From the IMG/VR virus record IMGVR_UViG_3300006919_000090, positions 1-48,955 of that record: 48,955 nucleotides of DNA; one strand, given 5' to 3'. The number at the start of each line of letters is the position of its first letter. Within the stretch, counting starts at the first letter, position 1. The translations under genes and the position numbers were made by a program. Below are positions 1 through 48,955 of the stretch, in pieces. The DNA comes from a virus. Under the pieces are notes generated by a model that was given only the letters and a program-made list of their open reading frames with translations, made no database searches and was not told the origin of the DNA.

Positions 1-123
1 ACCCGATCTAATGGTACACCCATGGACGTGTTTGCCGAAGTCGGTGATATGTACATTGGTATGGACCATAGCTCCGGCGCAAGCTGCGTAGAGGCTGTGC
101 CTGCTTCTCTGATGCGTGACTAA
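1..123 (+). CDS. 3' end of an unidentified gene (cut by window edge)
   Basis: The frame is open from the first base to a TAA at 121-123 and gives 40 residues ending in PASLMRD. I recognise no domain. No start with a ribosome binding site is visible, and the only early in-frame ATG (base 22) lacks one, so the gene most likely begins outside the window. If the molecule is circular, the same frame stays open backwards across the window junction to an ATG at 48797, which would give a 93-residue protein. That upstream part uses AGG, AGA and GGG codons unlike the neighbouring genes, so the link is weak. A terminator-like hairpin follows at 158-187, consistent with this being the end of a transcript. 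Confidence 0.5.
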   Translation, partial: TRSNGTPMDVFAEVGDMYIGMDHSSGASCVEAVPASLMRD

Positions 124-157
124 ACTCCAGTAAGTACACCATAGTCACGTAGCATTT

Positions 158-187
158 GGGGGAGGGGTCCAAACTCTCCCCCTTTTT
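158..187 (+). terminator. Rho-independent terminator
   Basis: The 7-bp stem GGGGGAG (158-164) pairs with CTCCCCC (176-182) around an 11-base loop and is followed directly by five T (183-187). It lies between the partial gene at 1-123 and the primase gene. Its left arm also contains TTTGG...CCAAA, resembling the dispersed palindrome seen elsewhere in this genome. Confidence 0.7.
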
Positions 188-208
188 AATCCTCTTAGAG
201 TATGTCAT

Positions 209-1069
209 ATGAAACTTACAGATACCCAATACGTGTTCCGTACTGCTGATATGTCTGGCAATGAAGGCACTACACGGATTGATTGTCCGAATTGTAACCG
301 ACATACTCTGTCTGTAAGTTGGTTTCCTGACGGTACCGTGCTTTGGAATTGTTACAGAGCATCTTGTCCCACAAGAGGTGCAAGTGAGCAAAATCTATCA
401 GCAAGACAAATAGCACGGATACGCAATCGTGCAGAAGCTACTACAAAGACCGAGACTACATTTGTATGGAAAGATTATCCGTTCACCCATAACTTCTCAG
501 ACTCCGCAAAAGGTTTTATGCATATGTGGAGATTTCCGTATGCTCACCCCCGTATATACGAAGATGTCAAACGCAACCGCATGGTCTTTCCCATCTACAA
601 TGCGTCTGCTAAAATAGTAGATGCGGCAGGGCGCGCGCTTGACTCTGGCCAAAACCCAAAGTGGTACCGTTATAGTGACAGCGGATTGCCGTACATAGCT
701 GCCGAATTAGGGAGGGTCCCTACTTCTGACCAGATAATGATCTTAGTGGAAGATTGTGTTTCTGCTGAGATTGTAAATGAGATTGCGTACGACGCGGTTG
801 GTGTAGCTCTGTTAGGAACAAATCTGTCACAAACTATCCGTGATCACCTTGCGTTAAGACATATTCTCCGTAGGGAAGATGCGAAAAATGTAATCGTATG
901 TCTCGACCGAGATGCTGCGAAAAAGAGCATAGAGATGTTCCGTACACTTTCTAATATGGGGCATAACGTTATGTGGTTTGTACCTCAACAAGACCCTAAA
1001 ATGAGACATCATTTAGATGTTGAACAGTTAAAAGCTATGGCCCACACACTACGAAAAAGGATGATCTAA
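209..1069 (+). CDS. DNA primase (zinc finger + TOPRIM)
   Basis: This 286-residue protein should make RNA primers for lagging-strand synthesis at the phage fork. The N-terminal zinc-binding module shows C26-X2-C29 and C48-X4-C53. The TOPRIM domain shows the catalytic Glu in ILVED (E181) and the metal-binding pair in CLDRD (D233, D235); the segment GRALDSGQNPKWYRY before it matches the usual primase RNAP-like basin. It corresponds to the N-terminal half of T7 gp4; here the helicase half is a separate gene at 1519. Two ATGs lie close together (202 and 209); only 209 opens the long frame. The ribosome binding site is weak. A palindrome of the dispersed family lies inside the gene at 708-722. Confidence 0.88.
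   Translation: MKLTDTQYVFRTADMSGNEGTTRIDCPNCNRHTLSVSWFPDGTVLWNCYRASCPTRGASEQNLSARQIARIRNRAEATTKTETTFVWKDYPFTHNFSDSAKGFMHMWRFPYAHPRIYEDVKRNRMVFPIYNASAKIVDAAGRALDSGQNPKWYRYSDSGLPYIAAELGRVPTSDQIMILVEDCVSAEIVNEIAYDAVGVALLGTNLSQTIRDHLALRHILRREDAKNVIVCLDRDAAKKSIEMFRTLSNMGHNVMWFVPQQDPKMRHHLDVEQLKAMAHTLRKRMI
708..722. repeat. Dispersed palindrome, copy 1 (variant)
   Basis: TAGGGA-GGG-TCCCTA: perfect 6-bp arms with a 3-bp centre, inside the primase gene, where it is read as E-L-G-R-V-P-T. The outermost bases differ from the TTTGGGA consensus. Confidence 0.55.
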
Positions 1070-1143
1070 CGTCTTTTACCCCTGAACAAATGCACCTTCA
1101 CAAGAACTTCAACAAACGATCTCAACTAGAAAGGCTGAGTACG

Positions 1144-1353
1144 ATGAATGCTAATATCACTCTGTGCACCTTCGATGGTTGCCCCGTACAGAAGCAATGT
1201 AAACGGCATACTACGCATTGGCACCCATCCCAATTGTCTATGTGGCAATCTTATATAGGCTTCCCTGATGGCCATACGGGAGGTACAGACTGCAACGCAT
1301 ACTGGCCACTTCAAGATGTTGAACCCTCCTTTGGAAAGGATAACCAGTCATGA
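1144..1353 (+). CDS. Small Cys/His-rich protein of unknown function
   Basis: A 69-residue product starting MNANITLC. The frame extends upstream to an ATG at 1090 (87 residues), but only 1144 has a plausible ribosome binding site (AAAGG about 9 bases ahead). Conserved-looking features are a cluster C-X5-C-X4-QC-X3-H followed by a Trp/Tyr-rich segment (HWHPSQLSMWQSY), which suggests metal binding. I do not recognise the family. It sits between primase and helicase, and its stop overlaps the next short frame by ATGA, so a role near replication is possible but only from context. Confidence 0.6.
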   Translation: MNANITLCTFDGCPVQKQCKRHTTHWHPSQLSMWQSYIGFPDGHTGGTDCNAYWPLQDVEPSFGKDNQS

Positions 1354-1451
1354 CCCCTCTAGCCGAAACGGCTCGTAACGGCACCGTTAGAACTGAAAAA
1401 TGCAGAAGGGCTAAACTAAAGCTGGTAGAACGATACGGTACAAAAGTATGA
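1350..1451 (+). CDS. 33-residue basic peptide
   Basis: ATG at 1350 overlaps the upstream stop (ATGA) and has a good ribosome binding site (GGAAAGGA about 8 bases ahead). The product starts MTPLAETARNG, is rich in Lys and Arg, and ends at a TGA at 1449-1451, two bases before the -35 box of the helicase promoter. No family is recognised. The coupling and ribosome site argue for translation; the small size argues caution. Confidence 0.5.
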   Translation: MTPLAETARNGTVRTEKCRRAKLKLVERYGTKV

Positions 1452-1452
1452 C

Positions 1453-1481
1453 TTGACAAATCTTTCAAAGTGTGCTATAAG
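1453..1481 (+). promoter_or_regulatory. Sigma-70 type promoter ahead of helicase
   Basis: TTGACA (1453-1458), a 17-bp spacer, then TATAAG (1476-1481) preceded by TGC, an extended -10. Start of transcription is expected near 1488, about 30 bases before the helicase ATG. The segment TGTGCTATAA is shared with the leftward promoter at 48160-48188, which suggests a phage promoter consensus read by host RNA polymerase. Confidence 0.8.
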
Positions 1482-1518
1482 GGGGCTTCTTAATTAGCTA
1501 AGAAAGGGTAACGACAGA

Positions 1519-2742
1519 ATGGAATTGGCCTTATTAAAGGCACTGTTGGATAAAGAGTTGTATGAGCAGTACGGACGTACTCATTGTCCTGATGCATTGT
1601 TTACAGATGATGGTAAAACGTTAAAGAGTGTAATTGATAAAAGTATGGATCGGTATCAACGATCCTTAACAGCGGATGAAATTGAAGCTACCTTCTTCGC
1701 TGACAATCCCACACTCGCAGACGGTGCCAGAACCAATTGGCAGGCGCTTTTCTCAACGTTCAAGCGGCAGCAGCCCATCGGAGCTGACGTTGCCAAAGAC
1801 GTTATCGGCAAGCTGTTTACGCAGTATGTCGGGGATAAAGTTGCCAACATTGGTCTGGACCTTACAAACGGCAAGCAAACTAATCTCAATGGTTTGCGGA
1901 ATTTACTCTCTGAGTACGGGGATGATTTCCTGCCGTCCGTCACTGTAGATGATGAAAATCTTTCAGTAGACGCGCTCATTGAAGCAAACGCTCTTGAAAC
2001 GCAGTGGAAATTTAATATCCCGACGTTAGGTCGTCGTATCGAAGGTGTAAGCGGTGGACATCTCGTATTTGTAGCCGCACGTTCCAACACCGGTAAAACA
2101 TCTTTTCAATGCTCTATGATTGCAGGGCCTAACGGCTTCGCTGAACAGGGAGCTAAATGTATAGTCCTCTGTAATGAGGAAAGCACCCATCGTATAGGGT
2201 TGCGTATGCTAACGGCAGCGATTGGTAAGACGGCCAACTACATCAAAGATAACATAGAAGAGACTAAAAAACTCTTCGAGCCCTTCAAAGAAAACATCAT
2301 GATTGTGGATTGTACAGGCAAAAATATGGCATGGGTAGAGCGTGTCTGTAAATCGTACAACCCAGACATTGTGGTGTTAGATATGGGGGATAAGTTTGCT
2401 AGTAAGGAAGGATATGCACGTGAAGATCAAGCACTAAAAGATAACGCTATCTATGCACGGCAGATTGCTAAACAGTACGAATGCGCTGTATTCTACATGT
2501 CACAGCTATCTGCTGAAGCGGAAGGTAAGATTGTTCTTAACCAGAGTATGTTGGAAGGCAGCAGGACAGGTAAAGCGTCGGAAGCTGATCTCATGCTCTT
2601 AATTGCCCGTAACCCCCCGATGGAGGGGCAAGAAGAAGAAGACCCACAACGACATATAACAATTGCGAAAAACAAATTGAGTGGATGGCATGGCGTCATC
2701 CATTGTGAACTTAGTGGACAGACTGGAAGATATTATGCCTAA
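1519..2742 (+). CDS. Replicative DNA helicase, DnaB/T7 gp4 C-terminal type
   Basis: A 407-residue RecA-fold helicase that should unwind the phage fork with the primase encoded upstream. The Walker A loop is RSNTGKTSF (G192-K193-T194), the Walker B strand VVLDMGD lies near residue 287, and the DnaB-like later motifs YMSQLS and LEGSRTGKASEAD follow. The first ~170 residues have no motif I can name. The start is fixed by AAGAAAGGG 8 bases before the ATG and by its own promoter at 1453. In T7 this function is fused to the primase; here the two are separate genes with two small ones between. The 3' end overlaps the next start by 8 bases. Confidence 0.9.
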   Translation: MELALLKALLDKELYEQYGRTHCPDALFTDDGKTLKSVIDKSMDRYQRSLTADEIEATFFADNPTLADGARTNWQALFSTFKRQQPIGADVAKDVIGKLFTQYVGDKVANIGLDLTNGKQTNLNGLRNLLSEYGDDFLPSVTVDDENLSVDALIEANALETQWKFNIPTLGRRIEGVSGGHLVFVAARSNTGKTSFQCSMIAGPNGFAEQGAKCIVLCNEESTHRIGLRMLTAAIGKTANYIKDNIEETKKLFEPFKENIMIVDCTGKNMAWVERVCKSYNPDIVVLDMGDKFASKEGYAREDQALKDNAIYARQIAKQYECAVFYMSQLSAEAEGKIVLNQSMLEGSRTGKASEADLMLLIARNPPMEGQEEEDPQRHITIAKNKLSGWHGVIHCELSGQTGRYYA

Positions 2743-3175
2743 CAACGCAAATGCGATGGAACACAAAGAAAACGTTCGTGCTAAAATGCAACAAGCGTTA
2801 GCGTCGATTCTAACCGAACGTGAAATGGAGATTTACCAAATTATATCTACTGCGGTTAGCGAGAAAGACGATGCTATGCACCGGATGCACCAAAGTTATA
2901 CAGCCATAGCTCGCGGGGTAACTCCGTATCTAAGCGCGGCAGAGTTTGTCATCGTTTCCGCACAGATTGCTGCTATGTATCTTGAAGGTCTTAACGGAGA
3001 TAAAGAAGAGGAAGCACGCGCTTTGGTTGAAATGCCAGAAACGTTTAACAGTATCTTTAAGGCTAGTAGGATCATTAATGTTATTGTGGATGAAGAGTAT
3101 CCAGACGACGATGATATAGATGATACAGATTTGGGGCCATCCCAAAACGCACCAACAACCCTTACGAAACATTGA
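2735..3175 (+). CDS. Acidic-tailed helical protein, unknown function
   Basis: 146 residues from ATG 2735 (MPNNANAM), which overlaps the helicase stop by 8 bases and has GGAAG ahead. The longer frame from 2681 would lie deep in the helicase gene and has no ribosome site. The protein looks helical, with ILTEREMEIYQII in the first half and a strongly acidic stretch (EEYPDDDDIDDTD) near the C terminus. No known domain is recognised. Tight coupling to the helicase suggests a replication accessory role, by context only. A dispersed palindrome copy lies at its 3' end, read as LGPSQ. Confidence 0.65.
   Translation: MPNNANAMEHKENVRAKMQQALASILTEREMEIYQIISTAVSEKDDAMHRMHQSYTAIARGVTPYLSAAEFVIVSAQIAAMYLEGLNGDKEEEARALVEMPETFNSIFKASRIINVIVDEEYPDDDDIDDTDLGPSQNAPTTLTKH
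3130..3146. repeat. Dispersed palindrome, copy 2 (one arm position changed)
   Basis: TTTGGG-GCCAT-CCCAAA, 17 bp; the A of the consensus left arm is G here, so arms of 6 bp remain around a 5-bp centre. It ends 29 bases before the stop of the surrounding gene. Confidence 0.5.
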
Positions 3176-3182
3176 GGTTATT

Positions 3183-3368
3183 ATGCCTGATTATATGAAG
3201 CATGACGAATATGAGAAAAAGTCCAAAAACCACCCCATTAAAGAGCTAATTACGGCCTTCTTTGAGGATGGGAATAACCAGAAAGAGTATGTGCTCTACG
3301 TCTTACGCGATGTCTTCTATATGGTAGATGAGTACGTTGAAGCACTTGAAAATGAAGTGGAAGATTAA
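3183..3368 (+). CDS. 61-residue protein of unknown function
   Basis: Starts at ATG 3183 (MPDYMKHDEYEKK), with GAGG 6 bases ahead; an in-frame start at 3120 lies inside the upstream gene and lacks a ribosome site. The product is charged and probably helical, with an aromatic core segment YVLYVLRDVFYMVDEY that could be an interaction helix. There is no recognised domain. It lies between the helicase-linked gene and ThyX in one closely packed operon. Confidence 0.6.
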   Translation: MPDYMKHDEYEKKSKNHPIKELITAFFEDGNNQKEYVLYVLRDVFYMVDEYVEALENEVED

Positions 3369-3370
3369 AA

Positions 3371-3673
3371 ATGGCTAGAGGCCCACAAAAAAATCTATCA
3401 GACAACGCTGTAGCGTCTGCTGCTGCCGGCGTTTCACGTAGTCAGGCCACAACTTTAATGGAGCAGTTTCCAGAACCGCAACGTGTAATTGTAGTGTTTT
3501 CCAACACTGTTAACGGACAGGCAACAGACTCTGCCGCTCAAATTGAGCATGTTCATACTATCGTACACACACCGGTCGGTCTCCAGCTTCAGAAGCAGGA
3601 CGGTACGTGTGGGTTTTTTGCTGCCGGTAAATACCGGAGTTACAACACTGAGAAGTACACAGGTAGAAATTAA
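3371..3673 (+). CDS. 100-residue protein of unknown function
   Basis: Two bases after the previous stop, with GTGGAAG before the ATG. The protein starts MARGPQKNLSD, has a small Ala/Ser-rich N-terminal part, then alternating hydrophobic segments (RVIVVFSN, HVHTIVHTP) that look like beta strands. No family is recognised. Its TAA shares an A with the ThyX start codon (TAATG), so the two are probably translationally coupled. Confidence 0.6.
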   Translation: MARGPQKNLSDNAVASAAAGVSRSQATTLMEQFPEPQRVIVVFSNTVNGQATDSAAQIEHVHTIVHTPVGLQLQKQDGTCGFFAAGKYRSYNTEKYTGRN

Positions 3674-4332
3674 TGGCTGATCATAATGTCAAACTAGATG
3701 CATACACACATCGTATTAACGCGCAGCCGGAAGATACATTGGGAGACCATATTGTCTACTACGCTCGTGTTTCCAATCCCGCAAGTCAACAGCAGGGGAA
3801 AAACAATAGCAAGCTACTAACATATCTACATGATAATGCCCACTGGTCCCCCTTCGATATGGTGGACATAACTATGGATATCGGGTGCACACGTTCTATT
3901 GGACGACAGTTGCTACGGCATTGGACATTCCGTTTTCAGGAATGGTCACAACGCTATTCAGCAACAGAAACTCACGTAGCACCTATTAAAGCCCGTCTAC
4001 AGGACCACACAAATCGACAGAATAGCCTTCCGGCAGACGATGAACAGCTACAGCTATGGTGGCGCGAAGCGCAACGCAGCATTCTCAAAGAAACGTTTGA
4101 AACGTATGATCAGGCGTTAAAGCGCGGTGTTGCTAAAGAGGTGGCCCGAAACATTCTGCCGGAAGGTTTAACATATTCCAGACTGTTTATGAAAGGAACG
4201 ATCAGAAGCTGGATACATTATTGTATGGTTCGTACGCATGAAAGTACCCAATTGGAGCATCGAGAACTAGCGCTTGATATTGTCAAACAGATTAAGCGTG
4301 TATTCCCTGAAATTGAGGTGTTTGTATCGTGA
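3673..4332 (+). CDS. thyX: FAD-dependent thymidylate synthase ThyX
   Basis: A 219-residue flavin-dependent thymidylate synthase that makes dTMP from dUMP with methylene-tetrahydrofolate and NAD(P)H, feeding phage DNA synthesis. The ThyX signature appears as RHWTFRFQEWSQRY at residues 82-95, the phage form of RHRxxSxNExSxRY. NSKLLTYLHDNAHWSPF before it is the usual substrate-binding region. The length is normal for the family. It starts in a TAATG overlap with the upstream gene and overlaps the next by 4 bases (GTGA). With the class II ribonucleotide reductase and MazG it forms the nucleotide supply set. Confidence 0.93.
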   Translation: MADHNVKLDAYTHRINAQPEDTLGDHIVYYARVSNPASQQQGKNNSKLLTYLHDNAHWSPFDMVDITMDIGCTRSIGRQLLRHWTFRFQEWSQRYSATETHVAPIKARLQDHTNRQNSLPADDEQLQLWWREAQRSILKETFETYDQALKRGVAKEVARNILPEGLTYSRLFMKGTIRSWIHYCMVRTHESTQLEHRELALDIVKQIKRVFPEIEVFVS

Positions 4333-4658
4333 AACCTATTACGCAACAAGTACAGCTACAGATGGATATTGAGTCTGAATTGAAAGATGATGGAACTATT
4401 TCAGTTCAGTTTTATCTACCGCAGTCTAGTTGCTGCGTCGGCTCTTATGTTATACATATTCCGGAACTGATTGAAGATTATGTGACGGCTCATGTATATG
4501 AACAGCACGGCATTGAATTGATACCAGATCATCATGCTGAACAGGTCTGGAAAACGTTAGCGCTTTTTGCTCGTACAATAGCAGCGGCCTGTCTAAAAGC
4601 AAACAATCGGGTAGAAAAAATCATAGACAGTACAGCAGATGACTTATCTAGTTCTTGA
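4329..4658 (+). CDS. 109-residue protein of unknown function
   Basis: Starts with GTG at 4329 overlapping the ThyX stop and ends 20 bases inside polA. The first half looks beta-rich (ISVQFYLPQSS, SYVIHIPELI) and the second half helical (AEQVWKTLALFARTIAAACL). There is a CC pair at residues 35-36. No family is recognised. Overlaps on both sides make it part of the thyX-polA operon. Confidence 0.6.
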   Translation: MKPITQQVQLQMDIESELKDDGTISVQFYLPQSSCCVGSYVIHIPELIEDYVTAHVYEQHGIELIPDHHAEQVWKTLALFARTIAAACLKANNRVEKIIDSTADDLSSS

Positions 4659-6693
4659 CGTAGAAAATACGATTACGGTACGGGATAAACGAAAGTTTCT
4701 CGATCCGTTCGAGCCAGACAACAAATTGGTATTGGTGGGTACATTGAGCCCTGCCAATACGGACTCGGACATTTTCAACTTTGGCCATAATGACCATTCA
4801 AAAGTCGTACATAAACCTAAAGACCTGCAAATTCAGCTCGATAATGCTGAGTATCTTGTAGGGCATCACATTGTTCATGATCTGTTATGGTTGTGGGCTT
4901 GTGGGTTCAAGTATGATGGTCCTGTTTGGGACACGATGGTTGCTGAACATGTCCTGTTGAAAGGCGTAAAGAAACCTCTTAATTTGGGTGCGTGTGGAGA
5001 ACGTCACCAATTATCTGTTATCAAAGACACTTTTATGTCTGACCAACTAAAAGCTGGTGTATCTGTAGCTGATATGCAGTATGATGAGCTAGTACGATAC
5101 CTTAAAGGCGATCTTGTATCTACAGGGCAGTTAATGGATAGCCAGAAGCGTCTGCTGGAATTGCCTGAAAACCAAAGCTTAAAAAGGGTGATTAGCTTAT
5201 CAAATAAGGTAACTCTTTGTATTGCCAGAATTGCATATAACGGCTTTGCTGTAGACAAAGACGCTCTTGAAAATATTAAAGAGGAATACCACAACGAATA
5301 CACTGAAAATCAGGAGTTTTTGCAGCGTATGGCGCAGGAGGTTATGGGAGACACTCCTGTAAATTTGGCTAGTCCGTTGCAGCTATCCAGCCTTTTGTAT
5401 TCTCGTAAACCTACAAACAGGATGGTATGGGCTTCTCTTTTTGAGCCCCGTATGTCTGACACAGAATACAGAAAGCTTCGCGATGCAAATACAGAGATCA
5501 TATTCCGTACCCGAGCCGTCCGGTGCCAGAACTGTCACGGTAAAGGTAAAATCAGGAAAGTACGAAAGGACGGAACATTCTTCAAGAATGAGACAAAATG
5601 TCCTATATGTTCCGGGGAAGGTGTACGTTATGTAGAAACGAATGAGAAAGCCGGTTTAGGGTTTATCCCACCAACTAAGAGTTGGGTAACTGCTAACGGG
5701 TTTTCTACCGATGCGACAACCCTTACTACGTTAATGCATATTGCGCAACGCGCTGGTAAAGAGCAGAGTTTACGGTTCTTACAAGCGCTTCAGCGTAATA
5801 ACGCAGTAAGTACGTATCTGTCCACATTTGTAGGAGGTATTGAACGGAATTGTAAGAAAGACGGTCTGTTACACGTAAATCTCAACCAGACTACCACTTC
5901 TACGGCACGGTTCAGCAGTTCTGATCCTAATATGCAGAACATGCCCCGTTTCGGGACCTTCCCAATTAAGCGAGCTTTTACGTCTCGTTTTAAGGGTGGT
6001 GTGGTAGCTGATTTAGATTTTGCTCAGTTGGAATTTCGTATTGCAGCTTTCCTATCACAAGACGTGTTAGCTATACACGAGATTGAGACAGGCTTTGATG
6101 TACATAGCCATACGTCAAAGGTTATCACTGAAGCAGGTGAGCAGACAAACAGGCAACAAGCAAAACCGCATACGTTTGCCCCATTGTACGGGGCGACAGG
6201 CTTTGGCCGATCTCCGGCTGTAGCAGCTTACTACAAGCATTTCATTGAGAAATACAAAGGAATAGCAGCATGGCATTCTCAATTAGCCCGTGAGGCATTG
6301 AATGTGGGCACGATTACCACACCTTCTGGACGACAGTACGACTTTTCTCACGTTATCCGTAAGGCCAATGGTGATCCTACGCACTTCACGCAGATCAAGA
6401 ACTATCCCGTACAGGGATTTGCTACGGGAGATATTGTCCCGTTAGTATTAGTATATCTACAGGATTATATGGACACCCACAACATGCAATCATATATCGT
6501 AAACAGTGTTCACGACTCAATCGTGCTGGACGTTCATCCGGATGATATTACGTCTATCCCACAAGTGCTTGCAGATATCAATGCGGACTTACAAAGCCTC
6601 ATTGATGAAGAGTGGGATTTGGATTTTAACGTGCCACTTTTGGTTGAAGGGAAGATCGGCAAAAATTGGCTTGACATGGAGGACATTTTGTGA
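4639..6693 (+). CDS. polA: Family A DNA polymerase with DnaJ-type zinc-finger insert
   Basis: The 684-residue replicative polymerase has an N-terminal 3'-5' exonuclease: Exo I is LDVEN (D7, E9), Exo II is GHHIVHDLLW, and Exo III is YLKGDLVSTG. Residues 296-328 hold two CxxCxGxG units (C296/C299, C321/C324), the repeat of the DnaJ central zinc domain. The polymerase domain follows: motif A DLDFAQLEFR (~457), motif B RQQAKPHTFAPLYG with Phe513 at the E. coli F762 position, and motif C SVHDS (~624). The insert lies in the thumb-to-palm region, after NLASPLQL and before the STDATTLTTL segment, not at the T7 thioredoxin-loop site. From memory, HMO-2011 polymerase has the same arrangement. All catalytic residues are present. 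Confidence 0.93.
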   Translation: MTYLVLDVENTITVRDKRKFLDPFEPDNKLVLVGTLSPANTDSDIFNFGHNDHSKVVHKPKDLQIQLDNAEYLVGHHIVHDLLWLWACGFKYDGPVWDTMVAEHVLLKGVKKPLNLGACGERHQLSVIKDTFMSDQLKAGVSVADMQYDELVRYLKGDLVSTGQLMDSQKRLLELPENQSLKRVISLSNKVTLCIARIAYNGFAVDKDALENIKEEYHNEYTENQEFLQRMAQEVMGDTPVNLASPLQLSSLLYSRKPTNRMVWASLFEPRMSDTEYRKLRDANTEIIFRTRAVRCQNCHGKGKIRKVRKDGTFFKNETKCPICSGEGVRYVETNEKAGLGFIPPTKSWVTANGFSTDATTLTTLMHIAQRAGKEQSLRFLQALQRNNAVSTYLSTFVGGIERNCKKDGLLHVNLNQTTTSTARFSSSDPNMQNMPRFGTFPIKRAFTSRFKGGVVADLDFAQLEFRIAAFLSQDVLAIHEIETGFDVHSHTSKVITEAGEQTNRQQAKPHTFAPLYGATGFGRSPAVAAYYKHFIEKYKGIAAWHSQLAREALNVGTITTPSGRQYDFSHVIRKANGDPTHFTQIKNYPVQGFATGDIVPLVLVYLQDYMDTHNMQSYIVNSVHDSIVLDVHPDDITSIPQVLADINADLQSLIDEEWDLDFNVPLLVEGKIGKNWLDMEDIL
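5950..5966. repeat. Dispersed palindrome, copy 3 (one mismatch)
   Basis: TTCGGGA-CCT-TCCCAAT inside polA; the core GGGA-N3-TCCC is intact, with one outer base (C for T) off consensus. It is read as F-G-T-F-P. Confidence 0.4.
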
Positions 6694-6699
6694 TATAAC
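6671..6699 (+). promoter_or_regulatory. Sigma-70 type promoter ahead of SSB gene
   Basis: TTGACA (6671-6676), a 17-bp spacer, then TATAAC (6694-6699), with TGA directly before the -10. The -35 box lies in the last codons of polA. Transcription should start near 6706, about 80 bases before the SSB-like start codon, so the SSB and downstream genes can be expressed separately from polA. Confidence 0.75.
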
Positions 6700-6732
6700 G
6701 CCCTCTCTTGTCCGTAGTGTATGGACAGAGCA

Positions 6733-6751
6733 TTTGAGCCGCACGCTCAAA
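6733..6751 (+). promoter_or_regulatory. Stem-loop in SSB leader
   Basis: Perfect 7-bp arms TTTGAGC (6733-6739) and GCTCAAA (6745-6751) enclose CGCAC. It lies between the promoter at 6671 and the SSB-like start. There is no T tract, so this is more likely an operator or a leader hairpin than a terminator. Confidence 0.45.
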
Positions 6752-6785
6752 ATTATGACAGGACCTAAAGAAAGTATGTATGTAA

Positions 6786-7706
6786 ATGAGTACCAACGTA
6801 GCAACTCTCGACACCAACTCCGGTAATTTTCATGAACTCGCTATGGCGAGTGGTATTGACCCTGACGCATCTGCTGGTGGCTCCCGTAGCACTCTCTCGC
6901 GCCTAAAGCTTCAGCAAACCCCGATTATGGGGGAAGAAGTTATTAAAGGTAAGAAGCGCAATGTAGAAATCATTGCTGGTGGAACGTATTTTCTGGAAGC
7001 CGCAGACCGCTCATGGTCGGCTTATTCGGAGAACGCTACTATCCGTCCGTATCTTACGCGGGTTTCTTATTCCCGTTATATCCAGCCGAAAGGAGATGGC
7101 GGAAAAGGGTCCACTATGCGTTCCGTCATGTCTACTGATCTGCGGGGCGATCTTAAGGACACGGCAGGCGGCTTCAATTGTGGTAGGCCGAGTGGGTATA
7201 TTGACGATTGGAACGCACTACCGGAAGCTACCAAAACGCTACTCCGTTCTGTGAAACGTTGTCGGACCGTTTTTGGGACCATCACAATGCAGGATTGTAC
7301 GGACGGCGCAGGTCAGCCTATTGATAGCATCATTGACCACCCTTTCGTATTCGACATGGTGAACAAAGACGCCTTCAAAGTCTTTCAGAACGCGTTCAGT
7401 AATGTGGTGGAAAAAGGCCACCTACCTGTAGAATACACGGCAGCGTTGTCCGTTGTTCCGATCACTCTTAACAATGGTAATACGGTGTTCTACTCGTCTT
7501 GTCAGTTCGATGAAGTGCCAACACAGGTGATTACGCCCGAAGTACAGGAGACATTCACAGCGTTTTTGGAATGGGTAAACGCCCATAACAAATGGATTTT
7601 AAGTGAGTGGGCGAAGAATGCAGTGGATACGTCTGACGACGACGCCGTTGAAATGGTTGGTCGGGACGCACTCGATGAACTGATTGACGACGACATTCCG
7701 TTCTAA
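6786..7706 (+). CDS. Probable single-stranded DNA-binding protein
   Basis: 306 residues. The clearest evidence is the C terminus: a long acidic region ending DELIDDDIPF, the acidic tip that bacterial SSBs use to recruit partners. The body has no OB-fold signature I can state with certainty, but it contains aromatic-rich beta-like segments (RPYLTRVSYSRYIQ, FYSSCQFDEVP) and a basic patch (KGKKRNVEII). AAAGAAAG precedes the ATG. The position between polA and a recombination nuclease, with its own promoter, fits an abundant replication protein like T7 gp2.5. It is much longer than a typical SSB (~170 residues), so a different acidic-tailed replication protein is the alternative. Confidence 0.65.
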   Translation: MSTNVATLDTNSGNFHELAMASGIDPDASAGGSRSTLSRLKLQQTPIMGEEVIKGKKRNVEIIAGGTYFLEAADRSWSAYSENATIRPYLTRVSYSRYIQPKGDGGKGSTMRSVMSTDLRGDLKDTAGGFNCGRPSGYIDDWNALPEATKTLLRSVKRCRTVFGTITMQDCTDGAGQPIDSIIDHPFVFDMVNKDAFKVFQNAFSNVVEKGHLPVEYTAALSVVPITLNNGNTVFYSSCQFDEVPTQVITPEVQETFTAFLEWVNAHNKWILSEWAKNAVDTSDDDAVEMVGRDALDELIDDDIPF

Positions 7707-7711
7707 CAGAT

Positions 7712-7746
7712 AGAGCAGGGAGTTTTAGGCATGTGTCCCCTGCTCT
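7712..7746 (+). promoter_or_regulatory. Stem-loop 1 between SSB and nuclease genes
   Basis: AGAGCAGGG (7712-7720) pairs with CCCTGCTCT (7738-7746) across a 17-base loop. It begins six bases after the SSB-like stop and abuts a second, stronger hairpin. Confidence 0.55.
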
Positions 7747-7796
7747 GCCCCACCCGTAATCGCCACACTGTACGGGTGGGGCACTTCTTCTCTTTA
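7746..7796 (+). terminator. Strong stem-loop 2, candidate terminator or processing site
   Basis: A 13-bp perfect stem, TGCCCCACCCGTA (7746-7758) with TACGGGTGGGGCA (7771-7783), with a 12-base loop, followed by a pyrimidine-rich tail (cttcttctcttt). The tail is not a pure T run, so partial termination or RNA end protection are both possible. It shows that the nuclease gene starts at 7815 and not at the earlier in-frame ATG at 7731. Confidence 0.6.
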
Positions 7797-7814
7797 TATG
7801 TGAACGGAATTTAT

Positions 7815-8666
7815 ATGCAACATCCAGTAGAATTACAGCTTACGGCATTGCTTAGACAGATGGAGTCTGGCGCTGTAGAGTTCTCAAAAGAAAATAAAGA
7901 CCACCTTTTCAAAGACTTAAGGACATCAGTGGAACGGGATTTTAGTGGTATTGATAAACGGGAGTTCCACTTTCGTATGTCGAATATCGGTAGGCCGTAT
8001 TGCCAGCTTTGGTTTCAGAAGAACCATCCTGAAATAGCTCGTGCCCCCACTAATGGTATGATATTTAAGTTCTTTTTGGGCGACGCAGTTGAGGCGTTGT
8101 TTTTAGGACTTCTTCGTGAAGCCGACATAGAGTACGGCGAAACACAAAAAGTGGTGCTGGAGTTGGCAGGTCGAGAAGTGGTAGGTCACTACGATCTATC
8201 TCTTAACGGGGCTATCGATGATGTAAAGTCCGCATCGTCGTATGCTTACAACGTCAAGTTCCACTCCTTTGCGTCTCTACAAAAGGATGACAATTTTGGC
8301 TACGTAGCACAGCTAGCAGCTTATGCCAAAGCTACAGGGCAAAAGGCAGGCGGCTGGTGGGTTATTGACAAAACGTCGGGCTCATTCAAGTACGTACCCG
8401 CTGAAGGCTTAGATGTAGAGGCTGAGTTGGCCAACGTCGAAGCTAAGATGTATGAATTGGATAAGAATGTTTTCAGGCGTTGTTTTGAAGATGAAGAAGA
8501 AACGTTTAGGTCTGTACCAACAGGTAACAGAAAGCTGTGTTTCACTTGTGGTTGGTGTGATTACAAAGACCATTGCTGGGACATCGAGAGACTACCAGCT
8601 ACCAACTCTAAAGCTCAAAACCCACAGATTGTAGAGTACACTTATGTCGACCCGAAGAACAGATAG
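7815..8666 (+). CDS. RecB/Cas4-like PD-(D/E)XK exonuclease with Cys cluster
   Basis: The 283-residue nuclease probably processes DNA ends in phage recombination or replication. The RecB-family core is visible: LGDAVEALF (~88-96), GHYD127, then IDDVKSA with D136 and K138, and the QLAAY box (Q166-Y170). C63 in the N-terminal part and C242, C245, C248 and C254 at the C-terminal end match the Cas4/AddB-type iron-sulfur arrangement. The start at 7815 avoids reading through the two hairpins; the ribosome site is weak (GGAA). Nothing suggests a CRISPR link: there is no array or cas gene here, and Cas4-like nucleases of this type are common in phage replication modules. Confidence 0.82.
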   Translation: MQHPVELQLTALLRQMESGAVEFSKENKDHLFKDLRTSVERDFSGIDKREFHFRMSNIGRPYCQLWFQKNHPEIARAPTNGMIFKFFLGDAVEALFLGLLREADIEYGETQKVVLELAGREVVGHYDLSLNGAIDDVKSASSYAYNVKFHSFASLQKDDNFGYVAQLAAYAKATGQKAGGWWVIDKTSGSFKYVPAEGLDVEAELANVEAKMYELDKNVFRRCFEDEEETFRSVPTGNRKLCFTCGWCDYKDHCWDIERLPATNSKAQNPQIVEYTYVDPKNR

Positions 8667-8677
8667 AGAGACTAGAT

Positions 8678-8767
8678 ATGGTAACAGCAATAATAATTGC
8701 ATGGGCTTTGGCTACGTTCCTGTATGTCAGATACTACTTCGACGATGACGATTTTACACCATCATAA
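8678..8767 (+). CDS. 29-residue putative membrane peptide
   Basis: MVTAIIIAWALATFLYVRY followed by an acidic tail (FDDDDFTPS). One membrane helix with a Tyr/Arg boundary fits a single-span peptide. A GAGAG lies before the ATG. It is too short for domain assignment. It and the next peptide fill the gap between nuclease and the 69-residue gene. Confidence 0.45.
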   Translation: MVTAIIIAWALATFLYVRYYFDDDDFTPS

Positions 8768-8784
8768 CGGAGAACAATATAGCA

Positions 8785-8847
8785 ATGGGATACGGACTAC
8801 TTATTAGCGTAATCACTTTTGTCATAGTTTGTGTGACAGTAGTATAG
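8785..8847 (+). CDS. 20-residue hydrophobic peptide
   Basis: MGYGLLISVITFVIVCVTVV is almost entirely hydrophobic and could span the membrane once. GGAG lies rather far ahead (about 13 bases). Translation is uncertain; the main support is the tandem arrangement with the similar peptide at 8678. Confidence 0.35.
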   Translation: MGYGLLISVITFVIVCVTVV

Positions 8848-8863
8848 GAAATACAGTAGACTT

Positions 8864-9073
8864 ATGAGCGACAGTACAAAAATAGCTAACAGCATAGCGA
8901 ATTTCATCATTGATGCGTGTAAATGCCTTTCTTGTGGGGAGGTGTTTGACGGGGTAAATCATCCCCATACAGATGAAGATTGTATTAAGGGTAGGGCAGT
9001 GTGGGACACTCCTGAAACTGAAGAAGTAGCGTATATAGTTAGAGAACGCCTAATTAAGCATTTTCAGGAGTAG
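8864..9073 (+). CDS. 69-residue protein with CxCxxC motif
   Basis: The product starts MSDSTKIANS and contains ACKCLSCGEVFDG followed by H and C residues (NHPHTDEDC), a likely single zinc site. The C-terminal half is a charged helix. I do not recognise a family. Its stop is one base before the endonuclease I start, so the two are probably co-translated. Confidence 0.6.
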   Translation: MSDSTKIANSIANFIIDACKCLSCGEVFDGVNHPHTDEDCIKGRAVWDTPETEEVAYIVRERLIKHFQE

Positions 9074-9074
9074 C

Positions 9075-9536
9075 ATGAGAGCACACACAAAAGCGGCCCG
9101 TAAACGCGGGTACCGCTCCGGTTCAGAGCAGAAGTTTGGAGATTGGCTGACAGAACGCGGCATAACGTTTGAGTATGAAACAATCCGTGTTGAGTGGGAA
9201 GATTTGACGTACAGGACTTACAAACCTGATTTCATTCTCCCTAACAACATCATCATAGAATACAAAGGAAGGCTTACATCAGCAGACAGACGCAAACATG
9301 TAAAGATTAAGCAGCAACACCCTCAACTGGAAATCAGATTTGTATTTGACAATTCCAGAAAAATGATATATAAGGGTTCGAAAACCACATATGCGCAGTG
9401 GTGTGTTAAACACGGTTTCCGCTACGCAGATAAAGTCTTACCGGAAGATTGGGTAAAAGAGAAGAAGCGCCCTTCCATTCCGGCATTTGTACCCTTCGCA
9501 GGGCGCAAAGTTAAACGCACTAAAGACAGGATTTAG
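9075..9536 (+). CDS. Endonuclease I (T7 gp3-like Holliday junction resolvase)
   Basis: The 153-residue protein matches T7 endonuclease I along its length: YRSGSEQKFGDWL, FEYE, then YKPDFILPNNIIIEYKG and KIYKGS/TYAQWC-like blocks (here MIYKGSKTTYAQW), ending with ADKVLPEDWVKEKK. The catalytic residues are all present: E18, D52, E62 and K64. It cleaves branched DNA to resolve replication and recombination intermediates before packaging and may also help degrade host DNA. Length equals that of the T7 protein (149). It lies one base after the previous stop. Confidence 0.93.
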   Translation: MRAHTKAARKRGYRSGSEQKFGDWLTERGITFEYETIRVEWEDLTYRTYKPDFILPNNIIIEYKGRLTSADRRKHVKIKQQHPQLEIRFVFDNSRKMIYKGSKTTYAQWCVKHGFRYADKVLPEDWVKEKKRPSIPAFVPFAGRKVKRTKDRI

Positions 9537-9539
9537 ACA

Positions 9540-9887
9540 ATGGACAACCCTTTCACTACAGATGCAGTATATCTGCGAATTGAACCTTTGCTTAACGAGC
9601 AGGGTCAGTGGGAGGGTGATCTCGATATGGTCACCCTCATTCCATCAGCATTCCGTATGCCCACTATTGACGAGTATTTTAACGTTACAGAGATGCCTAC
9701 TATAGCAGCAGCCTGTATCTCATTGTCAAATGAAGACCCTGAAATTTTTGCTAAGCTACAAGAGCATTTGGAAGAACTGCAGTTAGAGCCTTCACAAGAG
9801 AAAGATGCAGCAGTAGTCGGTCGTAAAGGCAATGTTGTAGCTGTAGATTTTGGCAATAGTGAACCTGATTTGGGAGAGTCCCAATAA
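9540..9887 (+). CDS. 115-residue acidic protein of unknown function
   Basis: Starts MDNPFTTDAVYL three bases after endonuclease I; no strong ribosome site. The N-terminal half has beta-like segments ending in LIPSAFRMPTIDEYF, the middle is a helix (AKLQEHLEELQLEPS), and the tail is acidic, ending DLGESQ. It has no recognised domain. The last 15 bases of the gene form a dispersed palindrome copy that also contains the ribosome binding site of the next gene, so expression of the two may be linked by RNA structure. Confidence 0.55.
   Translation: MDNPFTTDAVYLRIEPLLNEQGQWEGDLDMVTLIPSAFRMPTIDEYFNVTEMPTIAAACISLSNEDPEIFAKLQEHLEELQLEPSQEKDAAVVGRKGNVVAVDFGNSEPDLGESQ
9869..9885. repeat. Dispersed palindrome, copy 4
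   Basis: TTTGGGA-GAG-TCCCAAT, two bases ahead of the DUF3310 start codon at 9887. The left arm GGGAG is also the likely ribosome binding site, so folding of the RNA would hide it. Confidence 0.65.
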
Positions 9888-10168
9888 TGGTACACGACTC
9901 CGTTACGTCTCCGTCCCACTACAAATTGAAAGGTGGGGGAGAAGTTATTGATATCATCCGTGATGAACTTACTCCGGAAGAGTTTGTAGGTTACTGCAAA
10001 GGTAATATGCTTAAGTATCTCTTCCGTGCAGGTAAGAAACAGAATGCGACGGATGATGAAGATGTTGGCAAACTTATCCAGTACGCTAAGTTTTGGCGGG
10101 CAGTTATCCATGAAAGTAGCCAACTAAGGCTTGATATGGAAGGATTAAGTAGTGAAACTACAGATTAA
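9887..10168 (+). CDS. DUF3310 family protein
   Basis: 93 residues with the DUF3310 pattern: SPSHYKL near the start, GEVIDIIRDELTPEEFVGYCKGNMLKYLFRAGKK in the centre, and a Lys/Tyr/Trp-rich end (KLIQYAKFW). The family is frequent in phages, often next to replication or nucleotide genes, and is sometimes annotated as a nucleotide kinase-related protein; no activity is established to my knowledge. The ATG shares one base with the previous stop, and the initiation region lies in a palindromic hairpin. It ends 17 bases inside the next gene. Confidence 0.85.
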   Translation: MVHDSVTSPSHYKLKGGGEVIDIIRDELTPEEFVGYCKGNMLKYLFRAGKKQNATDDEDVGKLIQYAKFWRAVIHESSQLRLDMEGLSSETTD

Positions 10169-10337
10169 TCTTAACCTTACCGTTGATCCAAAAGAGTTCA
10201 ATACATCAGCAGAAGGTAATGCTGCTCAAGATTTGGTATGGATGCTTGTAGAGTATCTATATGATGTAGAAGGCGTTGACGTACACGCTATTAAAGTAAA
10301 AGGAGAGAAAGAAACCTTAAATGAGTTTACCAACTGA
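10152..10337 (+). CDS. 61-residue protein of unknown function
   Basis: Starts with GTG at 10152 behind a good site (GGAAGGA, 6 bases). The product begins MKLQINLNLTVDPKEF, a beta-strand-like opening, then DLVWMLVEYLYDVEGV, a helix, and overlaps the ribonucleotide reductase start by 17 bases. No family is recognised. Overlaps with both neighbours make it a real member of the operon. Confidence 0.6.
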   Translation: MKLQINLNLTVDPKEFNTSAEGNAAQDLVWMLVEYLYDVEGVDVHAIKVKGEKETLNEFTN

Positions 10338-12276
10338 CTACCAGAATTTTATTGCTTTAAGTCGTTATGCCCGTTGGCTACCCGAACAAAACCGACGGGA
10401 AATGTGGGACGAAACAGTCACGCGTTATATGGATTACGTGTGGGAGACGGTAGCTAAGCGTAATGCTGCGCTTTACGGAAATATAGAGCTAAAGAAAGAA
10501 CTTTGGACTGCTGTTCATGATTTGGAAGTCATGCCGTCTATGCGGGCTATGATGACTGCTGGCCCCGCACTTGACAGGTGTAACGTCTGTTCCTATAATT
10601 GTGCGTACGTACCTATTGATGATGCACGAGCTTTTGATGAAACTATGTACATCTTGATGTGCGGTACGGGCGTTGGCTTTAGTGTTGAAAGAGAGAATGT
10701 CAATAAACTTCCATCCGTCCCTGCCGCCCTTAACTCTGTTCGCAGCAGCGATAGTCCTGTTATCGTTGTGGGGGATAGTAAAGCTGGATGGGCAACTGCC
10801 CTCCGACAACTCTTTGAGCACCTATATAGTGGAACAGTCCCCAAATGGGATGTTACTAACGTTCGACCTGCTGGAGCACCCCTCAAAACATTCGGAGGGA
10901 GAGCTAGTGGACCTGCCCCGCTCGTTGAACTATTCCAGTTTGTCACCGACGTTATGGTGCAAGCTAGTGGAAGGAAACTCTACCCCATCGAGTGCCATGA
11001 TATTATGTGCAAGATTGGTGAAGTAGTTGTTGTTGGTGGTGTACGCAGAAGCGCTCTTATTTCCCTATCGAATTTGGGAGATGAGGCTATGCGCCGTAGT
11101 AAAATGGGGAACTGGTACATTGATAACGTCCAGCGAGCATTGGCTAACAACAGCGTTGCCTACAAAGGTAAGCCGAGTATGGAGGTCTTTTTTAACGAGT
11201 GGAAGTCCTTATATGACAGCAAATCTGGTGAGCGCGGTATCTTTAATCGTGCCGCGGCTATAGCACAAGTAGAAGACCTTCCTTTCCGTACTAATCTGGA
11301 CCAATCGGGCGAACAGATTATGTGGGGTTGCAATCCGTGTTCCGAAATTATTTTACGCCCATACCAATTCTGCAACTTGTCTGAAGTTGTGTTGCGAGCA
11401 CACGACACGATGGACCGTATTAAGCGGAAAGTCCAGCTAGCAACCATCTTAGGCACGATGCAGGCGTGTCTTACTGACTTCGAATATCTTCGGCCAATCT
11501 GGAAAGAGAATACCGAAGACGAGAGGCTATTGGGAGTCAGTTTGACAGGCATTATGGATCACGCTATGTTAAGTGATACACAGCTTGCTCCGCCCCGACT
11601 AATTGAGTTGCGAAATGCCGCACGGGAAATGAATGCTGTAGTTGCTAGTAAACTCGGTATCCGAGTGTCTGCTGCAATTACGTGTGTTAAACCGAGTGGT
11701 ACCGTCTCGCAGTTGGTAGATAGTGCGAGTGGCATTCACCCGCGCCACAGCCAACATTATATTCGTACTGTACGGGCTGATAACAAAGACCCGATGACGC
11801 AGTTTATGAAAGATGTAGGAGTACCAAATGAACCTGACGTTACAAAGCCAGATAGCACTACGGTTTTTTCATTTCCTGTACAAGCCCCCACCGAAGGCAA
11901 GACACGGGAAGACCTGACTGCTATCCATCATCTACAGATTTGGCGTATGTATCAACGCTATTGGTGTGATCATAAGCCGAGCATCACTGTGAACGTTCAT
12001 GAACATGAATGGCTACGGGTAGGTGATTGGGTCTACGAGAACTTTGATGCCATCAGCGGTATTAGCTTTCTTCCGTATTCAGAACACGAGTACGCACAAG
12101 CACCATATCAAGAGTGTGATGAAGAAAGGTACAACGAGTGTGTAGCTGCTAGTCCAAAGTCGGTTGACTGGACTAAGCTTACAGAGTATGAAACTGGTGG
12201 CGATACTACTTCAGGATCACAAGAGCTTGCCTGTACGGCTGGCGTATGCGAAGTGGTAGATATTCAAAGCAGATAA
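10321..12276 (+). CDS. nrdJ: Class II (adenosylcobalamin) ribonucleotide triphosphate reductase
   Basis: 651 residues, the monomeric B12-dependent type that reduces ribonucleotides without oxygen-dependent subunits. Radical-site residues appear in NPCSEI (C340 and E342), the GTG-rich loop MCGTGVGFSVE lies near 113-123, the phosphate-binding KPSGTVSQL and GIHPRHSQ blocks follow, and the C terminus has CTAGVC, a C-X4-C pair like that which re-reduces the active site in Lactobacillus RTPR. It is somewhat shorter than that enzyme (739). There is no class I or III gene in the window. Activity needs cobalamin from the host or surroundings. A perfect promoter-like sequence lies in the 5' part (10571). 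Confidence 0.93.
   Translation: MSLPTDYQNFIALSRYARWLPEQNRREMWDETVTRYMDYVWETVAKRNAALYGNIELKKELWTAVHDLEVMPSMRAMMTAGPALDRCNVCSYNCAYVPIDDARAFDETMYILMCGTGVGFSVERENVNKLPSVPAALNSVRSSDSPVIVVGDSKAGWATALRQLFEHLYSGTVPKWDVTNVRPAGAPLKTFGGRASGPAPLVELFQFVTDVMVQASGRKLYPIECHDIMCKIGEVVVVGGVRRSALISLSNLGDEAMRRSKMGNWYIDNVQRALANNSVAYKGKPSMEVFFNEWKSLYDSKSGERGIFNRAAAIAQVEDLPFRTNLDQSGEQIMWGCNPCSEIILRPYQFCNLSEVVLRAHDTMDRIKRKVQLATILGTMQACLTDFEYLRPIWKENTEDERLLGVSLTGIMDHAMLSDTQLAPPRLIELRNAAREMNAVVASKLGIRVSAAITCVKPSGTVSQLVDSASGIHPRHSQHYIRTVRADNKDPMTQFMKDVGVPNEPDVTKPDSTTVFSFPVQAPTEGKTREDLTAIHHLQIWRMYQRYWCDHKPSITVNVHEHEWLRVGDWVYENFDAISGISFLPYSEHEYAQAPYQECDEERYNECVAASPKSVDWTKLTEYETGGDTTSGSQELACTAGVCEVVDIQSR
10571..10599 (+). 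promoter_or_regulatory. Promoter-like sequence inside nrdJ
   Basis: TTGACA (10571-10576), 17-bp spacer, TATAAT (10594-10599): a 12/12 match to the sigma-70 consensus on the coding strand. It lies 250 bases inside nrdJ, over codons for the Cys-rich LDRCNVCSYNC. It could drive downstream genes, or be a coincidence forced by conserved codons. Confidence 0.4.
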
Positions 12277-12280
12277 CGTA

Positions 12281-12805
12281 TTGATAACCCATGAAGTAAC
12301 GCTTGAAGAATTAGGTCAGGCACGTACAAAAGCAGCAGAAATGGGTCGTTTACGTAACTCTATTCTCGGCGGGGCTGGCAATCTTGCCGGCTTCGTCGGG
12401 GAAATTATCGCCCATAACATTTTGGGCGGTATATGGGCGAATACGTATGATTACGATCTAATTTTACCGGATGGTAAGACGGTTGATGCTAAGACAAAAC
12501 AAACATCTGTTATACCAAAGTCGGACTATGCGTGTAATGTTGCGGCATATAACACTAAGCAAAAGTGTGATTACTACGCATTTCTACGGGTTAAAAATGA
12601 CTTGACAACAGGTTGGTTTTTTGGGATAGTCCCAAAAGACTGGTTTTTCGATAACGCGCAGTATCGCGAGAAAGGTACGGTAGAACCTAACGGATTTACA
12701 ATCAGAGCATCGTGTTACACAATTCCAATTTCCGCAGTGGAAGATTACTATGAAAAAGAATACAAACCCCCAAAAGAAAAAAAGGGACCTGTGGCCCCCT
12801 CTTAA
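12281..12805 (+). CDS. Putative PD-(D/E)XK nuclease-like protein
   Basis: 174 residues with a TTG start at 12281 (no in-frame ATG or GTG nearby). The segment GFVGEIIAHNILGG, then YDYDLILPDGKTVDAKTKQTS, has the Glu, Asp and D-A-K pattern of PD-(D/E)XK endonuclease folds; the rest (YYAFLRVKNDLTTGWFFGIVP) fits the following beta strands. The family is common in phages and probably acts on DNA, but I cannot assign a substrate. It follows nrdJ by four bases and its end overlaps the next small gene. A dispersed palindrome with the longest arms lies inside it (12619-12637), partly over a promoter-like -35/-10 pair. Confidence 0.62.
   Translation: MITHEVTLEELGQARTKAAEMGRLRNSILGGAGNLAGFVGEIIAHNILGGIWANTYDYDLILPDGKTVDAKTKQTSVIPKSDYACNVAAYNTKQKCDYYAFLRVKNDLTTGWFFGIVPKDWFFDNAQYREKGTVEPNGFTIRASCYTIPISAVEDYYEKEYKPPKEKKGPVAPS
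12619..12637. repeat. Dispersed palindrome, copy 5 (8-bp arms)
   Basis: TTTTGGGA-TAG-TCCCAAAA, 19 bp with perfect 8-bp arms. A TTGACA at 12602-12607 lies 17 bases before GATAGT (12625-12630), so the palindrome could overlap the -10 of a weak promoter. In the gene it is read as F-F-G-I-V-P-K. Confidence 0.7.
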
Positions 12806-13049
12806 AATCCAATATGAAGCTGGTGTTACAGCGTTTTTACGTAAGAAACAGTGGCTTAAAACTGTGAAACGGGATGGTGAGGGAGCAACCGTGATTGTCA
12901 CGGCTAACCCTCACCGCTCCGGTACAATGGAGTATAAAGAATGGCAGAGAGGTTACGACAACGCCTACACTGCACAACTACAAAAGCAGGTCAAATATGA
13001 ACGAAACCGAGCGAAACACGTACATCGAATGGATGGAAAGCATGTCTGA
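12750..13049 (+). CDS. Small basic protein, possible RMF-like fold
   Basis: 99 residues, starting MKKNTNPQKKKRD inside the end of the upstream gene. It contains YEAGVTAFLRKKQW, then NPHRSGTMEYKEWQRGYDNAY. The G-x-x-A, NP-x-x-S and W-x-x-G-Y-x-x-A spacing resembles ribosome modulation factor-like proteins in phages, but the match is only by eye. It is very basic, so nucleic-acid or ribosome binding is plausible. The 3' end overlaps MazG by 53 bases in another frame. Confidence 0.45.
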   Translation: MKKNTNPQKKKRDLWPPLKIQYEAGVTAFLRKKQWLKTVKRDGEGATVIVTANPHRSGTMEYKEWQRGYDNAYTAQLQKQVKYERNRAKHVHRMDGKHV

Positions 13050-13386
13050 ATATTCCGGTAACTCTTTTGATACCTATCAGCAGTTTGCAATCAGCACGGC
13101 AATCTACAAACTAGAAAACGCCGTGATCTACCCTGCATTGGGGCTAGCTGGTGAAACGGGTGAAGTAGTTGATAAGATTAAAAAAATCCTCCGTGATGGC
13201 AGGGAAAACTTGCCGGAGGATTGGAACGAACAGATAGCAAAAGAGATGGGAGATGCGTTATGGTACTTTGCTAATCTGGCACACGATATCGGCTACTCTC
13301 TGAGCGAGATTGCCGCTATGAACGTAGATAAACTTACGGACCGTAAGAAACGGGGCGTCTTGTCCGGATCAGGAGATAACCGATGA
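12997..13386 (+). CDS. mazG: MazG-like nucleotide pyrophosphohydrolase
   Basis: 129 residues from ATG 12997 (MNETERNTYIEW), with CAGG ahead; the longer frame from 12895 lies in the upstream gene. The MazG metal site is seen as AGETGEVVDKIKK (E53, E56) and KEMGDALWY (E83, D86). These enzymes hydrolyse NTPs or dNTPs, and in phages may clean the nucleotide pool or lower alarmone levels; the substrate here is unknown. It is the last gene of the rightward operon and stops four bases before the stop codon of the convergent virion operon. Confidence 0.88.
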   Translation: MNETERNTYIEWMESMSEYSGNSFDTYQQFAISTAIYKLENAVIYPALGLAGETGEVVDKIKKILRDGRENLPEDWNEQIAKEMGDALWYFANLAHDIGYSLSEIAAMNVDKLTDRKKRGVLSGSGDNR

Positions 13387-13390
13387 AAGG

Positions 13391-16300
13391 TTACGGAACC
13401 CGCCCTTCAGTGATAGCGTTACCCCATCCGTAAAGCCCTGTATCTTCCATAGTAGGGCCTTTAAGAAAGAGTAGATCGACGTAAGTAAAGTTCTCCGTTC
13501 CGTACTTTGCGGCACGTTCTTTAACAGCTTCGTGCTCCTTTCGGATACGACTTTCTACTGCTAACTGTTGTCTATTAGACTTCGTCCTCCATTTGGCGCG
13601 TTCTACTGGATTTGTGTATAGATAAGCTTTTCTCAGGTGAACCTGATGAGCTATCTCTGCCAACTCTTCAGTAGACGCGCCATCTTTTTTTGCCTGCTCA
13701 TATTGATCCATGTACTTAACTACATCATTAGCATACGTAGCAATGGTGATGTTTGCAGCTGCAGCTTTGACCCGCTTACGAGCAGCTTGAATAGGTGCTA
13801 GAAACATCCCCTGTTGTTCATTACGGGTTGCATTTTGGTATTCGTCCGTGCTCATGATGTACGGCAGTTCAAGCGTTGCCACTTGCTGTAATGAATACAT
13901 CCACTGCCTGTCAAACGCAGCCGACTTTGTTTTGGGGAATATATCACGCGGGGTGATACCCAACTTAATTGCTTCCCTTTCAAAGACTGTCGTATGTGGG
14001 GTGAACGTAATCCCGCCAAATTTTGCAACTGGCGCATTACGTTCTTTCCGAGCATGATCCAGTACATAAACGCGAGAAGGGAAATCTTCTCGGTCCATAA
14101 ACATAACGTTATCCCCAATCTGTGTAGGGAAGTTGCTAGCTAGAATAGTTTGCACAATAGTATCATACGCATTAAGGTCTTCAAGTGCGTACTGCGTGTC
14201 TCGATACACAGCTTCTTCCGGATCAATAACCGTCATAACATCACGACCCATCCGGAAAGGTGTAAAGTATCCACCTAATACCTCTCCTGCAAACTGCGCC
14301 AGTTTACTCTGTACCGTTTTGAAGTCTGTACTGTCTCCGTGCAAACCGCCCGCAGTCTCAACGATTGATCGAATACTATTAGCGATTTCTCCAGCAGCAC
14401 CTGTACGGAAAGGAATACTTGTGATACCTTCAAGAGCATCCAAAACTTCATACGGTGTGATTATACGCTCTTGCTCTTCAGGACCGCGGACATAGCTTTC
14501 AAGTGCCCACCTGAACAGAAAAGTAGCAGCCATATACACGTTAGAAGGGTACAACGCGCGAGTGTCTACTTGTGTATCGCTATACTCATACCATTTGTTG
14601 TTATCTGACGATTGGTGGCTAGACCATGCTGCCCATAGTGCACCCGTACCGACTGTGGCTTTGGCAAATGCCTGACGTAAATCCGCACCGTGAGCTGAAC
14701 GTAGCTCCGCATCAAAAGCCCAACGTGCCGATTTAGAAAAGAAATCACCCGGACTATATTCCCATGCTGTACGCATAGCGTGAACCACAAAGCGGGGAAA
14801 CGGGATAGCTGCAGTCGTTACAAACGGAATAGATTGCGCAGCCCGAATAAACGTTGACGCACTAAGACCGGGCTTAAAAGGGATTTCCCCTGCAAACGTA
14901 CGGTGCAAAGCATCATCAATCGCTTCATCCAAAACTTTAGTTGGAAGGCGACGACCAGACTCTAAGAACTGATCCAGACTTGTAGCTTCTACTGACTCCC
15001 CCTTCCAATTGATCATAATTGGTTTGCCAGTGTCTTTAGCCTGTTGCATATACTTTTTAAACGACTGGTTTAGTGAGCGAGCATAGTAAGCCCGACGGAA
15101 CACCATGTCTGAGCCGATATTGAACGTGTTAACAAAATTAGAATAGTTACTCAGCCACTGACTGCCCTGACCCTGTTGAAAATCGGGTACACTACGTAGC
15201 AGTTTATGGACACGGATACCTTTTGTACCGAGTGTCGCATCAATAACTGCCTGACTTTTAGACTGCCCGAGAAGATATCCAAACGTCTGCGCAGACTCGT
15301 CCCACATTTCCCGCATCCCGCGTAGAGTACCGCGGAAACTGGCATTACCATTCTTGATAGCGCCGGCAGCAATACCTGCATGATAAATAGCCGTGTCAAT
15401 TATATCAGCACCTGTCTGTGCTGTTGCCATTCCTAAACCGGTAATGTTGTTACGGGCAGTGGTACTAATCTGTGAAGTCAGCGTAGCAATACGGGCTTTA
15501 TCTAAGTTCTGTGCTATACGCCAGAAGTGGTCAAACACTTTAGGGATTTTACCCTGTACTTTGTCGGAGTGGTACGTCTTCAAAAGCTTCTGTAGTTGAG
15601 GGTCTCCGCCAATAAAAGTATTGAGATTACGCGCCATAACACCGAGATTACCGAGCGTCTTAGCAGCTTCGTGAGCACTTTTCTTTATTACGCTACCTGC
15701 ATGTAGTTCAGGGTCGTACGTAAAATAAGACAGGTATTTCATAAACGTAGCAGGATCGATACCGGATGCATCGATAGCTGCAGTAATAGTGTTTGAGTCT
15801 TGCAAGAATTTTGCAGCCTGCTCTTCCGTCATGTCTTCGCCTGCATTAGCAATACGTCGTTGTAGTGCAGACAGAGAGTGGGAGAGTACAGATGTAACTC
15901 CTAATTCTTTTTTGTCATAAGAGTGCAAAATATCTTGCATCGTATGCTTATTGCCGTGGATATCCGTATAATCCAGCAAGTCAAGCTGATCCCGATTTTT
16001 GAAATCCGCAAGAATGTACGTCATCGTATCCGCCATATCCTTTTGGATTTCGGGCGCAGCGATGTTAATCAATGCTTTGTCTTTTGTTTTTGGATCAACG
16101 TAGTCGATGATGTTAAACGCCCCACTCAGTTCAGGATCGGGATTAGTGGGATCAAATATCGGAGGAGCCCGTTTCGTTACTTTCTCTGTATCGTCTGCCA
16201 TCCGCATAGCAGTCATTAACACTTCGTCTGGCACTTTACCCTCTACGGGATCCGTTTCGAGAGACGCAGCGATACGTTCTTTAATGTTTCTACCAGCAAT

Positions 16301-17362
16301 ATTCGAGTCTAAACGCTTAGCCTGCATAATCCGATTGATTTGAGCTTTCGGAGAGAAGTACAAGCTATTAGCCAAACCCGGAATGGCATCAAAAGCCATG
16401 CCTAACGCACCCGCCGTCAAGTTACGTTGTATATTTGTAGGAATTTCTGATGCAGGTTTATTTGTGAATTGGCGCGTGTTTGGGTCTACACCTGCCTCTT
16501 TCTCAACACGTTGTACTCCGTGTTCTTGCGCAGCAGACAAAGCACCACCAATAAGCATACTACCAGCAACGCCTTTAAGACCCCGCATTAGCAGAGCCTT
16601 ACGCATAACTTGAATAGCAGCTTGTTTGGTCGTAGCAACAGTAGCTGCCGCAGCGACAGGAGCGCCAACACCACCTGTTGCGATGCCTGAAACAACAATG
16701 GGAGCGATATTAAAAGGATCGGACAGGCCGTAATACAGATAATCGAACGCAGCTTCAGCAGCCTCATCAATTTCCATATCGTATATTTCAGGCGCGTTGT
16801 TCTCGATGTCCATCAAGATGCGACCGAAAAGCTTTGCATCTTCACGCGGCGCAGCAGCTAGATACGAAGCTTCCAGATACGCGTCATGAATACGACCACC
16901 CGTTACCTGACGGTAGTGATCTGACATAAACCGACGCCAATATTCTTCTGCGGTTTCCCCTTCTTTTCGCGCACCTTCGTCTGGAGACCTGTTTGTCCAA
17001 TACCGTTCAATGTCAAGCAAATGCTGTTCATTTTCCCACATCCGCTGTTGTGTAGGTGTAGCGGCAGGTTCTCCTTCTGTCGGTACAGAAAAAGCTGTCA
17101 TATCCGCAGGGTTGACAGGGGGATACGTCTTTTGGGAGGGTCCCACAGCATTTACAGCTTCAGTGCTCTCGAAAGCAGGAAGCTGTTCAAGTTCCTCTGG
17201 AGTCCACTGATCAGATGTTAGCTCACTTGTGTCTACAGACGGGTCCGGTTGTCCTGATGTGGGTTCATACTCAGGCAGGTCCAGATAGTCCAGATCAAGC
17301 TGTGGCGGGTTTGGATTATAAACTTTGTTTTTAGATGATTTTTTACGGCGGGGTATAAGCAT
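13391..17362 (-). CDS. Large internal virion / DNA ejection protein
   Basis: 1,323 residues from ATG 17362; a TTG at 17389 would add nine residues, overlapping the previous gene. The N-terminal ~120 residues are Pro/Glu-rich, then comes a small-residue membrane-active segment (GVGAPVAAAATVATTKQAA and GVAGSMLIGGALSAAQ, about residues 230-290) and long helical regions rich in Asn, Arg and Lys. No lysozyme motif is visible. Size, position at the end of the tail genes and hydrophobic stretches fit the T7 gp16-type protein that enters the host envelope during ejection, so this is an inference from architecture. Two late segments (RAAQSIPFVTTAAIPFPRF, ALWAAWSSHQ) could also insert in membranes. Confidence 0.7.
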   Translation of the reverse strand: MLIPRRKKSSKNKVYNPNPPQLDLDYLDLPEYEPTSGQPDPSVDTSELTSDQWTPEELEQLPAFESTEAVNAVGPSQKTYPPVNPADMTAFSVPTEGEPAATPTQQRMWENEQHLLDIERYWTNRSPDEGARKEGETAEEYWRRFMSDHYRQVTGGRIHDAYLEASYLAAAPREDAKLFGRILMDIENNAPEIYDMEIDEAAEAAFDYLYYGLSDPFNIAPIVVSGIATGGVGAPVAAAATVATTKQAAIQVMRKALLMRGLKGVAGSMLIGGALSAAQEHGVQRVEKEAGVDPNTRQFTNKPASEIPTNIQRNLTAGALGMAFDAIPGLANSLYFSPKAQINRIMQAKRLDSNIAGRNIKERIAASLETDPVEGKVPDEVLMTAMRMADDTEKVTKRAPPIFDPTNPDPELSGAFNIIDYVDPKTKDKALINIAAPEIQKDMADTMTYILADFKNRDQLDLLDYTDIHGNKHTMQDILHSYDKKELGVTSVLSHSLSALQRRIANAGEDMTEEQAAKFLQDSNTITAAIDASGIDPATFMKYLSYFTYDPELHAGSVIKKSAHEAAKTLGNLGVMARNLNTFIGGDPQLQKLLKTYHSDKVQGKIPKVFDHFWRIAQNLDKARIATLTSQISTTARNNITGLGMATAQTGADIIDTAIYHAGIAAGAIKNGNASFRGTLRGMREMWDESAQTFGYLLGQSKSQAVIDATLGTKGIRVHKLLRSVPDFQQGQGSQWLSNYSNFVNTFNIGSDMVFRRAYYARSLNQSFKKYMQQAKDTGKPIMINWKGESVEATSLDQFLESGRRLPTKVLDEAIDDALHRTFAGEIPFKPGLSASTFIRAAQSIPFVTTAAIPFPRFVVHAMRTAWEYSPGDFFSKSARWAFDAELRSAHGADLRQAFAKATVGTGALWAAWSSHQSSDNNKWYEYSDTQVDTRALYPSNVYMAATFLFRWALESYVRGPEEQERIITPYEVLDALEGITSIPFRTGAAGEIANSIRSIVETAGGLHGDSTDFKTVQSKLAQFAGEVLGGYFTPFRMGRDVMTVIDPEEAVYRDTQYALEDLNAYDTIVQTILASNFPTQIGDNVMFMDREDFPSRVYVLDHARKERNAPVAKFGGITFTPHTTVFEREAIKLGITPRDIFPKTKSAAFDRQWMYSLQQVATLELPYIMSTDEYQNATRNEQQGMFLAPIQAARKRVKAAAANITIATYANDVVKYMDQYEQAKKDGASTEELAEIAHQVHLRKAYLYTNPVERAKWRTKSNRQQLAVESRIRKEHEAVKERAAKYGTENFTYVDLLFLKGPTMEDTGLYGWGNAITEGRVP
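17131..17147. repeat. Dispersed palindrome, copy 6
   Basis: TTTGGGA-GGG-TCCCACA, near the 5' end of the large internal virion gene on the opposite strand, where it is read as V-G-P-S-Q-K. Confidence 0.6.
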
Positions 17363-17367
17363 TAGTT

Positions 17368-18330
17368 TCAGGGTGCCTCCGCCTCCCAATTTCCAATGGC
17401 TTTTTGCTCGATTAGCGCAGCCAAATTTTTTGCAGGTCGGGCATCTAAGAAAAAGCCAGTCTGTAGCATGTCAGTCCACCACGCCTCCTTATCTTCTGCT
17501 TTCTCATAGTCTTTTGTAAAGAAGCCGTTTGGAGTTTCTACATCCTTTATAACGTCCCAAACAGTGGGAGGTTGGCTTGAAGGGAATCTTGAGTTCGGTT
17601 TATCGGGTACCGTCATACGTTTCTGTAGAGACTTATTGACACGGCCCAAATCTATTCCCTGCCCCCTATTAGCTGTAGCACCCCATATTTCGAGAGTGGT
17701 CAAAGCGTTTTGTAGCGCTTCTCTGTTAGCTTCTCCTGCAAAAGATCGTTGGGCAGCATGAAGTCCGTTAGCCACCATTAAAGAGGTCATAACGGTTCGT
17801 CGCGATGATTTGGGATCGGTCATGACCCTATGTAGCGGGCTATTGCCTCCCTCAAACGTAATTTTTTCTTCGCTCTCGTTCGCTATACTTTTAGCGGTAT
17901 GCTCATGGGCTCTCGACCAAACCTTAAAGGCGTCAAACTTGCTCCCATCGCCACTACCACTACCGGAACCGCTACCGGAACCGCGGGCCTCTACAACAGG
18001 AATGGATGTTCCAACATCAGGCAGTTCTCGACGGGGCCTGCTTTCAAGCGCGGCAGGGAAATCCTCCGCCATACGTTCAAAACCCTCAAGTACGGTTGGC
18101 GTACGGGCAAAAGGTTTCCGTACTTCAGGCGGTGCGGGTGCGCTATAACCTGCCCACTGCGGGGTAACTGCATCAATTACGTCTTCAAGAGTAAACGGAT
18201 TCTTAGGATCAACATCTACTTGTGCGGCCAAAGCTGCCAAACCGGAGCCTGCCCCCTGCGCTTGCGCAGCAAGAATTTGACTCAGTACTTTATTGTACGT
18301 AGTGTTGTCGTGTCCGTACTTTTTGAACAA
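17368..18330 (-). CDS. Virion-associated protein with Gly-Ser linker
   Basis: 320 residues with a TTG start at 18330; AGGAG lies only two bases ahead, so the start is uncertain, but the frame has no other start codon upstream before a stop at 18373. The N-terminal part is Ala/Gln-rich, the middle has a perfect alternating linker (RGSGSGSGSGSG, about residues 115-128), and the C-terminal part has aromatic blocks (EDKEAWWTDMLQTGFFLDA). No family is recognised. The linker looks like a flexible hinge between two domains. Its place between virion genes suggests an internal or tail protein. Confidence 0.6.
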   Translation of the reverse strand: MFKKYGHDNTTYNKVLSQILAAQAQGAGSGLAALAAQVDVDPKNPFTLEDVIDAVTPQWAGYSAPAPPEVRKPFARTPTVLEGFERMAEDFPAALESRPRRELPDVGTSIPVVEARGSGSGSGSGSGDGSKFDAFKVWSRAHEHTAKSIANESEEKITFEGGNSPLHRVMTDPKSSRRTVMTSLMVANGLHAAQRSFAGEANREALQNALTTLEIWGATANRGQGIDLGRVNKSLQKRMTVPDKPNSRFPSSQPPTVWDVIKDVETPNGFFTKDYEKAEDKEAWWTDMLQTGFFLDARPAKNLAALIEQKAIGNWEAEAP

Positions 18331-18344
18331 ATCTCCTGCCGTGA

Positions 18345-18599
18345 CTAACGCTTGCTCTCGCGTTTGCCCCCGTCAGCATAGGTTTGTGCTGCTAGCGTCC
18401 GGATACGCCCTTTCGCTGTGCTTCGCGTTTCTTCGTATTTCCGACGATCCTGCATAGCAAAGCGTTTGGCGTCTTCTAGCCGCTGCTGATAAAGACGCTG
18501 TTCTTCTTTCTTGTCTCTCTCGTATCGGGCAGATACTTTTTCCAGTCCTGTACCGACGCCTTCAAAAATAGCCGCGCCAATTTGACCCCAACTAGCCAT
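18345..18599 (-). CDS. 84-residue coiled-coil virion-module protein
   Basis: Starts MASWGQIGAAIFEGVGTGLEKV, a Gly/Ala-rich amphipathic opening, followed by a highly charged helix (YERDKKEEQRLYQQRLEDAKRF) and a basic tail. Small proteins of this type lie with internal virion proteins in several marine podoviruses, but I cannot name the family. The ATG overlaps the previous stop by one base, implying coupling. Confidence 0.6.
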   Translation of the reverse strand: MASWGQIGAAIFEGVGTGLEKVSARYERDKKEEQRLYQQRLEDAKRFAMQDRRKYEETRSTAKGRIRTLAAQTYADGGKRESKR

Positions 18600-19174
18600 T
18601 AGAGTTCTCCATCATCTGCAACTACGGGGCGAGACATTAGCCCACCAGCAGGTTCTGGCGGCATTTCTTCGTAGTCATCTAGCTCCATTAATAGGTCATC
18701 ATCATCTTCGTCGTAATACTCATCGTCTTCTTCACCGACTTCGAGAGCCCCGGGTGTCTGACCCATTTCAGACAGAATGGAGTCGATCAGAGCATCTCTG
18801 TCGTCTTCATCCTCAATTTCATCCCCCATAACGTACTCAATTTCGTAAAGCTCTCCTACATAAGCGAGAAGTTCCATAACGATTGGTACAATCAGAACAG
18901 CCACATCTACAGTGTGCCTACCGTTTGCAACACCACTTGTCACAAGCCCTTCTGCTAAGTCTGCAACTGCCCGCTTACCACTGAGTAGATTAGCAATCTG
19001 TGGCATAACCTCTTCGTTGATAATAGAAGATGCGTAGAAGGCAATATTCTCTTCTACAGAAGGATACTCCGGAGGCTGCTCAAATGGGAGGGCTCCCAAT
19101 TCACCCGTTAGACTTTCACCCGGAATGGGGGTGTTACCCATAGCTTTTTCTTGTATTGGTGAAAGATCAGGCAT
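18599..19174 (-). CDS. Highly acidic virion-module protein
   Basis: 191 residues. A proline-containing N terminus is followed by a helical, hydrophobic middle (VDVAVLIVPIVMELLAYVGELYEIEYV) and a very acidic C-terminal third (EVGEEDDEYYDEDDDDLLMEL). No family is recognised. The acid tail could mimic DNA or act as an assembly signal; this is speculation. It overlaps the neighbouring gene by 8 bases. A palindrome copy lies near its 5' end. Confidence 0.6.
   Translation of the reverse strand: MPDLSPIQEKAMGNTPIPGESLTGELGALPFEQPPEYPSVEENIAFYASSIINEEVMPQIANLLSGKRAVADLAEGLVTSGVANGRHTVDVAVLIVPIVMELLAYVGELYEIEYVMGDEIEDEDDRDALIDSILSEMGQTPGALEVGEEDDEYYDEDDDDLLMELDDYEEMPPEPAGGLMSRPVVADDGEL
19085..19098. 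repeat. Dispersed palindrome, copy 7 (one-base longer centre)
   Basis: TGGGAG-GG-CTCCCA; same arms as the family but with an extra C in the centre. It lies in the 5' part of the acidic virion gene and is read as L-G-A-L-P. Confidence 0.45.
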
Positions 19175-19400
19175 CGTCTTGTCCCCTTTCGATCCGGTCT
19201 AGTCGCATATCCATACGCCGTTCATACAATCGATTGAACATGCCTGAAACAACGTCTTCATTCGTGTTAGAGGTTTGAGGAGGTCTATTACGACCCATTA
19301 ACCCGCCAGACGGAACGCTGTCTGATACAGATTGTTGGCGTTGAAGAGTGTTTGCATAATTGAAAAGAGCCTTTTTATACAAGCTTCTAGTAGGGAACAT
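19167..19400 (-). CDS. 77-residue protein of unknown function
   Basis: Starts MFPTRSLYKKALFNYANTLQ, with GAGAAGT ahead, and ends with an Arg/Asp-rich helix (LYERRMDMRLDRIERGQDDA). It overlaps the downstream gene by 8 bases. No domain is recognised; it belongs by position to the internal virion set. Confidence 0.55.
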   Translation of the reverse strand: MFPTRSLYKKALFNYANTLQRQQSVSDSVPSGGLMGRNRPPQTSNTNEDVVSGMFNRLYERRMDMRLDRIERGQDDA

Positions 19401-19418
19401 ATATATTTCTCACTTCTC

Positions 19419-21476
19419 TTAGAGCCAGCCACCGATTGTGTCCCACACACCCCATTTACTGGCTGTATCAATAGCACTGACGACGCCGCTAGCACCGCCA
19501 GCAATGGCGGTAAGAAATGCCGCATCACCTGCTGCATCTGCCTGCATACTAGCTATTCGTTCAGCGCTATTATTACTGTAAATGGATGAAATAATCCGCT
19601 GCTCACGATCAAGCGCATTCTCACCAGACAGGATAGAACGGAAAACCAAATCCCGCATATACTGCTGGACATTGTTATATGCCGTATTAGACATACCTAA
19701 TGCAGCTTGCGCATTTAGCTCATTAGCACGATTAACGGCAACAGTATCCGCTGTTGCAATTTGGCGCCTCCACTGCGCATTTGATTGAGCAATAACGAGA
19801 GAGTTCTGTGCATTGAACTGATCCCGTTGATTTTGCATATCTTTATTGAACTGATCGATAGCGGTTGTTTGTCCCGCATTAAATTGACTAATTGCGGTGC
19901 TTTGTGCAGCATTAAATTGGCTAGTCTGCGTTGAAAGCTGTGCAAAGAATTGGTTAAGCTGGTTCTCACTTGTAGCATTAAACTGCTGCGCCGCATTCTG
20001 TGCTGCTGTATCCGTAAAGATAGACTGAATACTTGCCTGTGCGTCGAACATAGCCATCTGTTGCCGAGCACTCAGATTAGCCATATCCATCTGTAAGAAG
20101 TTCTGCGCATTCTGAACGGCTGCCTGCTGCCGATTATTCAGGTTAGCCATATCCAAATTAGCTAGTGAAGCAGCTTCAGCCATAGTCATAGCCTGCTTAT
20201 TGTTGAGGTTTTGCAGGTTCATAGAGTTGGCTATACGAGAGTTTTCTAACTGAATTTGCTGTTCAGCAGTAAAGTTCAGGTTCGCTACGTCAGACACGCG
20301 GGCTGCATTAGCTACCCGAGACTGGAACTGCTGATCGAACTCCTGTCCGAGAAATGCGGCCCGCTGTTGTGCAGCCAGCATAGCTCGTTGCTGCCGGTTG
20401 CTAAGATTAGTGATTTCAAACGTAGCAACTGTCTGAGCATCCGCTGCTGCAATTGGTAGAGCGGACTCCATAGTCGCCTGAATTACAGCCTGTCCGGCCA
20501 TACTGGAAGCTACGAGACCCCGTGCAGCCATTGCTGCTGTAGCTGCTCGCATAGCACCGGCAGCCCACGGCGGCGGGGTATCTGCGTCAAAGTCAGCGTA
20601 CAGGTCTTCTAGCTGACCCTTAACCATAGCCTTACGGCTCGGATCAGCAGTAGCAGCCTGTTCAATCTCCATAAACTTAGCAGCTTTTTCAGCATTAGCT
20701 GCTGCGGAGATAATTTCCCCGTTCTGGATTTCTCGTGTAATTTGGTTGTTGAGAAAGACGCCTTCACCGACAGCGGCTGACAAGTTACTAACTGCTGACT
20801 CACCCTGTTGTGCAGCTTCAATTGTTGTGTTGACAATGCCCTGTTCAGCATTAGTGTCGTTCAAAGCCTGTTGTACTTCAGGAGACGCCTGTTGGGCCTC
20901 TACAGTAGCGGTAGGTGTTTGAGGTGTGGCAGTAGCTTGAGAAGCAGTAGCGCTTGTAGCGGTGGCTGTGGGAGGCGTCTGAGCCACTTGTCCTGTACCT
21001 GCTGCGATCTGCTGTTCAGGAGTTACGGGTATCTGTTGTGTCTGGACTGTAGCCGTTTCAGGGAGGGTACCAGCAAGCCTATCTGCTTCGAGAGTTTTAA
21101 GATCAACACCGCTCTGTCCGTACGGAGTATCCGGAGGGTCTGTGCTATCGTTACCACTGCCGTCGTCAGTAGGATTGCTGTTGCTGTTGATGTGGGGGAG
21201 TGTGCTCCCGATGATTTGCCCGATATCATTAAAGATATTGTTCGCAAAGCCGTCGCCACCGGATCCTGTATCCCCACCCGTATTGAACACGAGACCACCT
21301 TTTGCCATTTGCAGTGCGCCCTGTTGAAAGCGATCATACTGAGCTTTGGCCGCAGGGTTTTGTTCAAGAAAAGCATGAAAGCCTGACTCGTCGTATGGCT
21401 GCTGGTTGTACCCCAAAGCTGGCGCAATCTTATTTTGCATAGCTTGTGGGGTGAATACAGAGCGCGGAAAATTCAT
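19419..21476 (-). CDS. Repeat-rich internal virion protein
   Basis: 685 residues. The first ~220 are low-complexity Thr/Pro/Gln/Ala (QTPPTATATSATASQA) around a Gly/Asp linker. From about residue 340 onward the chain is a long Gln/Asn/Ala helix with repeats of ~25 residues built on NLNNRQQ / NLSARQQ, then several QFNA repeats spaced about 10 residues apart (SQFNAAQ, SQFNAGQ, DQFNKDM, DQFNAQN). The C terminus has a small-residue hydrophobic segment (AFLTAIAGGASGVVSAI). Heptad-like periodicity suggests a long coiled coil, as in ejection-complex proteins such as T7 gp15; this is inferred from architecture and position. There is no enzyme motif. Confidence 0.65.
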   Translation of the reverse strand: MNFPRSVFTPQAMQNKIAPALGYNQQPYDESGFHAFLEQNPAAKAQYDRFQQGALQMAKGGLVFNTGGDTGSGGDGFANNIFNDIGQIIGSTLPHINSNSNPTDDGSGNDSTDPPDTPYGQSGVDLKTLEADRLAGTLPETATVQTQQIPVTPEQQIAAGTGQVAQTPPTATATSATASQATATPQTPTATVEAQQASPEVQQALNDTNAEQGIVNTTIEAAQQGESAVSNLSAAVGEGVFLNNQITREIQNGEIISAAANAEKAAKFMEIEQAATADPSRKAMVKGQLEDLYADFDADTPPPWAAGAMRAATAAMAARGLVASSMAGQAVIQATMESALPIAAADAQTVATFEITNLSNRQQRAMLAAQQRAAFLGQEFDQQFQSRVANAARVSDVANLNFTAEQQIQLENSRIANSMNLQNLNNKQAMTMAEAASLANLDMANLNNRQQAAVQNAQNFLQMDMANLSARQQMAMFDAQASIQSIFTDTAAQNAAQQFNATSENQLNQFFAQLSTQTSQFNAAQSTAISQFNAGQTTAIDQFNKDMQNQRDQFNAQNSLVIAQSNAQWRRQIATADTVAVNRANELNAQAALGMSNTAYNNVQQYMRDLVFRSILSGENALDREQRIISSIYSNNSAERIASMQADAAGDAAFLTAIAGGASGVVSAIDTASKWGVWDTIGGWL

Positions 21477-21491
21477 AGTATCGTCCTTTAT

Positions 21492-21833
21492 CTATCCTGT
21501 AAGCGGGATATTGAGACCGCCCCTAATTATAAACTGCATTATGCCGCCAACTATAGCTGCAATAATCAGCCATAAGATGGTTCTCAACGCTGCGTTTTGC
21601 GTGTTTTGTGCGTCTTCAAGTCTCTTAAATCTTGCACATGTAGTCTTTTCCATATGCCCAAACTTCTCATCAAAGTACTCGCGTAACGCCATTCTATTGC
21701 TTTCTGAGACAGCAATAGACGTTTCAATTTTACGGAGACGATCAGCAAAGTGCGATGACATCTCCTCATGATGCCTTAACGTCTCTATAACACCTGCTAA
21801 ACGGCTGTCCAATATGCTATTCTCTTCTGACAT
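21492..21833 (-). CDS. Small coiled-coil protein with C-terminal membrane helix (XhlA-like, possible holin)
   Basis: 113 residues from ATG 21833 (MSEENSILDSRLAG), with AGGGAT ahead; a longer frame would read the upstream 26-residue gene in the wrong frame. A long heptad region (about residues 10-80) leads to a single membrane helix TILWLIIAAIVGGIMQFII and a short tail. This layout is that of XhlA/haemolysin-type phage proteins linked to lysis. A second holin-like peptide lies near the M15 peptidase (44862), so lysis roles are not settled. Confidence 0.6.
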   Translation of the reverse strand: MSEENSILDSRLAGVIETLRHHEEMSSHFADRLRKIETSIAVSESNRMALREYFDEKFGHMEKTTCARFKRLEDAQNTQNAALRTILWLIIAAIVGGIMQFIIRGGLNIPLTG

Positions 21834-21846
21834 CGCTATATCCCTA

Positions 21847-21927
21847 TTAAGTTTTGATGATCTTGTTAAGGATAATGGTTGGCTGCACGTTGTTGTGAGC
21901 AGACGCCGCATTTTCTTGTTGTGACAT
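21847..21927 (-). CDS. 26-residue peptide
   Basis: MSQQENAASAHNNVQPTIIL and six more residues, ending at TAA 21849-21847. GAGGAT lies 7 bases before the ATG, a good ribosome site, and the promoter-like element at 21948 lies just upstream. No function can be assigned. Confidence 0.45.
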   Translation of the reverse strand: MSQQENAASAHNNVQPTIILNKIIKT

Positions 21928-21947
21928 ATAGGTATCCTCGTCTATAA

Positions 21948-21961
21948 ATTATATGCGAATA
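21948..21961 (-). promoter_or_regulatory. Promoter-like -10 element sharing a 13-bp block with the coat promoter
   Basis: On the minus strand TATTCGCATATAA(T): TATAAT occupies 21953-21948. The 13 bases at 21949-21961 are the same as those at 35649-35661 in the coat-gene promoter. The -35 region, which lies in the end of the GNAT gene, has no TTGACA. Confidence 0.45.
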
Positions 21962-21968
21962 GTGTTAT

Positions 21969-22586
21969 TTATATTTTATAATAATAACCTTTGCCGTAAC
22001 CAGTAGGATTATCAATATCAGACAAGACTACCTCAAATCCATGTTTTGCATAATACTTCATATTGTATTCATACAGGATCTTTTCTCTTGGACCAAATCC
22101 CATAATCCATGTAACACCTCTACTTTTACATTCTTTAATGGCTTGGTTTCGAATATTAGTCATGATACCCTGCCCATGATAATCTAAATGAAGAGCTGCA
22201 TAACCCATAGCAGATTCATTTATGTTCAGTCCTTCAGATTCCCACCAAATCTGCATTGCTTTAAATAGTTTTGATCTTTTATCACTCTTTGCGGGATTTA
22301 CAGGAAGGGGGGTTTTAAATATTTCGTATTCTTTCGAACTCCACATATGTCTAAATGCGACTAATTTATTATCATCCCAAACTCTTAGCAAGAACATAGA
22401 TTTGTCAAGTAAATTTTTGATGTTAATTAGTTCATTTTCATACGTAAGAGGTTTAGTTGGTAAAATTTTACCGCGATCTCTATGTCTTGTAGTATCATAT
22501 AAAATTTTACACATTTCTTCTATTTCAGATTCAGATAATTCTTTTATTTTTTCTTGATCTATGGCTTCGTCGTATATCAATGTCAT
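21969..22586 (-). CDS. GNAT-type N-acetyltransferase, probable recent acquisition
   Basis: 205 residues. The second half shows the acetyl-CoA binding pattern LHLDYHGQGIMTNIRNQAI, then a strand (VTWIMGFG) and the Tyr/Asn-rich end motif YNMKYYAKHGFEVV found in GNATs. The substrate is unknown. The gene is clearly richer in A and T than its neighbours, with many AAT, TTA and ATA codons, and lies between internal virion genes and a tail adhesin gene, which suggests a cargo gene. It could modify a host or virion component; the first half (residues 1-90) has no recognised motif. Confidence 0.7.
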   Translation of the reverse strand: MTLIYDEAIDQEKIKELSESEIEEMCKILYDTTRHRDRGKILPTKPLTYENELINIKNLLDKSMFLLRVWDDNKLVAFRHMWSSKEYEIFKTPLPVNPAKSDKRSKLFKAMQIWWESEGLNINESAMGYAALHLDYHGQGIMTNIRNQAIKECKSRGVTWIMGFGPREKILYEYNMKYYAKHGFEVVLSDIDNPTGYGKGYYYKI

Positions 22587-22596
22587 ATTATATACC

Positions 22597-23097
22597 TTAA
22601 TATCTAGTAATTAAGTAATAATTAGAAGTAACTGAATTGCTATACCGTTCATAGGTATATCCACCAGTTGTAAATGTTACGGGAAGATCTCCGGAACCAG
22701 TTGAACTAGTATACACTTCAATATCCGCCCAATATATGCTTATATATCTATCGTTATTCGGTACTTCTGGATCTTTCCCGCCACCACTATAAGTCTCATC
22801 AGATCCTCTATAATAATATTTGTCTGCAACTGTTATGCAATATACCCAACCAATAGCTCCATAATAATCGCTGAGACTGACAGCACCTGAAGTTGGGATA
22901 TTCGCGTTGTTGCCCTTCTGCGCCGCCCCTTCATAAGCTGTGTTCCACGGAATTTGAGTTCCAACAGTAGTTTGCTGCCGTCGTCGCATTGCACCCATTG
23001 AAATAGGGCCAGTGGAAGAGGGTAACTGTAGTTCATTGTTGGTTCGCATGTCACTGAGACTAATAGTACCGGAGGCTGGAAGTGTGTAAACTGCCAT
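22597..23097 (-). CDS. Tail-tip adhesin-like protein
   Basis: 166 residues. Two copies of a phage fibre motif are visible: LPASGTISLSDMRTN at the N terminus and IPTSGAVSLSDYYGA near residue 67. The C-terminal half is rich in Tyr, Ser, Thr and Gly (YYYRGSDETYSGGGKD, TGGYTYERYSNS), typical of receptor-facing domains. It follows the S74 fibre and a small assembly-like protein, so a role in receptor binding is likely. A+T content is fairly high, as in the GNAT gene. Confidence 0.65.
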   Translation of the reverse strand: MAVYTLPASGTISLSDMRTNNELQLPSSTGPISMGAMRRRQQTTVGTQIPWNTAYEGAAQKGNNANIPTSGAVSLSDYYGAIGWVYCITVADKYYYRGSDETYSGGGKDPEVPNNDRYISIYWADIEVYTSSTGSGDLPVTFTTGGYTYERYSNSVTSNYYLITRY

Positions 23098-23105
23098 TTA
23101 ACTTA

Positions 23106-23426
23106 CTACCCTAAATAAAATGTTTGACATTGGTCAAGTTTATATTGATGCGCCATATGATCAAGAATAGACCGTTCAAAAATTATATCTAATCTCTTAT
23201 CTTCAACCGCATTGACCCAATCACAGAGAATTTCTTTATTCAAATCTTCAATACTAACAAAATCAGCGGGGTCTGGTGGAGGCAGTTCTGTTACAAACCT
23301 ACTGTTAACTGTAGTACCCGGAAACTGAGGGTGTGTCCAGTCATATGACCATTCAACGAATATAACAATCCCATCACTATCCGCTTTGAAGTTGTCGATA
23401 TCCATAAAGTCTCTATCTAATTTCAT
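23106..23426 (-). CDS. Small tail-fibre-associated protein
   Basis: 106 residues, with the pattern YDWTHPQFPGTT, then VTELPPPDPADFVSIEDL and a WV-containing helix (CDWVNAVE). Proteins with this pattern often follow tail fibre genes in marine phages and may help assembly; no activity is established. Its start codon overlaps the fibre stop (ATGA type, 4 bases). Confidence 0.55.
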   Translation of the reverse strand: MKLDRDFMDIDNFKADSDGIVIFVEWSYDWTHPQFPGTTVNSRFVTELPPPDPADFVSIEDLNKEILCDWVNAVEDKRLDIIFERSILDHMAHQYKLDQCQTFYLG

Positions 23427-25747
23427 TGTATTTCTCCTTTAAGAATTCTCACTTCTTCTCTTAGTTCTTTAATAGCTTCAATCAGAAGACCAACCATATT
23501 ACCGTATGCTACACTTTTAATACCATTCTCATCTGTGCTAACTACCTCAGGAAGAACTGCTTCTACGTCTTGTGCAATAACACCTGTTTTTCTAGCGTCA
23601 CTGTCCATATCGTTTCTAACAAAAGTCACACCGTTAATTTGGTCTACTTTATCTAGAGCGTCTGTAATAGGCCGCACATCGTCTTTCAAACTGCGATCTG
23701 AATAGGCAGTTACATCACCTGTTGCAGTAAAGTCACCTGCATCATCAAATGTAAATCTAGTTGTAGTGGCATCGCGAATAATGAAATTGTTGATGCCCGC
23801 GTTCAGGTCAAGATAGAAGTCTATTCCATCTGTAAAGAACTCAGCATCTTGAGCAGTACCAAAAGCAACAATGCCGTTATCATCAAGTTGAATGCTGTTG
23901 CCGTTAGCATCAAGTGTTCCACCGAGTTGTGGGGTAGTGTCTTCAACAACACTACCTATGCCAGATGATGAAGCAGGAGCAACTGTGTGGTCTGTGCCTG
24001 CATCATCCGTGAAAATTAGACTAGAAGGGGTATCATTCTTAACCCAAATGTACCCTTTACCAGCACTCGGGGTGCTAGAATGATCCGCCTTTTCACTAAA
24101 GACGATATCACCAGTTAAATCATTACCCGTACCGTCTGCCATAACAGCACCAGCACTAGCAACATTAGTAGCGTCCGTTACGTCTGCTGAAGCTTCAATA
24201 CCATCCAATTTAGTCCCGTCTGTAGCAACATCGCGTCCATCTACGGTACCGCTTACGGTAATGTTACCCGTGACACCGAGACTCGTATTGGCTGTGAGTA
24301 CGGTAAATGTACCAGCAGCAGGTGTGGTACCACCTACAACTGCATCCACTGTACCGCCGTTAATATCAGCAGTAGTCAGTACCGCACTAGCGATGGTAAC
24401 TACGCCAGTAGCGTCCGCAATACTGCCTGCTGATGTACCATCTTTAGCTTTTAGTGTGGTAACTTCAAGATTGGTGGTGTCTACGGTTGTAGCATTAGCT
24501 GTAGTAAATGTGCCTACTGCCGCAGAAGAGCCGCCAATTGTAGTACCGTCAATGGTGCCACCGTTAATATCTACAGTAGTGACTGAGCCTCCATTAGCAA
24601 CAGTCGCACCTGTAAGAGTAATTGTACCACTTGCAGTTAGATTTGTAAAGGTGCCTGCACCTGCACTTAGATTTGTAAAGGTGCCTGCACCTGCACTTGC
24701 CCCACCGATAGTCGCCCCGTCAATAGTACCGCCGTTAATGTCTGTAGTAGTTAGTACAGAACTGGCTAAGGTTACAACCCCTGTCGTATTCGCAATACTG
24801 CCCGCCGCTGTACCATCTTTAGCTTTGATATTAGTGACTTCGATATTCGTAGTATCGACTGTTGTAGCGTTAGTAGTTGTAGCAGTAAGCGTAGTAAAAG
24901 TCCCAACGCCAGCACTCGCGCCCCCAATTGTAACGCCATCAATCGTTCCACCATCAATGTCAATGGTAGTAACTGTACCACCATTTGCTATAGTAGCTCC
25001 TGTAAGTGTAACAGTACCCGATGCGGTTAGGTTCGTAAACGTAGCAGCAGCAGCCGAGTTAGCACCAATTACAGTACCGTCAATCTCACCCGCAGCAACA
25101 TCAATCTTACTGACGACAACTGCACCCGTACCATTAGGAGTAATGTTAATGGCACCATTAGTATTGGTACTGATAAGCGTGTTACCATTGAGATTGAGGT
25201 TATCTACATCCAAATCCCCTGTAATGGCACCCGCACCTACAAAGGCAAAGTTTGTAGCAGTTAGCGTGTAGCTAGCGGTATCAACAGTAACTGCTGTGGC
25301 AGCATTCACATCTAATGTGGGAGCAGTAAGCTCTAATTCTGTATCTGCATCAATATCAAGCTGCCCGTTGGTGCTGGAATTGATAAACAACCCCGCGTCA
25401 CGGAACTGTACTTTCTTATCCGTAGCAAACAGAGTATCCTCAGCAAAGCCGTCTACGTAAGCTACACCATCGATATATAGGTCTTTGAACTGTGCCCCAC
25501 TCGTACCTATATCAAGCGTGTTAGTGGCCTTTGGTCGGATATCCGTAGCAGTAGCAATAAAGTCTTGTGAAGGCCCGAGCTTTTCTACAGGAGCACCTTC
25601 TGCAGCAGTACCATCGTGTGTATGCCCCGTTGAAGCGTTAAACGCAGCTTCAATGGCATCATATTCGCCGTCCAAATCCGAAGCGTCAATAGTGTTACCA
25701 GTAGCAATATTATTGCCAGTATCGTTCCGCGTGTAGCCTGTACCCAT
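23423..25747 (-). CDS. Tail fibre with C-terminal S74 intramolecular chaperone
   Basis: 774 residues. N-terminal YTRNDTGNNIATGNTIDASDLD and GTSGAQFKDLYIDG blocks are typical of marine phage fibres. The middle consists of degenerate repeats of about 60-80 residues containing INGGTIDGTTIGG, GTFTT, VDTTN and LKAKDGT. The end (from about 681) is a Peptidase S74 domain: SDRSLK with S683 and K688 as the self-cleavage dyad, VIAQDVEAVLPEVV and LLIEAIKELREEV. This chaperone trimerises the fibre and cuts itself off. A 30-bp tandem duplication lies in the shaft. It binds host receptors together with the small genes downstream. Confidence 0.85.
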   Translation of the reverse strand: MGTGYTRNDTGNNIATGNTIDASDLDGEYDAIEAAFNASTGHTHDGTAAEGAPVEKLGPSQDFIATATDIRPKATNTLDIGTSGAQFKDLYIDGVAYVDGFAEDTLFATDKKVQFRDAGLFINSSTNGQLDIDADTELELTAPTLDVNAATAVTVDTASYTLTATNFAFVGAGAITGDLDVDNLNLNGNTLISTNTNGAINITPNGTGAVVVSKIDVAAGEIDGTVIGANSAAAATFTNLTASGTVTLTGATIANGGTVTTIDIDGGTIDGVTIGGASAGVGTFTTLTATTTNATTVDTTNIEVTNIKAKDGTAAGSIANTTGVVTLASSVLTTTDINGGTIDGATIGGASAGAGTFTNLSAGAGTFTNLTASGTITLTGATVANGGSVTTVDINGGTIDGTTIGGSSAAVGTFTTANATTVDTTNLEVTTLKAKDGTSAGSIADATGVVTIASAVLTTADINGGTVDAVVGGTTPAAGTFTVLTANTSLGVTGNITVSGTVDGRDVATDGTKLDGIEASADVTDATNVASAGAVMADGTGNDLTGDIVFSEKADHSSTPSAGKGYIWVKNDTPSSLIFTDDAGTDHTVAPASSSGIGSVVEDTTPQLGGTLDANGNSIQLDDNGIVAFGTAQDAEFFTDGIDFYLDLNAGINNFIIRDATTTRFTFDDAGDFTATGDVTAYSDRSLKDDVRPITDALDKVDQINGVTFVRNDMDSDARKTGVIAQDVEAVLPEVVSTDENGIKSVAYGNMVGLLIEAIKELREEVRILKGEIQ
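24637..24696 (-). repeat. 30-bp perfect tandem duplication in tail fibre
   Basis: Two identical 30-base units (24637-24666 and 24667-24696), each encoding about AGAGTFTNLS. The unit length keeps frame, so the shaft is extended by ten residues. Identity at the DNA level indicates a recent event. Confidence 0.8.
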
Positions 25748-25755
25748 CTTAAATT

Positions 25756-27741
25756 TTACCTTCTATCGTGCAAAGCGTATTCTAGTGTTAGTGCGTCAAG
25801 CACATACGGCGGGCTAGTGTCGTTTGATGACACATACACAGAGGCTGTATAGCCTGCTCCAACTAACAGGGTTTCTAGTGTCGTATCAAAAGACGACTCA
25901 CCGTAAGTAGCAGTACCGTACACAGCCTGTCCATAAATAGCAGCCCCTGTACCGCCTGCCCCATTCGATATATTAATAGCTGCAGGCTGAATTACGTTTT
26001 TCTCTTCAAAATCCAGCCGCAAGTTAACAGCAAATGAAACAGAGCCCTGTGGCTCGGTGTAAAATAAAACTCTGTGGAAGCTTTTCCTTAAACGGGGGTC
26101 ATCGATAGGCAAATGCGGAGAGGCGTACACAGCTTCAATAGACGCGCTATCAAAACTGTTGCCGCTTTCCATCTGATACAGATACCCGTCGTCGTGTGCA
26201 AATAGGACTGTTTCTGCATCATCGATATAATAGCTATCGATTGAGTACACTTTGAAGCCTTTTAATGTACAGAAGGCCATACCGTCACCCCCTTCAGGGG
26301 CTAGTTGAGTAGCTACGATACCATTAGCGTTTGGGGCATTAACACTAGCGGAATATGCGAACAGCCGATATTGACTTTTTGCACGAATAACCGTACCTAC
26401 AAAGCGAGTTCCCCCACTGATAAATGCTGAAAATTCAGGTTGAATAGCTTTTGACACAACATTAAAATTAAAGTCTCCGGTACGATCCGTTGCGCTAAGA
26501 AGTCGCAGACCATCAGGTGCTAAAAACATAATGTCAGTACCGACTTCTCGGATGGTGTCCCCCCGAATACAGCCAAAGTCGCGTGTAACTGGAGCTAGTA
26601 CGTAATCTGATATGCTAGTGCCGCTGATGGTGGATATAGATGTTTCAGCAAAGACAAATAGAATGTTACGAAAAACCACCATACCCGTAACGTCCGCACC
26701 GATGTTGATAATACCCCCACCATTAGCGGCACTAAAATCAGATGCCGTGTACGGAGCAGTAAAGATTACGTTAGACCCTTTAGCGTAGAACATAGCGTTG
26801 TTATAGTTTACAACGTATGCTGCTCCAACAACATCTGACGGCGCATCGTCCATAACAGTATAGGTGGTGCCGTTGTACGTTGCTGGCTCGTTCGCCCCGT
26901 CCACAAGTACAACTGTGTCCGTGCCATCAAAATTATATCGGGCAAAGCGGACAACACCAGCAGAAGACCTGTCGTTAGAAACGAACGTAATGGCAGCGTT
27001 ATCCGCAGGACTGCTATCTAGCGCGGGGTTAATCGCTAACGTTGCTGCACCACTCGATAAGGTTGCATCAGCCGTTACAGTGTAGATGAGATCAACGCCG
27101 TCTATAGTAAAGGTATCACCCGCCTGTGGAGCAGCCGTTAACCCGTCTACATCCAGACTTGTACCAGTTTGGGACCCTCCCATTACCAGCACTGCCCCAT
27201 AAGACGGAACATTAAGATGTGTATAACCTGCTCCGCTTGTTTTGAATAGATCGTTGTTACGGGCTACGATGTTATAGCTATCTTCTATATGAATCCCGTT
27301 AACAATGTGGTTAGTGGTGGTTGATGTGAAAGTTACAACCGCTCCATTAGCAGGACTGCTATCTAATGATGTAGTAAGAGTTAGTGTCGCCCTCTTGTTG
27401 GTTCCGTCATATGACACGCCGCCGATGTCAATCGTATATGTTCCAGCTACACCAGCAACGGTAAACGTATCTCCGTCTTCCGGTGTCTTATGAATAGAGG
27501 CAATAATTAGTGTCGTACCCGTTTGACTGGCCCCGTGTACAATAGGAGCACCGTAAGGGGGGATTAGAGCACTATCGTATTTATCAAACCCGACAATACG
27601 TTTATAACCCCCTTCAATAGACGGCTCGTAATTCTGTAGAATACGTGCGCTACCGGGGGCGTTAATACCCTGTTGTAGAGGGCTTAGATTGGTAATCAAG
27701 CCGCCGCGCAATTCAATCGGATAGGTTTTCCATGCGTCCAT
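25756..27741 (-). CDS. Tail tube/nozzle protein (T7 gp12-like)
   Basis: 661 residues. It opens with the conserved pattern ELRGGLITNLSPLQQG, then ARILQNYEPSIEGGYKRIVGF, found in gp12-type nozzle proteins. Two internal repeats resemble each other (SQTGTTL...AGVAGTYTI...LDSSPANGAVVTF and SQTGTSL...IDGVDLIYTV...LDSSPADNAAITF), probably two small beta domains inserted in the propeller. The second half is beta-rich (RNILFVFAETSISTISG, DGYLYQMES). It should form the end of the short tail under the gp11-like adaptor encoded upstream. The next gene begins at the same base where this one ends on the other side (shared A). Confidence 0.78.
   Translation of the reverse strand: MDAWKTYPIELRGGLITNLSPLQQGINAPGSARILQNYEPSIEGGYKRIVGFDKYDSALIPPYGAPIVHGASQTGTTLIIASIHKTPEDGDTFTVAGVAGTYTIDIGGVSYDGTNKRATLTLTTSLDSSPANGAVVTFTSTTTNHIVNGIHIEDSYNIVARNNDLFKTSGAGYTHLNVPSYGAVLVMGGSQTGTSLDVDGLTAAPQAGDTFTIDGVDLIYTVTADATLSSGAATLAINPALDSSPADNAAITFVSNDRSSAGVVRFARYNFDGTDTVVLVDGANEPATYNGTTYTVMDDAPSDVVGAAYVVNYNNAMFYAKGSNVIFTAPYTASDFSAANGGGIINIGADVTGMVVFRNILFVFAETSISTISGTSISDYVLAPVTRDFGCIRGDTIREVGTDIMFLAPDGLRLLSATDRTGDFNFNVVSKAIQPEFSAFISGGTRFVGTVIRAKSQYRLFAYSASVNAPNANGIVATQLAPEGGDGMAFCTLKGFKVYSIDSYYIDDAETVLFAHDDGYLYQMESGNSFDSASIEAVYASPHLPIDDPRLRKSFHRVLFYTEPQGSVSFAVNLRLDFEEKNVIQPAAINISNGAGGTGAAIYGQAVYGTATYGESSFDTTLETLLVGAGYTASVYVSSNDTSPPYVLDALTLEYALHDRR
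27168..27184. repeat. Dispersed palindrome, copy 8
   Basis: TTTGGGA-CCC-TCCCATT inside the tail nozzle gene; on the coding strand it is read as M-G-G-S-Q. Confidence 0.6.
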
Positions 27742-28499
27742 TACAGATTATCCAGCGATGATCCCGATGTTGCAATAGCCACACCCAAACGAGTGTTAGA
27801 CCCTGTATTTTGGGAGATCATTGTAGATGATACCCGTACAAAATCGTTGATGAGCATCGTCTGCATCGTCTTGATGCCGGCCTCAAACATCTGAAGAGCT
27901 ACACCCGCTGCTTGAAGGTTGCCGCGAAACATGTAGGTGTAGTACATTGCACCTTCGGATATCACATGCTTAAAACGTTCAGGGATAGTGGGTACATCAC
28001 TGTAGAGTATTAGATCAACAGGAGCGCAGTAGTATTCATACGTTACAGTGTATGCTGCATCAGGAGCAGGAACCATTCCATAGTGGAAATTGCGAGCCAT
28101 AAACACGTAACGGGGCAGATCACGCTTTGACGTGCTGGTCTCATACTCTTGATCAACGGCAGACTGAAGATATTCATCGTACGTGATACGAACAAGCTTC
28201 TTTGTATCGTTACCAATCGTATCGTCTTGCTGAATACGGAAACTTTCCCAATCTATTACTTTTGTGTCTGCAGGGAAAGGATAGCGCGTAGTCCCGGCTG
28301 TTAGAGTGTCTTCCTGTTCAACATGGTTAAACGGCCACTCAAATTCTTGCTGATTGATATGGCGAATAGACGCATTAATCGCGTCTTTAGCTTGTGCGTA
28401 ATACCCCACAGCCGTTGAAAAATTAGCACTTGTTAGTTCCACTTCGTTTAACCGTCGATTGAGCGTGTTAACTAACTCTAAATAATTGTAATCCGCCAT
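27741..28499 (-). CDS. Tail adaptor protein (T7 gp11-like)
   Basis: 252 residues. The pattern YLELVNTLNRRLNEVEL, a helix AKDAINASIRHINQ, FEWPFNH and later IPERFKHVISEGAMYYTYMFRGN is that of gp11-like head-to-tail adaptors in podoviruses. It should form the ring between portal and nozzle. It starts two bases after the upstream stop and overlaps the downstream nozzle gene by one base. Length is close to marine homologues. Confidence 0.75.
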   Translation of the reverse strand: MADYNYLELVNTLNRRLNEVELTSANFSTAVGYYAQAKDAINASIRHINQQEFEWPFNHVEQEDTLTAGTTRYPFPADTKVIDWESFRIQQDDTIGNDTKKLVRITYDEYLQSAVDQEYETSTSKRDLPRYVFMARNFHYGMVPAPDAAYTVTYEYYCAPVDLILYSDVPTIPERFKHVISEGAMYYTYMFRGNLQAAGVALQMFEAGIKTMQTMLINDFVRVSSTMISQNTGSNTRLGVAIATSGSSLDNL

Positions 28500-28500
28500 T

Positions 28501-28845
28501 TTAATTCTCTCTCACGGTAATTTTAACAGACCGCTCTACGGTACGCCCTGCTGTATCCGTCATGTTACAGTAGAAAGTGTACTCTGTGTTAACTTCTCCA
28601 CCAGCAAGATTGATAGTCGCAACAGTGTCCGTCTCTGTTTTTGCAACGTTTTGGATACTATCTGTTACGGCACCGCCAGATGCTACCGTCAAAGTTTCTC
28701 CAGCATCAATTCGTGTCTTAGCTCGATCAACTGTAGATACATACCATGTTACAGCAGAAATAGTCTCCGTGCCTAAATGACGGGACCAATCAACGCTGTA
28801 ATCCAGCGTTTCATCAGGGTCTTTTGTGGGCCAACGTGCTGCCAT
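28501..28845 (-). CDS. Small Ig-like structural protein
   Basis: 114 residues starting MAARWPTKDPDETLDYSVDWSRHLG, a pattern common in small phage tail or capsid accessory proteins, followed by a beta-rich part (TISAVTWYV, TEYTFYCNMTDTAGRTVERS) like a single Ig-type domain. It may mediate contacts between tail parts. This comes from sequence pattern and position only. Confidence 0.6.
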   Translation of the reverse strand: MAARWPTKDPDETLDYSVDWSRHLGTETISAVTWYVSTVDRAKTRIDAGETLTVASGGAVTDSIQNVAKTETDTVATINLAGGEVNTEYTFYCNMTDTAGRTVERSVKITVREN

Positions 28846-28849
28846 CTTC

Positions 28850-29086
28850 TTACCTTTTCATCAAAACAGTGCGAGTATTCTCGTTTAGTCTAGCGGCAAC
28901 ATACACTGTACGAGAAGGCCCCGCTGCAATTAGAACCGTTCTGTCGGCAGTCGTAGATCTCCGACTTACATACACGACCCGATATCGGCTGTAATTCTCT
29001 TTATTAGCTTCGTAGTCAAATCCCGCTACTACCGCAGAAAATGTGGCTACAAGCGGAGATGCTGCTAACGGTGAAGCGCCTAACAT
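28850..29086 (-). CDS. 78-residue virion-module protein
   Basis: Starts MLGASPLAASPLVA and continues with short beta-like segments containing repeated T-V-Y-V/T-V-L-I patterns (RVVYVSRR, RTVLIAAG, RTVYVAAR, RTVLMKR). The four R-T/V-V units suggest a small repeat fold. Family unknown. It shares a base with the start of the downstream side gene at 29086. Confidence 0.5.
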   Translation of the reverse strand: MLGASPLAASPLVATFSAVVAGFDYEANKENYSRYRVVYVSRRSTTADRTVLIAAGPSRTVYVAARLNENTRTVLMKR

Positions 29087-29655
29087 TACGGGGCAGTCCA
29101 GTATTTATCGGCGGCATAATCCTGCGGGGGTGGGTCCATCGCCTCCAACTGATCCGACACGGTGCGGAGACGTTTTACCTCAGTCCACAGAGCGTCCATC
29201 GCTGCGATCTCTACTTGTTCTGCTGCAGTCAGGTTGGCTTCGCCTTTGCGCAGCAATTCCAATCCGCGAGCCGTTGCGTTGCGCTGCTTCCATTCGGGGG
29301 CGAGTCGGATGATGCGCGCGCCTGCCTCGCTCTTGATGCCGTCACGAATCTTTGCATCGAACGCATCAATCTCTGTCTGCGATTTGGCTGAAACAGTCCA
29401 GCCAAAAACCCACACGCCGCCAATGAGTGCTGGGTTCGCGTCCTGCTCCGCCGTTTGCGTCCTCCTGTTGATGGTCGGGCGCTCGATTTCGGTTACAGGG
29501 TAAATGCCGAGATGCGGAAAACCCGCGTCGGTCACGTTGCGCGATAGTGAGGTATTTATCTCTTTCCCCAATCTCGGTGGCTGTGCCGTTAAATCTCTGA
29601 CCGTAACAGGCCATTTCAGGATGTTGTTTTGGTCATCTACATAGATGTATCTCAT
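29086..29655 (-). CDS. Tail-fibre-associated protein, G+C-rich segment
   Basis: 189 residues. N-terminal YIYVDDQNNILKWPVTVRDL and the C-terminal pattern WKQRNATARGLELL, then LRTVSDQLEAMDPPP are like fibre-assembly proteins that accompany receptor-binding fibres. The base composition is visibly richer in G and C, with many CGC and GCG codons, than the genes on both sides. The overlap with the next gene is four bases. It probably moves together with the adjacent fibre tip gene. Confidence 0.6.
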   Translation of the reverse strand: MRYIYVDDQNNILKWPVTVRDLTAQPPRLGKEINTSLSRNVTDAGFPHLGIYPVTEIERPTINRRTQTAEQDANPALIGGVWVFGWTVSAKSQTEIDAFDAKIRDGIKSEAGARIIRLAPEWKQRNATARGLELLRKGEANLTAAEQVEIAAMDALWTEVKRLRTVSDQLEAMDPPPQDYAADKYWTAP

Positions 29656-30392
29656 GCCGGCTCCATTGAAATAAATAGTTCCGCTCTGTTGGTGTCGGAA
29701 CCCGAGTAGAAATTGATTGGATGCGAGATTGCAGTAGAAGATCCGTCTTCTGGGCTATTATACGCCCACCCTATGAAGTCGTTCGTACCAAAGTCGATCT
29801 TTGTATCATTAGAAAAATTTGTAAAAAACTCAGTGCCAGACACAACAGAGTTTAGATTGTTCGCAGCAGCAAAAGACCAACCACTAGCCGAAGTTGAAGA
29901 AAACGCAGAACCGATAGTCGGCATCTGGCCCACGTAATCAGCACTGCCGCCATAGCTTTCCAGAAGAGAGGCAGCACCATCGACGATAAAAATAAGCCCC
30001 CCTAAATGATATTGGATTTCGTCCATAGTGATAGTTAATGTGGCAGAGGTGCCTAAAGCACCATCATCTTGATAATAGTAATACGCCAGCGTCATTGTCG
30101 CGGAACCACTCCACTGTTCCGCATCTCCAACTTCTATAAGTTTTGTCATTGAGTTACCGCCGATGGTAACACTAGAAATCGGATTTGGTGTGTTGATTGG
30201 CCCTGCACCTGTAACACAGCACCAAATGACACGCCCCGTAAAACCTGCTCCTAAAGAGGCAGTCCAACTATCATTAGTGTCGCTCAAACTCGCTGTATTG
30301 TAGAGTGTTGGAGTGTAGGCAGTTAAAGCGGTTGTTGCTTCGCTGCCGCCAACAAGCCCACCGGCCCCGAGAAGTTTTCGCGCTAAGATCAT
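29652..30392 (-). CDS. Putative receptor-binding adhesin
   Basis: 246 residues, starting [16 protein letters not shown] and then beta-rich and polar throughout ([38 protein letters not shown]), with few Lys and no enzyme motif. The pattern fits a jelly-roll-like fibre tip, and position after the 1,008-residue fibre supports this. No family can be named with certainty. Confidence 0.5.
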
Positions 30393-33300
30393 GTGCCATC
30401 CCCCACAAGAGCGCCATAGAGCGTTGTGCTAACTTTCCAAACGGCGACCCATGTATAACCGCTCGTCGCCAGCGTTGGCGCGATGCCCGCGTTGTTTACC
30501 CACGTTATCGTTGGCCATGCAAAAGTGTACGCAGTGCCGTCGTTAATACCGATAATGAAACTCTCGCCCGCAGCTACGTTGTCCGTAACGGAGGTCATAT
30601 TCCCCGTGAGCGTCAGCGTGTGAACTGTGCCATTCGCCGGGTCAAACTCGGTTGTGTTGCTGCCGGTCGTCGTGGACCACGCGAAGACCTCTTCCGTTAC
30701 AGAACCATCCAGAATGATGTTGGTGTGGGTCTTGTTGGTGAGGGTCTGCGTAGCCGTCAGAAGGGCAATCGTGTCGCCCTCGATAGACGCAAGCCCCGCA
30801 CTCACGCGAGCAAGTGTCGTATCGGATGCGTGACCAATATTGACTGCTGTGAACTGCGGGCTGTCGCCGGTACCGAGACCGAGATTGGTACGAGCATTTG
30901 GCGCTGAGCTGGCACCCGTGCCGCCGTGTGTTACAGCTACGTCTGTACCTTCCCATACGCCTGTACTAATTGTGCCTACAGACGTTAGGTTTGACAACGT
31001 GTCAATCGCCGCCTCAATCGTTGCTTCAGTCGTGGCGTCGAGAGCATCAATGTTGCTGAGAGTAGTTGTGCCCGCACTGTCAGCCAGAATAGTTACAGCA
31101 CCAAAAGCAAGATTACCACTCGCCCCAATAGTAAGTGTGTCCGTTGTCGTATCAAAACTTAGAGCCGCGTCACCCTCAATATCAGTGGTGGTAGTGAATA
31201 CTGCAATCTGACCGTCAACAGGAGTACCAGAAGACGTTACAGTACCGCTACCCCCCGGCGTAGCCCACGTTCCATCCCCACGCCAGAATGTGGATGCGCT
31301 AGCACTTGTGCCGCTATTAAGGTTTGATACAGGAAGGTTGCCAGTAACATCAGCAGACAAATCTACATTGCTAAGACTATTACCAGTACCATTTGCATCG
31401 AAAGTAGTGTTAGTAAGTGTTTTTGTAGCAGCACCAACAGCAGCAGCAGTTGTAGCATCTAGTGCGTCAATGTTACTAAGAGTAGTTGTACCAGCACTGT
31501 CGGCCAGAATAGTTACAGCACCAAATGCGAAGTTGCCACTTGCCGCTACAGCCAGCGTATCCGTTGACGTGTCGAAGGTTAGCGCGGCATCCCCTTCTAT
31601 GGTACCATCACCAGTCCACACACCAATCTGGTTATCTACTGGAGTGCCAACTTTACTTACATCACCACTGCCTGCCGGAGTTGCCCATGTTCCATCTCCT
31701 CGCCAGAAGGTGCTGGAACTTGCGCTCGTGCCACTATTGAGATTGGCTACGGGAAGGTTGCCAGTAACGTCCGCAGCGAGATCGACATTGCTAATCGTGT
31801 TATTACTTGCGTCAATTGTCTTGTTGGTTAGCGTTTGGGTGGCTGTAAGCAGAGCAATCGTATCACCTTCAATAGAAGCGAGTCCTGCGCTCACACGGGC
31901 AAGCGTTGTGTCTGACGCATGTCCAATTTCAACACTTGTGAACTGTGGGCTGTCACCGGTTCCGACACCTAACGATGTACGGGCCGTTGCACCAGATTCA
32001 GCTACCCAATTAGCGCCGTTTCCAACGATAATGTTACCATCTGTTACAGCAAGACCCGCAACGTCAGCAAGACCTGCATCGTAAGCCTGCACATCCGTAC
32101 CGATAACAAGACCTAAATTGGTACGCGCACCCCCCGCTGTGCTTGCTCCTGTACCACCGTGAGCAACCGCAACATCTGTACCCTCCCATACACCTGTACT
32201 GATTGTGCCAACAGATGTGAGGTTTGACAGAGTGTCAATAGCTGCTTCTATAGTTGCTTCAGTTGTAGCATCAAGAGCGTCTATGTTGCTTAGTGTCGTA
32301 GTGCCGGCAGCATCAGCCAAAATCGCCACTGCACCGAAATTAAAGCCTCCGCCTGCTGCAATCGTCAACGTATCCGTGGTTGTATCAAACGTAAGGGCGG
32401 AGTCACCTTCAATTGTGCCGTCGCCCGTCCATACACCGAGCTGACTATCCGCAGGCGTTCCCGCTTTTGAAACGTCGCCCCCGCCAGCAATTGCGGCCCA
32501 CGTACCATCGCCCCTCCAATATGTTGAAGAAGACGCACTGATACCACTGTTCAAATTCCCAACAGGAAGATTACCCGTAACATCTGAGCTTAAATCGACA
32601 TTGCTTATTGTGTTATTACTTGCGTCAATAGTCTTGTTGGTTAGGGTTTGTGTAGCGGAGTTCGTAGTGACCTCAACGCCTTCCACAGCAATAACACCAG
32701 CGCCCATACGAGATATAGTTGTGTCGGCAGCATGACCGAGTTCAATCGCTGTAAATTGTGGGGAGTCGCCTGTACCAACGCCTAACGATGTACGGGCTGT
32801 TGCGCCAGACTCTGCAACCCAATTCGCACCGTTTCCAACAATAATGTTACCGTCAGTAACAGCAAGCCCAGCTATGTCTGTTAGACCCGCGTCATATGCT
32901 TGTACGTTAGAGCCAATTGCAAGACCCAAATTAGTACGAGCATCACTAGCAGTGCTTGCTCCGGTGCCGCCATCAGCGACGGGTACATCTGTTCCACCCG
33001 GAGCGTAATAGCTTTGAAGATCAGAAATGTCAGCTTCTACAACAGTAATGGTGTTGGAAGCGGTGTTAATTGTTTTGTTAGTAAGTGTATCCGTAGAGCT
33101 TGCTGAGATGAGATTTTTAACATCTTCAGCACGAAGCCCGATAGTCACGATAGCAGAACCTGAAAGTACAATAGCAGAGCCGCCGTTTGAACTTTCAGTA
33201 ACGGTACGTGTCAGAGTAGTACCGGAAGACGTATACGTACCCGTACCGACCTCCCAACTAGAATCCTCTTCGATAAAATAGCTTACAACATCAGCATCAT

Positions 33301-33415
33301 TAATGCCCGCATCCGCAAACGATTGATAGCCCGTCTCTGCCGATCCGAGCGTAATTGTTCCGGTGCCAGTTGTTGCAGTGCTCATTCTAGCGCGGTTTGC
33401 TAATACATTAGCCAT
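30389..33415 (-). CDS. Long tail fibre with repeated shaft
   Basis: 1,008 residues. The N terminus ([20 protein letters not shown]) and early [19 protein letters not shown] block are common in marine phage fibres and probably attach to the tail. The shaft has three or more repeats of roughly 150-200 residues, each carrying [44 protein letters not shown] and TGDSPQFT. The last ~120 residues ([17 protein letters not shown] to the end) differ and are more G+C-rich at DNA level, as is the downstream gene. There is no S74 domain; the chaperone function may come from the small downstream genes. Confidence 0.8.
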
Positions 33416-33423
33416 CTAGTTAA

Positions 33424-33696
33424 TTACCACTTTTCACGATCAGCCCAATAGGCAGCACTCATTTTGCCTTTAGCAATGTTTTTAGCATGTCGCGCCTTAA
33501 ACGATTTCCTACGTTTTGCCGCTGCTTCTGACTCTCCTTTCTTTTTCGGAGAGCCTTTTACACCCTGTTGGCCAAAGCGGATTATTTTTTCTTTACCCCC
33601 TTCACACGCTTTTACTACGTGAGATTTTTTTGGGTGGGATGGGGTACGCTTTGGTGCGTTACAGGACATTGTCTTTTTAGAGACGGGCTTAGCCAT
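33424..33696 (-). CDS. Small conserved basic phage protein (DUF6321-like)
   Basis: 90 residues, strongly conserved-looking: MSCNAPKRTPSHPKKSHVVKA, then EKIIRFGQQGVKGSPKKKG and RHAKNIAKGKMSAAYWADREKW. I recognise this pattern from many marine phages, where it lies near the structural genes; function is not known. The high Lys/Arg content suggests contact with nucleic acid. It lies just downstream of a terminator (33709-33753), so it and the fibre may be expressed less than the coat operon or by readthrough. Confidence 0.75.
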   Translation of the reverse strand: MAKPVSKKTMSCNAPKRTPSHPKKSHVVKACEGGKEKIIRFGQQGVKGSPKKKGESEAAAKRRKSFKARHAKNIAKGKMSAAYWADREKW

Positions 33697-33708
33697 TTAC
33701 AAATCCAT

Positions 33709-33753
33709 AAAAAAGTGGGTGTGGGTGCCCGAATACTCAGTAACCCACACCCA
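33709..33753 (-). terminator. Rho-independent terminator after coat/decoration genes
   Basis: On the minus strand, 11-bp arms TGGGTGTGGGT (33753-33743) and ACCCACACCCA (33726-33716) enclose a 16-base loop, followed after two bases by six T (33714-33709). It would end the abundant coat transcript that starts at 35648-35675. Confidence 0.8.
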
Positions 33754-33778
33754 TAGTTAGACGCATCTACGTTGTTGT

Positions 33779-34273
33779 TTACGCAAGCGTATCACGATCC
33801 ACTTCATCAGCGGTGCGTGCACTCTGGTGCCCATCAATATCCATGAGGATAGCAAAGACACGAATAGTACCACTCGTAGAGGGCGTAGTGCCCAACAGAA
33901 GCATGTCGAGAGTGTCAGCCGATGCCACAATAACCGGAGCATACGCAACCGGAGTAGGAGCGTAGTCACCCGCCGCAGCAGAACCCGTAAGGGCAAAGCC
34001 ATCAACAAAGTTGTCTACGTCCCCACCAGTGACACCCAGATCGAACGAGTCCGACGTACCACCAGCCGGAGTAGCGGTACATTCTGCACCTGCGTGTAGA
34101 ATAACCGTATTGGCTGGAATGTTGAGGCACGTAATGATATCGTTTGCAGCAAGAGCACTACCTTTAGCAGTGGCAGCAGCAGCAAGATCAATAGATGCTT
34201 CAACGAAGTAGGGCTGACGCCCGCGGGCAGTTCCGCCGTGGACTGCTGGATCAAGAGTTGAAATAGTAGCCAT
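33779..34273 (-). CDS. Possible capsid decoration or minor head protein
   Basis: 164 residues directly downstream of the coat gene, in the same short transcript bounded by a promoter and a terminator. It starts MATISTLDPAVHGGTARGR and is rich in Ala, Thr and Gly with beta-like segments (IITCLNIPANTVILHAGAEC, FDLGVTGGDVDNFVDG). No family can be named; position and likely high expression fit a head protein. GGAGTAACACC stands before the ATG. Confidence 0.55.
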   Translation of the reverse strand: MATISTLDPAVHGGTARGRQPYFVEASIDLAAAATAKGSALAANDIITCLNIPANTVILHAGAECTATPAGGTSDSFDLGVTGGDVDNFVDGFALTGSAAAGDYAPTPVAYAPVIVASADTLDMLLLGTTPSTSGTIRVFAILMDIDGHQSARTADEVDRDTLA

Positions 34274-34292
34274 TAGGTGTTACTCCCTACCC

Positions 34293-35357
34293 TTAAACCA
34301 GATTAACTTTAGCGTTCACAATCGCCTCCGGACGGAGGATTTTGCGACCGTAAAGATGTAGACCACGAACAATATCTGCGAAGCTATCCGGATCACGGTA
34401 GTTCTCAGTTTTGTTGATCTGCTCAGCAGTAGCGATAGCGGAACTGTGTCCACCAACGATCAGGCCGTAGTTACTTGCGTTAGTTCCACCGGTCGTAGCA
34501 ACACCCGTGCCAACAGTAGGCAGGTTGTTCGATACGTACACTTTGAAACCGTGCAGGTTTTCGAGAATGAGGCCGTTCTTCAGCATGGAGTTACCACCGC
34601 TGAAGTCTGCATTGAACAGGCGAGAGTCTTCATCCTGAAGGATTTCCTGACACACCGGATCAATAACAAGCCAACGACCATCCGTCGGAACGTTCTGCTG
34701 GTTCAGCTTCCGTGCCATACGAGCGATGACAGAGAGGAAGTGGGCATTACCAGAACCGGGCGTTGCGTCAGTCGCACCACCGGCACGCGGCTCAATACCA
34801 ATAGACGAACCTGCCGAACCACCGAAGTCGTCTGCTTCAAGCTTCATGCTCGAAAGCAGTTCATCGGTACCAGCCGTAGCAACTGCAACAGAACCGTTGA
34901 CGGTCGTGTTAACAGTGCCCGCTACAGCGTGAAGGGCAGACTGCGTGTAACCACACAGATAACCGAGCACATCCTGATCGTACTGGTCAGCCAGACGATA
35001 CGCGGCACGGTTGGACGCTAGAGATTGGAAATTGACGTGCGAATGAGCTTCTTCGATGTCATCAACTTTGAACGCAAAGTAGTTCGATTTGTCGATGGTC
35101 AACGAGAAGTCTTCGTCGTCCAAATCCTGCGGCTGAATTACAGTACCGCGAGTGTAAGCCTGAACCGAAATTTCAGGTTCTTTAATAACTCGGACAGTAT
35201 CGCCAAAATTAGCGATTTCGCCAAAGTAGTCGGAGTTGGTAATTTCAGAGCAAACAGCCGCTTTACGAAAAGCAAGCTGCACCTGTTTCGAGTAGATAAC
35301 AGGACTGAAATTCCCGTTGGGAAGATTACCATACCCCGGCGCTGTTGCAAAAGCCAT
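34293..35357 (-). CDS. Major capsid protein
   Basis: 354 residues. It starts MAFATAPGYGNLPNGNFSP; PVIYSKQVQLAFRKAAVCSEITN and FGDTVRVIKEPEISVQAYTRGT are typical of T7-like/P22-like coat proteins of marine podoviruses, followed by YFAFKVDDIEEAHSHVNF and RWLVIDPVCQEILQDED. These form the HK97-type shell. GGAGG lies 8 bases before the ATG, the best ribosome site in the window. It has its own promoter (35648), a leader of about 285 bases and a terminator after the next gene, so it should be the most strongly expressed gene. Confidence 0.88.
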   Translation of the reverse strand: MAFATAPGYGNLPNGNFSPVIYSKQVQLAFRKAAVCSEITNSDYFGEIANFGDTVRVIKEPEISVQAYTRGTVIQPQDLDDEDFSLTIDKSNYFAFKVDDIEEAHSHVNFQSLASNRAAYRLADQYDQDVLGYLCGYTQSALHAVAGTVNTTVNGSVAVATAGTDELLSSMKLEADDFGGSAGSSIGIEPRAGGATDATPGSGNAHFLSVIARMARKLNQQNVPTDGRWLVIDPVCQEILQDEDSRLFNADFSGGNSMLKNGLILENLHGFKVYVSNNLPTVGTGVATTGGTNASNYGLIVGGHSSAIATAEQINKTENYRDPDSFADIVRGLHLYGRKILRPEAIVNAKVNLV

Positions 35358-35641
35358 AAGAGTGCCTCCTATATTACAGCGTCAGATGCTAACTTCCAAT
35401 CGTTCGAAAGAGGCTGTTATGTAAAGGTGCGTTCAAAACATTAGAGTTGGCCGACCCTAATTAGAACGGGCTAAACACAAACAGGTAAGTCTTTTTACCA
35501 ATTGTACGTTGCTATGTGTACATAATACAGGTAGCGCTCAGACCAGAACGGGCTGTACTATATACGAGAATTAAGTGCGTTGTTTTTCTATACATTCTGA
35601 TTAAGTGTGTGTAGAAGGGACAACGCAAAAGCCCTTTTATT
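35358..35641 (-). promoter_or_regulatory. Long untranslated leader of the coat gene
   Basis: About 285 bases between the predicted start of transcription and the coat ATG, without a convincing reading frame. It contains a 10-base direct repeat (AGCCCGTTCT on the minus strand, at 35554-35545 and 35472-35463) and facing copies of a 7-base sequence (GCGTTGT and ACAACGC) in its first part. It may stabilise the transcript or carry a control structure. Confidence 0.5.
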
Positions 35642-35647
35642 CACATA

Positions 35648-35675
35648 GTTATATGCGAATAATTTCAAATGTCAA
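35648..35675 (-). promoter_or_regulatory. Sigma-70 type promoter of the coat operon
   Basis: On the minus strand TTGACA (35675-35670), 16-bp spacer, TATAAC (35653-35648). It begins two bases after the scaffold stop. From the -35 through a few bases beyond the -10 it closely matches the promoter at 47842-47869: both are TTGACATTT, 13 bases, TATAACTATG. Confidence 0.8.
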
Positions 35676-35677
35676 GT

Positions 35678-36577
35678 CTAACGTGCTCCACCTGACAAAT
35701 CATAAATGAAAGTGCCTTTTTTCAGTGCTTCCATAATAGCTGGCTGCATCTGTTCGTACTCATGCATCGACATCTTATTGACATCCGACTCACGAATGAC
35801 ACCTTCGGTACTCTCTTCTTGAGGGCGACTACGCTCACGCTTAGTGTTTACTGCGGAAGCTGCATCGGCTGCACGGGGCTGTTTCGCCGCCCTCTTCTTC
35901 TTATCTACGGTAGTGATGCCCCTATCTGCTTTGTACAGGTCAATAGCACGGGCCGTAGTGATCGGATCACTATCGTTTTCATAAAGCGCATCTTGAATAA
36001 ACTTCGGTTGGCCTTCTGCCCAATCATGAAAATCATCATCTTCACGAATTTCGTTAAAGTCAGGGTGAAGTTTAATTAGTGCAGCTTCGGCTTTTTGACG
36101 GGCGGTTTCTCTCCGTGCTTCCTGAAGCTGTTCGATTTGATTGCCGAGTGTGGCGGTCTGCTCAACAGCTTTCTTATGAGCAATACTCTCAACAATCGCA
36201 GCAACTTCGGGGTATTGTGCCATCCATGCTTCGATATCTGCATCCGAAGCTGGCATATCAATGCCTTCTCTAGTTACCTGCGTAATCTGCTGTTCAAGTT
36301 CAGCAATCCGTTCTTCAAGATCACGCTGAACCTTCTGAGAATGCGCACGAAGATCGCCATAGCGCTTCTTAAAGGTAATTTCTTCCGCAGACAGATTAGA
36401 CTCATCCGTATCGTCCACAGTATTATCATCGTCTTCATCGTCATCTGTTTTACCGGCCTGTTCCGCTAATAGTCGAGCCAACTCTTCTTCATCGCGTTTG
36501 ATGCGTTCACTGTTAGCTGACGGGTTATCCATAAACCCTTTCTTTTCAGGAGTATCTACTTTATCAAGTACGGGCAT
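35678..36577 (-). CDS. Capsid scaffolding protein
   Basis: 299 residues, acidic in the first quarter (KTDDDEDDDNTVDD), then a long coiled coil (RAHSQKVQRDLEERIAELEQQITQ and later QIEQLQEARRETARQKAEAAL), basic patches (KKKRAAKQPRA) and a helical end (MSMHEYEQMQPAIMEALKKG). This layout and its position between portal and coat are those of T7 gp9-type scaffolds that guide shell assembly and are then lost. There is no protease motif in it. Confidence 0.82.
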   Translation of the reverse strand: MPVLDKVDTPEKKGFMDNPSANSERIKRDEEELARLLAEQAGKTDDDEDDDNTVDDTDESNLSAEEITFKKRYGDLRAHSQKVQRDLEERIAELEQQITQVTREGIDMPASDADIEAWMAQYPEVAAIVESIAHKKAVEQTATLGNQIEQLQEARRETARQKAEAALIKLHPDFNEIREDDDFHDWAEGQPKFIQDALYENDSDPITTARAIDLYKADRGITTVDKKKRAAKQPRAADAASAVNTKRERSRPQEESTEGVIRESDVNKMSMHEYEQMQPAIMEALKKGTFIYDLSGGAR

Positions 36578-36651
36578 AATGCTCTTTCTTTAAGGGGCCA
36601 CCGTAGCCATAATTTTATGGGGGATGGGTAGCCTTAGTTATCTAGCCTGTT

Positions 36652-39402
36652 TTATCGTGCGGCTAGTCCACGACGTTTTTCCCTGACACGCTTCTTAGTT
36701 TTTGTTTTAGAAGGGTGCTTTCGTTTTACGAAACCTCCCGTATTCCAGTCGCCGGCAGCGCCAGTATCCCCCTCTTCAGACCCACCAGCAGCTTGCCCTT
36801 CGTCAGCCCCTCCTGAATCGCCAGCACTATCACCGAAGCTTCCACCAAAGTCTGCCCCAAACGCTTCATCTTCTCCATAACCCCCCATGCTGCTCGGGCC
36901 TTCGGGACCGCCAAAACCACCAGTGTTATCGACAGAACTGCCACTGGACGCGGGACCAGCCGGAGCTACATCAGTAGCAATATCTTCCGCCGTCGTAGTG
37001 GTGCCGCGAGACGCAACATCTTCTGCGGTTGGAGCAGCCATACTATTATTGGTAGCCGTACCGGGGCCAGTATAACCGCCGAACACGTCTCCGTATGGAT
37101 CAGACTGTGCTAACGACTCGTTGTGTGCCGCCTGTTCTTGCGCATCCATCTCACTATAGGCTGCCGCTGTGGCAAGAGACGCATTAGCTTTGTTAGCTTC
37201 TGCTTGCGCAGCAGCCGCAATCGCACTATATCCCGCAATAGTTGCATCTATAGTATTGAGACTATTTCGACCGAACGGTTGAACATTCTGATCTTTGTTA
37301 TTTACAATAGAGACGCCACTACCATAAGGGTCAGGTCTGCCGACCGCAGTATGATTAGCGCCTACAACCCCATAGCTTTGCCCAACAGTCTGTTGTCCAG
37401 TTGTAGGATCAGTAAAAGACACAAGTCCGACACCTTGAGCGGCAAGACCATCAACATCAACACCAGAACGTATCGCATTAGTGTATGCATTCATCGTCGC
37501 TACCGTGCTAGCGGGCAAAGAGTCAACATACGATTGCATAGCTAAAGAATGTGCTCTTGCTGCTACTTGATCTTTACTAGCGAGACCGCGAATAGAGTCG
37601 AAACTAACAAGACCCAATTGTTCCATGCCGCGCTGTACTGCCGCCATACCTTTCGGCGCGGGGTTAATAGCATTCGCTATCATTGTGTCCATCAGTCCGA
37701 TGACGCTGCTCGGTACTTCGGTAAAACTGACGAGCGAGTCAACATTCACTTGAGACGGGATAGAGGACATCTCTGATACAGACATTCCCCCTGTTCCGCT
37801 ATTACTGTCACCGTCCGAACTGTCATCCAGCCAATTCGCAAATGTGTTAACACCACTTGCGTCTATAGCGGCATCTGCAGCATCGTCGGCTCCGTCGGCT
37901 GGCGGACGAAAACTAAACGCGTTATCACCTAATACACCGCCTGCTAAGTAGTTGAAATTTTCTTCGCCGAGAGATAGTCCCAAATCATCACGGGAGAAAG
38001 CGGGGTTATCCCGAAAACGCCCAGAAGTCTCATTACCGGCATTTGTAAAATCGGCTGTATCCTCATTTGCATTAACGTCGGCACCTGATGGCAGGCCCCA
38101 AATGTCTCGTAATACAGGGTTATTTGAAGACACAAAGGTGCCGTTCGCAGCGTGCAACTCTTCTGCTGCTTCCATATCGATATCTTCCAAACTGAACGGA
38201 AGTTCTTCTTGCGCACCCATTTCAGCTTGTGGAGCCGGGGCTTGCCCGCTAAACAGTTGATCAGGATCAGTAGCAGAGGTGCTGTTACCCATCTGCCCCA
38301 TCTCTTCCATACGAGCAAAGCCCTGTTTGGCTTCGTCTCGCAATTTCATGAAGAACTGTACACCGAAATATCGAACTACATCGGCAGGAACGACAAACTC
38401 GCCTTCGCTCAGCTTAGCGGGGATATCGTCACGTACTTCTTCAGGCTTAGCCCCTGTTGGAACCTGATTACCTGATATTGGGTCTACTTGATCGTCTATA
38501 GCCATACCCCCATCTGCAAATTGCTTTGGTGTCTTGTTTTTTTCTCTTGCAAAAGCTTCAAGTTGAGTAGTGGCGTCAAACAAATCATCTACAAAAGCTT
38601 CATAAAGCATTTCCACTGCTTCTAAACGGGATGAAGCCCTTTGTTGCTTTGTAGCCAATTGCGTCTCTTGATCTTTTGGCAATCCGCGCATCCACGTCCC
38701 AATAGCACTGATAAATTGCTCTTTTGCTATTTTGGCCTCGTCATCTGTAGAAGAGTTTTTTGTGCCCTCAACCAGCCCTCTAACGGCCCGTGCAGATTGT
38801 TGCCTACCCTCCGGTGTTGGGTTATTAAGATATGAACCGAGAAGAGCGTGCGCTATTGTTTTTTGAGGTAAACCTCTCTGATCTTTTAACTTTGCTATAA
38901 GAGGCTCCCAAACAACATGTTCAGTATTCGAGCCCACATTGCGTACTAGCAGATTTTGTAAAAGGGTGTTTTTAAAGGGATCAGCATTTGCTTTGCGCTC
39001 ACCAATAGCAGCAGAATTGCGCAGCCGTCTAATGGCTTTATGTCCGATTTCATGGACAAAAGTCTCCGCCTGTTTATCATACGGTCTACCAGCGCTTGTG
39101 TGTGTTAGTTCTATCCGATCATTACGCGGATGATATACTCCAGTAACACCTTCATATTTTGCTATTGGGGATTTGCTGGAGGCAGGTAAATACGCTACTT
39201 GCTCGTTTAATCGGCCTACTCCAGCGTCCTTTCGTGCTTCGGTGATCCCGTAATCATACAGTTCAGAGTCGCCGAGCATCTCTCCTGTAATTTCCATCTC
39301 ATCATCAGCCGTGTTGAGAAGCCACGGGACTTGTTCTTCGCGTTCCCGCTCTACTCTAGCTTCGGGACGTTCACGGGGAATAGGTAGCGTTTTGTCATCC
39401 AT
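36652..39402 (-). CDS. Large virion protein with HExxH metallopeptidase-like domain
   Basis: 916 residues. The N-terminal domain holds TGVYHPRNDRIEL and FVHEIGHKAIRRL, a zinc-protease HExxH motif (H117, E118, H121). A middle block (about 310-365) has the pattern DPISGNQVPTGAKPEEVRDD then LSEGEFVVPADVVRYFGVQFF, found in many marine phage proteins of unknown role. The rest is long, acidic and low-complexity (Gly, Ser, Ala, Asp), ending with a sharply basic tail (KRKHPSKTKTKKRVREKRR). It may process head or internal proteins or cut host envelope proteins; neither is shown. A third metal ligand cannot be assigned safely. It starts 8 bases inside the small gene that follows the portal. Confidence 0.65.
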   Translation of the reverse strand: MDDKTLPIPRERPEARVEREREEQVPWLLNTADDEMEITGEMLGDSELYDYGITEARKDAGVGRLNEQVAYLPASSKSPIAKYEGVTGVYHPRNDRIELTHTSAGRPYDKQAETFVHEIGHKAIRRLRNSAAIGERKANADPFKNTLLQNLLVRNVGSNTEHVVWEPLIAKLKDQRGLPQKTIAHALLGSYLNNPTPEGRQQSARAVRGLVEGTKNSSTDDEAKIAKEQFISAIGTWMRGLPKDQETQLATKQQRASSRLEAVEMLYEAFVDDLFDATTQLEAFAREKNKTPKQFADGGMAIDDQVDPISGNQVPTGAKPEEVRDDIPAKLSEGEFVVPADVVRYFGVQFFMKLRDEAKQGFARMEEMGQMGNSTSATDPDQLFSGQAPAPQAEMGAQEELPFSLEDIDMEAAEELHAANGTFVSSNNPVLRDIWGLPSGADVNANEDTADFTNAGNETSGRFRDNPAFSRDDLGLSLGEENFNYLAGGVLGDNAFSFRPPADGADDAADAAIDASGVNTFANWLDDSSDGDSNSGTGGMSVSEMSSIPSQVNVDSLVSFTEVPSSVIGLMDTMIANAINPAPKGMAAVQRGMEQLGLVSFDSIRGLASKDQVAARAHSLAMQSYVDSLPASTVATMNAYTNAIRSGVDVDGLAAQGVGLVSFTDPTTGQQTVGQSYGVVGANHTAVGRPDPYGSGVSIVNNKDQNVQPFGRNSLNTIDATIAGYSAIAAAAQAEANKANASLATAAAYSEMDAQEQAAHNESLAQSDPYGDVFGGYTGPGTATNNSMAAPTAEDVASRGTTTTAEDIATDVAPAGPASSGSSVDNTGGFGGPEGPSSMGGYGEDEAFGADFGGSFGDSAGDSGGADEGQAAGGSEEGDTGAAGDWNTGGFVKRKHPSKTKTKKRVREKRRGLAAR

Positions 39403-39616
39403 TGCGTAGGTTTTCCAGTTTCAACATCTCATTTAAGGCTTGAATATAGCCCTGCGCTTGACGGGCCTGTTCCCATGAGGAAGCCTGTTCCAGTACGCGG
39501 TGCTGCTGCTCTCTCAAGCTGTTAATATATTCCACAAAGTTAACCCACAGGTGGGGGTTGGACGCTAGTGGCTTGAGGCGCTCCAACTTCTGCTGGTGCG
39601 TTAGGTTGCTGTCCAT
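39395..39616 (-). CDS. 73-residue helical protein overlapping portal end
   Basis: ATG 39616 gives MDSNLTHQQKLERLKPLAS; a longer form from 39646 would start deeper in the portal gene. The sequence continues with a helix rich in Gln and Glu (LREQQHRVLEQASSWEQARQAQGYIQALNEML). It overlaps the portal end by 77 bases and the next gene by 8. Family unknown; perhaps a head-assembly helper. Confidence 0.55.
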   Translation of the reverse strand: MDSNLTHQQKLERLKPLASNPHLWVNFVEYINSLREQQHRVLEQASSWEQARQAQGYIQALNEMLKLENLRNG

Positions 39617-41699
39617 TACCTGAAAATCCTTCTTGCTGTGGTACATTAGGCGGGCCTACACCAATTGTGCCGGCACCGCCTGCTGTCGGAGTCTGTGGGT
39701 TGGTGCCTGCCGGCATCTGATTTTGAGCAGGACCCTGCTGTTGTGGCATCTGTGCTTGCATCCCTTTAAGGATTTCAGCCTGCAACATAGCCTCAGACAT
39801 ATTGTTAACCGTCTTTTCAGGGTCAAGATCAAGAGACTTAGCCAGTTCCTGCATAATCCAGTTAAACTTAGCGAACGGTGCCAAAGCGGGGTTACTTGCA
39901 ACGCCGAGAAACTGCATCAGACGCTGGCTACGGACTTCGTTAGCCATCAGGCTCTCCGTACCGCGTGCTTTAACTTCCAGATCACCCTTAATATCTTCAT
40001 CATAGGCGAATTGCATATTGAACTGGAACATGCCGTCGCCTAACGGTTTCAGCAGATAGTCATCTACGTTTTTAATAACACTTTTGATGGTTACAGACGC
40101 AGCATTCATAAGCATACTGATACCGCTAGCTGTACGTCCAACACCAGCCACGCCCGTCTGGCCGTGTGCAAAAGAGGGTAGTCCCGTGCTCTCATCTGCT
40201 AGCTGACGGGCCTTATCAAACATCTGCATGTTCTCATTCGACACGTTCGCAAACTTTGTGCTGAACAGAGACTGTCCGGGGGCGCCACCCTGACGCCTAA
40301 ACACCTTACCCGGATAAATTTTCATATCCTGACCGGGTACGAGATTAGTTTCATCCACTTCAAAGATCAAATTACCGGACAAAACTGCGTTATCAACAGC
40401 CATACGCATAAACCCATTCATAAGGGTCTGTGTATCTTGCATATTTTCCCCGACACCGACACCAAAAAAGCTATAAGGGTTCAATTCATACGGAGCCGCC
40501 ATATAAGGGATACGGAGAGGCTTAAACGGGTTCAAAACACATCGAATAACCTGATTGTTGACGACCCAAACGTTAGCCTGAACGCTTCCGTCATCCGCCA
40601 GATCGTCTGGAATGTCCAATCCGTACATATCCAGCATCTCTGTGTCTACTTCACCCCAATATTCCAGCACCTGAAAGCGTTCAATCTGACTGGCTAGATC
40701 ATAATCCGCCAAATCATCTTCCCAATGCTCTTTTGTGTACGCCTCTCCAATAGAAAGAGCCTTATCGATAGCGCTAACACGGAACATCGGACGTTTTTTC
40801 AACGCACGAAGTTGCGAACGGCTCATTTTATGACGTTGAATGCAGTATTCCGCCTCTTCCATGTTGTTTGCGTCAGGATCGGGGTAAAAATCCCAAATAC
40901 TTACGTGTGAAACCTGCGGAACCGTCTTAATAAGAGGCTCATATGCGCCGTTTTCGCCCCACTTCGGGTACTCGCGGTTGACAGCAAAAGGCCCTTTCAT
41001 GACACCCGTCCCGAAAAGAGCCATCTCAAATGCCGTACTACGCAAATGTTTAGAAGCATTGCTACCGTCGAGCTGATCCCAAATCCTCTTTTGCATTTTC
41101 TTAGCAGCCGCTGCGGCGGGATAGTACGTCGGAGACGCTACAGTAGCACCTTCACCCTTTTTCAGACCTACTGCGTCTTTTAGTCTATCGACAAGCGGTC
41201 CCAATTTAAGGGAGCTGGCTGTTGCACCCGGTGGGAGACCTTCTTTACCGTCTCCGTTATAACCATACGGGCTTTCCTCTAGCGCTTCTCCTGATTTATC
41301 TCGTGCTTCAGCCGGAATTTGAGAGTCAAAATGAACTGCTTCCTCTACCCCTTCTGGCAATACAGACGGATCAATAGAGATGGGGAACCTGTTGTTCCCA
41401 AACATCACCTCTACAACTTGAGAATACGCAGCAATAACTTTGGTCTTTGTAATCTTGATAAACACACGAGATCGCTCAGCCTCCGTAAACTGCGTATCGG
41501 GCCCGTAAATACCCCTGTAGTTTCGGTACGCCTGTAGCCATCGCAATTCATCGTTTCGTCGATAAGTTTTAGCCCGAACGAACTGGCTAGAAACAAAGCC
41601 TACTAAGCCGGTTAGACTAGCCGCGTCATTATCACTATCTGAGTCTTTCAGACCAACTGCGGTTGCCTCAAACGTTGTGTTATCTGCTTCATCAGCCAT
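39540..41699 (-). CDS. Portal protein
   Basis: 719 residues. The pattern RRNDELRWLQAYRNYRGIYG, then KTKVIAAYSQVVEVMFG, SIWDFYPDPDANNMEEAEY, IPYMAAPYELNPYSFFGVGVGENMQDTQTLMNG and ASGISMLMNAASVTIKSVIKNVDDYLLKPLG is typical of the large marine podovirus portals. The dodecamer forms the DNA gate and terminase dock at one vertex. The C-terminal ~100 residues are Pro/Gln-rich (MPQQQGPAQNQ). It starts 14 bases after TerL. Confidence 0.9.
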   Translation of the reverse strand: MADEADNTTFEATAVGLKDSDSDNDAASLTGLVGFVSSQFVRAKTYRRNDELRWLQAYRNYRGIYGPDTQFTEAERSRVFIKITKTKVIAAYSQVVEVMFGNNRFPISIDPSVLPEGVEEAVHFDSQIPAEARDKSGEALEESPYGYNGDGKEGLPPGATASSLKLGPLVDRLKDAVGLKKGEGATVASPTYYPAAAAAKKMQKRIWDQLDGSNASKHLRSTAFEMALFGTGVMKGPFAVNREYPKWGENGAYEPLIKTVPQVSHVSIWDFYPDPDANNMEEAEYCIQRHKMSRSQLRALKKRPMFRVSAIDKALSIGEAYTKEHWEDDLADYDLASQIERFQVLEYWGEVDTEMLDMYGLDIPDDLADDGSVQANVWVVNNQVIRCVLNPFKPLRIPYMAAPYELNPYSFFGVGVGENMQDTQTLMNGFMRMAVDNAVLSGNLIFEVDETNLVPGQDMKIYPGKVFRRQGGAPGQSLFSTKFANVSNENMQMFDKARQLADESTGLPSFAHGQTGVAGVGRTASGISMLMNAASVTIKSVIKNVDDYLLKPLGDGMFQFNMQFAYDEDIKGDLEVKARGTESLMANEVRSQRLMQFLGVASNPALAPFAKFNWIMQELAKSLDLDPEKTVNNMSEAMLQAEILKGMQAQMPQQQGPAQNQMPAGTNPQTPTAGGAGTIGVGPPNVPQQEGFSGNGQQPNAPAEVGAPQATSVQPPPVG

Positions 41700-41713
41700 T
41701 ATATAATCTCACT

Positions 41714-43285
41714 TTAGTATCCGAATGTTGCATCTACAGGCGTGTATTGCGCCGTATTATATTTACCGTCACCCCATGTTGCATGTCGCGGGCGGGTCAT
41801 TACACCGTACCGTAGTGCATCGTAAAGGTGATCTTCTGCATTTGTATCCACATCTTCAGGGTTCTTTTTATCAACCGGAATAGATGGGAGTTGGGCTACG
41901 GTGTTTGTGCAATTAGCAAAGAATGCAAGACGGGGCTTCTCAGTGAAGTCGTCTTTTTGTAGTCTACGATGAATTTCGTTCTTACTGGCCACACGGGCAC
42001 CTTTACTACGATCTGACGGCCTCCAGCGACACCCTTTAGCAATCATCTGTTCAGCAAGAGACGGGCCTGTATCCCCTCTATTATGCCAACACGAACTGTC
42101 TAAAACACCGTACCGTACAGGCCCGTCTTTCTCTTCGATCTGTAGGATCATATCAGCTAAATCAGTAGCCAACACTTTTTGCACATAAAGCTCTCTGTAC
42201 ACAATCAATTGGCCATCGGGAGCAACAGCAAACCATAAAACAGCAGAGTACGAGCCGTAGCCGTAGTCACAGGCCCTAAAGCGAGTCCAGTTTTGAGGAA
42301 TGTCAAACGGTTCAATGACGTGATCATACCTGTTAAATTCAGGGAATGCTGCCCCTTCTGCTATGTCCCAATCACCTTCTAGCAACTGCCGTCGTTGGTG
42401 TTCAGGCAAAGATAACAGGTTTGTTTCATACTCACCTGTATCATACAGATAAGGGTTATCCATAAGCTTAGCTGGAATAAACCGTCTTTTAAACAAAAAT
42501 TGACCGGCTCTGCTGTGCCCCGGCGGATATACCATCGGCTCTCCGGTCTCAATATCTGTAGCCCAAAAAGCTTTACCGTACGGGGCAGGGTCTACAAACA
42601 TCTTCTTGACCCATATATGTCCGGGGCCGCCCGGGTTGCTTGTAGCACGAAGATAGATTGGCATATTCGGATCAGTGGAACGCAGACGAGAACGCATATA
42701 GTTCCACGGGTACGGATTTGCCCACTGTGTCAATTCATCAAAGCCTACCCATGTAAACGCCTGTCCCTGATAACGTAGTACGTCATCTTCGCGGTCCAGA
42801 TAACTCATCCACAATCTACCGCCGTTTGGTACGGACCATTCCATCCGTTTCTCACTCCACTTGATGTTGGGAATGATTTGGGGATAGAGTTCGCGAGATT
42901 TGAAGACGAGCTCTCGCAATTCATCATTCGTGCGACGCAAAAGTAAACCGACAAACGACGGATTTTGTATATAACGTAGTGGATCCGCCAGCATAGCCAT
43001 ACTTTTACCGCCGCCAGCAGCCCCTCCGTACAACACTTCCCTTTCAGCAGCACTAAGAAAAGCTGTTTGTGGACCTATATTAGGCTTAAAGACTACATCT
43101 TCAACCTTATCCCAATTCGCCGCCTGTGCAGGAGTACGAATTTTAGATTTTGGCGAAGCGTTCCGCGTCTTTTTGGTGGAGGTCGAGCGTCCTTTCCGCG
43201 AACTTGCGCGCGAGACGGGCTTTTTCTTCTGCAATGCTTGCCCATTTGCGAAGTTGCGCAGAGTCGCGTCGTCGTCTGTGGCCAT
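41714..43285 (-). CDS. terL: Terminase large subunit
   Basis: 523 residues, the ATP-driven packaging motor. A Lys/Ser-rich N terminus is followed by Walker A GGAAGGGKS (87-95), Walker B FTWVGFDE (177-184) and coupling motif ATSNPGG (214-220). The nuclease domain shows ACDYG (D340), VLDSS (D396) and AEDHLYDALRYG near the end, the usual RNase H-type acidic triad. The start overlaps the upstream gene by 143 bases, an unusual length; a later start would still keep the ATPase, since the first ~60 residues have no motif. No intein or frameshift is seen. Confidence 0.93.
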   Translation of the reverse strand: MATDDDATLRNFANGQALQKKKPVSRASSRKGRSTSTKKTRNASPKSKIRTPAQAANWDKVEDVVFKPNIGPQTAFLSAAEREVLYGGAAGGGKSMAMLADPLRYIQNPSFVGLLLRRTNDELRELVFKSRELYPQIIPNIKWSEKRMEWSVPNGGRLWMSYLDREDDVLRYQGQAFTWVGFDELTQWANPYPWNYMRSRLRSTDPNMPIYLRATSNPGGPGHIWVKKMFVDPAPYGKAFWATDIETGEPMVYPPGHSRAGQFLFKRRFIPAKLMDNPYLYDTGEYETNLLSLPEHQRRQLLEGDWDIAEGAAFPEFNRYDHVIEPFDIPQNWTRFRACDYGYGSYSAVLWFAVAPDGQLIVYRELYVQKVLATDLADMILQIEEKDGPVRYGVLDSSCWHNRGDTGPSLAEQMIAKGCRWRPSDRSKGARVASKNEIHRRLQKDDFTEKPRLAFFANCTNTVAQLPSIPVDKKNPEDVDTNAEDHLYDALRYGVMTRPRHATWGDGKYNTAQYTPVDATFGY

Positions 43286-43685
43286 TCCTAATACGTTTTT
43301 CTAAACCGTAACGCGTGATGGGTTTACCCGTCTCTTTAGACAGCCATCTCGCTACATCATCATGCTTATAGCGTTTCCGTATAAGTCTTTTTGCTATTTC
43401 AACTGCGTCAAGCTCTTTTTTAATAGGCAGTAGAACTTTTTCATCGTTCGGATCAACTTCATAACCAAACGGGACGTGTTTACTGACCCGCGGGACAGGA
43501 AGCCACACCCCGTTTGTGTAATTGTCTACGACGTCTGTTAGTTGTTCAAGTTTCAATCGTCGCCTATACTTTTTTGGCAGTTCTGGTGCGTGTATATACC
43601 GCCTCTCAGCTAACTCCGCAAGATCAAGCTTACGGAATTTACCAATGCGCTCTATTGCAACAACGCGTTTAGCCTTCGTCCGCAT
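43143..43685 (-). CDS. Basic helix-turn-helix-like protein upstream of TerL
   Basis: 180 residues, very basic. The segment YKHDDVARWLSKETGKPITRYGLEKRI looks like a helix-turn-helix related to recombinase-type DNA-binding helices, followed by RNGHRRRR and a helical tail. It lies between the small and large terminase genes, overlapping the small one by 17 bases and TerL by 143 bases. A role in recognition of packaging DNA or in regulation is possible. No catalytic recombinase residue is visible. Confidence 0.6.
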   Translation of the reverse strand: MRTKAKRVVAIERIGKFRKLDLAELAERRYIHAPELPKKYRRRLKLEQLTDVVDNYTNGVWLPVPRVSKHVPFGYEVDPNDEKVLLPIKKELDAVEIAKRLIRKRYKHDDVARWLSKETGKPITRYGLEKRIRNGHRRRRDSAQLRKWASIAEEKARLARKFAERTLDLHQKDAERFAKI

Positions 43686-44055
43686 TGTCTTTCGGAGGCA
43701 GAATCATCACACCACCAGACGCCTGCACACTGACATTCTCAGTACGATACAGCCCTGCCCTATCCATGATGTCTTTAGCTGCCTGCACACGATCTCGTGC
43801 ACCTGCAACATCGCCATCAAGAACGTTGACAATAGTCCGAGCCGCACGGGGTGTGTTTCGAACCAGATACTCTCGGGCAGCATCAATAATTTCATCACTG
43901 ATACCACGGGTAATATCTGCTAAACGAGTTTCAGAACTATACCCCGACATACTCTTAGCGGTAGCCAAATCCCCGCCAGCTTCATCGAATAGGACATCAA
44001 TGAACTTCTGCTGCTTTTCCGTTAGTTCTTTTTTCTTTTTTCTCTGATATCCCAT
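43669..44055 (-). CDS. Probable terminase small subunit
   Basis: 128 residues from ATG 44055, which overlaps the peptidase stop (TAATG); an in-frame start six codons earlier is possible. The pattern LTEKQQKFIDVLFDEAGGDLATAKSMSGYS, then a helix and LVRNTPRAARTIVNVLDGD, RVQAAKDIMDRAGL matches small-terminase-like proteins that bind phage DNA for packaging. Position next to TerL supports it. Confidence 0.75.
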   Translation of the reverse strand: MGYQRKKKKELTEKQQKFIDVLFDEAGGDLATAKSMSGYSSETRLADITRGISDEIIDAAREYLVRNTPRAARTIVNVLDGDVAGARDRVQAAKDIMDRAGLYRTENVSVQASGGVMILPPKDNADEG

Positions 44056-44450
44056 TATTTGTCTTTCCCCCATCGGACTTTATAACCACGAGTATCTACA
44101 TGCACAAACTGATTATAGATACCGAGACCCATCTGCTCAGCGTTGGGATGGTTCAACAGTAGTTCAAAAACGTGACGTGTGTCACGATTAGTTACCACAA
44201 TATCAGCCGCCCTGCCGTTTAGATGTTGGCTTTTGGAAACACCCCCTACTGCCTTATTATGATCTACACAGCGCCTACCGCTAGTAATAGATACAGGGGA
44301 GTTAAAGGCTTTCCGCACATACTCCAGCACTTCAATAAGATGCGGATCAATATGATAAGGCTTAATCACACCATTACGAAATTCGCACTGACCACATTTG
44401 CAGCTAAACTCATCGATGTGAAAATGTGGAGAGAGTTGCCTGTCCTCCAT
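44055..44450 (-). CDS. M15-family peptidoglycan peptidase (endolysin candidate)
   Basis: 131 residues. Zinc ligands are H76 and D83 in SQHLNGRAADI and H117 in FVHVDTRG, with SGRRCVDHNKAVGG before them, the Peptidase_M15_3 pattern. It should cut peptide cross-links of the cell wall at lysis. N-terminal C17, C19 and C22 (FSCKCGQC) might bind another metal. There is no signal peptide, so release through a holin is expected. It starts next to a lipoprotein gene and a membrane peptide gene in one lysis cluster. Confidence 0.88.
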   Translation of the reverse strand: MEDRQLSPHFHIDEFSCKCGQCEFRNGVIKPYHIDPHLIEVLEYVRKAFNSPVSITSGRRCVDHNKAVGGVSKSQHLNGRAADIVVTNRDTRHVFELLLNHPNAEQMGLGIYNQFVHVDTRGYKVRWGKDK

Positions 44451-44869
44451 TAAGGTGCTCCAAAGCCGATTTTCAGACCTTCAACAAGAGCTTTCATAGC
44501 TTCTGGCCCGAGAGCCTGTGCAGTTTCGGCTTGAGCAGTAGCAATGGCTTCCATAGTCGCTAGCACAGCACGAGTCTGGTCAGAACCTTTCGAATTGCCT
44601 ACGTTGTAATCCCATGTGACACGACGGCCATCTGGAAACTCATACGTAGTCTTGAAAGACACTTCCGTCTCGTCTTTACCGAGACTAACTAGAACACTCT
44701 CCGGAATACCATTCACACTATTCATGTTAATAGCGAAGCTGTTCATGCCGGGAGCATTAGTAAGTTTAATCGGCTCAACAGGGGAACCAATCTTTTCCGT
44801 AGTTGCGGTTTCACACGCTGCCAAAGCAAGAGCTAGACCGCCAATAATCAGTATAGTAGTTTTATTCAC
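44450..44869 (-). CDS. Lipoprotein in lysis cluster (possible outer-membrane spanin)
   Basis: 139 residues with a GTG start at 44869. The N terminus has a signal sequence with a lipobox: ILIIGGLALALAAC, where C19 would be lipidated. The mature part has beta-like segments (ESVLVSLGKDETEVSFKTTYEF) and a helix (AIATAQAETAQALGPEAMKAL). It lies between peptidase and holin-like genes, so a role in outer membrane disruption is possible, but it is longer than typical Rz1-like spanins and not proline-rich. Confidence 0.6.
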   Translation of the reverse strand: MNKTTILIIGGLALALAACETATTEKIGSPVEPIKLTNAPGMNSFAINMNSVNGIPESVLVSLGKDETEVSFKTTYEFPDGRRVTWDYNVGNSKGSDQTRAVLATMEAIATAQAETAQALGPEAMKALVEGLKIGFGAP

Positions 44870-45020
44870 AGATTGCTGCCTCTTTACAAAGCTGAATAAC
44901 GGAGCTCAGATCAACACCTGCAAGGTTAGCTACAATTACTAAAACGAGCAGTGCAGTTAGCGGACCAAGAATAGGGGATTTGCTGCGCACCATTTCGATT
45001 ATAGGCCATAGTTGCTTCAT
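44862..45020 (-). CDS. 52-residue holin-like membrane peptide
   Basis: Starts MKQLWPIIEMVRSKS. A single membrane helix (ILGPLTALLVLVIVANLAG) is followed by a short part with two Cys (QLCKEAAICE). It overlaps both neighbours by a few bases: the upstream gene by 4 and the lipoprotein by 8. Size, one membrane span and place beside the M15 peptidase suggest a holin, or a membrane anchor for lysis. Confidence 0.55.
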   Translation of the reverse strand: MKQLWPIIEMVRSKSPILGPLTALLVLVIVANLAGVDLSSVIQLCKEAAICE

Positions 45021-45232
45021 GACTGTTTATCCTCTTCCGCGCGGGCTGCTGCTGCTGGACTACAAGTCACAACATATGATTTAAGATTGCCAGCCTCAAT
45101 TTGTGCGTCCATCATTGGAACGACTTGTGAAGGCGGTGGGCAAGACGAAACAACAGCTACATCTCGACTTACCGTACCTTCAAAGTCTACCGTTAGCAAT
45201 ACAAAGACTAATACAGCCTCTTTAATAATCAT
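45017..45232 (-). CDS. 71-residue secreted or membrane-anchored small protein
   Basis: The N terminus MIIKEAVLVFVLLTVDFEG is a short hydrophobic segment, followed by VVSSCPPPSQVVP and a second Cys (VVTCSPAAAA). The Pro-rich segment after a Cys resembles small spanin subunits, but no lipobox is clear. It belongs to the lysis cluster and overlaps the HNH-like gene by four bases. Confidence 0.5.
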   Translation of the reverse strand: MIIKEAVLVFVLLTVDFEGTVSRDVAVVSSCPPPSQVVPMMDAQIEAGNLKSYVVTCSPAAAARAEEDKQS

Positions 45233-45483
45233 GTTTTTCGACCTTTAGTGGCAGGTTGTTTTTTCCGGTTAGTAGTCTTGTTAACCACTTTCAAATTTGA
45301 CCTGCGATTATCCATTGGATTGAGGTTTTTATGATCTACCTCTTTACCATCGCCCTTTCGAACACGACCTGCTTTTTCTAGTTCATACCGTGCTCTACCG
45401 CGAGACGCTCTCCGAGCCTTTTGTTTTGCTGTACCGTGATATTCATCATATTCTTCACGGTAATTTCGTTGTCGAGTTGCCAT
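45229..45483 (-). CDS. HNH-like endonuclease domain protein
   Basis: 84 residues, very basic. GKEVDHKNLNPMDNRRSNLKVVNKTTNRKK has the D-H, N and N spacing of the HNH core, with the last His replaced by an Asn form often seen in phage HNH-N proteins. There are no zinc-binding Cys pairs. It could be a packaging-linked nuclease (HNH genes often lie near terminase) or a small free-standing homing-type enzyme. Confidence 0.65.
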   Translation of the reverse strand: MATRQRNYREEYDEYHGTAKQKARRASRGRARYELEKAGRVRKGDGKEVDHKNLNPMDNRRSNLKVVNKTTNRKKQPATKGRKT

Positions 45484-45517
45484 TCTAAAACCTTTAGTGT
45501 CTCTGATACGCTACATT

Positions 45518-45895
45518 TTATGCTGCAAAGCTGTAGCGTGCATTAAGCTCTTCTACAGAAAGAATAATATCAAACGCGTTAGCTGAGTTTGTAGATGCTA
45601 CTAGCTTATCCCCACTATGCAGATACAGAACATCTCCGGAGCACAGAATTTTACCAGATATAGCTGTATCTACCGACAAGTCTTGCGCTAGACTGGTGTA
45701 CAAAGCGTCTTCCACATGGTAAAATTCTACAGTCAGCGTCTGTGTAGTCCCTACTACGTTAGCATAATTCAACAGGACTACGCGTGCTGTAAAGTTGGCG
45801 GGGCAGGTGTATAGGACTGTTGCACCAGCTCCCGCGCTTGTTGAAGCTACAGCTACACCAATTGTGTAGTTTTTTGTGGGAGATGTGTGTACCAT
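45518..45895 (-). CDS. Small beta-rich structural-like protein
   Basis: 125 residues: NYTIGVAVASTSAGAGATVLYTCPANFTARV, then LNYANVVGTTQTLTVEFYHVED and GDVLYLHSGDKLVASTNSANAF. This alternating beta pattern with ATVLYTCPA is common in small phage decoration or tail accessory proteins. The last residues are SFAA. Function inferred only. Confidence 0.5.
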   Translation of the reverse strand: MVHTSPTKNYTIGVAVASTSAGAGATVLYTCPANFTARVVLLNYANVVGTTQTLTVEFYHVEDALYTSLAQDLSVDTAISGKILCSGDVLYLHSGDKLVASTNSANAFDIILSVEELNARYSFAA

Positions 45896-45903
45896 ATACG
45901 AAT

Positions 45904-47286
45904 TTAGACCCGTCGCCTAACATAACCACCGCGGGCATAATCATCCCCCGGATACGAATAATCATCCCGAACATCGATATCATAGCCAGCTACCCGGATT
46001 GTACGGGGGTTGCCTTCTACTGGAACCTGCTTACTAGATACACGCCTCTGTACCGGAGTGCTACGCGGATCAGGACGGGGCCGCGGGACAGGACTGGGCT
46101 GCTGGACAGGCCGACGCCGAGGCACCATACCGCGCCCGTCACCGCCACTAGAGGGTTGACGGGCTGTAGCAGACTGAGCAGCTGAGGCTTGAGCTAGAGC
46201 AGCGTCACGAGACGCAGCTTCGCGGGGGCTCCGCTGAGATGCCATCATAGTTCCGCGATACGTTGAACCGCCGCCTTCACGGGGTGCGGAAGCGGCTACT
46301 TCACGGGGTGTGGAAGCTGTTACTTCACGCGGATCACGCTGCTCAGCGGCTCTATTTCGTTCACTCCTGAATAGCTCCCGTGCTTGCTCTGATCCGAGAA
46401 GCCAGTCAGCTGCTTCACGAGCATAATCGCTCTCACGCATCCAGTCACTATTGCGATTATATTCGTTAGGAACGGTTGATGCGCGGCTGTCTAGCTCACT
46501 TTCACCGCGGCGTACGAGACGGCCTTCGGCTTCTTCCGTCTCACGAGCTTTGGGCATCTTAGAACTGAACGCTTTCCACTGCCTTTCGTTCCCGAGACCC
46601 TTCTTCCACTCTTTAATAGTGGCTTCTACTTGTTTACGTCCAGCAGTGGCATCAAGAGCTTTAATTTCGGGAGAGTTTGTGAGAGTCTCACGCATCTCTT
46701 TTTCAAGTGCGGCACGCTGTTTACGCCAGTCTTTGTTCCGTGCCATCTCTTCATCAGTACGGGGACGGAAAGCTACGCTGTGCAGTGCACGGATAGTTTC
46801 AGGGCCGTAATATGCCGTCAGACCGATTGCGCCTAATGAGGCTGCTGCAGATACGGCACGGACAGCTACCGGCAGAGCTTTAATACCCCATCGTGTAGCG
46901 TACGCTGCTACTTTCTTACTAAACTTTGCTGTTACATCTTTTACTGCTTGATTGCCCTGCTGCCGAACGAAGGTAGGATCACGAAGTTGTGCTGCAGACG
47001 GGCGCGGTATAGTGGTTTTAACAGGTCTAGCAGCACGATCCAGAACTTTCCGTACATTTTCCACACCCGTTCGAGAGGGGCCAGATGTTTTAGGGTTCTT
47101 TGCCGCATCAATAACTTTTTTATTAACGCCCCGCTGTTTGGCTGCCTCCAGACTTTTTTTGAGATTACTGGTACCTTTTCGGCGTATTCTGTTACTCTCA
47201 GCTTTAGCTTTTTGCTTAGCTGAACGTTCAGCCGCTCTACGGACATGCTCTTCAATTATCGGATTCGGTGTATATTTATAAGCCAT
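45904..47286 (-). CDS. Basic 460-residue protein, probable virion component
   Basis: Starts MAYKYTPNPIIEEHVRR, then a Lys/Arg-rich region, one likely membrane segment (VRAVSAAASLGAIGLTAYYG, about residues 142-161), a charged helical middle (DWRKQRAALEKEMRETL) and a Pro/Arg-rich C-terminal part (RRRPVQQPSPVPRPRPDP) ending YVRRRV. No domain is recognised. Several arginine-rich PREV/A-A-S-A-P repeats near residue 330. It may be an internal virion protein. Confidence 0.5.
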   Translation of the reverse strand: MAYKYTPNPIIEEHVRRAAERSAKQKAKAESNRIRRKGTSNLKKSLEAAKQRGVNKKVIDAAKNPKTSGPSRTGVENVRKVLDRAARPVKTTIPRPSAAQLRDPTFVRQQGNQAVKDVTAKFSKKVAAYATRWGIKALPVAVRAVSAAASLGAIGLTAYYGPETIRALHSVAFRPRTDEEMARNKDWRKQRAALEKEMRETLTNSPEIKALDATAGRKQVEATIKEWKKGLGNERQWKAFSSKMPKARETEEAEGRLVRRGESELDSRASTVPNEYNRNSDWMRESDYAREAADWLLGSEQARELFRSERNRAAEQRDPREVTASTPREVAASAPREGGGSTYRGTMMASQRSPREAASRDAALAQASAAQSATARQPSSGGDGRGMVPRRRPVQQPSPVPRPRPDPRSTPVQRRVSSKQVPVEGNPRTIRVAGYDIDVRDDYSYPGDDYARGGYVRRRV

Positions 47287-47317
47287 CTTAGTCTGTTTCC
47301 TTATTTGTTACAGGTAT

Positions 47318-47674
47318 CTATAGCATCTGCGATACGCGGCCTTCGGCCTTAAGATAGTCTAAAAGCGCGCGTCTAGCAGGTGAGTCTGACCTCTTGCTTT
47401 TGGTCACGTAGCCTCCTGCATTGTATTGTAACCGCTGCAGCTGTCGGGGTGTCGCCATCTCGAAGAACTGCATCATATCACCCGCTGTATAGCCGCGGGC
47501 ACTCATCATGTTATGAATACTCTTTAGTTCAGACGGAGACATATGACCGACGTTAGGGTGGTAGAAGCTAGCACCTTCACCGCCGCGACTATTCGCTTTC
47601 AGCGCATCCGTCAGACTTGTTGTCGGAGCCCGAAACCTTCCGCCCGACGTCACTCTTTTTTCTCTCGGCCTCAA
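47318..47674 (-). CDS. 118-residue basic protein of unknown function
   Basis: Starts MRPREKRVTSGGRF and contains HMSPSELKSIHNMMSARGYTAGDMMQFF, a helix-turn-helix-like stretch, and LQYNAGGYVTKSKR. It overlaps the upstream gene by 86 bases in another frame. It might be a regulator or a small virion protein; no family is recognised. Confidence 0.5.
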   Translation of the reverse strand: MRPREKRVTSGGRFRAPTTSLTDALKANSRGGEGASFYHPNVGHMSPSELKSIHNMMSARGYTAGDMMQFFEMATPRQLQRLQYNAGGYVTKSKRSDSPARRALLDYLKAEGRVSQML

Positions 47675-47840
47675 ATTCCGTTACTGCCTCTTGAATATGT
47701 TCCAATGAAAAATCCAAACCTTTCTCATACTTAAAAAAGGCCCGGATATAATAGATGTCGGACAAATAAAGGTGAAGGTCTTCAAGCTTGTTATTAACAG
47801 CGGCTTCGTAAAATTCGTCTAGTTTTGATTTTTCACGCAT
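47589..47840 (-). CDS. First gene of leftward unit, 83-residue helical protein
   Basis: Starts MREKSKLDEFYEAAVNN and is almost fully helical (LEDLHLYLSDIYYIRAFFKYEKGLDFSLEHIQEAVTEFEA). No known domain. The ATG lies one base from the -10 box of the promoter at 47842, so mRNA from that promoter would have little or no leader. mRNA from the stronger promoter at 48160 would have a leader of about 310 bases containing the 19-bp repeats. No standard ribosome site is present at usual spacing. Confidence 0.6.
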   Translation of the reverse strand: MREKSKLDEFYEAAVNNKLEDLHLYLSDIYYIRAFFKYEKGLDFSLEHIQEAVTEFEAERKKSDVGRKVSGSDNKSDGCAESE

Positions 47841-47841
47841 A

Positions 47842-47869
47842 GTTATAGCTAAAAATCCTAAAATGTCAA
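47842..47869 (-). promoter_or_regulatory. Sigma-70 type promoter at start of leftward unit
   Basis: On the minus strand TTGACA (47869-47864), 16-bp spacer, TATAAC (47847-47842), followed at once by TATG, the start codon of the first gene. TTGACATTT and TATAACTATG with equal spacing are shared with the coat promoter at 35648-35675. Confidence 0.7.
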
Positions 47870-47906
47870 ATCGGGGTTGAAAAGCTATGTCTAAGGCCCG
47901 TTTAAC

Positions 47907-48133
47907 TATATGATATCTCGTATCAGTCCTAAAACTCTTTAGGAGAAATACAGGATTTAATTAAGACAGATTTAATAATAACGATTAATTAAGTCCTATA
48001 TGATATCTCGTATCTGTCTGTTACGACATTGGCAAAACATTTTTTAATAGTTTAACTAGTGTCTTTTTATACCCATTTTTAATTAAATCTGTAATTAAAG
48101 CGCTTAATTAATCGATACGAGATATCATGTATC
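47907..48133. repeat. Repeat cluster in control region (possible origin or regulator sites)
   Basis: Two identical 19-bp direct repeats CTATATGATATCTCGTATC (47907-47925, 47996-48014) and an inverted copy at 48114-48132 that matches over GATACGAGATATCAT. Between and beside them are four TTAATTAA octamers (47957, 47985, 48079, 48104), and CGATTAATTAAG (47982-47993) recurs inverted at 48103-48114. The whole is A+T-rich. Spacing of 89 bases between direct copies. This fits iterons of an origin or binding sites of a regulator between the promoter at 48160 and the first gene. Confidence 0.75.
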
Positions 48134-48159
48134 TTAACGTTAGTTGTTATTATATATAC

Positions 48160-48188
48160 ATTATAGCACATGTCAAGCATGTTGTCAA
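48160..48188 (-). promoter_or_regulatory. Consensus leftward promoter
   Basis: On the minus strand TTGACA (48188-48183), 17-bp spacer, TATAAT (48165-48160) with TGTGC just before it (extended -10). A second TTGACA lies in the spacer (48176-48171). It is the best promoter in the control region and should drive the leftward late unit through the repeat cluster. TGTGCTATAA is shared with the helicase promoter. Confidence 0.85.
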
Positions 48189-48450
48189 GTGGGGCAGTAT
48201 GTCGCAATTTAACTTATTGTTTTTATTACATAAAATTATATAAAGGTTTCGTTATATAGTTGTTTTACGGTTTTGTTACCCGTAGGTCCCACCAGCCTGT
48301 ACCGCGCAGCAAAACTGCCACACTGCTAAGTGCGACATTATGTCCCATGGTCAAATTCCCCAAATTTTATGGAGAGGCTGAGAATAACCGGTTCCCCCCG
48401 TGGTGGCCCCTACCTGTACCCCCGTACCACACGTTCCGATAGACATACCA

Positions 48451-48485
48451 TAGTACCACATACTACTCTAGTACCACACACTACT
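48451..48485. repeat. Tandem 18-bp imperfect repeat
   Basis: TAGTACCACATACTACT (48451-48467) is followed by TAGTACCACACACTACT (48469-48485), one mismatch in 17. Further related words (CACTACTAT, CTACTATAT) follow to about 48532. Confidence 0.6.
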
Positions 48486-48900
48486 ATATGATGTGCCACT
48501 ACTATGTTATGCTACTATATATAGTTGTGCTATGGTCAATCAAAGGGTGTGCGAGGGCGAGATGGAGCTGCTACACAACTATTGAGAAACCACATTACGT
48601 TACCATATCCCATCGATTGTCTAGCCGAATGCCACCCATAGCAGTGAAGCCGCCAACACTAACAATGTTAGCCTACGCTAAACATATTTACATACGGGCT
48701 TCCAGTTCGTCTGAATAAAATCCTGCATATTTACGATACGTTCGCCAATGTGGTACTTTTTTTTAGAACGTTTGCGAACTCTTGCGCGTCGCTATCATGG
48801 CACGACAAAATCAGAGGCGCGGCTTCAGAGGGGCTGAAAACGTCTTAAATCCGCCGTACTCTAGTAACACGGCTAAACTATTGATTTTGTTGTGTTTATT

Positions 48901-48919
48901 TTTTGGGAGCCTCCCAAAA
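48901..48919. repeat. Dispersed palindrome, copy 9 (8-bp arms)
   Basis: TTTTGGGA-GCC-TCCCAAAA, arms the same as copy 5 at 12619. It is in the control region close to the right window edge. A T-rich stretch precedes it, but there is no T run after it on either strand that would make it a standard terminator. Confidence 0.7.
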
Positions 48920-48955
48920 TGTGACAGCACACTATGTTACCACACCTATCAGAGC

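Follow-up and report, generated by a model that had tools for sequence, protein, structure and literature searches.

What is the function of the cluster of short repeats that stands in front of the leftward genes of this viral contig? The preliminary description offered two answers, a replication origin or an array bound by a phage regulator that acts on RNA polymerase. We examined the cluster in the window (the whole stretch of DNA analyzed, a virus contig record of 48,955 bases) and the corresponding region in related phages.

The window represents part of the genome of a marine podophage of the HMO-2011 type, a group that PMC9038755 describes as dominant and widespread among ocean phages. 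Its rightward block encodes a primase, a DnaB-type helicase, a DNA polymerase A with a DnaJ zinc motif, and a ribonucleotide reductase, and its leftward block encodes the portal, terminase, and structural genes. The window was placed with HMO-2011-type phages because of its matches to members of the group in the portal region (71% DNA identity) and the terminase (at most 72% protein identity). It also has the features that define membership, namely, a DNA polymerase A with an embedded DnaJ zinc motif and syntenic primase, helicase, ribonucleotide reductase, portal, and terminase genes. The Pfam matches to DNA_pol_A and DnaJ_CXXCXGXG lie at 4639-6693, with the DnaJ_CXXCXGXG match below its cut-off. 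The early part of the rightward block appears to be missing from the contig, since the contig ends share no terminal overlap and the window is about 6 kb shorter than HMO-2011, in which early genes sit at the corresponding place. Two further elements of the window were recognized by eye. A strong G+C hairpin followed by T's (GGGGGAGGGGTCCAAACTCTCCCCCTTTTT; 155-195, plus strand) resembles a terminator just before the primase gene, and a small HNH-endonuclease-like protein is encoded at 45229-45483 (minus strand), with relatives in many HMO-2011-type contigs.

Between the leftward genes and the missing rightward genes lies a long noncoding region. Equivalent gaps between divergent blocks measure 0.5 to 1.5 kb in HMO-2011, CRP-1, CRP-2, CRP-9, CRP-13, CRP-207, CRP-345, and CRP-603. 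The features of this region and its first gene, read leftward, are as follows.

47841..48955, no strand assigned: long noncoding region between the leftward and (missing) rightward genes, recognized from the equivalent gaps in relatives
48149..48188, minus strand: P1, two overlapping perfect sigma-70 promoters directed leftward, from a promoter scan
48114..48131, minus strand: R3, inverted copy of the 18-19-bp repeat with the dyad GATA-TCTCG-TATC, from the sequence
48104..48111, no strand assigned: S4, TTAATTAA palindrome within CGATTAATTAAG
48079..48086, no strand assigned: S3, TTAATTAA palindrome
47996..48014, plus strand: R2, exact 19-bp repeat, from the sequence
47985..47992, no strand assigned: S2, TTAATTAA palindrome within CGATTAATTAAG
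47957..47964, no strand assigned: S1, TTAATTAA palindrome
47927..47944, no strand assigned: small inverted repeat of 7 bp, TCCTAAAACTCTTTAGGA, that can form a hairpin and lies between S1 and R1, from sequence reading and RNA folding
47906..47924, plus strand: R1, exact 19-bp repeat, from the sequence
47842..47869, minus strand: P2, TTGACA-N16-TATAAC, a second host-type promoter-like sequence before the first gene, from a genome-wide strict promoter scan and the sequence
47589..47840, minus strand: ORF1, the first leftward gene (83 amino acids), orthologue of a conserved gene of about 70 amino acids at the same place

The composition of the array agrees with the preliminary description. The R unit is the 19-mer CTATATGATATCTCGTATC, exact in both direct repeats (47906-47924 and 47996-48014); the inverted third copy (48114-48131) matches it at 17 of 18 bases, with an exact core of 15 bp; the four octamers are TTAATTAA, beginning at 47957, 47985, 48079, and 48104; and the inverted 12-mer is CGATTAATTAAG. 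The leader from 47841 to 48160 is 28% GC, and no gene lies between 47841 and 48955. The repeats are real and far above chance. Compared with 2,000 dinucleotide shuffles of the leader (47841-48160), the longest direct repeat was 19 versus at most 15, the longest inverted repeat was 15 versus at most 14, and TTAATTAA occurred four times versus never more than twice. All four copies of TTAATTAA in the whole window fall within the array, and the 48,955 bp of the record, searched with as many as three mismatches allowed, hold no R copies besides R1, R2, and R3 (0.04 in shuffles). Leftward, the order is R3-S4-S3, R2-S2-S1, R1. The R copies, two direct and one inverted, are 90 and about 117 bp apart, and the spacing of R and S words is irregular.

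The array sits between two promoter sequences, within the predicted 5' leader of the P1 transcript (47841-48160). P1 comprises two minus-strand matches at 12 of 12 positions, TTGACA-N17-TATAAT at 48188-48160 with a TG before the -10 box and TTGACA-N16-TATAAT at 48176-48149. RNA polymerase had been said to start at 48160; the promoter stands as a perfect sequence match, but that position is the end of a -10 box, and P1 transcription should begin about 7 to 18 bases beyond it. The operon was called late by inference from its gene content. P2, which was absent from the earlier account, bounds the array on the gene side. Predicted P2 starts fall inside ORF1, and therefore only P1 transcripts could carry the whole of ORF1.

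Both promoter sequences recur in relatives. Among 107 dereplicated upstream regions, the window being one of them, the predicted P1 is nearly universal: 82 have a promoter of at least 11/12 at 80 to 420 bp before the orthologous gene, and most of the others have TTGACA with TAAAAC. Sequence farther upstream, 43.7 kb in all, had zero promoters of this quality, and the opposite strand had two. At P2, which overlaps or adjoins the gene start, TTGACA occurs in the 14 nucleotides before the ATG in 91 of the 107 regions, and ORF1 codons 6 to 8 (GTA-AAA-CTA) are invariant in all 74 orthologues compared. The latter supports P2 as a DNA element because such codons vary elsewhere in the gene (GTA, 56%; CTA, 8%). 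Strict sigma-70-type promoters are also found at 35675 (minus strand) and 6671 (plus strand) in the window, at 37617 (minus strand) in HMO-2011, and at 42295 (minus strand) and 12686 (plus strand) in CRP-2; in various members such promoters recur ahead of the coat gene and where the DNA polymerase gene ends.

ORF1 provides the anchor for comparing leaders. Its orthologues occupy the same place in HMO-2011, CRP-1, CRP-2, CRP-9, CRP-207, CRP-345, CRP-603, and hundreds of viral contigs. A search with the ORF1 of the window alone returned no relatives; an alignment search did recover them, none closer than about 45% identity, and therefore there was no close relative with the same words to compare. 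Within bacterial genomes, no prophage bearing this leader was found, and a search for prophages with ORF1 yielded just five MAG contigs, which resemble binned phage sequence.

Repeat arrays with words of their own occupy the same place in about a hundred relatives, forming a class defined in this analysis, the promoter-leader repeat array of HMO-2011-type phages. In the P1-to-gene leaders of 80 relatives, direct repeats had a median z of 4.15, with z > 3 in 66%, versus a median z of 0.05 and z > 3 in 6% for segments of equal length just upstream of P1. A 12-bp palindrome, ACACTTAAGTGT, accounts for 138 sites in 61 dereplicated leaders compared to 9.5 in shuffles. Its sites are paired at a pitch of 12 to 13 bp, and the pairs recur every 44 to 45 bp; counted from the -10 box, they lie at about +17/+29, +62/+74, and +106/+118. 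Sites of at least 10 bits occur at 6.4 per kb in the 300 nucleotides before the gene and at 0.09 per kb in the rest of the loci fetched, a difference of about 70-fold, and the three strongest sites of the HMO-2011 genome are all in its leader. Most relatives use ACACTTAAGTGT, and others, including the window, use different words at the same place; the position weight matrix of ACACTTAAGTGT has no match in the leaders of the window, CRP-2, CRP-9, or CRP-13. In CRP-1, CRP-2, CRP-13, CRP-345, and CRP-603, another operator-like family, made up of TTGTGATCACAA-type palindromes in one to four copies, occupies the rightward-gene side of the gap.

The window shares with the group a near-consensus P1, a repeat-rich leader, and a TTGACA promoter at the orthologous first gene. 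Its R3 begins about 29 nucleotides past the P1 -10 box, where relatives have their first site pair, and the window lacks the ACACTTAAGTGT-type layout of pairs at 12 to 13 bp repeated every 44 to 45 bp. No relative was found with an array of the R and S words of the window; across 2.9 million viral contigs, the 15-bp R core was matched exactly 32 times, always singly and never as an array; and comparing the gap with phage records by DNA similarity gave chance matches only. The preliminary description had made conservation of the repeat arrangement in relatives a touchstone; position and promoter are conserved, and sequence is not.

We regard a promoter-linked operator array for a phage regulator, in the leader between P1 and P2, as somewhat the better bet for this locus. 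The proposal of a regulator array acting on RNA polymerase gains indirect support, in that relatives keep an array in the same promoter-leader position. Most likely, a phage-encoded DNA-binding protein would bind the palindromic words and, when bound just past the P1 start, would block or throttle P1 transcription; it might also set P2 use or the balance between P1 and P2. Activation of P2 is conceivable as well, as the coordinates of the window place the predicted P2 start about 80 bp past the center of R1. The leftward gene block would be switched on or off as a result, setting the timing of infection or, in integrase-carrying members, controlling lysogeny. The repeats, the promoter sequences, the conserved position in relatives, the restriction to the leader, and the lineage-specific words are observed; protein binding, the effect on RNA polymerase, and biological timing we infer. 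Operators usually overlap or precede the promoter, and we counted the position of the window array downstream of P1 against the operator reading, along with the irregular spacing and unshared words of the window and the scans for a regulator described below. Lysogeny control is considered as one use because some HMO-2011-type phages carry an integrase and integration has been demonstrated for CRP-3 (PMC6918029).

The binding protein is more likely to be phage encoded than a host protein, since the words differ within one host strain yet are shared across hosts. For example, CRP-1, CRP-2, CRP-9, and CRP-13 infect the single host strain FZCC0023 and have different words, and HMO-2011, a SAR116 phage, shares the CRP-1 type of word. 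Scans of the early genes of HMO-2011 (Pfam and PHROGs) and CRP-1 (Pfam) gave no convincing regulator, with a weak HTH match inside a DUF7178 protein of CRP-1, and a gene comparison between phages with the same and with different words singled out no regulator. Early genes at 1550-1951 and 433-1182 in HMO-2011 and at 2783-3190 in CRP-1 have as their kin gp82 of mycobacteriophage L5 and the gp88 family. Of the two helix-turn-helix-like proteins suggested for binding tests in the preliminary description, the one at 43143 comes from a conserved gene flanked by the terminase genes and matches no Pfam family significantly, the one at 47318 has no relatives in the loci fetched, and a DNA-binding role was shown for neither. 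ORF1 is a candidate binding protein by position only; its AlphaFold models are low-confidence three-helix structures (pLDDT, 67 and 63), and the window ORF1 model had no fold match.

A replication origin, with the repeats as initiator iterons, the AT-rich leader as an unwinding zone, and perhaps the P1 transcript as primer (R-loop type), is the alternative with most to recommend it, although we consider it unlikely. A repeat-bearing leader of 28% GC adjoins a strong promoter, the region separates two gene blocks, the cumulative GC-skew minimum falls in the same noncoding gap, and word-switching among relatives would fit a coevolving initiator too. However, that minimum lies about 0.75 to 0.85 kb upstream of P1 in HMO-2011, CRP-2, and the window, so that the skew profile proposed as a check places it outside the array in all three genomes and lends an origin no support. 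The skew also tracks gene orientation, with no fork-related flip within the leftward block, and for both reasons it provides no independent origin signal. The R copies are few, point in different directions, and lie 90 and about 117 bp from one another, unlike iterons, which are tandem repeats of one orientation with regular helical spacing; in relatives, the sites are locked to the promoter, and no initiator is known. Moreover, a separate conserved element upstream of P1 is an equally good candidate. It consists of ACACAGATCAGGAAAA in 85 of the 107 regions (e.g., about 330 to 375 bp before the gene in CRP-1) followed by TTAACCACA; in 78 of the 107, a word there differs from the DnaA box TTATCCACA by no more than one base. 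This element, a possible origin, is absent from the window.

Control at the RNA level, in which R1 or R2 forms about 16 bp of pairing with R3 in the leader transcript and alternative structures govern elongation or translation of ORF1, seems improbable to us. R3 is able to form either pairing and the leader RNA of the window folds better than shuffles (z of -4.7), but such folding is expected from any array of DNA palindromes. The antisense strand of the window folds better than the sense strand, and in relatives the two fold about equally (median z of -2.4 for sense versus -2.1 for antisense). At the commonest asymmetric site, the transcribed strand has the C.A mismatch at 29 sites versus the RNA-compatible U.G at 4. 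A known structured RNA leader was rejected, as no Rfam family reached its gathering score and the only sub-threshold match was on the other strand. We give still less credence to an array for a host regulator such as CtrA (TTAA-N7-TTAA), of the kind described in the divergent-gene gap of vB_BsubS-Delta. The array has many TTAA words, the known hosts of the HMO-2011-type group are Alphaproteobacteria, and an array of this type has been reported in the gap region of an alphaproteobacterial phage (PMC9437464). Nevertheless, the window leader holds one TTAA-N7-TTAA, as do 8% of shuffles, rather than the multiple sites of a CtrA array, which was accordingly rejected; relatives do not prefer N7 (14, versus 35 for N10 and 28 for N9), and the words vary among phages of one host strain. 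That the repeats are duplication remnants in noncoding DNA without a specific function is the least credible account. The words of the window are not conserved outside the window phage, but repeats are enriched in the same leader of dozens of distinct relatives and absent just upstream, and in relatives the pitch is fixed.

More tentatively, the operator reading may extend to a shared switch of HMO-2011-type phages, in which a phage protein reads lineage-specific palindrome arrays (mostly paired sites repeated at 44 to 45 bp) set in the transcribed leader between the two host promoters, and the window carries a divergent two-word version. Its specificity would then shift fast from one relative to another, much as immunity or timing switches do. 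The group-wide pattern is more informative than the window phage, a divergent example. Keyword searches of papers on the group (PMC9038755, PMC6918029, and PMC8528129) returned passages with no mention of promoters, of this region, or of gene control in these phages. If the array is an operator, it offers a defined DNA bait for finding the regulator, predicts which phages cross-regulate or exclude each other, and allows tests of whether integrase-carrying members use it for lysogeny.

Temperate phages are known for multipartite repressor operators of the lambda OL/OR type. As in those, several dyad-symmetric sites stand beside a strong host-type promoter and the words differ among related phages. 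Unlike those, the sites here lie downstream of P1 in the transcribed leader, form regular pairs in relatives and two word types in the window, and come without a known repressor gene, and binding is predicted from sequence. The stoperators of Cluster A mycobacteriophages (PMC9283540 and PMC6550527) are likewise repeated repressor sites able to act on elongating polymerase, but they are asymmetric and genome-wide, whereas the sites here are palindromic and confined to one leader. A stoperator system was rejected: R and TTAATTAA of the window are leader-only, and the sites of relatives are about 70-fold leader enriched. The CtrA arrays of alphaproteobacterial phages (PMC9437464) resemble this locus in their TTAA-rich repeats within a long gap between divergent blocks and differ from it in the TTAA-N7-TTAA rule and in the switching of words within one host strain seen here. 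Iteron origins of the lambda and plasmid types share repeats of about 19 bp adjoining AT-rich DNA, whereas here a few R copies of mixed orientation and uneven spacing are bound to a promoter leader, with no initiator. Other HMO-2011-type phages (PMC9038755, PMC6918029, and PMC8528129) agree with the window in gene layout, in a DNA polymerase that contains DnaJ, and in an orthologous first leftward gene with its promoter leader, although the repeat words of the window are its own. Operator arrays beside phage promoters are of an already known kind; what is new here is that the array lies in a leader flanked by two promoters, that relatives arrange their sites in regular pairs, and that the words switch.
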